Below are positions 1 through 32,720 of a DNA stretch of 32,720 bases, in pieces. Origin of the DNA: an uncultured Bacilli bacterium (lineage in GTDB: Bacteria; Bacillota_I; Bacilli_A; RF39; UBA660); contig CALVJM010000005.1 of assembly GCA_944332155.1 (NCBI GenBank), positions 1-32,720 of the forward strand. The letters are read 5' to 3'. Made by a program: the position numbers and the translations under genes. Under the pieces are notes generated by a model. It saw only the letters and a list, made by a program, of their open reading frames with translations. It searched no databases and was not told where the DNA came from. Numbering within the stretch: the first letter of the stretch is position 1; every line of letters begins with the position of its first letter.

Positions 1-1
1 T

Positions 2-523
2 ATTACGATTCTAAAAAATGAAGATGGAAAAGATGAGCTTGGATTTGACGATTTAAAGACAGCCGAATTTTATATTCATAAAGTATCAAAACTTTGGCCA
101 ATATGGATTAGTGATAAAGATCGTACGATGATGCAGTTTTATGCGGATGCTTGTAAAATGATGCAGGAACAAGGAGAACTTACCATTGATGATTTATATA
201 AATATTCTGAAAAAGAAATCATTGATCGTATTTTACATTCTAAAAACAAAGAATTAATAAAAGCATTTAAAAAATTTATGTCTCTAACAGAAGTTTCGTT
301 TCATTCTTCTTTCATTCCTGATGTATATTGTGTGAATGTCCCAGGTAAAAAAAGATATATTGTTCCTCTTGTAAAAGATAAGGGTAAAACTTTACGTATT
401 ACATCATGTTCTAAACAAGCAAACAAAGAAATTGAGGAATATCTAGCTATTCACCAACACTCCTTCACTTCTTTTGATATTCCAATGCCTTCCGTTACAC
501 AAAAACATCTTATCAAAAAATAA
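2..523 (+). CDS. C-terminal part of a possible HD-domain phosphohydrolase-like protein (5' end outside window)
   Basis: The reading frame is open from base 2 to the TAA at 521-523, so the gene starts before the window; the ATG at 128 is internal. About 173 residues are visible. They are soluble and charged, with an amphipathic stretch around KVSKLWPIWISDKDR and a later segment PGKKRYIVPLV. The alternation of helices such as LTIDDLYKYSEKEIIDRIL resembles the C-terminal helical region of HD-superfamily hydrolases of Firmicutes, but the catalytic HD motifs would lie upstream and cannot be seen, so this assignment is tentative. It converges with the minus-strand gene ending at 543, and a shared hairpin terminator separates them. 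Confidence 0.4.
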   Translation: MTILKNEDGKDELGFDDLKTAEFYIHKVSKLWPIWISDKDRTMMQFYADACKMMQEQGELTIDDLYKYSEKEIIDRILHSKNKELIKAFKKFMSLTEVSFHSSFIPDVYCVNVPGKKRYIVPLVKDKGKTLRITSCSKQANKEIEEYLAIHQHSFTSFDIPMPSVTQKHLIKK

Positions 524-549
524 GGTTCTAATTATCAGAACCTTATTTT
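515..549. terminator. Bidirectional intrinsic terminator between convergent genes
   Basis: An 11-bp perfect stem (AATAAGGTTCT at 519-529 with AGAACCTTATT at 537-547) encloses a 7-nt loop. It is flanked by an A-run on the left and a T-run on the right, so it can terminate transcription in both directions. The stop codons of both flanking genes lie inside the stem. Confidence 0.8.
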
Positions 550-1310
550 AATTGCAATATTTTTTTCTGTAAAGACTTTTTGAGTTGATTGAGCTGTTCT
601 TCATCTATATTCATTATTTGAGCGATGGTTGAATAATCAATTTCTTGATTATTTTCAATATACTCCATCATTAACTTAATAAGTTGTTCCTCTGCTTCTG
701 TTTCATTAATCAAGTCTAATATATGATTAGATGAATTTAAGTCATTATATATTCCATCATAAGTTAATTTTCTTTCTTCATATTCGTTGAATGTTCTAGC
801 TGGGAAAATTTTGTTAAAAATGGTATAAATTAGCGATTTATACAAGTAATTGTATAATATTTTGGATAATATTTCTGAATCATCATCAAAGTTATATATT
901 ATATCCCCACAATTAGTTAATAACAAATCTAAAACAACACCTTTAATATCATCAATAAACAATTTGGGATATTTACTAAAAATTACTTTAGACACTAAAT
1001 CAACTATATTCACGATAAGTAATTGGTGATGATTAATCTGCTCTTTTGAAAGTGGCTTATGTTCTCCAATCCATAATGAATCCTTTTTTAATTTTTTTAA
1101 CAAAAAACTGTTTAAATTTAATGCTTCAAAAAAGTCCTTTATTTGTATTTTCAAATTTTGACATAAATGTATAACATCTTCATAACTATAAAACTTATTA
1201 TAATTGTTTGTTAGTAATAAATAGAATTTTAAATTTTCTTTCGAAAAGTTTTTAGTATCAAAAATATGACAAAGACTTTGATAATCTGTAAATATAACTC
1301 GTATAATCAA
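543..1310 (-). CDS. Hypothetical protein, possibly a divergent sigma-70-like factor
   Basis: The frame encodes 255 residues from a TTG whose first bases overlap the TGA of the upstream repeat gene (TTGA at 1310-1307). This implies translational coupling, or a former fusion. There is no ATG near the N-terminus, and the frame is closed by a stop at 1328-1326, so the start must lie in this short interval. Residues about 94-165 are helical and loosely match sigma region 2 in pattern (a DLVSKVIF helix, then FIDDIKGVVLDLLL, then YNFDDDSEILSKILYNYLYKSL). Residues about 200-255 contain EEQLIKLMMEYIE followed by a possible helix-turn-helix (DYSTIAQIMNIDEEQLNQLKK), like sigma region 4. These are weak resemblances read by eye. 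No transmembrane segment or enzyme motif is seen. Function is unknown; a DNA-binding role coupled to the repeat protein is an inference. Confidence 0.55.
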   Translation of the reverse strand: MIIRVIFTDYQSLCHIFDTKNFSKENLKFYLLLTNNYNKFYSYEDVIHLCQNLKIQIKDFFEALNLNSFLLKKLKKDSLWIGEHKPLSKEQINHHQLLIVNIVDLVSKVIFSKYPKLFIDDIKGVVLDLLLTNCGDIIYNFDDDSEILSKILYNYLYKSLIYTIFNKIFPARTFNEYEERKLTYDGIYNDLNSSNHILDLINETEAEEQLIKLMMEYIENNQEIDYSTIAQIMNIDEEQLNQLKKSLQKKILQLK

Positions 1311-2197
1311 CCAATCTCTATCGCTTTACCTTTGGCCAATATGGTTGGACATTGTTCGATTATTGATAAATCAATACCATTTATTTTTAAAGTCGAAACT
1401 ATTTTTTCAATCTCTAATGCTTTACCTTGGGCCAAAATGTAAGGGCATTGTTCGATTATTGATAAATAAATATCATTATTTTTTATAGTCGAAATTATTT
1501 TTTCAATCTCTATCGCTTTACCTTTGGCCAATATGGTTGGACATTGTTCGATTATTGATAAATAAATACCATTTATTTTTAAAGTCGAAATTATTTTTTC
1601 AATCTCTAATGCTTTACCTTGGGCCAAAATGTAAGGGCATTGTTCGATTATTGATAAAGGAATATCATTATTTTTTATAGTCGAAATTATTTTTTCAATT
1701 TCTGGCACTTTACCAAATGCCAAAATGGAAGGACATTGTTCGATTATTGATAAATCAATACCATTTATTTTTAAAGTCAAAATTATTTTTTCAATCTCTA
1801 ATGCTTTACCTTTGGCCAATATGGTTGGACATTGTTCGATTATTGATAAAGGAATATCATATTTTTTTAAAGTCAAAATTATTTTTTCAATCTCTATTTC
1901 TTTACCAAAGGCCAAAATGGAAGGACATTGTTCGATTATTGATAAATCAATACCATTTATTTTTAAAGTCAAAATTATTTTTTCAATCTCTATCGCTTTA
2001 CCAAAGGCCAATATGGTTGGGCATTGTTCGATTATTGATAAATCAAATTCATTATTTTTTAAAACTAATATAATTTTTTTGACTTCACAAACATTTTTTT
2101 GTTTTTTAATAGATTTTAATTTTACTATTTTTTGAATTGTTTTTTCAGAAATATTATAAGTTCTTAATATAGGTATTAACGTATGAACATCTATCAT
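1307..2197 (-). CDS. Tandem 32-residue helical-repeat protein (mTERF/TALE-like solenoid)
   Basis: The gene encodes 296 residues from ATG at 2197, preceded by a good ribosome site (GGGGAG, 5 nt from the ATG). After about 52 divergent N-terminal residues come eight in-frame repeats of 32 residues with core LSIIEQCPxILAxGKxxEIE followed by KIIxTLKxxxI. The last copy is cut after 20 residues and ends in a TGA that overlaps the next gene. A conserved Pro at repeat position 8 and Leu at 11, with alternating amphipathic helices, resemble the mTERF motif; the GKALE segment followed by a helix also recalls TALE repeats. Residues at positions 9 and 13 vary together from copy to copy, while the rest is almost invariant. 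No signal peptide or transmembrane segment is visible. Binding to nucleic acid is an inference from the repeat class. The N-terminal 50 residues contain a degenerate repeat (CEVKKIILVLKNNEFD). Confidence 0.8.
   Translation of the reverse strand: MIDVHTLIPILRTYNISEKTIQKIVKLKSIKKQKNVCEVKKIILVLKNNEFDLSIIEQCPTILAFGKAIEIEKIILTLKINGIDLSIIEQCPSILAFGKEIEIEKIILTLKKYDIPLSIIEQCPTILAKGKALEIEKIILTLKINGIDLSIIEQCPSILAFGKVPEIEKIISTIKNNDIPLSIIEQCPYILAQGKALEIEKIISTLKINGIYLSIIEQCPTILAKGKAIEIEKIISTIKNNDIYLSIIEQCPYILAQGKALEIEKIVSTLKINGIDLSIIEQCPTILAKGKAIEIG
1310..2041 (-). repeat. Eight tandem 96-bp coding repeats
   Basis: Units start (minus strand) at 2041, 1945, 1849, 1753, 1657, 1561, 1465 and 1369, exactly 96 bp apart; the eighth is truncated at 60 bp. 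Copies are nearly identical in DNA, for example the TTATCAATAATCGAACAATG core. Odd and even units differ in their C-terminal residues (INGI against NNDI or KYDI), giving a higher-order 192-bp period. The last two pairs (1658 downwards) are nearly identical, suggesting recent duplication. It is not a CRISPR because there are no unique spacers and the frame is open throughout. Confidence 0.95.
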
Positions 2198-2222
2198 ATT
2201 ATCTCCCCATTCAATATTTGTT

Positions 2223-2251
2223 ATTTTAACATATTTTTATTTCTATGTATA
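2223..2251 (-). promoter_or_regulatory. Probable promoter of the repeat-protein gene
   Basis: A -35-like TATACA (2251-2246) lies 17 bp from a -10-like TAAAAT (2228-2223). The site is 26 bp upstream of the ATG. The -35 matches consensus at only four of six positions, so confidence is moderate. Confidence 0.5.
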
Positions 2252-2323
2252 CTTTATTTTGTAAGTTCTTAATCATTTAGGTACAGATAAATGTTTTTAT
2301 CACTTAGGAATATACTTTCAAAC

Positions 2324-2351
2324 AAAAAAAAGAAATTAAAATTCTTTTTTT
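2324..2351 (-). terminator. Possible weak terminator of the ABC transporter operon
   Basis: An A/T-rich inverted repeat (AAAAAAAGAA paired with TTCTTTTTTT) overlaps the end of the permease gene and finishes in a T-run on the minus strand. The stem has little GC, so termination may be inefficient. Confidence 0.35.
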
Positions 2352-2965
2352 AAATAAATATGTTTGGATATTTGATAAGAAATTATAAGCATTCCTATCA
2401 TTGCTAGAATTAAAATAGGAATCAGATGATTTGTTAAAAACATAATGAACCCACTCGAAAGTGGAAGTGAAACGTTATTAATAAGCCAACCAAGTAATAA
2501 ACCGCCACCAAAAACACCGACAAATAGTCCAATACGTCCCTTCTCGACTCCGAATTTAAAAATTAAGGGATACATCACAGATTGTAAAAGAATAACTGCA
2601 AAGAGACAACCAAATAATAATTCATTTATTTTTGAAATATCGAGATTATTTTGTATGGTTCCAATTATAAAAGCTAAAGCATAAGTAACCACAATAGCGA
2701 TTCCAACCAATAAAAGATTGGCTAAATATTTGGCTCTAACGACTTGAAGACGTCCTTTAGGTAACGTACAAGCATAAATATCCCATTTGTTATATTCATC
2801 ATAACTAAAGGTAGAAATAAATAACATCGTACAAATAAAGACGGGTATAAAATAAAACATTTGGGAACCATCTAAGGAAATAAAACCAAAGATACAAATA
2901 CATATAAGAATATATTTCCAGTTTCCAGTCAACATAAATAAATCTTTTTTAATAAGTCCTTTCAT
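2336..2965 (-). CDS. ABC-2 type transporter permease
   Basis: The gene encodes a 209-residue integral membrane protein with about six hydrophobic segments. The first helices lie around residues 16-32 and 36-55, and four more follow after residue 85. The cytoplasmic motif LPKGRLQVVRAKYL between helices 2 and 3 is typical of the short ABC-2 permeases found with YtrA-type regulators (LPvsR..iV.aKYl). It follows the ATPase gene after a single base, so the two are translated together and should form one exporter. Such systems usually respond to cell-wall-active or membrane-active peptides, but the substrate cannot be read from the sequence. The end of the gene overlaps a weak terminator hairpin. 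Confidence 0.85.
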   Translation of the reverse strand: MKGLIKKDLFMLTGNWKYILICICIFGFISLDGSQMFYFIPVFICTMLFISTFSYDEYNKWDIYACTLPKGRLQVVRAKYLANLLLVGIAIVVTYALAFIIGTIQNNLDISKINELLFGCLFAVILLQSVMYPLIFKFGVEKGRIGLFVGVFGGGLLLGWLINNVSLPLSSGFIMFLTNHLIPILILAMIGMLIISYQISKHIYLKKEF

Positions 2966-2966
2966 G

Positions 2967-3830
2967 TTACTTTCTCACTCCTTTAATCATAAATACCATA
3001 ATATCTTCCAAACTAGCAGGATCAACAATACTATCCGTATACTTTTTTTGTACTGCTCTACGATTGGTAACTAGAAACTCGGCATCATAACGATTCTTTT
3101 TATAAGCAATATAATCTTGGGTATCTATGGTATCCATTTGTTCTAATGGACATTTTAAAATACCATAGCTATCTAGCAATTCATCACGACTTTGATTGAG
3201 TAATATTTTTCCTTGATTTATAAAAATAATTTGATCTGCAATATGTTCTAAATCACTCGTAATATGGGTCGAAAATAAAATGGTATGATCTTCTTCTTGA
3301 ATAAAATCTAAGAATAAGTCTAACACTTCATTTCGCACGACAGGATCTAATCCACTCGTTGGTTCATCTAAGATTAGTAATTTGGGATGATGCGCAAGTG
3401 CGGTTGCGATTTCTAACTTCTTTCGCATTCCTTTTGACATTTTACGTATTTGTTTATCTACAGTAAGAGAAAAGTCTTTTAAATATTGGAAAAAAAATTT
3501 TTGATCCCAACTTGAATAGATATCTTTCATAATGGAGTTAATCTCTTTGGGAGTCAATAGTTCAGGGAAAAAGGTTTGATCTAAAACAACTCCAATATCT
3601 TCTTTAATTTTACTTTCTTGTTGTTGGTGATCCTGTTCAAAAATACGAATGGTTCCTTGATCAATTCTAATTACGTTTAGTAAAGATTTAATCATAGTCG
3701 TTTTTCCGGCACCATTTTCTCCAATCAATCCAACAATAACCCCACTTGGAATGGTGATATTTAATTCACCTAAACGAAAACCACTATCATACGCTTTTAC
3801 TACATTTTTCATTTCAATTGCTTGTTTCAT
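2967..3830 (-). CDS. ABC transporter ATP-binding protein (BcrA/YtrB type)
   Basis: The 287-residue protein has a Walker A motif GENGAGKT at residues 37-44, a D-Q loop (VVLDQTFF), a signature region MSKGMRKKLEIATAL, Walker B with D-loop LLILDEPTSGLDP, and the switch histidine in FSTHI. The signature KGMRKK instead of LSGGQ is usual for drug and peptide exporters of the BcrA group. The C-terminal 80 residues form the extension common in this group. The ATG overlaps the TGA of the regulator gene (ATGA at 3830-3827), so it is translationally coupled to it. With the next gene it probably forms an exporter, possibly for antibiotic resistance, controlled by the GntR regulator. Confidence 0.92.
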   Translation of the reverse strand: MKQAIEMKNVVKAYDSGFRLGELNITIPSGVIVGLIGENGAGKTTMIKSLLNVIRIDQGTIRIFEQDHQQQESKIKEDIGVVLDQTFFPELLTPKEINSIMKDIYSSWDQKFFFQYLKDFSLTVDKQIRKMSKGMRKKLEIATALAHHPKLLILDEPTSGLDPVVRNEVLDLFLDFIQEEDHTILFSTHITSDLEHIADQIIFINQGKILLNQSRDELLDSYGILKCPLEQMDTIDTQDYIAYKKNRYDAEFLVTNRRAVQKKYTDSIVDPASLEDIMVFMIKGVRK

Positions 3831-4207
3831 TCTTCGTCACCTCGATCAAAAATTTCAATTAATTGTGTTAATTCTTCTACAGGAATTTGAAAACGATGTG
3901 AAAGTGTTACGGCTTTTTCAATATGATTTTCAATTTCACGTCTTACTTGTTCCTGTACTAATTGTGTATTCTGTGGTGCGACAAAAGTTCCTTTTCCTTG
4001 AATAGAAGTAATATATCCTTCACTTTCTAATTCATCATATGCTTTTTTTATCGTCATCACACTAATTTTGATATCTTTAGATAACGACCGAATAGAAGGA
4101 AGTATTTCTCCTTCCAGCAATTCATGATTCATAATTTGATGAATAATATTTTCTTTAATCTGTTCATAGATCGGAACAGAACTACTATTACTAATCATCA
4201 TTCTCAT
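3827..4207 (-). CDS. GntR-family transcriptional regulator, YtrA subfamily
   Basis: The 126-residue protein starts at ATG 4207, chosen because GGAGGG lies 6 nt upstream and because the frame further upstream runs through the promoter and terminator. It has an N-terminal winged helix (VPIYEQIKENIIHQIMNHEL, then PSIRSLSKDIKISVMTIKKAYDELE, then the wing EGYITSIQGKGTFVA). A short C-terminal dimerisation helix follows with no large effector domain, as in the YtrA subfamily. It is first in an operon with an ABC ATPase and permease. A perfect palindrome in its promoter suggests autorepression. The ligand is unknown. Confidence 0.92.
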   Translation of the reverse strand: MRMMISNSSSVPIYEQIKENIIHQIMNHELLEGEILPSIRSLSKDIKISVMTIKKAYDELESEGYITSIQGKGTFVAPQNTQLVQEQVRREIENHIEKAVTLSHRFQIPVEELTQLIEIFDRGDEE

Positions 4208-4221
4208 AAGAATCCCTCCAC

Positions 4222-4260
4222 TGTTATATATAGTATATAACACTATATGACAGTTGTCAA
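4222..4260 (-). promoter_or_regulatory. Promoter and palindromic operator of the GntR-ABC operon
   Basis: A consensus TTGACA (4260-4255) is 17 bp from TATACT (4237-4232). The -10 lies inside a perfect inverted repeat at 4222-4242: 9-bp arms TGTTATATA and TATATAACA around CTA. A YtrA-type repressor bound here would block the promoter directly. The palindrome matches the general form of GntR/YtrA operators. Confidence 0.85.
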
Positions 4261-4261
4261 T

Positions 4262-4288
4262 AAAAAAGAAGAGTTTTTTTCTCTTCTG
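4262..4288 (-). terminator. Intrinsic terminator after the zinc-finger gene
   Basis: The stem AGAAGAG (4287-4281) pairs with CTCTTCT (4273-4267) around an A7 loop, followed on the minus strand by a run of six T. It lies just downstream of the TAA at 4290 and just upstream of the next -35 box. Confidence 0.75.
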
Positions 4289-4289
4289 A

Positions 4290-4583
4290 TTAATCACCAA
4301 ACATATCAAAAATTTCCCCAAAGATGGATTCTTTTTTTCTTTTGGAGTGTTTTGAAGAATATTTACGATCGTCATAATCATCATAATCTCTTTTTCGATT
4401 ACGTTCGCTTTGACGTTCATAATCACGATCATAGCTTTTAGAACTGCGTTCTTCTACTTCCATTAATTTTTCGAGTTCACCGTGGTCTAACCAAATTCCA
4501 CGACATTCTGGACAATAATCAATTTCTACTCCTCGTTTTTCTGACATCAACAATGTGACATCTTTACACACTGGGCATTTCAT
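4290..4583 (-). CDS. Small zinc-ribbon protein (TFIIB-type zinc-finger family)
   Basis: The 97-residue protein starts with MKCPVC and has a CxxC...CxxC zinc ribbon at residues about 3-27 (CPVC and CPEC). These are followed by RGIWLDHGELEKL, the signature of the zf-TFIIB family of bacterial zinc ribbons. The C-terminal half is highly charged and rich in Arg, Asp, Lys and Tyr, probably disordered, which suggests binding to nucleic acid or to an acidic or basic partner. A strong GGAGG precedes the ATG. The function of this family in bacteria is not established. It lies downstream of another zinc-ribbon protein, possibly in the same transcript. Confidence 0.85.
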   Translation of the reverse strand: MKCPVCKDVTLLMSEKRGVEIDYCPECRGIWLDHGELEKLMEVEERSSKSYDRDYERQSERNRKRDYDDYDDRKYSSKHSKRKKESIFGEIFDMFGD

Positions 4584-4627
4584 ATTTTTCCTCCATTCTC
4601 TTTCTATTATATCAAAACCATGATGGT

Positions 4628-5488
4628 TTATGAATCCTTTTCAGTTGTAGTGGTAGAATCTTCTGGAGTACTTGTTTCATTATCACTTTCCTCATCAGTG
4701 GATTCATTCGTATCAGTTGGATTTTGATCTTGAATTGTTTGTTCTTTTTTCTTAGAAACTGTTAAAGTGATAGTTTGATCACGATCGATTTTTTTATTCG
4801 CTTTAATACTTTGGTCTAAAACCATACCATCGGATGTATCACTTTCTTGATATTTTATTTTATAAGTAATGCCTTGTTCATTCAGAAACGTGCATGCACT
4901 TTCCATACTAAGACCTACAAAATCTGGAAGTGTTAAAGTATTATCTTCGATACCAACTGTAAGTTTAATCTTTTTATAATTCGATACCGTCTCACCTGCT
5001 TTAATACTTTGATCAAGAACGATACCAATTTCACTTTCATCCTCTACTACTTCCGTTTTTTCTGTGACACGAAATCCTGCATCTTCTAAAGTAGTCTTCG
5101 CATCTTCCAAGGTCATTCCCACAACATTTGGAACTTCTCTAACTTCGGCAGTATAAATGTGATAAGCAAAAATTCCAGCAGCTCCAGCCGCAACTACAAA
5201 GAGTAAGAACAATAAGAAAACCATAAATTTTTGTAATAAACTCATTTGTTTTACAACCACGACGTCATTCTTATCACGCTTATCTTTTCTTCTATTTCTA
5301 TCTTTTGCTTTTTCTTTTTTGGTTTTGGTAACCTTTTTATTTTTCGTTTTGTTTCTACCTTTATCTTTTTTGTTTTCCTCTGTTATTTTACGTTCGTAAG
5401 GTAAATCTAAAATGAAATCATAACCACAACGGCTACAAAAATGTGCCGTTTCATCATTTAATTGATGACAATTTGGACATTTTACCAT
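4628..5488 (-). CDS. Membrane protein with N-terminal zinc ribbon and two PASTA domains
   Basis: The 286-residue protein carries a zinc ribbon with Cys4, Cys7, Cys18 and Cys21. A very basic Lys/Arg linker covers about residues 34-80, and one transmembrane helix about 88-110. Two extracellular PASTA repeats follow, at about 117-178 (starting VPNVVGMTLEDAKTTL) and 186-248 (starting LPDFVGLSMESACTFL). The last 35 residues are Ser/Thr/Glu/Asp-rich and probably disordered. PASTA domains bind muropeptides or peptidoglycan and normally occur in Ser/Thr kinases or penicillin-binding proteins; here there is no kinase domain. The inferred role is sensing or attaching to the cell wall and signalling through the cytoplasmic zinc ribbon. 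The start is supported by GAGGAGG 6 nt upstream of the ATG. Confidence 0.88.
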   Translation of the reverse strand: MVKCPNCHQLNDETAHFCSRCGYDFILDLPYERKITEENKKDKGRNKTKNKKVTKTKKEKAKDRNRRKDKRDKNDVVVVKQMSLLQKFMVFLLFLLFVVAAGAAGIFAYHIYTAEVREVPNVVGMTLEDAKTTLEDAGFRVTEKTEVVEDESEIGIVLDQSIKAGETVSNYKKIKLTVGIEDNTLTLPDFVGLSMESACTFLNEQGITYKIKYQESDTSDGMVLDQSIKANKKIDRDQTITLTVSKKKEQTIQDQNPTDTNESTDEESDNETSTPEDSTTTTEKDS

Positions 5489-5543
5489 AAATACCTCCTC
5501 GTAAAGTCATACTATAACAAACAAATGTGAAATTTTTAAGAAA

Positions 5544-6368
5544 CTACTTTGGTTGATGAATGTATTCAAATAACGCGGATGGACGATGTCCACCTCCGGT
5601 CTTCATTTTATCTGTCTTACGTACTTTATTAGAAATCATACGACGAAAGGCAGGATCTAATAATTTTTTACCAAGAATAATTTCATATACTTGTTGTAAC
5701 TCTCCTAATGTAAAATATCTTGGCATCATATGAAAGACGATATCCGTATATTCGATTTTATTCTTTAAGCGTTCCATTCCCATAACAATCGTTAGGGCAT
5801 GATCAAACGCAAGACATTCGTTATTTACAATCTCATATTCATAATGTGCGGTTGTAATTTCTTTTAAGTGTTTTTTTACTTCAAAAGTTAATTGTTCTTC
5901 ACCGTTTTCTAAGAAAACTTTAATAGTATCTTCATCTTCAAGCGTATGAATGTGAAACCAAGAAGCATTCTGGGCAAGATTGTGATGAAGACGATTTTTA
6001 TCGACTAAGGACATATAAGCGGTACTAATGACACGCATACGAGGATCACGATCCACCGCACTAAAAGTATAAAGTTGTTCTAAATAAATATCTTCTAAGT
6101 TTGTCTCATCTTTTAAAATACGTTTAGATGCCTCATCTGTCGTTTCATCCATACGAATAAACCCTCCAGGCAGGCACCATTTTCCTTTAAAGGGATAAGT
6201 ATCTCTTTTAATCAGTAAGACACTAAAATACTTTTTATTTAATTTACGATAATTTTCTTGAACACCATCAGCAACACTAAATAATAGAATATCCGTTGTT
6301 AAAGATAGACGTTCAAATTGATTAGGATTGTAATGTTTTAAAAATTCTTCTTCACTTTTATATTCCAT
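5544..6368 (-). CDS. nrtR: NrtR: Nudix-related transcriptional regulator of NAD metabolism
   Basis: The 274-residue protein combines an N-terminal Nudix domain (about 22-165) with a C-terminal winged helix (about 195-265: YTDIVFHMMPRYFTLGELQQ, then FRRMISNKV, ending GGHRPSALFEY). This is the NrtR architecture. The Nudix box at 69-91 keeps GX5E but has RILKDETNL in place of REUxEExGU, so hydrolysis is probably lost and the domain senses a nucleotide such as ADP-ribose. This follows the known behaviour of NrtR proteins. The gene lies directly downstream of the NAD salvage genes and has its own promoter overlapping a palindrome like those at pncA and pncB. The stop codon is TAG. Confidence 0.93.
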   Translation of the reverse strand: MEYKSEEEFLKHYNPNQFERLSLTTDILLFSVADGVQENYRKLNKKYFSVLLIKRDTYPFKGKWCLPGGFIRMDETTDEASKRILKDETNLEDIYLEQLYTFSAVDRDPRMRVISTAYMSLVDKNRLHHNLAQNASWFHIHTLEDEDTIKVFLENGEEQLTFEVKKHLKEITTAHYEYEIVNNECLAFDHALTIVMGMERLKNKIEYTDIVFHMMPRYFTLGELQQVYEIILGKKLLDPAFRRMISNKVRKTDKMKTGGGHRPSALFEYIHQPK

Positions 6369-6390
6369 ACTACACCTCTTATTTCTAAAT

Positions 6391-6421
6391 TGATTATATC
6401 ACAAGAAGTCAAAAAAGTCAT
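6391..6421 (-). promoter_or_regulatory. nrtR promoter with overlapping candidate NrtR operator
   Basis: ATGACT (6421-6416) is spaced 17 bp from a perfect TATAAT (6398-6393). The -10 is embedded in TGATATAATCA (6401-6391), a palindrome with 4-bp arms that resembles the TGATATTAACA element at the pncA and pncB promoters. The arrangement suggests autoregulation. The -35 lies within the preceding terminator hairpin. Confidence 0.6.
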
Positions 6422-6433
6422 TTCTGACCTTTT
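6411..6433 (-). terminator. Intrinsic terminator after nadD
   Basis: The stem AAGGTCA pairs with TGACTTT around GAAA, followed by a short T-run, immediately after the nadD stop codon. It separates the NAD operon from the nrtR promoter, although read-through is possible. Confidence 0.65.
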
Positions 6434-6986
6434 ATCCATTTTGATATAAATGATTCGTTTTAATATATTGTTTGACACCCATAGGTAATCCTGAATAATC
6501 TTCTTGTTGTAATGATTTTCTAATTTTGGTAGAAGATAAAGAGTTGGAATTTATAGACAAAAACTCTACATGAGGAACGATTTGTTTTACCTCTTCTTTG
6601 GTATCTTGGTTTCGTAAAAGAACAAGAAAATGGGTATCAGGAATGAAAGAAGATGCATGTTCCCAAGTCCAAATCTCTTTAATATTATCACTACCACAAA
6701 TAAAATAAATTTGATCGTTGGGATACTTTTCTTTAAAGTAACGTAAGGTTTGATAAGTATAAACTTGTGAATTCTTATCTTCAATTGTCGATACTTCCAT
6801 TCGATCTTCTAAACAAAGTTTTAACATTTGAACACGATCTTCTAAGGCGATTAATTCGTCCTTTTGATAAGCATTCCCAACCGGTACAAAGATGACCTTA
6901 TCTACCATATTTAATGCATCTCTAGCGATATTGATGTGCATCTGATGTGGTGGATTAAAACTTCCTCCAAAAATTCCTATTTTCAT
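6432..6986 (-). CDS. nadD: Nicotinate-nucleotide adenylyltransferase
   Basis: NadD converts nicotinate mononucleotide plus ATP to deamido-NAD. The 184-residue protein has the nucleotidyltransferase signature at residues 4-20 (GIFGGSFNPPHQMHI, the HxxH of the HIGH-like motif). It also has FICGSDNIKEIWTWE and, near the C-terminus, SSTKIRKSL (the ISSTxIR motif). Length is close to the usual 190-210. The ATG overlaps the TGA of prs (ATGA), so it is coupled to it. It is the last gene of the NAD operon before a terminator. Confidence 0.93.
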   Translation of the reverse strand: MKIGIFGGSFNPPHQMHINIARDALNMVDKVIFVPVGNAYQKDELIALEDRVQMLKLCLEDRMEVSTIEDKNSQVYTYQTLRYFKEKYPNDQIYFICGSDNIKEIWTWEHASSFIPDTHFLVLLRNQDTKEEVKQIVPHVEFLSINSNSLSSTKIRKSLQQEDYSGLPMGVKQYIKTNHLYQNG

Positions 6987-8011
6987 TTTGTCACCTCCAA
7001 GGTTTGTAGGGAATCATGGCGTGATAAAGTGTCAATGACTTCGCCAATGACTCCTGAAAAATCTACCCTTTGACACCATTTTTGTTTTTTAATACGATCA
7101 GGAAGATAAGATAAATTAGTGGTATATAACTGATCAAATACGTGGTGGTGATACGCATCTTCAAAAGCTTTGGTACCTTCGGTAAAAAGAGCAAAGGTCG
7201 CACAGAGAACAATCTTTCGTGCCCCACGATTTCTTAACTCTTTGGCCACCTCAATCATAGATGTACCTGACGCAATCATATCATCTACCACAATCACATC
7301 TTTTCCTTTTACACTATTTCCTAAATAAACATGTTCGAGAATTGGATTTTTACCTTGTATTACTTGTGTTAAGTCACGACGTTTATAAAAGACACCGGTT
7401 TTAGAACCTAACATTTCCGCATAATGACGTGCTCTTTCCATTGCCCCCATATCTGGACTAATGACATAAGGGTGATGAATATGTTCTAGAGCATGAACCA
7501 TTGTTTTAGTAGGATAAATATTTTCAAAAGACATATTAGGTACGGCATTGGCTACATTAGGATCATGACAATCAAACGTTAGAATATTAGAAACACCTAA
7601 ACGTTCTAATTCTTGCAAAGCTAAGGCACAATCTAAAGATTCACGACCACGACGTTTGTGTTGACGAGATTGATATAATAAGGGCATAATCACCGTAATA
7701 CGTGATGCTTTCCCACTACAAGCAGAAATCACACGTTTTAAATCTTGATAGTGTTCATCAGGTGACATTTCATGTTCTTTTCCATACATAGAATAAGTCA
7801 TTCCATGATTACCAACATCCGTTAAAATATAAAGATCTTTATCACGAACACTATCTAAGATACGAACTTTCCCTTCTCCGTTTTGAAAGCGATTACAAAT
7901 AAGATTAATTTGTAGTGATTCTTCCACTTGATACTTTTCTTGTAAATAACGTTCTACTTTTGTCCCTAAAGCTTCACAGTTTGGCATAATGATTAAACCC
8001 AAATTTTTCAT
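6983..8011 (-). CDS. prs: Ribose-phosphate pyrophosphokinase (PRPP synthetase), divergent form
   Basis: The enzyme makes PRPP from ribose 5-phosphate and ATP. The 342-residue protein is somewhat longer than the usual 310-320. It shows the N-terminal domain with SRQHKRRGRESLDCALALQELE, the FDCHD segment, and the PRPP-binding loop VIVVDDMIASGTS. The last part, DQLYTTNLSYLP followed by a C-terminal helix, is also typical. Its place between nadD and nadE, together with pncB in the same operon, suggests that it supplies PRPP for nicotinate salvage. It could be a dedicated paralogue of a housekeeping prs elsewhere. Confidence 0.9.
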   Translation of the reverse strand: MKNLGLIIMPNCEALGTKVERYLQEKYQVEESLQINLICNRFQNGEGKVRILDSVRDKDLYILTDVGNHGMTYSMYGKEHEMSPDEHYQDLKRVISACSGKASRITVIMPLLYQSRQHKRRGRESLDCALALQELERLGVSNILTFDCHDPNVANAVPNMSFENIYPTKTMVHALEHIHHPYVISPDMGAMERARHYAEMLGSKTGVFYKRRDLTQVIQGKNPILEHVYLGNSVKGKDVIVVDDMIASGTSMIEVAKELRNRGARKIVLCATFALFTEGTKAFEDAYHHHVFDQLYTTNLSYLPDRIKKQKWCQRVDFSGVIGEVIDTLSRHDSLQTLEVTK

Positions 8012-8016
8012 GATAA

Positions 8017-8778
8017 CTACTCTCCTTTCTGATAAGTAGGAATATAAAACTTATGACGATTTTGTTCATGAAGTTTTTCGATTTTTTGACGAGTTTCTTC
8101 TTCTAATTGTTCTGGATTTTCCATATACTTGGCAATCTCCCTGTAAGTAACACCCAATTTTTCTTCATCACTATATTTTGATAGACCATCCGCAGGTGTT
8201 TTATATAATACTTTTTTAGGTACTTGTAATACTTCCCCAATTTGTAATACTTCTTCGACCGTTAAATCAGCTAGTACACTAATATCATGAACAGAATCAC
8301 CACCCTTTGTGAAGTATCCTACAAATAATTCACATTTATTACTTGTTCCAGCCACTAAATATGTTTTTTGATATACACTAGAATATAAAGCAGCTAAATA
8401 ATATAAACTAGCCATACGTAAGCGTGGTTTTAAGTTGATTCTACTATTTTCTTTTTGTTCATCCGTAAAAGTCCCAAGTAGATCTACTTCTTTTTCAAAT
8501 ACATCAAACGTATTCGTTAAATCAAGATTGTATAAAGGAAATCCATAATAATCACTAACTAATTTGGCATCCACTTGATCTTCTACTTTAGAGTGACAAG
8601 GTAACGTAACACCAATCACATTTTCTTTTCCTAAAGCTTTGGTAAATAGAGCTGCAACAACCCCACTATCTTTTCCACCACTAATTCCAATAATGGCTCC
8701 TCCTAAATTATTTTTTTTATAATAATCTTGAATGAACCCAATGATTCTTTCTGTTTCTTTTTTCGCATCAAATCTCAT
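8017..8778 (-). CDS. nadE: NH3-dependent NAD synthetase
   Basis: NadE amidates deamido-NAD to NAD with ammonia and ATP. The 253-residue protein has the PP-loop GISGGKDSGVVAALF at about 31-45, and later AGTSNKCELFVGYFTKGGDSVHDI and LYKTPADGLS, which are hallmarks of NadE. No glutaminase domain is present, so free ammonia is the donor. The ATG overlaps the TGA of the Nudix gene (ATGA at 8778-8775). The stop codon is TAG and is a natural end, which shows that TAG is a stop in this genome. Confidence 0.95.
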   Translation of the reverse strand: MRFDAKKETERIIGFIQDYYKKNNLGGAIIGISGGKDSGVVAALFTKALGKENVIGVTLPCHSKVEDQVDAKLVSDYYGFPLYNLDLTNTFDVFEKEVDLLGTFTDEQKENSRINLKPRLRMASLYYLAALYSSVYQKTYLVAGTSNKCELFVGYFTKGGDSVHDISVLADLTVEEVLQIGEVLQVPKKVLYKTPADGLSKYSDEEKLGVTYREIAKYMENPEQLEEETRQKIEKLHEQNRHKFYIPTYQKGE

Positions 8779-9377
8779 TTTACTCTCTCCTTTACTTTTA
8801 TTTTTTCTAAGTAACGTAATGCGAGTTTCGCATTTCCGCCACCAATCAGTCCCAGTTTTTCTAATTCATAAACTTCTTCTAAACTACATTCGATATAGCG
8901 AATATATTCGTCTTTATCTAAGTGTTGATCTTTTATTTTTTGACAACCGGTTGCGATATAAATCGTATTATAGGCACTAGAACATCCTTCATCTTGATAA
9001 AACGAAGTCATATAGTGAAGTTCTTGTGCTTGATATCCTGTTTCTTCTAGTAATTCTCTTTTCGCACTCTCCCATGTCTTTTCTCCTTCTTCGATATAAC
9101 CTGCCGGAAAACCAATTCCAACTGTTTCTTTGGTAAAAACACGAGGTTCAATGGCTAGAAGAATTTTTCCTTCCTGCGTAACAGGTACAATAATAACTGC
9201 GGATCCATCATGACCATTTTTTAATACCTGTTCACGAAGAATTGTTTTACCGTTTTGTAAAGTACAAGCTTGAACCATAATTTGTATAAAGGAAGAAGAC
9301 ACGTTTCTTGGTTCTTTTTTAATACAATGAAAATTTTCCATCATCTTTCGTATTTCTAATAAACGCTCTTTTTTCAT
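8775..9377 (-). CDS. Nudix hydrolase, probably ADP-ribose pyrophosphatase
   Basis: The 200-residue protein has a complete Nudix box GYIEEGEKTWESAK followed by RELLEETGY, with all the metal-binding glutamates. An upstream segment IVPVTQEGKILLAIEPRV and FPAGYIEEGE are typical of ADP-ribose and NADH pyrophosphatases. In this operon it likely recycles ADP-ribose to AMP and ribose 5-phosphate, the latter being the substrate for the neighbouring prs. It may also control the level of the NrtR effector. It starts 1 bp after the pncB stop and overlaps nadE by 4 bp. Confidence 0.85.
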   Translation of the reverse strand: MKKERLLEIRKMMENFHCIKKEPRNVSSSFIQIMVQACTLQNGKTILREQVLKNGHDGSAVIIVPVTQEGKILLAIEPRVFTKETVGIGFPAGYIEEGEKTWESAKRELLEETGYQAQELHYMTSFYQDEGCSSAYNTIYIATGCQKIKDQHLDKDEYIRYIECSLEEVYELEKLGLIGGGNAKLALRYLEKIKVKERVK

Positions 9378-9378
9378 T

Positions 9379-10827
9379 TTATTTTTCCTTTTTTAAACGC
9401 AATGTCTTTGTGTGTTCTTCCAATAATTGATTTTTAAGTTCACGTAATTCATCTGATAAATCCACATAATACTCTGCAGGTTTTTGAATACGACGAACTT
9501 CCGGATAAATACGATTATAATTTTCAGATGCAAATTTTCTACGTTCTTCTAAACTTGGTAATTGGTAAACAAGTTGGCCTTCTTTGTAAATGGTCTTTTG
9601 TAATTCTTCGACTTTGAAATTTTCTAATTCTGTTTTCTTCCATGGCTCTACTGGTGAGACTAAAGTATAGTGGTCATGAGGAATTTTTTCATGATGAACT
9701 GTAATCACATCTCCTAAGGCATAACCTGATCCTTGATCATAGAAACGATATACTTTTTTATAACCTGGTGTGGTTGTTTTAATGGTGTCACCACTCACTT
9801 TAATACGTGGAGCGATTGTGTCATTTTCTTCAACAGCGACTAATTTATAAACACCACCTACACGTTCTTTACTAGCACTTATATTATCCCCCACTCCTAA
9901 GGAATTCATACAAGCTCCTTGTTCTTTTAAATCACGAATGGTAAATTCATCGAGTCCATTCGATAAACAAATACCAGTCGAAGTAAATCCTGCCTCATCT
10001 AACATACGACGTGCCTCTTTAGATAAATAAGCTAAGTCTCCAGAATCTATACGAATTCCTTTGAAAGGAAAACCGTTAGGAATTAAGTAGTCCTTAGCGA
10101 CACGAATCGCATTCGGAATTCCACTTTGAAGCGTATCGTAAGTATCAACTAGGAATACACAATTATTGGGATTACTTTTAGCATAATTTAAGAATGCTTG
10201 ATACTCATCTTCAGCTTCTTGAATGAGACTATGAGCCATCGTTCCCATAACAGGAATGTGATAGCGATAACCTGCTTCTGTATTAGAAGTTCCCACACAT
10301 CCTCCTAAATAAGCATATTTAGAAGCTTCCACGCTAGACTCTAAACCACGAGCTCTGCGGGCACCAAACTCCATAACAAGAATTCCGTTTGCTTCATTCG
10401 TAATACGTTTAGCAGAAGTCATGACTAAACTCGCATGATTAAAGCAAGCTAGTAGTGCGGTTTCAATTAGTTGTGCCTCTATAACATTGGTTCTAACCGT
10501 TAATACAGGTTCATTAGGGAAAGCAACAGTTCCTTCTTCCATCGCATATAAATCACCTGTAAAATGAACTTCTTTTAAATAATCTAAGAATTCATCTTTA
10601 AAAGTACCTAAACTTCTTAAATAATTAATATGTCTTTCTTCAAAATGAAAGTTTTCTAAATATTCAATAATAGATTCTAATCCACCTACCATTAAATATC
10701 CTCCATCAAAGGGATTCTTACGAAAGAAAATATCAAAATACACAACCTCATCTTTCTTTCCCTGTTCAAAATATGTTTGAGCCATTGTTAGCTCATAAAA
10801 ATCAGTAATCATTGTATTATTTTTCAT
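9379..10827 (-). CDS. pncB: Nicotinate phosphoribosyltransferase
   Basis: PncB joins nicotinic acid and PRPP to give nicotinate mononucleotide, the entry step of the salvage pathway. The 482-residue length is typical of the Firmicutes form. Recognisable motifs are TDFYELTMAQTYF at the N-terminus, the substrate and His-loop region around GTMAHSLIQ, and IRIDSGDLAYLSKEARRMLD with SNGLDEF in the C-terminal barrel. The ATG has an excellent GAGGAGG 6 nt upstream. A candidate NrtR operator lies 24 bp upstream. No de novo NAD genes are seen nearby, so niacin dependence is likely, but the rest of the genome is unseen. Confidence 0.96.
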   Translation of the reverse strand: MKNNTMITDFYELTMAQTYFEQGKKDEVVYFDIFFRKNPFDGGYLMVGGLESIIEYLENFHFEERHINYLRSLGTFKDEFLDYLKEVHFTGDLYAMEEGTVAFPNEPVLTVRTNVIEAQLIETALLACFNHASLVMTSAKRITNEANGILVMEFGARRARGLESSVEASKYAYLGGCVGTSNTEAGYRYHIPVMGTMAHSLIQEAEDEYQAFLNYAKSNPNNCVFLVDTYDTLQSGIPNAIRVAKDYLIPNGFPFKGIRIDSGDLAYLSKEARRMLDEAGFTSTGICLSNGLDEFTIRDLKEQGACMNSLGVGDNISASKERVGGVYKLVAVEENDTIAPRIKVSGDTIKTTTPGYKKVYRFYDQGSGYALGDVITVHHEKIPHDHYTLVSPVEPWKKTELENFKVEELQKTIYKEGQLVYQLPSLEERRKFASENYNRIYPEVRRIQKPAEYYVDLSDELRELKNQLLEEHTKTLRLKKEK

Positions 10828-10850
10828 TATAACCTCCTCTTTCTAACATT

Positions 10851-10863
10851 TTGTTAATATCAA
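10851..10863 (-). promoter_or_regulatory. Candidate NrtR operator between pncA and pncB
   Basis: TTGATATTAACAA is an imperfect palindrome of form TTGwTAwTAwCAA, identical to the element at 11473-11485 before pncA. It lies between the pncA stop and the pncB ribosome site. No clear promoter hexamers were found around it, so it may act as an internal site or with a weak promoter. Confidence 0.6.
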
Positions 10864-10878
10864 TGACTAAAATAAAAA

Positions 10879-11448
10879 TTAATATTTCTTTACCAGTTTC
10901 GCACCAGCTTGTTTCATCAATATTTTACCCATTTCATGATATTGATCTCTTGGATGAACTTCCGCATCATAGGTTTCAATCGCATTTTCTGGTACAACAA
11001 CTTCAATATCTAAGTTTTTTTGATCAATATCGTTTAATTGTGAAATCGTAAAATTGGTTACACAAATATCGGTACAACATCCACACACAACAATCTCACG
11101 AATTTTGTGTTGATTAATTCGTAAATAATTTTGATAAGCTGGTGTAATAAAACCATTGGTAGAATTTTTAGGAATGAGTGTCATTTGTGGTTCATATACT
11201 TGTAACTCCTCCACTAATTCACATTCTTTTGTTCCTTTCACACAATGTTCCGGAAATTTCGTAAACTACTTGCATCCTAATTCATGCATATCTTTAAACG
11301 CAATGACATCTTCTCCTTCTTCAATAAACTTTTTCGTCAATCGGAGAACCTCAGGTGTAATATGATTAATATAAGGATCTGCCATATTTCCTTCTTTTAC
11401 AAACCCTTGAATCATATCAACAATCACTAATAATCTTTTCTTATTCAT
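10879..11448 (-). pseudogene. pncA: Nicotinamidase split by an in-frame TAG
   Basis: The two fragments are in the same frame: residues 1-60 from ATG 11448 and the rest after a TAG at 11268-11266. Read through, the product would be about 189 residues, a normal nicotinamidase. The first part holds the catalytic Asp (VDMIQGF) and the metal-binding DMH. The second part holds FPEHCVKGTKECELVEEL, the catalytic Lys in IPKNSTNGF, and the nucleophile Cys in GCCTDICVTNF. The TAG sits where a Glu is common in the family (x-F-x-x-F-P-x-H-C), so a single G or C to T change (GAG or CAG to TAG) explains it. Neither half contains a whole active site. The sequence is otherwise intact, so the event is recent, suppressed, or a sequencing error. 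It is first in the NrtR-controlled operon. Confidence 0.88.
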
Positions 11449-11472
11449 CTTATCCCTCCTCTTATTAATAAA

Positions 11473-11551
11473 TTGTTAATATCAAGAACCAAAAAAATAA
11501 TTTTCTTCGTTCTGTTATTAACATTATATTAATATCAGATGATTTTGTCAA
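11473..11551 (-). promoter_or_regulatory. NAD operon promoter with several NrtR-like palindromes
   Basis: The promoter is perfect consensus: TTGACA (11551-11546), 17 bp, TATAAT (11528-11523). Elements of the form TGwTAwTAwCA occur at 11523-11513 (TGTTAATAACA, at the transcription start) and at 11485-11473 (TTGATATTAACAA, in the leader). A weaker one, TGATATTAATA at 11537-11527, overlaps the -10. A regulator binding these would block initiation. They are assigned to NrtR by context. Confidence 0.75.
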
Positions 11552-11570
11552 CACTTTTTTTAAATATTTT

Positions 11571-11596
11571 AAAAAAAACAACTTAAGCAGTTGTTT
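11571..11596 (-). terminator. Intrinsic terminator after the arylsulfotransferase gene
   Basis: The 7-bp stem AACAACT/AGTTGTT (11595-11589 with 11583-11577) has a 5-nt loop and is followed by a long T-run on the minus strand. The stop codon lies inside the stem. Confidence 0.85.
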
Positions 11597-13301
11597 CTTC
11601 AAACCAAAAATCATTAAAATCATATTTAAATACGCGATATGCGAATTTCTTTGACGTATATTTAAATTTACGAATTAAATCACCATCTTGATCATATTCC
11701 GCATATAAATGACTAAGTCCACTAGAGGTAATAATGTTATTTCCAAGTTCTTGACTACTGCTTACAATACTAGAATAATCAACTGGGATTTCTTTTACTA
11801 AGGTAAATGTTTTATCGTTTTCATTGACTAAATATTTATAGTAATAAGAGTTTTCTCCTTCACTATAACTACCTACACCTGGGAAATAGGTTGCGAAGTC
11901 AAAGTCTGGTAAAGTGGCACTTTCACCATAATTATTATTATACATATATAAATAGTAAGATCCTTCTGGTAAACTATCATCTTCTTCATAAACGACAGAG
12001 TGTTGTCCTATCGAAGAAGTAAAATCACCATTCTTTTGATATACAAGATCACTATAAGAAGTTCCTTCATACATTTCTGGAACAGATAAGATATAACGAA
12101 GTGTTGGATTATCATATATATTATCTATAGCAATCACACTACTTAATTCACGAGAAGAAACGACAATACTATCCTCATCAATAAAATCAATACTATTCAA
12201 ATGTACCCAATCAAATTCACTACCACCATAGGCATTTTCTTCTGCTGGATAAGCATTCTCATACATTTCTGGCAATAAATCTTTCATATCAATAATTTCT
12301 TTTACTGTTCCATCTTTTAAATTTAATGATATAATCATATCTTCAATGGTTTCACTTTTCTTTTTACTAGCTAAAATAAGTAAACGTTCATTTTCCTCAT
12401 CATAAATATAGTCATGATGCATTTCATAATTACCAAGATAATAAGTTTTTTCTATATTACCCAATGCATTCACTTTGACTAATTCATCATCATTTGAAGA
12501 ATAAATTATAGAATCATCATCCGTAAAGATAATGCGGTCAGCACGATAATCTTCAAGATTTAATTCACTACGTAAGATACCGTTATTATCATACAAATAA
12601 ATATCAGCATTATAGTTTTTATCATGACCTAATACGGCATAAAGACCATCTTCCAAAGAAGAAATACTATTTCCTTCCTCTACTTCTAAAGATGTAGAAA
12701 CATTTCCTAAATTCTTTATATTTGTCATATTAAATACGAAATCATTTTCTTTTACTGTTCCATCTTCTAGTTTCAATGTGACATGAACTTCATTCTCATA
12801 TCCAGCAACTAATCCAATGATAGACGAACCATAATTATTTTCGACCTTTTTTTGACTTAAAGTGTTTGTATAATCCGGTATACTTTCATCATCTACATGA
12901 ACAGTATATTCTAATGTACCCTCATCTTCAAAATAAATATTAATGGCTGTTGTATTGGTGTTATAAGGATCAATAACTAAAAGCGGTTCTTCAAAAGAAT
13001 AAGGTTCAATCATTAAATCCCTAATCTTATTATCAACTACGGTTTGATAATTATCACTAAAAGTATCTACTTCGTTATTAATATCCTCATCGATATCTAC
13101 CTGATATACTTCATCACTTATATCCGATAATATAAAAGAGATCATCGCATCTAGTGCATTCATACTAATCATTTTTTTGTTTTGAACACTCTCATAAATC
13201 TTTTTTCCAGTTAAAAATAAAAAAACAACCAAAGCAACAATCACAATAACTAATAAAACAATATTTATCATTTTCATATGCCCTATTTTTTTCAATTTCA
13301 T
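11583..13301 (-). CDS. Membrane-anchored aryl-sulfate sulfotransferase (ASST family)
   Basis: This family transfers sulfate from one phenolic sulfate ester to another phenol without PAPS. From ATG 13301 the product is 572 residues with an uncleaved-looking N-terminal helix (MKMINIVLLVIVIVALVVF) and then an exported beta-propeller region. The family's active-site blocks are present: MHHDY near residue 294, DWVHLNS (His about 367), VVSSRELSS (Arg about 384) and GQHSVVY (His about 434). These correspond to the His/His/Arg/His set of the E. coli enzyme, the last His being the sulfate acceptor. There are very few Cys, so no structural disulfide as in the proteobacterial enzyme. ATG 13277 is an alternative start. 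It is monocistronic with its own promoter and terminator. Confidence 0.85.
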   Translation of the reverse strand: MKLKKIGHMKMINIVLLVIVIVALVVFLFLTGKKIYESVQNKKMISMNALDAMISFILSDISDEVYQVDIDEDINNEVDTFSDNYQTVVDNKIRDLMIEPYSFEEPLLVIDPYNTNTTAINIYFEDEGTLEYTVHVDDESIPDYTNTLSQKKVENNYGSSIIGLVAGYENEVHVTLKLEDGTVKENDFVFNMTNIKNLGNVSTSLEVEEGNSISSLEDGLYAVLGHDKNYNADIYLYDNNGILRSELNLEDYRADRIIFTDDDSIIYSSNDDELVKVNALGNIEKTYYLGNYEMHHDYIYDEENERLLILASKKKSETIEDMIISLNLKDGTVKEIIDMKDLLPEMYENAYPAEENAYGGSEFDWVHLNSIDFIDEDSIVVSSRELSSVIAIDNIYDNPTLRYILSVPEMYEGTSYSDLVYQKNGDFTSSIGQHSVVYEEDDSLPEGSYYLYMYNNNYGESATLPDFDFATYFPGVGSYSEGENSYYYKYLVNENDKTFTLVKEIPVDYSSIVSSSQELGNNIITSSGLSHLYAEYDQDGDLIRKFKYTSKKFAYRVFKYDFNDFWFEETTA

Positions 13302-13429
13302 CACCACTATTAATATATTGAGTAAGAATGAACTTCTTATGTTAGAAATGTGAAATTTTTGTAAAATTATCACTGTATTTTATCAAATTTTAAATATTTG
13401 ACATACATCATTGCCCATTTTCTAAAGAT

Positions 13430-13458
13430 AGAATATCACAAAATCAGGAATGTTTCAA
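13430..13458 (-). promoter_or_regulatory. Probable promoter of the arylsulfotransferase gene
   Basis: TTGAAA (13458-13453) is spaced 17 bp from TATTCT (13435-13430). It leaves a leader of about 120 nt in which no clear structure was recognised. Confidence 0.5.
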
Positions 13459-13481
13459 TATTATTCAATAACGATTTAAAT

Positions 13482-13512
13482 AAAAGAAACCATTTTATTA
13501 ATGGTCTCTTAT
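13482..13512 (-). terminator. Intrinsic terminator of the suf-gpmI-superoxide reductase operon
   Basis: The stem AAGAGACCATT pairs with AATGGTTTCTT (one G-T pair) around AATAA, followed by TTTATTT on the minus strand, directly after the stop codon. Confidence 0.85.
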
Positions 13513-13513
13513 T

Positions 13514-13882
13514 TTACATTTCTTTTTTCCATAAACTGTGTAAATTACAATAAGCATATGCGCGTAAAACAGGTTCTTGAATCATAAAAGTAGCTTCTGG
13601 TTTTTGATTAGGTTGTAACTTTTGAAGATATGTTTGGTTTTCCGTTTCTACGACAATCCATTCAATATAATGTTCTTCCGTCATTGGATGTTCTACTTCC
13701 CCTACTTTTACTAATACTTTATTTTCTGTTTGTTCTACAACTGGAACATGTTTTTCTAATGCTGCATCGGTTGTATTACCTACTATTTCTTCCATAGGTT
13801 CTCCACAACAAATAGTTGGAACATTTACCTCATTCAATATTGTAATTACTTTACCACAATGTTTACAAATATAAAATTTCAT
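13514..13882 (-). CDS. Superoxide reductase, two-iron desulfoferrodoxin type
   Basis: The enzyme reduces superoxide to peroxide in anaerobes. The start at ATG 13882 (122 residues) is preferred to the ATG at 13897 because AGGA lies 8 nt upstream and the family begins MKFYICKHCG. The N-terminal desulforedoxin centre has Cys6, Cys9, Cys25 and Cys26. The catalytic iron ligands are all present: His45 in EKHVPV, His65 in EHPM, His71 in EEHYIEW, and Cys112 and His115 in YCNLHSLW. It is the last gene of an operon with Fe-S assembly genes and gpmI. This fits defence of iron proteins against oxygen in an anaerobe. Confidence 0.95.
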   Translation of the reverse strand: MKFYICKHCGKVITILNEVNVPTICCGEPMEEIVGNTTDAALEKHVPVVEQTENKVLVKVGEVEHPMTEEHYIEWIVVETENQTYLQKLQPNQKPEATFMIQEPVLRAYAYCNLHSLWKKEM

Positions 13883-13893
13883 TTTTTTATTCC

Positions 13894-15399
13894 TCATTTC
13901 TTTTCTATCAAACTAACACCTGTCATTTCTTCAGGTTTTTCAATATTCATTAAATCTAAAATAGTTGGTGCGATATCACCTAATTTTCCAGAATGAAGTT
14001 GTAACCCTTTTTCGGTAATAATAAAAGGAACTGGATTAGTTGTATGTGATGTAATAATATGATTATCATCATCTAACATTTCTTCACAATTACCATGATC
14101 GGCAGTTACAATTAAAATACCATCAAGGGCCATAACCGCATCATAAATACGACGTAAATTTTCATCGACTGCTTCAACTGCTTTAATAGCCGCATCTAAT
14201 ACTCCCGTATGACCAACCATATCTCCATTGGCGAAGTTTAATATTACTAAATCAGTTTTCTCTAATTGCGGAAGCAATTGATTGGTAACTTCTTCAGCAC
14301 TCATTTCTGGTTTTAAATCATAAGTAGCTACTTTAGGTGAAGGAACAAGAATTTTCTTTTCGTTCTCATAATCTACTTCTTTTCCTCCATCAAAGAAAAA
14401 TGTTACATGAGCATATTTTTCTGTCTCTGCAATACGTAACTGGGCAAGTCCCTGTTTTTCAATATACTCACCTAAAATATTAGTAAGAACTGGGTCATTA
14501 AACGCATGCGGTGCATGAACAGATTGAACTACTGGCATCATCGTAATAGTTTTAACATTTTGAAAATGAACACAATCCATCTCTACCGCATCAGGATTGG
14601 TAATAGCCGTAAATAATTCACGAAGACGATCTTTACGAAAGTTAAAGGCAATAATACCATCATTTTCTTCTACATTTCCATCTTCTGTAAAACGAACTGG
14701 TAAAAAGAATTCATCAGTAATTCCCTTGGCATAACTTTCTTCAATATATGTCTTCAAAGAAGGTGCGATATCACCAGCATTATGAACAATTACATCATAA
14801 GCTTTTTTTAAACGATCAAAATTATTATCACGATCCATCGCATAGTATCTTCCACTAATAGATGCGATAGTACCAATCCCAAGTTTTTCCAAGGTTTCTT
14901 CTACTTGTGAAATATAAGTATAGGCACTCTTTGGTGGTACATCTCTTCCATCTGTAAATAAATGAAGATATACACGCTCTACATTTTCACGCTTGCACAT
15001 CTCTAATAACGACAACAAATGATGAATATGAGAATGAACTCCTCCATCACTAATTAATCCCATCAAGTGTAACTTAGACTGATTTTTTTTCACGTGGTTC
15101 ATTACACTTTGAATTGTTTCATTTTGATAAAATTCTTCATCCGCAATAGCCTTATTAATCATTTCTAATGGTTGGTAGACAATTCTACCCGCACCAATAT
15201 TCATATGTCCAACTTCACTATTCCCCATTTGTCCTTTTGGAAGTCCAACTAGTTGCCCAGATGCGACTAGTTTGGTATGAGGATATTCATTCCATAACAT
15301 TTCAAACGTAGGATTTTGAGCTAATTTTACAGCATTTCCGTGTGTTTCATCTCTAAGCCCATATCCATCTAAAATCGTTAATACAATTGGTCTTTTCAC
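13894..15399 (-). CDS. gpmI: 2,3-bisphosphoglycerate-independent phosphoglycerate mutase
   Basis: The enzyme interconverts 3- and 2-phosphoglycerate in glycolysis using Mn2+. The 501-residue length is typical (about 510). It has TILDGYG at the N-terminus with metal ligand Asp11, the phosphoserine loop PKGQMGNSEVGHMNIGAG with Ser61, DGRDVPPKSA, and the C-terminal metal site TADHGNCEEM. The start is GTG at 15399, with AGGAGGG overlapping the stop of the preceding gene. The TGA overlaps an in-frame ATG of the next frame. Its place inside an Fe-S/superoxide operon is unusual for a glycolytic gene. Confidence 0.96.
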   Translation of the reverse strand: MKRPIVLTILDGYGLRDETHGNAVKLAQNPTFEMLWNEYPHTKLVASGQLVGLPKGQMGNSEVGHMNIGAGRIVYQPLEMINKAIADEEFYQNETIQSVMNHVKKNQSKLHLMGLISDGGVHSHIHHLLSLLEMCKRENVERVYLHLFTDGRDVPPKSAYTYISQVEETLEKLGIGTIASISGRYYAMDRDNNFDRLKKAYDVIVHNAGDIAPSLKTYIEESYAKGITDEFFLPVRFTEDGNVEENDGIIAFNFRKDRLRELFTAITNPDAVEMDCVHFQNVKTITMMPVVQSVHAPHAFNDPVLTNILGEYIEKQGLAQLRIAETEKYAHVTFFFDGGKEVDYENEKKILVPSPKVATYDLKPEMSAEEVTNQLLPQLEKTDLVILNFANGDMVGHTGVLDAAIKAVEAVDENLRRIYDAVMALDGILIVTADHGNCEEMLDDDNHIITSHTTNPVPFIITEKGLQLHSGKLGDIAPTILDLMNIEKPEEMTGVSLIEKK

Positions 15400-15412
15400 G
15401 ATTTTTCCCTCC

Positions 15413-16333
15413 TTATTTTAAAAATCCTTTAATAATAGCCTCTTCAGCTTCTTTTTCACTAAGTCCAAGTGACATTAACTTCATCAATTGTTCGCCAGCA
15501 ATTTTCCCAATTGCTGCTTCATGAATTAAATTCGCATCAACATCTTTAGCCATAATCTCGGGAATGGCTTTTACTATCGCTTGATCTTGAATAATCGCAT
15601 CACATTCAACATGAGCATAACACTTTGTATTTCCAATCATGTTAGAAGAGAACTCTTGATAAGAAGTATCGGTAGCCACTGATCTAGAAGTTACATGGGT
15701 ACTCGCATTCTTACCATTTAAAGAAACTTCAAAATCTGTCTTCGCATATTGACTACCTGCAGTCATTATTTTTTCACTTATCACTAAAGTAGTATCTTCT
15801 TCCAATTCTGCTTTAGTAATACGCTCTGTGTGATCCACACCTTTAATTTGGACCGAATCCATGTTCATACTAGAACCTTTCTTCATATAAATTTCTGTAG
15901 TTGGATTTAAGGTTTTGTTTCCTGTTCCTAAACCTTCACCATAATGTTTTTCAACATATTTAACTTTTGAACCTTCTTCTAAATAGAAACGATGGATTCC
16001 ATCATGTTCTGAATCTTGGTGATGATCATTATGAATTCCACATCCAGCTAGAATAATCACATTCGCATTTTTACCAATGTGAAAATCATTATACACGACA
16101 TCAGTAAGACCACTTTCGGTAATAATAACCGGAATATGTACAATGCCAAACAAAGTATTTTCTTTCACATAAACATCAATTCCACTACCATCTTCTTTAG
16201 ACACGATGTTAATGTAATCATTGACTTTACGCTCGATACTTTTCCCGTTTTTACGAATATTATATACATCTACTTTAGAATATTCACTAGTATCCGTTAC
16301 TTCCTTTAGTAATTGTTTATCTACATTATTCAC
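15413..16333 (-). CDS. Short SufB/SufD-family Fe-S scaffold protein (SmsB-like)
   Basis: The 306-residue protein is much shorter than SufB (about 465) or SufD (about 430). It keeps the beta-helix core (IILAGCGIHNDHHQDSEHDGIHRF, then EEGSKVKYVEKHYGEG). It also keeps the C-terminal block with CYAHVECDAIIQD, a conserved acidic segment LIHEAAIGKIAGEQL, and LMSLGLSEKEAEEAIIKGFL, the conserved end of SufB/SufD. GTG 16333 is the start, supported by GGGGGTG 7 nt upstream. With SufC it makes a two-protein set with no SufS, SufU or SufD in view, like the minimal SUF-like (SMS) machinery described in anaerobes and archaea. Cysteine or sulfide supply must come from elsewhere. Confidence 0.88.
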   Translation of the reverse strand: MNNVDKQLLKEVTDTSEYSKVDVYNIRKNGKSIERKVNDYINIVSKEDGSGIDVYVKENTLFGIVHIPVIITESGLTDVVYNDFHIGKNANVIILAGCGIHNDHHQDSEHDGIHRFYLEEGSKVKYVEKHYGEGLGTGNKTLNPTTEIYMKKGSSMNMDSVQIKGVDHTERITKAELEEDTTLVISEKIMTAGSQYAKTDFEVSLNGKNASTHVTSRSVATDTSYQEFSSNMIGNTKCYAHVECDAIIQDQAIVKAIPEIMAKDVDANLIHEAAIGKIAGEQLMKLMSLGLSEKEAEEAIIKGFLK

Positions 16334-17039
16334 AAGCAGTCACCCCCTTCGGACAAGTTTCTTCCCTTAAAATAGTATGTAACACTTCTTCTTTGGAACC
16401 TTGCTTCTGAATCTTTCCTGCTTCCATTAAAATAATCTCATCCGCGATATTTAAAATACGTTCTTGATGCGAAATAACGACTGTAGATCCGGTCTTGTTC
16501 TCACTCATATGTTTAAATACTTCTGTAAGATTTTGAAAGCTCCATAAATCAATTCCGGCCTCTGGTTCATCGAAGATTGCAACTTCGGGATGACGTGCCA
16601 TAATCGTCGCAATTTCAATTCGTTTTAATTCACCACCAGATAATGAGTGATTAATCGCTCGATCAACATAACTCATCGCACATAATCCGACTTTAGATAG
16701 AATCGCACAAGCACTCTTTTTATCAATATCTTTTTGGGTAGCCATTTTAAGCAAATCATAAACCGTAATTCCCTTAAAGACAACTGGTTGTTGAAAAGCA
16801 AAGCCAATTCCCATCTTCGCGCGTTCGTCAATACTCTTAGTGGTAATATCTTCACCATGGAAAAGAATTTGACCAGCATCTGGTTTTTGAATTCCCATGA
16901 TAATTTTCGCTAAAGTACTTTTACCACTACCATTAGGACCTGTAATTACATAGAATTTATCATCTTCTAAAGTTAAATTAATATGATTTAATATTTTTTT
17001 ACCATCTCTTGTAAAACAGATATCTTTTAACTCTATCAT
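16326..17039 (-). CDS. sufC: SufC-type ATPase of Fe-S cluster assembly
   Basis: The 237-residue ABC ATPase has Walker A GPNGSGKST at about 35-43. The Q-loop is FAFQQPVVF, the signature LSGGELKRIEIATI, and Walker B AIFDEPEAGIDLWSF; the EAGID(L) form is characteristic of SufC. The switch histidine is in VISHQERI. It overlaps the start of the SufB-like gene by 8 bp. Together they would form a SufBC-type complex that builds Fe-S clusters. It is first in a four-gene operon and is preceded by a strong promoter and a palindrome. Confidence 0.94.
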   Translation of the reverse strand: MIELKDICFTRDGKKILNHINLTLEDDKFYVITGPNGSGKSTLAKIIMGIQKPDAGQILFHGEDITTKSIDERAKMGIGFAFQQPVVFKGITVYDLLKMATQKDIDKKSACAILSKVGLCAMSYVDRAINHSLSGGELKRIEIATIMARHPEVAIFDEPEAGIDLWSFQNLTEVFKHMSENKTGSTVVISHQERILNIADEIILMEAGKIQKQGSKEEVLHTILREETCPKGVTACE

Positions 17040-17089
17040 AATACTCCTTTCTAATTTATATAAAATAATTATAGTACTTCATAAAATCC

Positions 17090-17111
17090 AATATGAATCG
17101 TCATTCATATT
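17090..17111. promoter_or_regulatory. Perfect palindrome at the suf operon start site
   Basis: 9-bp arms AATATGAAT and ATTCATATT surround a 4-bp centre. The palindrome begins about 4 bp downstream of the expected transcription start, so it could be an operator or a 5' mRNA hairpin. The regulator is unknown. Confidence 0.7.
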
Positions 17112-17121
17112 AGACATATCT

Positions 17122-17151
17122 ATTATATAATTTTTACCCTCTCATAGTCAA
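17122..17151 (-). promoter_or_regulatory. suf operon promoter
   Basis: TTGACT (17151-17146) is spaced 18 bp from TATAAT (17127-17122). Transcription would start near 17115, giving a leader of about 75 nt that contains the palindrome at 17090-17111. Confidence 0.75.
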
Positions 17152-17174
17152 TCATTTCTAAAAGATATCATTTA

Positions 17175-17205
17175 TTGAAGAAAAATTTATTTTTTACTGT
17201 ATAAT
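17175..17205 (+). promoter_or_regulatory. Probable promoter of the DUF2207 gene
   Basis: TTGAAG (17175-17180) is followed by a consensus TATAAT (17200-17205) with a long 19-bp spacer, 24 bp upstream of the ATG. The ribosome site AAGGA follows. It diverges from the suf promoter. Confidence 0.5.
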
Positions 17206-17229
17206 AGAATTAGATAAGGACGTGTTTAT

Positions 17230-19371
17230 ATGACTAGAAGTACAAAAATATTGATTTGGTTCATCGTGATAGCTTATATTATACTTCCTCTAGCAGGTGA
17301 CTTTATTGAGGATTTATTAAATAATGAGGAAAGTTCAGGTTTTAATGATTATGCTAGAATAACAGATGTAGATTATCAAGCCGTTTTAGTTGATGAACCT
17401 AATCAAAGTGGCAAATTAATTATTACGGAAAGGTTAACTTATGACGTTCATGCGGCATCTAAAGACAATCTATTTTGGGAGCTTTGGCGAGATTTGCCTG
17501 AAGATTACGTTGATGGATTAAAAGTAGATTATAAGGTTAATTACGTAAAGCAAATAAACAAAGACGGAACAGAAATAAGTTATACCGAAAGTCCTAAATT
17601 ATATTGGGAAGATTATGATTATACAAGTTCTATTTATGGTCCTGGTAAGTGGTATCACAGTAAAGGACCCTACGATGAAGATTTAGCCAACTATGAATGT
17701 GTATTCTTTTATGTTGATGGATTATATCGAGAACAAGTTACGTTTGAAATACAATATGAGATGAATAACGCAGCTCTTCGTTATGGTGATGTTTCTGAAT
17801 TATATATCTCAATGTATTCAGAAGATACTATTAAACATTTAAATTCTTTTAAAGGAGAAATATTAATTTCCAACAAAGATATGCCTAGTAAGGGTAATTA
17901 TCTTGCCCATACGTATGGAACAAACGCTCATAGTTTTAAATTTACAGAATCAGATAATAAAAATCCTGGATACTATACTTTTTCATTTGATTTAAATAAA
18001 GAGGATTTAAAATTTAAAAATTATAACGAATATTTAGAGTTTTCTCTACTTTCCTACAATGATGATAAACATATCTTTACTGATTTTGCACCAAGAAATT
18101 ATTATTATGATGATGTCTATTTAGAGGAAGCTTTAGAAAATATTAAAGAATATGACCATTTGCCAATAGAAGCAAGAAACCAAAAAATAGCTCTTTTTGT
18201 AATATCGATCATTTCTTCCATTCTAATTGGCGTATTTGTCATTACTCGTGATAAGAGAATAAAGAAAAAATATATTTTCTATAAACCAAGTTTACAGTTA
18301 GACTATTTTAGAGAAATACCTACCGATATCGATCCATACTTCGCAGCTAAGTTATTATTTTCTAAACATAACCACAAAGTTGACATGGGAGATATTTATG
18401 CGTCTATCATGTTAAATTTAGTTAGAAAAGGCTATATTGAATTAGAAAGAATCGATAACACTAAAGCTTGGAATCCAAATAATGTATTAATTAAAATACT
18501 TTATGATCAATTTACATCTGAAAATATTTTAAACAATATTATCAATAATGTAATGGATATGACTCAGAATATCCAACCAGTACAAATGGATAAATATAAT
18601 ACCAATGGTAAAAAATTAGAAGATTTATCGATGAATGAAAAAAGTTATTTTAATTTAATTGTAAAATATGCGAATAATAATAGTATTACATTGAAAGATT
18701 TCCAAAATAAAATTAATCGCGATTATGACAGTACAGATACCTTTGTAACTTCTGTTGAAAATTCAATCGTAAATATTGGTGTATCTAATTCTTATTTTCA
18801 AAAAGCTAATTATTTAGAAGTTAAAGATAAAACACATCGTTTATCTAGAACTTATCTTATTATAGCTTTCGTTTTAATCATTGTTTGTAATTTCATGATC
18901 TATAATACTAGACTCGATCTAGCCTTTGGTTCCTTCTTTATTGTTGGATTTACACTCATTTTAAGTGCGTTCTATTTAAGAAAAAAAGGAAATGAATATA
19001 TTCTTCTCACCCAGTCGGGAGAAGATGAATATATGAAGTGGTATGGATTTTACAAATTCTTAAATGATGGTACATTAATGAAAGAAAAAACAGTAATAGA
19101 ATTACCACTATGGGAAAAATATTTAGTGTATGCGACTGCTTTTGGTATATCTGAAAAAGTAATTAAAGCAATCGAAATTAATTGTCCTAATATGAAAGAT
19201 AGTGTTATGTTAAATAATGAATATTATCGTTCTAGAAGCTTTAGAACTCATAGTCATTCATTTGGCCGTTCAACACGACATGCCTCAAGAGTATCTAGAA
19301 GTTTTCATTCTAGTGGTTCATATTATGGTGGTGGTGGCCGCGGCGGCGGAGGCGGTGGCGGTGGTCACTAA
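17230..19371 (+). CDS. DUF2207 family membrane protein with Gly-rich tail
   Basis: The 713-residue protein has an N-terminal membrane helix (about 8-25) and then a large exported beta-rich domain of about 290 residues with many Tyr and Asp. A second helix lies at about 318-336, followed by a cytoplasmic region. Two further helices lie at about 543-560 and 566-585. A C-terminal cytoplasmic region ends in a Ser/Arg/His segment and a run of glycines. This layout, including the Gly-rich end, is characteristic of the DUF2207 family of predicted membrane proteins, whose function is not known. The glycine codons make a short GC-rich island at 19325-19366. It is the only long plus-strand gene in the window. 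Confidence 0.85.
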   Translation: MTRSTKILIWFIVIAYIILPLAGDFIEDLLNNEESSGFNDYARITDVDYQAVLVDEPNQSGKLIITERLTYDVHAASKDNLFWELWRDLPEDYVDGLKVDYKVNYVKQINKDGTEISYTESPKLYWEDYDYTSSIYGPGKWYHSKGPYDEDLANYECVFFYVDGLYREQVTFEIQYEMNNAALRYGDVSELYISMYSEDTIKHLNSFKGEILISNKDMPSKGNYLAHTYGTNAHSFKFTESDNKNPGYYTFSFDLNKEDLKFKNYNEYLEFSLLSYNDDKHIFTDFAPRNYYYDDVYLEEALENIKEYDHLPIEARNQKIALFVISIISSILIGVFVITRDKRIKKKYIFYKPSLQLDYFREIPTDIDPYFAAKLLFSKHNHKVDMGDIYASIMLNLVRKGYIELERIDNTKAWNPNNVLIKILYDQFTSENILNNIINNVMDMTQNIQPVQMDKYNTNGKKLEDLSMNEKSYFNLIVKYANNNSITLKDFQNKINRDYDSTDTFVTSVENSIVNIGVSNSYFQKANYLEVKDKTHRLSRTYLIIAFVLIIVCNFMIYNTRLDLAFGSFFIVGFTLILSAFYLRKKGNEYILLTQSGEDEYMKWYGFYKFLNDGTLMKEKTVIELPLWEKYLVYATAFGISEKVIKAIEINCPNMKDSVMLNNEYYRSRSFRTHSHSFGRSTRHASRVSRSFHSSGSYYGGGGRGGGGGGGGH

Positions 19372-19401
19372 AAAGAATAATTCGACTTGAATTATTCTTT
19401 T
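19371..19401. terminator. Bidirectional terminator between convergent genes
   Basis: The stem AAAAGAATAATTC/GAATTATTCTTTT encloses GACTT. T-runs are available in both directions. It serves the DUF2207 gene on the plus strand and the homospermidine synthase-like gene on the minus strand. Confidence 0.85.
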
Positions 19402-20845
19402 ATTTTACAATAATCTCTTTAGACTGATAAGTAGATGTTCCTAAAATCTGATCTATTTCATTTTTATCAAATGTTTTATAAAGGGTTTTTGAAATGTATT
19501 TTTCCGCTTTTTTTATAATATAGTGATAATCAGGTATATCATCCGGAAAATAAATTCCACCTTTATCTTTATTCTTAATCATCCAACAAACTGCCGCCAA
19601 CGCCGACATAGAAACAGGCGTAATCGTTGGTGATTGCCAATAGGAACCTTTTTTATGTTTATATAAAAAATTCATTTCTACTCTATTTCCTACCCAAACC
19701 GGATTAAAATGATCACCCATAACAAGGACACCAACATATTCTGTTCCCTCTTTAATTTTTTCTTGATAAACAATTTCAACATCATTAGGATAAACATGTC
19801 CCCTAACAATCGTTTTATTAGCAATCACTTCATAATCTTGGTTATGATTATTTACTTTGGAATTTTCTAGGTAAGATTTTGCTAAATCACATGGAGAATA
19901 AATAAACATAACCGTTGGGCGATATACTGTTCTTTTACCCTCTTTAACTTCTAAACTTTTAGCAATCGTAATCGTTTCTTCATGGGGAACTAAAAAGCCT
20001 TCAAAATAACCATTAGGATAATAGGTCTTACATTGTACATTAACAGCTAATTTTTTATATTCTAAAAAACCTCTATCAATATCTAACTTTTTTATTTCTT
20101 CTTTATGATCAATCACTTCGTGAGTACCAATATTTTCGGTTGCTTCACTTAATAATTCAAAGAAAAAGGAATCAACACACCAAGTATTAACTAGCTTTTC
20201 TTCTTTAAATTCTTCTTTTATTTTTTGTAAATCAATATCATTTACATGAATCATTCTTATCCCTAATTTTTTAGCGATTTCATTAAACTTATTTTCTTTT
20301 AATAACTGTTTTAATTCTTTATCTTTCTTAAATTGTTTTTTTACAATATATTCTATAGATAGTTTTACAAAGTGAGAAACTAGTCCGGGATTATTTCCGT
20401 GTTGTAAAACGATGGGATATTTATTATATTTTTCATGATTTTTATATTTTTCTTTTAATTCATTTTTTAAAATATTCTCATTAAAAATACTGTACCAATT
20501 ATCGGGCCAATCTGCTTCCCCTGTATTTAAGTACATAATATTGTTTTCTGCACACCAAGAACAAATATCTCTAGTTCCTACTGTATCCGCAAAATCAATT
20601 AATAAATCACCACTACTTAATAACGGACTAAATATTTCTTTATAATTTTCTTTATTCACTTCTCTTACATAAAAATTAGTTATAATTCCCCCCATATTTA
20701 CATAGGCATCAAATTCAGATGCATCCATCGTTACTACGATATAATTATTTTCATTATATTTAATTTCGTTTCTTACTTTTTCAAAAAAACTTTTACCGAC
20801 TGCCCCAAATCCAAATTGAACAATTTTACCTGAAAATTTTATCAC
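19400..20845 (-). CDS. Homospermidine synthase-like NAD-dependent enzyme
   Basis: The 481-residue length matches bacterial homospermidine synthase (about 477), which builds homospermidine from putrescine units using NAD. Shared features are the N-terminal Rossmann motif VQFGFGAVGKSF, LQHGNNPGLVSHFVK, KLGIRMIHVNDIDLQ, VNTWCVDSFFFELLSE, GFLVPHEETITIA, and VYRPTVMFIYSPC. The start is GTG 20845 with AGGA 10 nt upstream. The fold belongs to the saccharopine-dehydrogenase-like group, so a related carbon-nitrogen reductase activity on another amine is possible. It is third in an operon with an unknown protein and an ATP-grasp ligase, suggesting amine synthesis followed by acylation. Confidence 0.8.
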   Translation of the reverse strand: MIKFSGKIVQFGFGAVGKSFFEKVRNEIKYNENNYIVVTMDASEFDAYVNMGGIITNFYVREVNKENYKEIFSPLLSSGDLLIDFADTVGTRDICSWCAENNIMYLNTGEADWPDNWYSIFNENILKNELKEKYKNHEKYNKYPIVLQHGNNPGLVSHFVKLSIEYIVKKQFKKDKELKQLLKENKFNEIAKKLGIRMIHVNDIDLQKIKEEFKEEKLVNTWCVDSFFFELLSEATENIGTHEVIDHKEEIKKLDIDRGFLEYKKLAVNVQCKTYYPNGYFEGFLVPHEETITIAKSLEVKEGKRTVYRPTVMFIYSPCDLAKSYLENSKVNNHNQDYEVIANKTIVRGHVYPNDVEIVYQEKIKEGTEYVGVLVMGDHFNPVWVGNRVEMNFLYKHKKGSYWQSPTITPVSMSALAAVCWMIKNKDKGGIYFPDDIPDYHYIIKKAEKYISKTLYKTFDKNEIDQILGTSTYQSKEIIVK

Positions 20846-20849
20846 GTTT

Positions 20850-21491
20850 TCACTTCCTATATTTCTTAATTTTTACTTTTTTTGGTTCTTCATATCCGTT
20901 GGTAAATAGAATATCAATCTTATTTTTTTGATACTGATATAATATTTTCTTTAAATCTTTATTTAATTGATTACTTCTTACTATAATTTTAGTTATATTA
21001 TTTTTCTTAAAATAATGATGGGTTGGTAAGTCCTGGGGATAGACATCCCAACTATTATCAAAGATCGAACTCGTTATTTTATATCTGTGTAAGCGATTAC
21101 TATCTAAAAGAAAAACGGGTGGATTGTCTTTGTTTAATTTAATTTCTTTTAGTTTTAATGCCCCCCAAATTAGTAAAGGCTCTATTATACTATTGTTCGT
21201 TGTGGCCTTACTATGGATAGAAGGATTCGTACCATTAAATATTGGAATAGGAATATATCCAAGACTAGCTAAAGCAATTCCTTCTTCAATACTATCAACA
21301 CCAGATTCATCAATGATAATGGCAGTATCACGAAACATTTTATTTATATATTTTATTTTAGGAATATTATAATCTATGATTTCTAAATTTTCTTTTGGTG
21401 TATCGATTCCAATAAAGGGTACAGGTCTAATCCACCCTTTCCAAATACCACCTTTTTCATACCATATTTTATAAACTTCTTTCGCTTTCAT
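20850..21491 (-). CDS. Conserved-looking protein of unknown function in a polyamine cluster
   Basis: From ATG 21491 the product is 213 residues; the ATG has AAGGA 10 nt upstream and is preferred to a TTG at 21509 that would overlap the previous gene. I do not recognise the family. Visible features are DTAIIIDESGVDSIEEGIALASLGYIPIPIFNG, then a segment with IIEPLLIWGALKL, then PPVFLLDSNRL. A C-terminal part has KIIVRSNQLNKDLKKIL. There is no signal peptide and no transmembrane helix. The two Asp-rich motifs, each after a hydrophobic strand, suggest an alpha/beta fold. The TGA lies 5 bp before the next gene, and 1 bp separates it from the previous stop. Operon position implies a role with the ATP-grasp ligase and the homospermidine synthase-like enzyme. 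Confidence 0.75.
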   Translation of the reverse strand: MKAKEVYKIWYEKGGIWKGWIRPVPFIGIDTPKENLEIIDYNIPKIKYINKMFRDTAIIIDESGVDSIEEGIALASLGYIPIPIFNGTNPSIHSKATTNNSIIEPLLIWGALKLKEIKLNKDNPPVFLLDSNRLHRYKITSSIFDNSWDVYPQDLPTHHYFKKNNITKIIVRSNQLNKDLKKILYQYQKNKIDILFTNGYEEPKKVKIKKYRK

Positions 21492-21492
21492 G

Positions 21493-22707
21493 TTACTTAT
21501 TCCTTTCAATAATCACTGGTATATCCGCAGCATTCGAATCAATTCGTGGTTTTTCACTGATTCTAGCATAAAAGCCAGCTTGTTTACCTTCAACCGTATA
21601 AGAACCTATACAAACGTGAAAATATTTTCCATCGGGACTTTTTAATGGCTTACTATGAAATTTCTTTTGAGCTAAATATTTTTTAGGATGCCTTTTTACA
21701 TCTTTTAAAATACTTTTATATTCATCCTCATCGCAAGCTTCTCTAATAGATATTTTCTCTCCTACTCGTCCACATGCAGGTTTATAAATATATTCCTCAT
21801 TTTCTGTTGCCTTTTTTACTTCTACAGTTTCTGGTAATAATCGTTTCCAATTTTCTAAATTAATATTATTTTTTTCTAAAAGATCCCAAATTAAAGGAAA
21901 TCTTTTTGTTTGTGCGAAGATTGCGATGGGATGATTACAAGAAGGCGTTATTGTATCAAAATAGCCACTCCAAGTTTTTGGCTTTACATCGATTAACCAT
22001 TCAAGTGGTGTAAATCTAAAAATACCGTCAATTTTCGTTTCATATCCATCTAAAATACTAAATGCTTCTTTATTTATAAATTTTACATGATCACATGCCC
22101 CATAAATTGATTTAAACCCATAAGTTTCCATTAAATCTCCAATACACTGCATTACTTGTCTATCATCACTATAAGAAGTACAGTGAACAAACATAATGAC
22201 ACCATTTTTCTTTACTTTCTTAGAAATCGCTTTAGCTAAAATTTCACCAAAATTAATACTATAACAATGGTTATTTAAACGAAGTGTCTTAATAGCTAAA
22301 AGAGGTAACAAAGAAGCTTCAGCAAAACCACCAGGAACATCACTATTTACTTCACTAATCATCCATCCTTGATCTCGTGTTGGATGAAAATCATAACGCA
22401 TTAGACGAATATGTTTTTTACTATCATAGTTTTTCATCTTTTTAAGCTCATGATATATTTTTTTTGGTAAAGCAAGTTTTCTAGCATATTTTAAATTACA
22501 ATTTAAAAATTCTTCAGCTTTTAAAGTTTCTCTATCTAGTGCTTCTGTTAAATGAACTAATTCTTGATACTCTGATTCTTTTAAAACTAAAATATATTTA
22601 GCTAAGGTATTATGATCTAAAAATTGGGGATCCCACTTATAACAATCGAATATAGCATTTAATCGATACTCTTCGTATTGATCTTTAGGTATAGAAATTA
22701 ACTTCAT
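21493..22707 (-). CDS. Glutathionylspermidine synthase-like ATP-grasp ligase
   Basis: The 404-residue protein matches the GSP_synth family in its central blocks. These are MRYDFHPTRDQGWMISEVNSDVPGGFAEAS at about 113-142, the ATP-binding YIYKPACGRVGEKISI, and a C-terminal KYFHVCIGSYTVEGKQAGFYARIS. The family joins a carboxylic acid or peptide to an amine such as spermidine using ATP. There is no amidase domain. The ATG at 22707 has GAGG about 9 nt upstream. It is the first gene of the three-gene cluster, so it probably ligates an acid to the amine made by the homospermidine synthase-like enzyme. The actual substrates cannot be read from the sequence. Confidence 0.82.
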   Translation of the reverse strand: MKLISIPKDQYEEYRLNAIFDCYKWDPQFLDHNTLAKYILVLKESEYQELVHLTEALDRETLKAEEFLNCNLKYARKLALPKKIYHELKKMKNYDSKKHIRLMRYDFHPTRDQGWMISEVNSDVPGGFAEASLLPLLAIKTLRLNNHCYSINFGEILAKAISKKVKKNGVIMFVHCTSYSDDRQVMQCIGDLMETYGFKSIYGACDHVKFINKEAFSILDGYETKIDGIFRFTPLEWLIDVKPKTWSGYFDTITPSCNHPIAIFAQTKRFPLIWDLLEKNNINLENWKRLLPETVEVKKATENEEYIYKPACGRVGEKISIREACDEDEYKSILKDVKRHPKKYLAQKKFHSKPLKSPDGKYFHVCIGSYTVEGKQAGFYARISEKPRIDSNAADIPVIIERNK

Positions 22708-22733
22708 AATATACCTCTTTTCTAATTAATACA

Positions 22734-22778
22734 ATTATATCACAAAAAAAGAGTCTAAACCCCTTATATGTTTTAGAC
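22734..22778 (-). promoter_or_regulatory. Extended -10 promoter after a terminator-like hairpin upstream of the polyamine cluster
   Basis: TGATATAAT (22742-22734) is an extended -10 with no good -35. Just upstream is a hairpin: GTCTAAA (22778-22772) pairs with TTTAGAC (22759-22753), followed by TCTTTTTTT. Another short stem, ATATGT/ACATAT, shares bases with the left arm, so the two hairpins exclude each other. This looks like a possible attenuator, or simply the end of an unseen small transcript. Confidence 0.4.
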
Positions 22779-22933
22779 ATATTCCACTATACAATAAATA
22801 AGACTTTTTATTTGAGTTATATTATAATCCGTAATAATATTCATCAAAGATTTTATGCATATTTTTCCCATTTCACTAATATAGTGTCTAAATCAAATAT
22901 TTAGTTATTTTTTTACTTTTGGCAAGATGAATG

Positions 22934-22942
22934 TGTTATAAT
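22934..22942 (+). promoter_or_regulatory. Extended -10 promoter of the tRNA gene
   Basis: TGTTATAAT is a TGnTATAAT extended -10, 11 bp upstream of the tRNA. No convincing -35 was found. Confidence 0.6.
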
Positions 22943-22953
22943 ATTGTTGTTAT

Positions 22954-23028
22954 GTCCCCTTAGTAAAATGGATATTACAAGACCCTCCTAAGGTTTAGTT
23001 GTAGGTTCGATTCCTACAGGGGACACCA
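22954..23028 (+). tRNA. tRNA-Arg (anticodon CCT)
   Basis: The cloverleaf can be folded by eye. The acceptor stem is GTCCCCT/AGGGGAC. A D-arm with TAGT/ATTA follows. The anticodon arm AGACC/GGTTT holds the 7-nt loop CTCCTAA (anticodon CCT, reading AGG), and the T-arm GTAGG/CCTAC has loop TTCGATT. CCA is encoded after the discriminator A. Length is 75 nt. Confidence 0.95.
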
Positions 23029-23049
23029 TATTGATGATTTTTATACCAT

Positions 23050-23076
23050 AAAACCACCATTCATCTGGTGGTTTTT
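23050..23076. terminator. Terminator after the tRNA, possibly also serving pepC
   Basis: The stem AAACCACC/GGTGGTTT surrounds an 8-nt loop, with TTTTT on the plus strand and a shorter T-run on the minus strand. It sits between the tRNA and the convergent aminopeptidase gene. Confidence 0.8.
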
Positions 23077-23085
23077 ACATCTTCA

Positions 23086-24396
23086 TTACCATTCATTAAC
23101 TTCAATCACTTCTGGTTCTTGGTTAAACGCTTCTTTAATTTTCTTAGATAAATACTTTTTATGAACCACAACTTCTAATACACATTCATCAAAATAAGTT
23201 TGATTCATAACCATATATTGTTTAATATCTTTTATCGTGCCCCAACTATTCTCTACTTTCCAACGAATAGGCTTACGATTTACAACATGTACCCCTACAA
23301 AAGTCATTACATGATTTGGGTATATATCATTGAAATCAAATTCATCTGCTTTTGACATCGGAGTAAAATCTAATACTTGTTGATAGTTAAAAATACGGGT
23401 ATCTAAAATCCAATCTTTTCGATACCAATATTTTGCGGTAGGACAAACAAAAGTTACTGGGCATCCATCTTTTAATTGTTTTATCACACACTTTGCAAGA
23501 TCTTTAGGTGTAACGCAAACATACTCTACTTTTGAATGTCCAATAATATTTCCGTGATACTTACGAATATATTTGTGATACAACTTTCTATTATAGCGAG
23601 GAAGATGATAAAGAGAAACATAATCATCTAAATCAATGGTTAAGTATCGTTCTTTAAATTCTAGTGGTGTCATCTTACCACACTGAATCAATTTGTGATC
23701 TTTGTCATAGTATTCTAAATTGAATTCACTTATCGGTTCACCTAAAATCTTTGATAGAAAAATGTAGTTTTCTTCTAACATTTTTTCTTTTTCCTGACGA
23801 ATTTTTTCCATGGAAGCTTTTTCTTTTTTGAATTCAATAATTTTTTTACAATCACTCTTTATTTTCTCTTGAAATAATAAATTTAATTTATTAGAATGTG
23901 AGGAAGAAATAGAATCTTTCATATAAACAGCTGGCATTAATCCATACTTTTTGATTAATTCTCTGGCATATATAAACTGTCCACCTTCTCCAAATGAAAG
24001 TAATTCTTCTTCCTTCAAATACTTAAAATCATACTTCTCACTTGTAATTAAATTTTCATAAACCTTATTACTTTTTTCTAAACGATCAAAGAAAGTTAAA
24101 TAAGCAACAGATAAATCTAGATCTTCTACTTTTACATTCATATTTTGTGCAACATTATATTTAATCATATTAATTGTCGCATAACACCAACAACGACCAC
24201 TATGCTTTTGATCGTATGCTTTGGCTTTTGGTAATTCAATATTAAATATAGGTTGATTTTCTTCAACAATCGAATGATTTAAACATACTTCATCGATTCC
24301 ATTATTGTAAATAGCATTTTCAATAACTTTATTCATAGGATTTTCGTGATATGATTTGTGGAATTTTTCCAATTGTTTTCTTGTAATACTTTTCAT
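23086..24396 (-). CDS. pepC: Aminopeptidase C (bleomycin hydrolase family, C1B cysteine peptidase)
   Basis: The 436-residue cytosolic cysteine peptidase matches the usual length (about 440). The nucleophile Cys69 is in QKHSGRCWCYAT, the catalytic His in YPNHVMTFVGVH, and the catalytic Asn in VENSWGTI. No signal peptide is present. It removes N-terminal residues from peptides taken up or released in the cell, a typical function in host-associated Firmicutes. The ATG at 24396 is preceded by GGGGATG. It has its own promoter. Confidence 0.95.
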   Translation of the reverse strand: MKSITRKQLEKFHKSYHENPMNKVIENAIYNNGIDEVCLNHSIVEENQPIFNIELPKAKAYDQKHSGRCWCYATINMIKYNVAQNMNVKVEDLDLSVAYLTFFDRLEKSNKVYENLITSEKYDFKYLKEEELLSFGEGGQFIYARELIKKYGLMPAVYMKDSISSSHSNKLNLLFQEKIKSDCKKIIEFKKEKASMEKIRQEKEKMLEENYIFLSKILGEPISEFNLEYYDKDHKLIQCGKMTPLEFKERYLTIDLDDYVSLYHLPRYNRKLYHKYIRKYHGNIIGHSKVEYVCVTPKDLAKCVIKQLKDGCPVTFVCPTAKYWYRKDWILDTRIFNYQQVLDFTPMSKADEFDFNDIYPNHVMTFVGVHVVNRKPIRWKVENSWGTIKDIKQYMVMNQTYFDECVLEVVVHKKYLSKKIKEAFNQEPEVIEVNEW

Positions 24397-24420
24397 CTAC
24401 TACATCCCCTTTATGTACCC

Positions 24421-24449
24421 ATAATATCACAACAACCTCCTTTTGTCTA
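24421..24449 (-). promoter_or_regulatory. pepC promoter
   Basis: TAGACA (24449-24444) is spaced 17 bp from TATTAT (24426-24421), with TG one base before the -10 (extended). It lies 25 bp upstream of the ATG. Confidence 0.65.
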
Positions 24450-24495
24450 TTTCAATCATTTTTATAATCTTTATTTTCTAAAACTAGCCATACAT

Positions 24496-24524
24496 TTGAC
24501 AAATCATTCAATCTATATTACAAT
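24496..24524 (+). promoter_or_regulatory. Promoter of the antisense RNA of a type I toxin-antitoxin locus
   Basis: A consensus TTGACA (24496-24501) is spaced 17 bp from TACAAT (24519-24524) on the plus strand. It lacks a protein-coding gene that makes sense downstream and points at the terminator ending near 24637. Confidence 0.75.
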
Positions 24525-24530
24525 GAATAT

Positions 24531-24637
24531 GTCAAGGAAACTTGAATATAATAAAAAGGGAATACTTAACGCTCCAATGTTGAGTACTTGCCCAAAAGAT
24601 GGTAAGCACTTAATCCATGAGATTGAGTGCTGTTTTT
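24531..24637 (+). ncRNA. Candidate antitoxin RNA antisense to the toxin mRNA 3' region
   Basis: The predicted transcript of about 107 nt runs from the promoter at 24496-24524 to a strong terminator at 24605-24638. That terminator has an 11-bp stem AGCACTTAATC/GATTGAGTGCT, loop CATGA, then TTTTT. It runs convergently against the toxin gene and is fully complementary to the 3' untranslated part of the toxin mRNA. This is the convergent arrangement of B. subtilis type I pairs such as TxpA/RatA and BsrG/SR4. Sizes are estimated from promoter and terminator positions. Confidence 0.7.
24553..24593 (-). terminator. Terminator of the toxin mRNA
   Basis: On the minus strand, GGG-CAAGTACTCAAC pairs imperfectly with GTTAAGTATT-CCC around an 8-nt loop, then TTTTTATTAT follows. 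It is located about 60 nt after the toxin stop codon. The left arm can instead pair with the toxin mRNA leader. Confidence 0.65.
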
Positions 24638-24650
24638 CTTATAAAAATTC

Positions 24651-24734
24651 CTATTTTACTAGAGTAAAAAGTAGGCCAATTAGTAAGAAGATAATAACGA
24701 TTAAAGACAGGATCAAAAAATCCTTCTTATACAT
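24651..24734 (-). CDS. Small hydrophobic toxin peptide of a type I toxin-antitoxin system (27 aa)
   Basis: ATG at 24734 is followed by 27 codons ending in TAG at 24653-24651. The peptide begins MYKKDFLILS, continues with an uninterrupted hydrophobic stretch (LIVIIFLLIGLLFTL), and ends VK. This is one transmembrane helix flanked by lysines, as in holin-like and TxpA/BsrG-type toxins. An ideal AGGAGG lies 9 nt upstream. It has a dedicated promoter, a structured leader, and a convergent antisense RNA over its 3' end. Related peptides depolarise or disturb the membrane; that action is inferred here. It is too short for ordinary gene callers. Confidence 0.85.
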   Translation of the reverse strand: MYKKDFLILSLIVIIFLLIGLLFTLVK

Positions 24735-24743
24735 AACTATCAG

Positions 24744-24765
24744 CCTCCTTTCATGTGAAAGTAGG
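24744..24765 (-). promoter_or_regulatory. Hairpin masking the toxin ribosome-binding site
   Basis: In the toxin mRNA leader, CCTACTTTC pairs with GAAAGGAGG around a 4-nt loop (one mismatch), so AGGAGG is buried. Such sequestration is typical of type I toxin mRNAs and would limit translation until the leader is remodelled. Confidence 0.7.
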
Positions 24766-24797
24766 CAAGCACTCAACTGCTAAGTTTCCCTAAATCA

Positions 24798-24826
24798 ATT
24801 ATAATATATTACATGTTTCAAAACAA
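24798..24826 (-). promoter_or_regulatory. Toxin gene promoter
   Basis: TTGTTT (24826-24821) is spaced 17 bp from a consensus TATAAT (24803-24798). Transcription would begin near 24791, giving a leader of about 57 nt. The remaining intergenic stretch up to 24965 shows nothing I can identify. Confidence 0.65.
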
Positions 24827-24965
24827 GTAAATAAACTTAAAGTAATATATTATTATCTTCAATATATTCCCGTCCATGTTACTATGGATATCTCAAGAAA
24901 ACCTTTCATTTCATAAGCAAATGTTTTTCTCTGATTTTGAGATTAAAATCTATATTTTTGCACAC

Positions 24966-24999
24966 AAAAACTAGTTTTCAAATACGAAAACTAGTTTTT
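24966..24999. terminator. Strong intrinsic terminator after the DUF362 gene
   Basis: Perfect 14-bp arms AAAAACTAGTTTTC and GAAAACTAGTTTTT surround a 6-nt loop, with a T-run on both strands. It lies 6 bp from the stop codon of the minus-strand gene. Confidence 0.9.
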
Positions 25000-25005
25000 A
25001 TTTTG

Positions 25006-25890
25006 TTATTGAATTTCAATTAATTCATATTCGCGACTTCCAACACCAAGTTCATTAGCTGCTTCAATCGTATGTACTCCGTGTCTTGATTCAATACGTT
25101 CAATGAGTTTATCTTTCCCTTGATCATTAGATTGATATACAAAATCTAAGCAAGCTTGATCAATTGCAACCGGATCAGTACTAGCAAGAATACCCATATC
25201 TTTCATACATGGTGCGGATGCATGAGCATCACAATCACAGTCTACTGAAATATTTTTCATAACATTAATATAAACAATATTACCTTTGAAATAATTAACA
25301 ACACTAGAAGCGGCATCAGCCATAGATTCTAAGAATTTATCTTGTTCTGGTAAATTATCAAATAATTTTGTTTGATCATCAATAACTCCAGCAGTATGAA
25401 TTAATGTCTTTCCAGCTGAAGAAGCACAACCAATTGATAATTGTTTTAAAGCTCCTCCATATCCTCCCATCGCATGCCCTTTGAAATGAGATAATACTAA
25501 CATAGAGTCATAGTTTTTCATATTTTTACCAACATAATTTTTCTTTAAAATTTTACCATTTGGAATATCAAGTTCCATGTCTGGACCTTCTGCATCCATT
25601 AAATCAAATGGAAAATATTGATCCCAACCATGTTCTTTAATAAGAGCTTGATGTTTTTCTGTAGAATTTCTAGCTCCTTCATAAGCCGTATTACATTCAA
25701 CAACAGTACCATTTACGTGCTCAATCATATCTTTTACAAATTCAGGACGTAAATAGTTTTGATTTCCTTGTTCTCCAGAATGTAATTTGACTGCGACTTT
25801 TCCTGGTAATTTTTTACCTACTGCTTCATATGCCTTAATGATATTCTCAGGTGTAATTTCTTTTATAAAATATACTTTAGCTTTTTCCAT
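25006..25890 (-). CDS. DUF362 domain-containing protein
   Basis: From ATG 25890 (AGAGGG 7 nt upstream) the product is 294 residues. It carries the DUF362 core: VAVKLHSGEQGNQNYLRPEFV, then VVECNTAYEGARNSTEKH, then SHFKGHAMGGYGGALKQLSIG, and a C-terminal ILASTDPVAIDQACLDFV. A Cys-rich patch (VDCDCDAHASAPCMKDMG) could bind a metal or an Fe-S cluster, although there is no ferredoxin domain as in longer members. The biochemical role of the family is not established. The promoter has the 19-bp spacer of MerR-regulated genes, so stress or electrophile response is plausible. Confidence 0.9.
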   Translation of the reverse strand: MEKAKVYFIKEITPENIIKAYEAVGKKLPGKVAVKLHSGEQGNQNYLRPEFVKDMIEHVNGTVVECNTAYEGARNSTEKHQALIKEHGWDQYFPFDLMDAEGPDMELDIPNGKILKKNYVGKNMKNYDSMLVLSHFKGHAMGGYGGALKQLSIGCASSAGKTLIHTAGVIDDQTKLFDNLPEQDKFLESMADAASSVVNYFKGNIVYINVMKNISVDCDCDAHASAPCMKDMGILASTDPVAIDQACLDFVYQSNDQGKDKLIERIESRHGVHTIEAANELGVGSREYELIEIQ

Positions 25891-25914
25891 GTTATACCCT
25901 CTTTCTATATTAAT

Positions 25915-25945
25915 AGTATACACCCTAAAGTAAACTCTAAGTCAA
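25915..25945 (-). promoter_or_regulatory. MerR-type promoter (19-bp spacer) of the DUF362 gene
   Basis: TTGACT (25945-25940) and TATACT (25920-25915) are separated by 19 bp. The spacer holds an imperfect dyad, CTTAGAGT and ACTTTAGG. This is the layout of promoters activated by MerR-family regulators, notably the AdhR/NmlR type (CTTGACTTnGAGT...). No merR gene is present in the window. Confidence 0.75.
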
Positions 25946-25948
25946 GAA

Positions 25949-25970
25949 AAAAATAGGATTTCTCCTATTT
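25949..25970 (-). terminator. Intrinsic terminator after the HD-domain gene
   Basis: The 9-bp stem AAAATAGGA/TCCTATTTT has a 4-nt loop followed by a T-run on the minus strand. It overlaps the stop codon of the HD gene and lies next to the -35 of the DUF362 promoter. Confidence 0.8.
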
Positions 25971-26480
25971 TATGGTATTTAATAAAACGATTAATAGTAA
26001 ATTTGTTATATAACTTAATTTATAACTAAATTTCTTACTAAATTCATTTACACTAAGACCAGTGTCTACTAAGTTTACAATCCAACTTTCAACATACTTT
26101 GGAATGCGATAATCCATAGGAAACATATGACATTTGATAATGTCTTCTTGTTTGGCATTTAATGTAAAATATTTTTTTGAGTTTTCTACTGCATCCGATG
26201 GGTGCTTAGTAGTAAACAATAAAACTTTATCTTTCATTTTATTATAATCAACTGTTCTCTCTGAAAAGAAATCATGTAATAATCCTGCACGAGCTACATC
26301 AATATAGTCAACATGTAAGGCTTTCGCAATCTTATAAGAATAGTAAGATACTTTAATACAATGATCTAAACGATTATTGTCGTGATGACGAATATGTTTC
26401 ATATCATCAAATGCTTTTGTATCTAAAATATCTTTCACTATCGATATATATTGTGCGTCTTTCTCAAACGTTTTTTCCAC
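25965..26480 (-). CDS. HD-domain phosphohydrolase-like protein
   Basis: The 171-residue protein has the HD-superfamily pattern: His in NNRLDHCIKVSYYSYKIAKAL, the HD pair in RAGLLHDFF, a later His in IKCHMFP, and Asp in VNLVDTGLS. These residues bind metal in phosphohydrolases acting on nucleotides. The substrate is unknown. GTG 26480 is the start, with GGGGTG 7 nt upstream. The C-terminus is hydrophobic (YITNLLLIVLL), which may be a membrane-associating helix. Confidence 0.82.
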   Translation of the reverse strand: MEKTFEKDAQYISIVKDILDTKAFDDMKHIRHHDNNRLDHCIKVSYYSYKIAKALHVDYIDVARAGLLHDFFSERTVDYNKMKDKVLLFTTKHPSDAVENSKKYFTLNAKQEDIIKCHMFPMDYRIPKYVESWIVNLVDTGLSVNEFSKKFSYKLSYITNLLLIVLLNTIK

Positions 26481-26555
26481 CTTTTTTCACCCCGACTATT
26501 ACATTATACCACATTTTTTAAAAAATGCGAATTTAATTTATCTAGATTTACAAAT

Positions 26556-27596
26556 TTATTGTTCTGCAATAGTAGTAGATCCCTTAATAGGTTGAATCTG
26601 AATCCAGGTATTTCCATCGTTTACTTTAAGTTCTGTTCCATCTAAATAAGCATATTTTGTTTTTCCACTACGACTATCTTTGGTCCAAGTAATAGGTACA
26701 GCATAACCATTCGTTATATAATAACCATTTCCTGTACCAATATTTTCTAAATCTTGACGTCCTTCAGAGTCAAATGAATAGTTATTTATTTGTTCAATAA
26801 TAACATTCTTAGCTGTGTAAGTTTCTCCCGTTACACGATCTTTATGAGCTACATTATTCATCGATCTTAAATATACTTTGTTTTCACTATCATAATAATA
26901 ACCAGTTGTGTGATAGTTTGAATACACGATATCAATATTATTCGCAATCATAGCGTCTTCTCTAGTACTTAAATCAATATTCTTTTCACTATAGTCTAGC
27001 AATAACCAATCATCGCTCTCTGTAGAATATCCCATTGTTTTAGCTTGTGCCTCTAAATTCTCCATACTCGTGTAAACATTGTGTGGTGCAGCGATAGCAG
27101 TATCTCGCCAATATGCCTTACTTGCATTAGTAATACCGTTCATATTATTGATTCCTAAACTAGAAATATCATTTTTAGCACGATCACTCCATCCATAATG
27201 AGCATATATCGCATCATTCTCCATCGCATAGTCTAGGAAATAATGTCTTGATGAACGAACTGGACCAATTAATTCAGTATCTTGATCTTTAAAAATAGCC
27301 ATGATTCTCGTAAGTCCACCTTCTACGATAATCTCATAATTCAAGTAAGAATCTTGAAGTCCTGCATGACGAGCTGTATCGTGATTATCAATCATCACCG
27401 CATATGGTCTTGTAGTACTGTTGATATCTACTATTTTAATAGCTGATTCTGATTTTAGATTAATGTTTTTCTTTAATTTGTCTTGTACTGCAGCCGGTGT
27501 TATGAAATAGTAAATCCAAGCTCCCGCAACAAGAATTACGAGAATTCCCAATAAGATTTTCCATCCCTTTTTCTTATGTTTCTTCCTTCTTGCCAT
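26556..27596 (-). CDS. YerB-like DUF3048 membrane-anchored protein
   Basis: From ATG 27596 (AGAGGTG upstream) the product is 346 residues: a basic N-terminus, a membrane anchor at about 12-32, then the exported DUF3048 domain. Recognisable blocks are RPYAVMIDNHDTARHAGL, EIIVEGGLTRIMAIF, IGPVRSSRHYFLDYA and AHYGWSD. The C-terminal subdomain has GNGYYITNGYAVPITWTKDSRSG and a final NDGNTWIQIQP. B. subtilis YerB has the same domain as a lipoprotein; here there is no lipobox Cys, so anchoring is by the helix. Function is uncertain, possibly in the cell envelope. Confidence 0.88.
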   Translation of the reverse strand: MARRKKHKKKGWKILLGILVILVAGAWIYYFITPAAVQDKLKKNINLKSESAIKIVDINSTTRPYAVMIDNHDTARHAGLQDSYLNYEIIVEGGLTRIMAIFKDQDTELIGPVRSSRHYFLDYAMENDAIYAHYGWSDRAKNDISSLGINNMNGITNASKAYWRDTAIAAPHNVYTSMENLEAQAKTMGYSTESDDWLLLDYSEKNIDLSTREDAMIANNIDIVYSNYHTTGYYYDSENKVYLRSMNNVAHKDRVTGETYTAKNVIIEQINNYSFDSEGRQDLENIGTGNGYYITNGYAVPITWTKDSRSGKTKYAYLDGTELKVNDGNTWIQIQPIKGSTTIAEQ

Positions 27597-27712
27597 AAAC
27601 AACACCTCTTCTATCTTCATTCTATCACAAAGATATTAAAAATATGAGTAATTTCCACTATTCTATTTGTCAACATATGTCAAGGTTATTATTTAATAAT
27701 TCATTTTATAGA

Positions 27713-27745
27713 CAAAAAAGATGATAAACATCTGTTTATCATCAT
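27713..27745 (-). terminator. Intrinsic terminator after the small secreted protein gene
   Basis: The 11-bp perfect stem GATGATAAACA/TGTTTATCATC is followed by a T-run on the minus strand, just beyond the stop codon. Confidence 0.9.
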
Positions 27746-28257
27746 TAGGAAGTCTTTTGAACATAATTTAGTTTTAAAACAAGGGTTTTGTTTGTACTTG
27801 GTATTTCTGTCGCACTACTATCCCATAAAACTTGTACTTGGAATGTTTGTGTTTGACCATGAATTAATGAATCATTTTCATCAATTCCTGAGATAGAATA
27901 TTTGATATCTAACGGAGTAGATGAATTTGCTTCCTCAATTCCTTCAATACTCTGTAAAACAGCATCAATCGTTCCTTGGTTCTCAACTGTAAAATTATAA
28001 ACTGCACTAGAACCTGGTGCTTTTAAATCTACGGTAAAACTTACTGTTGTCGTTCCTAATCCTTCTTTGGATATGGTTTGAGCTCCGTTCATACTTGATT
28101 CTTCCATTTTAGTGATGGCAATTCCAAAGTCTCCTGAAATACTAGATGTTCCATTAATATTTAACACTTGTTGTAATGTTGCATATCCTACAACCAATCC
28201 AAGAACAACTGCCGATAAAGTCCCGATAATAATTCTTTGATTTCTTCTTGATTTCAT
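27745..28257 (-). CDS. Small exported beta-sandwich-like protein, CalY/TasA-like in layout
   Basis: The 170-residue protein has a basic N-terminus and a hydrophobic signal (IIIGTLSAVVLGLVVGYATL). QQVLNINGTSSISGDFGI follows, a pattern (GYAxLxxxLxINGT) common in exported proteins of gut Bacilli related to the SipW-processed CalY/TasA group. The rest is rich in beta strands and Ser/Thr, with FTVENQGTIDAVLQSIEG typical of Ig-like sandwiches. No Cys and no sorting motif are seen. A structural surface or matrix role is an inference. Confidence 0.65.
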   Translation of the reverse strand: MKSRRNQRIIIGTLSAVVLGLVVGYATLQQVLNINGTSSISGDFGIAITKMEESSMNGAQTISKEGLGTTTVSFTVDLKAPGSSAVYNFTVENQGTIDAVLQSIEGIEEANSSTPLDIKYSISGIDENDSLIHGQTQTFQVQVLWDSSATEIPSTNKTLVLKLNYVQKTS

Positions 28258-28333
28258 ACTTTCACCATTTTTATTTTACCTTTCTCTATCCATTGTAGCA
28301 TAATTGTCAATAACATTTTGTAATTTCTAACAT

Positions 28334-30508
28334 CTATGGGCTTGCAGTAGCTGGTTCTTGGGTTTCGGCTAATCCATACTTTTCAGACAACGTGATTTTT
28401 ATAGCTGTATTTCCACCCTTGGCTGTACCACCAGGTATACTTTGACTAGTGACATACCCATATCCTTCTTCTTCATAAGATAAACCTAAAAATTCTATCA
28501 TACGTACCGCATCATTTCGAGACCAACCAGTCATATCTGGAATAGTGGGATTTACATCATTGGTAACTAAATAAACAGTATCTGAAGATAATACTTTATC
28601 TCCTTTACTTGGATATTGTTTAATAATCTTATCACCATTTCCAACAATCACTTGTTTAACTCCCATGGTATCTAATTCTGCTTTGGCATCATTTAATGTT
28701 TTATTAATATAATTACTCATCGTATATTCATTAATTGTCGTAGGGCTTATAACTTCCGAAAACATATTACGATATTTAGCAATACTTTGCATCACTTCTT
28801 TTGATGCTTCCGCTAATCCATTAGAAGTTCCCCATGTTGGTTTTCGCATAGCAGCATAAATAATAATTTCTGGATCATCTTTAGGATAAAGACCTGTAAA
28901 AGAGAATATATAGTCATTCTTACCTGACAACCATTCCCCTGTCTCAGTATCATAAATCTGTGCGGTACCAGTTTTACCAATAATATCAAAGCCATCTATT
29001 TTATACATATAACCTGTACTACCAGGATCTGTTCCATGAATTACATTATACATTAAATCTTTCATTTTATTAATTGTAGTTGTACTTACAATTTGTTCAC
29101 TTTTTTTCGTTTTACTTTTATATGTTACTTCCCCACTATTAGGATCTACGATGCGATCAATAATATGTGGTTTTAACATACGTCCATTATTCGCAATCAT
29201 TGTAAGGGCTTGTAATTGTTGAATCGCTGTCGTCGTAATTCCTTGACCAAAACCGGCGGTAGCTACTTCAATTGGATAATTAAACTTTATATCTCCATCT
29301 TGTTCACGAGAAAGTTCAATTCCAGTAGTTTTTCCAAAACCATATTTGGTTAAACAATCTTTAAGATCTTTTTTAGATAAGTAACGATCTAATAAATTAG
29401 CTATACCAACATTACTAGAATATTCATAACCCTTATCATAAGTAATCGTTCCCCATCCGGTTCTATTCCAATCATATACCGTATCTTCACCTATTTTAAA
29501 GTTACCAGATAAATAAGTATCATCGCCTTTATAGGTTCCCTTTTCCATCGCACACATATAAGTAAAAGTTTTCATAGTAGATCCAGGTTCGTATACATAA
29601 GACACTAATGGGTTCTCGTAATTCGTTATATCACGTACATTCGGATCAAACGATGGTGTAGAGGCAGTACCTAGGATATCACCAGTTTTGGCATCCATAA
29701 CATGAATCATCATCCATTCTGGTTGATATTCCGCTTCTACTTCTTTAACCGCACTTTCTAGAAAACGTTGAATATTAGAATCAATAGTTAAATAAATATC
29801 ACTTCCATCTTCGGCATCAATACGATATTCTTTAGTATCAGGAATTTTATAACCAAAACGATCACGTTGGTATTCTAAACGACCATTTTTACCTTTTAAT
29901 AAATTGTTATACTTTAATTCGATTCCTAACTCTCCTTCGATTTCACCTTGATCATTCTCTTTGGCATATCCTAGGACATAAGACGCAAAGTTCCCATTAG
30001 GATAATAACGTTTTTGATCTTCGAGAAAATCAATACCAGGCAAGTTAAGAGCCTCTATTTCTTCTTTCTTAAGCTCAGTAATCCCTCTTCCCCCAGGTCC
30101 AAGTTCTACTTGGTAACTATCTTTTGTTAATAACTGCAATAAATCTTCTACACTCATATTTAAAACTGGTGACAATTTTTCCGCTGTCATTTGAGGATCA
30201 GTTACATGAAGTGGTGTCTTTGAGTTTTTACTACGACTTTCACTTAAATAAGCAACAACAGTATATGAAGACACATTAAGTGCAAGAGCATTACCATCTT
30301 TATCATAAATTGTTCCACGATTCGCATATAATGTTTGTTTTATCGTATTACGATTTTTAGCAAACGCATCCATATTGATTCCTAAAATATTTGGCGATAA
30401 AGATAAATAAGCAAAAACAACGTACAAAAAAACAATGACTAAAAAGAAAAACGCAAAGACAACCTGAGGAAATTTCCAAGTTTTTAAACGATCTACCTTT
30501 TTTTTCAT
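28334..30508 (-). CDS. pbpB: Class B penicillin-binding protein with C-terminal PASTA region (division transpeptidase)
   Basis: From ATG 30508 (AGGTGG 8 nt upstream, preferred to GTG 30520) the product is 724 residues. It has an N-terminal membrane helix (VVFAFFFLVIVFLYVVFAY) and a pedestal domain with NRGTIYDKDGNALA. The transpeptidase domain has the active-site EPGSTMKTF (Ser about 309), SSNVG (about 364) and GKTGTAQ (about 510). The C-terminal 110 residues form one or two PASTA-like repeats (IPDMTGWSRNDAVRMIEFLG). It crosslinks septal peptidoglycan as FtsI/PBP2B. It follows ftsL by 21 bp, in the conserved mraZ-rsmH-ftsL-pbpB order. Confidence 0.94.
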   Translation of the reverse strand: MKKKVDRLKTWKFPQVVFAFFFLVIVFLYVVFAYLSLSPNILGINMDAFAKNRNTIKQTLYANRGTIYDKDGNALALNVSSYTVVAYLSESRSKNSKTPLHVTDPQMTAEKLSPVLNMSVEDLLQLLTKDSYQVELGPGGRGITELKKEEIEALNLPGIDFLEDQKRYYPNGNFASYVLGYAKENDQGEIEGELGIELKYNNLLKGKNGRLEYQRDRFGYKIPDTKEYRIDAEDGSDIYLTIDSNIQRFLESAVKEVEAEYQPEWMMIHVMDAKTGDILGTASTPSFDPNVRDITNYENPLVSYVYEPGSTMKTFTYMCAMEKGTYKGDDTYLSGNFKIGEDTVYDWNRTGWGTITYDKGYEYSSNVGIANLLDRYLSKKDLKDCLTKYGFGKTTGIELSREQDGDIKFNYPIEVATAGFGQGITTTAIQQLQALTMIANNGRMLKPHIIDRIVDPNSGEVTYKSKTKKSEQIVSTTTINKMKDLMYNVIHGTDPGSTGYMYKIDGFDIIGKTGTAQIYDTETGEWLSGKNDYIFSFTGLYPKDDPEIIIYAAMRKPTWGTSNGLAEASKEVMQSIAKYRNMFSEVISPTTINEYTMSNYINKTLNDAKAELDTMGVKQVIVGNGDKIIKQYPSKGDKVLSSDTVYLVTNDVNPTIPDMTGWSRNDAVRMIEFLGLSYEEEGYGYVTSQSIPGGTAKGGNTAIKITLSEKYGLAETQEPATASP

Positions 30509-30529
30509 TGTTTCATCCACCTACTTTAG

Positions 30530-30826
30530 CTATTGATTAATAACGACGATATTATCATTATTATACGCTAATCCCATGTCGTTGACAATATCTTTTACTT
30601 TATCAAAAGATGTAAGTTCATTTACTTTCATCGTTAAACTTTCATTTTTCTTTGTTTGATCATTAATATCCGATTTTAACTTTTCGACTTGTAAGTTAAG
30701 GCTTCCAGCATTGGCCCCACAAAAAATTTGCACGATTAAAGTTAAAGCAAGAGAAGTTGCACCTAAAAAATATAACATTTTTTCGCCTTTTGTAATTCTA
30801 ACTCTTCTTCTTTTAACTTTTCTCAT
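30530..30826 (-). CDS. ftsL: Cell division protein FtsL-like
   Basis: The 98-residue bitopic membrane protein has a basic cytoplasmic N-terminus (RKVKRRRVRITKGEK), one transmembrane helix (about 17-38) and an extracellular coiled-coil (LNLQVEKLKSDINDQTKKNE). A final segment (DIVNDMGLAYNNDNIVVI) is typical of FtsL/DivIC. Its position between rsmH and the division transpeptidase identifies it. It would form the FtsL/DivIC complex at the septum. The stop is TAG. Confidence 0.88.
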   Translation of the reverse strand: MRKVKRRRVRITKGEKMLYFLGATSLALTLIVQIFCGANAGSLNLQVEKLKSDINDQTKKNESLTMKVNELTSFDKVKDIVNDMGLAYNNDNIVVINQ

Positions 30827-30838
30827 GATTATCTCTCC

Positions 30839-31759
30839 CTATCTTATTCTTTCAATCACTCTTAAAGTAGCACTTCGAGAACGATGATTTTCTTCTAATT
30901 CTTTTTCTGTGGGCACATATGTTCCAACAATTTTATATTTTGGTTGATATTCTTCTGGAACTATAGGCATATTTTTTAATTCCTTAGGTAATGAACTAGC
31001 CTTTTTAAAAATGTGTTTACAAATACGATCTTCTAAAGAATGGAACGTAATAACTAGACAACGTCCACCAACCTCTAATAAGTCTAAGGCATCAGTAATT
31101 GCTTGTTCACATACATGTAGTTCATCATTTACTTCAATTCGAATCGCTTGAAATACTTTTCTTGCAGGATGCTTTTCACGTTTATATTTTTCAGGTACTG
31201 CTTTTTTAATCACTTCCACCAATTCTAACGTGGTTTCAATTGGTTTTTCCTTTCGTTCTTGTTCAATACGACGGGCAATTCCAGCGGCAAACTTTTCTTC
31301 CCCATACACTTTAAAAATATGAACGAGTTGTGAGTAGGAATATTCATTAACAACCTCATAAGCACTTAATGCTTGATGCTGGTTCATACGCATATCTAAA
31401 CGCGCATCTTGATGAAAACTAAAACCACGATCTCCTTCATCTAATTGTGGACTAGAAACACCTAAATCAAATAATATACCATGAACACTTGTAATTCCTC
31501 TTTGATTTAACTCTTTTTTTAAATGTACAAAATTACTTTCGATAATTTCAAAATTAGATGCGATTTCAGATAACTTTTTACGGCTAGCTGCAATAGCCAT
31601 TTCATCTTGATCAAACGCATATAATTTACCATTTGGAATTCTTTTTAGGATTTCACTACTATGTCCAGCTAATCCTAATGTACAATCCACAATAATACTA
31701 TCTGATTGAATATTTAAGTATTCAATACATTCATTTAATAATACACTTATATGTTTCAT
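30839..31759 (-). CDS. rsmH: 16S rRNA m4C1402 methyltransferase
   Basis: RsmH methylates N4 of C1402 in 16S rRNA using S-adenosylmethionine. The 306-residue length is typical. It has MKHISVLLNECIEYL at the N-terminus and the SAM-binding IIVDCTLGLAGHSSEIL. LYAFDQDEMAIAAS, ILFDLGVSSPQLDEGDRGFSF and LVITFHSLEDRICKHIF follow, all diagnostic of the family. It starts 7 bp after the mraZ stop. The stop is TAG. Confidence 0.97.
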   Translation of the reverse strand: MKHISVLLNECIEYLNIQSDSIIVDCTLGLAGHSSEILKRIPNGKLYAFDQDEMAIAASRKKLSEIASNFEIIESNFVHLKKELNQRGITSVHGILFDLGVSSPQLDEGDRGFSFHQDARLDMRMNQHQALSAYEVVNEYSYSQLVHIFKVYGEEKFAAGIARRIEQERKEKPIETTLELVEVIKKAVPEKYKREKHPARKVFQAIRIEVNDELHVCEQAITDALDLLEVGGRCLVITFHSLEDRICKHIFKKASSLPKELKNMPIVPEEYQPKYKIVGTYVPTEKELEENHRSRSATLRVIERIR

Positions 31760-31766
31760 AACTCAC

Positions 31767-32195
31767 CTAAAGATTTAAATTGGTTTCAAATAATTTATCG
31801 GCAATATCCGAGAATTGTTCTTCGTTGATTTCCATGAATGATTGCCAACGTTCTTCGCTCCAAACTTCTAAATGGTCATTAACACCTATAATCACACATT
31901 CTTTCGTAAGGCCTGCATATTTCATAAGTGGTAGTGATAAATTAACACGCCCTTGTTTATCAAAATCACAATTACTTGCGCCAGATAACAAGAAACGCAT
32001 AAAATTACGGGCATCTTTAATATTTGGTAATTCTTTATATTTGTTAATGACTTGTTTCCACTCTTCGTTTGGATAAATAAATAAACATCCATCTAATCCT
32101 CTAGTAATTACAAAAGAAGATCCTAATTCTTCACGAATTTTTGATGGAATCGTTAAACGTCCTTTATCATCTAAAGAGTGATGATATTCTCCCAT
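31767..32195 (-). CDS. mraZ: Transcriptional regulator MraZ
   Basis: From ATG 32195 the product is 142 residues, the same as the standard MraZ (about 143); a GTG at 32213 is an alternative but would lie inside the operator. It has two SpoVT/AbrB-like half-repeats: MGEYHHSLDDKGRLTIPSKI and later NCDFDKQGRVNLSLPLMKYA. MraZ forms a ring and regulates the division cluster by binding direct repeats in its own promoter, which are present here. No good Shine-Dalgarno precedes ATG 32195, so translation may be weak. Confidence 0.95.
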   Translation of the reverse strand: MGEYHHSLDDKGRLTIPSKIREELGSSFVITRGLDGCLFIYPNEEWKQVINKYKELPNIKDARNFMRFLLSGASNCDFDKQGRVNLSLPLMKYAGLTKECVIIGVNDHLEVWSEERWQSFMEINEEQFSDIADKLFETNLNL

Positions 32196-32210
32196 CAGTA
32201 ACACAAGAAT

Positions 32211-32240
32211 CACCCACTTTGTCCCACTTTATACCACTCA
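32211..32240 (-). promoter_or_regulatory. MraZ box: three direct repeats
   Basis: On the minus strand, AGTGG elements recur with an exact 10-bp period: GAGTGGTAT, AAAGTGGGAC and AAAGTGGGTG. Spaced AAAGTG[G/T] repeats of this kind are the MraZ binding site in Mollicutes. They lie just downstream of the transcription start. Confidence 0.85.
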
Positions 32241-32248
32241 ATACCATT

Positions 32249-32277
32249 ATTTTACCCTTTTCATCATTATTTGTAAA
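32249..32277 (-). promoter_or_regulatory. Promoter of the division cluster
   Basis: TTTACA (32277-32272) is spaced 17 bp from TAAAAT (32254-32249), with the MraZ box starting about 9 bp downstream. Confidence 0.65.
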
Positions 32278-32300
32278 GACTTTTTCAATCAAAAAGAAAG

Positions 32301-32335
32301 AAAAAAATGAGACAAATCTCATTCTTTTTAAAAGT
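32301..32335 (-). terminator. Terminator of the surface-protein gene
   Basis: The stem AATGAGA/TCTCATT has a 4-nt loop and is followed on the minus strand by TTTTTTTC. A shorter T-run exists on the plus strand. Confidence 0.75.
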
Positions 32336-32375
32336 TTACACTTTTTTACAATCACAATTAAAACATAATCATATT

Positions 32376-32720
32376 TTAATTTATTACATAAGGATCTTGC
32401 ATTGTTCCTGTTCCGGTGAAAACAAGATTTGAAGAATTCAGATTGATAACTGGGCGGACGCCGTAACCCTCGCTCACAACGGCGCTCGTAAGCTCACCCG
32501 CGGACGACACGCGGAGCTCATAGGCATGAAACCAGAAGTCGAAGGAGGACGGCGACATCGTCCAATAATAGGTGCCACTATATAAATAGTATAATTTATT
32601 TTGGGCACTTGTTCTTCCTCCGGCCAGATTGACTTCATCTGCTGTTATTAACCCTATCGGGTTAGTTAAATCGCCATTACCCGTTGTACTTGATACACTA
32701 AAAGAGTCGCTCTTTTGATC
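32376..32720 (-). CDS. C-terminal end of a surface protein with a lectin-like terminal domain (5' end outside window)
   Basis: The frame is open from base 32720 to the TAA at 32378-32376, giving 114 visible residues; the ATG at 32558 is internal. The end has TYYWTMSPSSF, an aromatic-rich variable stretch, GYGVRPVINLN, and finally TGTGTMQDPYVIN. This W-x-x-S-P ... G-V-R-P-V-I-N-L form is common at the C-terminus of surface proteins of gut Bacilli and resembles the C-type-lectin or FGE-like end domain targeted by diversity-generating retroelements. Codon use changes sharply inside it (see the GC-rich segment). Adhesion or binding at the cell surface is inferred. Confidence 0.75.
   Translation of the reverse strand, partial: DQKSDSFSVSSTTGNGDLTNPIGLITADEVNLAGGRTSAQNKLYYLYSGTYYWTMSPSSFDFWFHAYELRVSSAGELTSAVVSEGYGVRPVINLNSSNLVFTGTGTMQDPYVIN
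32452..32560 (-). other. GC-rich coding island, candidate DGR variable region
   Basis: The segment 32461-32560 has 62 G+C in 100 bases in a genome near 30%. In frame it includes five consecutive codons ending in C (TCC TCC TTC GAC TTC), unlike the neighbouring A/T-ending codons. It ends at the conserved GVRPVINLN. Position near the gene's 3' end, NNC codons and lectin-like surroundings fit a variable region copied from a template repeat, but no reverse transcriptase or template is in the window. Confidence 0.5.

Follow-up and report, generated by a model that had tools for sequence, protein, structure and literature searches.

A family of tandem-repeat proteins from Bacilli with two hypervariable positions per repeat and a predicted mTERF/TALE-like solenoid fold

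Natural proteins that read nucleic acids with one repeat per unit are few, namely the TALE-like, PUF and PPR proteins. In TALE repeats, the hypervariable site immediately precedes the long helix, which has a conserved G-K-type start. To our knowledge, no hypervariable residue pair is known in the eukaryotic mTERFs. In one of these, MTERF1, the central helix has a conserved proline as its cap, and this residue lines the DNA major groove (PMC4705650). Hu et al. (2024, NAR, PMC11417379) described pTERF1 and pTERF2, prokaryotic mTERF-like tandem-repeat proteins from gut metagenome-assembled genomes (MAGs) of Bacillota. These pTERFs bind DNA sequence-specifically, pTERF1 with a Kd of 1.87 nM; two members bind different motifs, and the study derived no code. 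The DNA analyzed here (the window, a whole stretch of 32,720 nucleotides) is the entire contig G000:C5 of a 1.2-Mb draft genome of an uncultured Bacilli bacterium, and it carries an array of near-identical repeats.

The repeat array and the C-terminal reading frame

The features of the locus are as follows.

2203..2208, minus strand: GGGGAG, resembling a ribosome-binding site (Shine-Dalgarno-like), 5 nt 5' of the ATG, from sequence
1307..2197, minus strand: repeat-array ORF, 296 aa, ATG start and TGA stop
2042..2197, minus strand: N-terminal cap, residues 1-52, helical, aligning with the N-terminus of the intact G004 relative
1946..2041, minus strand: repeat 1, T at position 9 and F at position 13
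1850..1945, minus strand: repeat 2, S at 9 and F at 13
1754..1849, minus strand: repeat 3, T at 9 and K at 13
1658..1753, minus strand: repeat 4, S at 9 and F at 13
1562..1657, minus strand: repeat 5, Y at 9 and Q at 13
1466..1561, minus strand: repeat 6, T at 9 and K at 13
1370..1465, minus strand: repeat 7, Y at 9 and Q at 13
1310..1369, minus strand: repeat 8, T at 9 and K at 13, truncated after position 20
1307..1325, minus strand: break point, where the TGA of the repeat ORF overlaps the TTG of the C-terminal ORF, from comparison by eye
543..1310, minus strand: C-terminal domain ORF, 255 aa, out of frame with the array, matching the C-terminal domain of the intact relative and ending in an HTH

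A sequence-only reading of the window had described eight near-identical 32-residue repeats, with T, S, T, S, Y, T, Y, T at position 9 and F, F, K, F, Q, K, Q, K at position 13. Both residue series are exactly as described and seven of the repeats are complete, but the eighth stops at position 20. TRF reported a 96-bp tandem array at 1312-2063 (7.8 copies, score 1026), for which a 192-bp dimer period was better than the 96-bp monomer (91% vs 84% matches); thus, the repeats were copied as two-repeat blocks. The same reading had described the variation as concentrated at positions 9 and 13. This is correct, since residue-changing codon differences are most frequent there within the window array, at 0.76 of repeat pairs for either position. 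The variation is not confined to them, and positions 17, 28, 24 and 16 also vary (0.52-0.71). The proposed pairing of Y with Q and of S with F holds in the eight repeats, with a permutation p of 0.07, and could be explained by the duplication of repeats as dimers.

The ORF at 1307-2197(-) does not encode a whole protein but only the repeat part of a larger one, and the C-terminal domain sits in the next ORF. An intact relative from the same genus (G004, record JAETPN010000011; 765 aa) consists of an N-terminal cap, twelve 33-aa repeats and a C-terminal domain of about 275 aa, to which the window ORF 543-1310(-) is 27% identical (E 4e-22). Aligned by eye with this relative, the window sequence has lost some 18 codons at the break, along with the reading frame. 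Because the array and the C-terminal domain lie in different frames and are about 18 codons short, we read the window copy as split, and from the sequence it looks as if an out-of-frame deletion of about 50-55 nt at the array end caused this. Alternatively, the two parts may form a coupled pair of genes, or the repetitive region may be misassembled. In the genome G109, the array and the C-terminal domain are also in different frames (L032:3140-4909(+) and 4882-5610(+)); since this break is close to the junction in the window, the split may recur.

The C-terminal domain matched no Pfam or NCBIfam family and no credible PDB sequence family. In the model of an intact member with 11 repeats (L040), we assigned a part that resembles a winged HTH, a helical part and, at the end, an HTH. 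Likeness to ECF/sigma-70 region 4 is seen in the last 46 or so columns, which aligned with region 4 of the relatives' ECF sigma factors with P 4.5e-4 at a probability of 33% (hhalign), while a repeat control against the same profiles gave P 0.22. The TIGR02937 match was weak (E = 0.55), sigma profiles gave no match for region 2, and no family model was reached; the resemblance of the final HTH to sigma region 4 is suggestive only. Separately, the genome G011 contains two adjacent very long reading frames of 1211 and 921 aa (L209:1669-5301(+) and 5346-8108(+)) that contain complete-looking sigma-70 factors fused with extra helical-looking regions.

Distribution, predicted fold and variable positions

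With the intact protein as the query, matches were found in 11 of 386 genomes of the same bacterial family. A three-repeat profile matched 25 of 385 genomes of the order, all in this family and in 18 of 117 genera, the weaker ones being second-subfamily members (see below) or doubtful, and a C-terminal profile matched 16 of 376 genomes, the weakest marginally. Outside the bacterial family, the three-repeat profile gave only spurious matches at the order and class levels. The window protein itself as the query had no match in the first genome scan or the viral scan, and an alignment scan of viral contigs gave none. Among the rejected candidates, the match in G016 has six stops and is antisense to another gene, and the weak class-level matches in G682, G759 and G040 fall in proteins that appear to be a HAD-type hydrolase, an MgtE-like transporter and an ABC ATPase. 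L115-L118, with weak matches mostly in non-repeat proteins, were left out of the counts. Pfam and NCBIfam matches to DUF3945, FlhB, SAP, CPL3 and others were mutually inconsistent and were attributed to repeat composition.

The distribution is patchy across genomes of the bacterial family. The repeats are near-identical and of about 31-33 residues, array length ranges from 2 (L042) to 26 (L038) repeats, and several different arrays occur in single genomes (G250, in tandem; G287; G452). The named records are mostly MAGs of 'uncultured Bacilli bacterium' labelled Lapin, which we take to mean rabbit gut. Flanking genes vary from genus to genus; in one genus, the array gene sits between what are, judging from their sequences, presumably RNase J and FtsY. 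Arrays are often located at contig ends (G206:C101, G282:C60/C65, G395:C40, G521:C3), and therefore short-read assemblies probably undercount and truncate the family.

Other array types were also found, the repeat register between subfamilies being set by motif. Repeats of a second subfamily, for example EHPELFTS-x9-TLA-x13-SNIEKIQAIINSKEFK, vary at position 9 (T,Q,E,S,D) and position 13 (Y,E,K,Q,H,R,C,L), which are again among the most variable positions. Its members (L109:5233-7473(-), L110, L107, L108, L112, L113 and L036; motif HPELFTS[TQE][TV]LA[YHKQR]..) have an mTERF-like N-terminal part without the sigma-like domain, and possibly correspond to the published pTERF group. A third type, L106:5085-7559(+), encodes 825 aa with about 18-20 repeats (ITG[GS]VF[NKRLMS][KR]SAKEIEEIIEVC..), in which a single site varies strongly, at what looks like the corresponding position. 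Those members of other subfamilies whose sequences were followed to the end lack the C-terminal domain of the window family.

The sequence-only reading had likened the array to mTERF and TALE solenoids, and structure prediction bore this out. AlphaFold2 modelled the window ORF with pLDDT 92.5 and pTM 0.84 as a stacked solenoid with three helices per repeat (positions 2-6, 9-13 and 16-28). In a Foldseek search of the PDB, this model matched human MTERF1-DNA best (3n7q; prob 1.00, TMq 0.61) and also BurrH (4cj9; prob 1.00, TMq 0.59), with modest E-values (best, 1.9e-3), and the only credible matches were MTERF1-DNA, BurrH, TALEs, MTERF3 and MTERF4. The model of the intact L040 protein (pLDDT 84.7, pTM 0.57) matched MTERF1 as well as TALEs bound to DNA (TMt up to 0.55, prob 1.00). 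A fold search of BFVD gave no credible match. The repeat profile also matched designed PPR proteins in the PDB (E 1e-9), which we judged compositional because one long-helix motif was aligned over and over. If Pro8 is equivalent to the proline that lines the groove in MTERF1, then residue 9 and, one turn further along the short helix, residue 13 should face the groove, and we infer such exposure for both.

Homologues were checked for a variability bias at these two positions, and it was present both in nine arrays of the family and in the second subfamily. In the codon comparison of the nine arrays, positions 13 and 9 ranked first and second of 28 for residue-changing differences: the residue changed in 0.75 of repeat pairs at position 13 (silent, 0.02) and in 0.68 at position 9 (silent, 0.06). 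The residues found are C,E,F,H,I,K,Q,R,T,V,Y at position 13 and F,G,I,N,S,T,V,Y at position 9. C7, I10, L11, A12 and G14 are nearly invariant, and differences at positions 7, 12 and 14 are mainly silent. Other surface positions (5, 16 and 24) are also variable. Linked changes at 9 and 13, as proposed from the window repeats, were absent across the family (summed MI 69.2 vs 70.0 expected, p = 0.56); in the L038 array alone, the correlation had a p of 0.017. Two near-identical strains, L105 and L038, have 12 differences in 4520 bp. Six of these are inside repeat 6, where comparison of L105:4339-5074 with L038:6262-6997 shows N,V,E in L105 and T,Q,K in L038 at positions 9, 13 and 17. The repeat may have been replaced recently, or the difference may be an assembly artefact of the contig end, as L105 ends within the array.

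We also looked for a recognition code in 0.96 Mb of the genome that carries the 26-repeat L038 array, taking the site as a fixed function of repeat residues. The labels were 9 plus 13, 13 alone or 9 alone, in both directions with one base per repeat, and 9 plus 13 also with two bases per repeat. No 26-bp code-consistent site scored above shuffled labels after counting tests. The best case, position 9 in the forward direction, was equalled or exceeded by 14 of 600 shuffles and lay in an apparent repeated coding motif. This negative result is weak evidence, since the genome may lack the target, or the target may be imperfect or have another spacing.

Candidate function and rival explanations

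We consider that the family probably represents sequence-specific DNA-binding, transcription-linked proteins that are fold kin of mTERF, TALE and pTERF. Each 31-33-residue repeat would fold as three helices on the mTERF/TALE-like solenoid, with the conserved Pro8 capping the middle helix, a short one that spans residues 9-13. A helical turn separates the hypervariable residues 9 and 13, both of which would look into the groove, and repeat order would set the sequence that is read. In intact members, the C-terminal module of winged-HTH-like, helical and HTH parts would couple the bound site to transcription, and in the window copy the putative deletion would cut the array off from this module. 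DNA binding, reading with one repeat per unit and a transcriptional function are what we infer for the family. DNA binding fits with what has been shown for the related-looking pTERFs (PMC11417379) and with the proline that lines the groove in MTERF1 (PMC4705650), to which Pro8 would correspond. A stronger version, which we regard as possible but doubtful, is an independently evolved natural code, in which each mTERF-type repeat would read a single base or base step through residues 9 and 13. Block duplication would lengthen and re-order the arrays, and a sigma-like module would be tethered to them. If such a code exists, these bacteria have transcription factors that can be re-targeted by repeat shuffling.

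Other readings of the same repeats should be weighed. The solenoid might read single-stranded RNA by a PPR/PUF/OPR-like logic on an mTERF-type fold, and so control the stability or translation of mRNA. A constant helical repeat with hypervariable paired positions is equally the design of PPR and PUF proteins, the array gene adjoins the presumed RNase J in one genus, and designed PPR proteins are the best PDB sequence matches of the repeat profile, though apparently for compositional reasons. RNA is reported to be acted on by some eukaryotic mTERFs (PMC4005652). However, the structural matches are to the double-stranded DNA binders MTERF1, BurrH and TALE and not to PPR or PUF, and the similarly described pTERFs bind DNA (PMC11417379); RNA reading is unlikely in our estimation. 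Diversification of an exposed surface that binds proteins, for example against varying phage or competitor proteins, could account for the patchy distribution, the several arrays per genome (G250, G287, G452) and the residue-changing surface variation. We regard it as rather improbable, as the fold matches are to nucleic-acid binders only, the C-terminal module is HTH-like, and neither the window proteins nor the G004 relative matched defence families, L040 having two weak matches (E 1e-4 and 9e-4) inside its last repeats.

The out-of-frame halves of the window copy, the 18 or so codons lacking relative to the intact protein and the break in G109 at about the same junction might instead indicate a decaying pseudogene, with the array variation reflecting drift after loss of function. 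Such decay would concern at most the window copy, in which both halves are still long open frames; intact copies elsewhere keep the pattern at 9 and 13, and an assembly error in the repetitive region could produce the same split. We find decay very improbable as an explanation. Natural readers with one repeat per unit are few, and beside them the family offers arrays in which up to 26 near-identical repeats share two clearly marked variable positions on a predicted mTERF-type fold; it makes a readable code in prokaryotic mTERF-like proteins directly testable by swapping residues 9 and 13.

Comparison with known repeat proteins

Like the eukaryotic MTERF1, MTERF3 and MTERF4, the window family has three short predicted helices per motif of about 30-33 residues, with Pro8 and Leu11. 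However, the eukaryotic motifs are degenerate, whereas those of the window family are near-identical tandem copies. No match to the Pfam mTERF profile came from the window ORF, from the intact relative, from the nine other proteins scanned or from the C-terminal alignment. Under the mTERF rule of proline at 8 and hydrophobic residues at 11, 18 and 25 (PMC11417379), Pro8 and Leu11 are present, position 25 is mostly hydrophobic (T25/L26 in the window), and position 18 is not, a hydrophobic residue being found at 19 instead.

The window family shares with TALE, BurrH/Bat, STAR and MOrTL proteins near-identical repeats (31-33 aa vs 33-35 aa) with hypervariable residues on a constant scaffold, and as in TALE the hypervariable site comes just before a G-K-type start of the long helix. 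It differs from TALE in having three helices per repeat instead of two and variable positions 9 and 13 instead of the adjacent 12 and 13, and its residues (T/S/Y/N at 9; R/K/Q/H/E/F/Y/I/V at 13) depart from the TALE vocabulary. PDB searches with the protein or with the repeat profile showed no sequence similarity to TALE. As there was neither an mTERF profile match nor a TALE sequence match, we do not file the family under either name.

Tandem three-helix mTERF-like repeats, occurrence in Bacillota genomes from gut metagenomes and a DNA-binding solenoid (predicted here) are common to the window family and pTERF (PMC11417379). Published pTERF arrays have 3-11 repeats, compared with 2-26 in the window family, and neither a variable-residue code nor, in the section consulted, a sigma/HTH-like C-terminal domain is described for them. 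Furthermore, pTERF1 is reported to lack Pro8 and the hydrophobic residues at 11, 18 and 25, whereas the window family has those at 8, 11 and mostly 25. Compared by description and by fold, the window family looks like a second, more mTERF-like branch beside pTERF.
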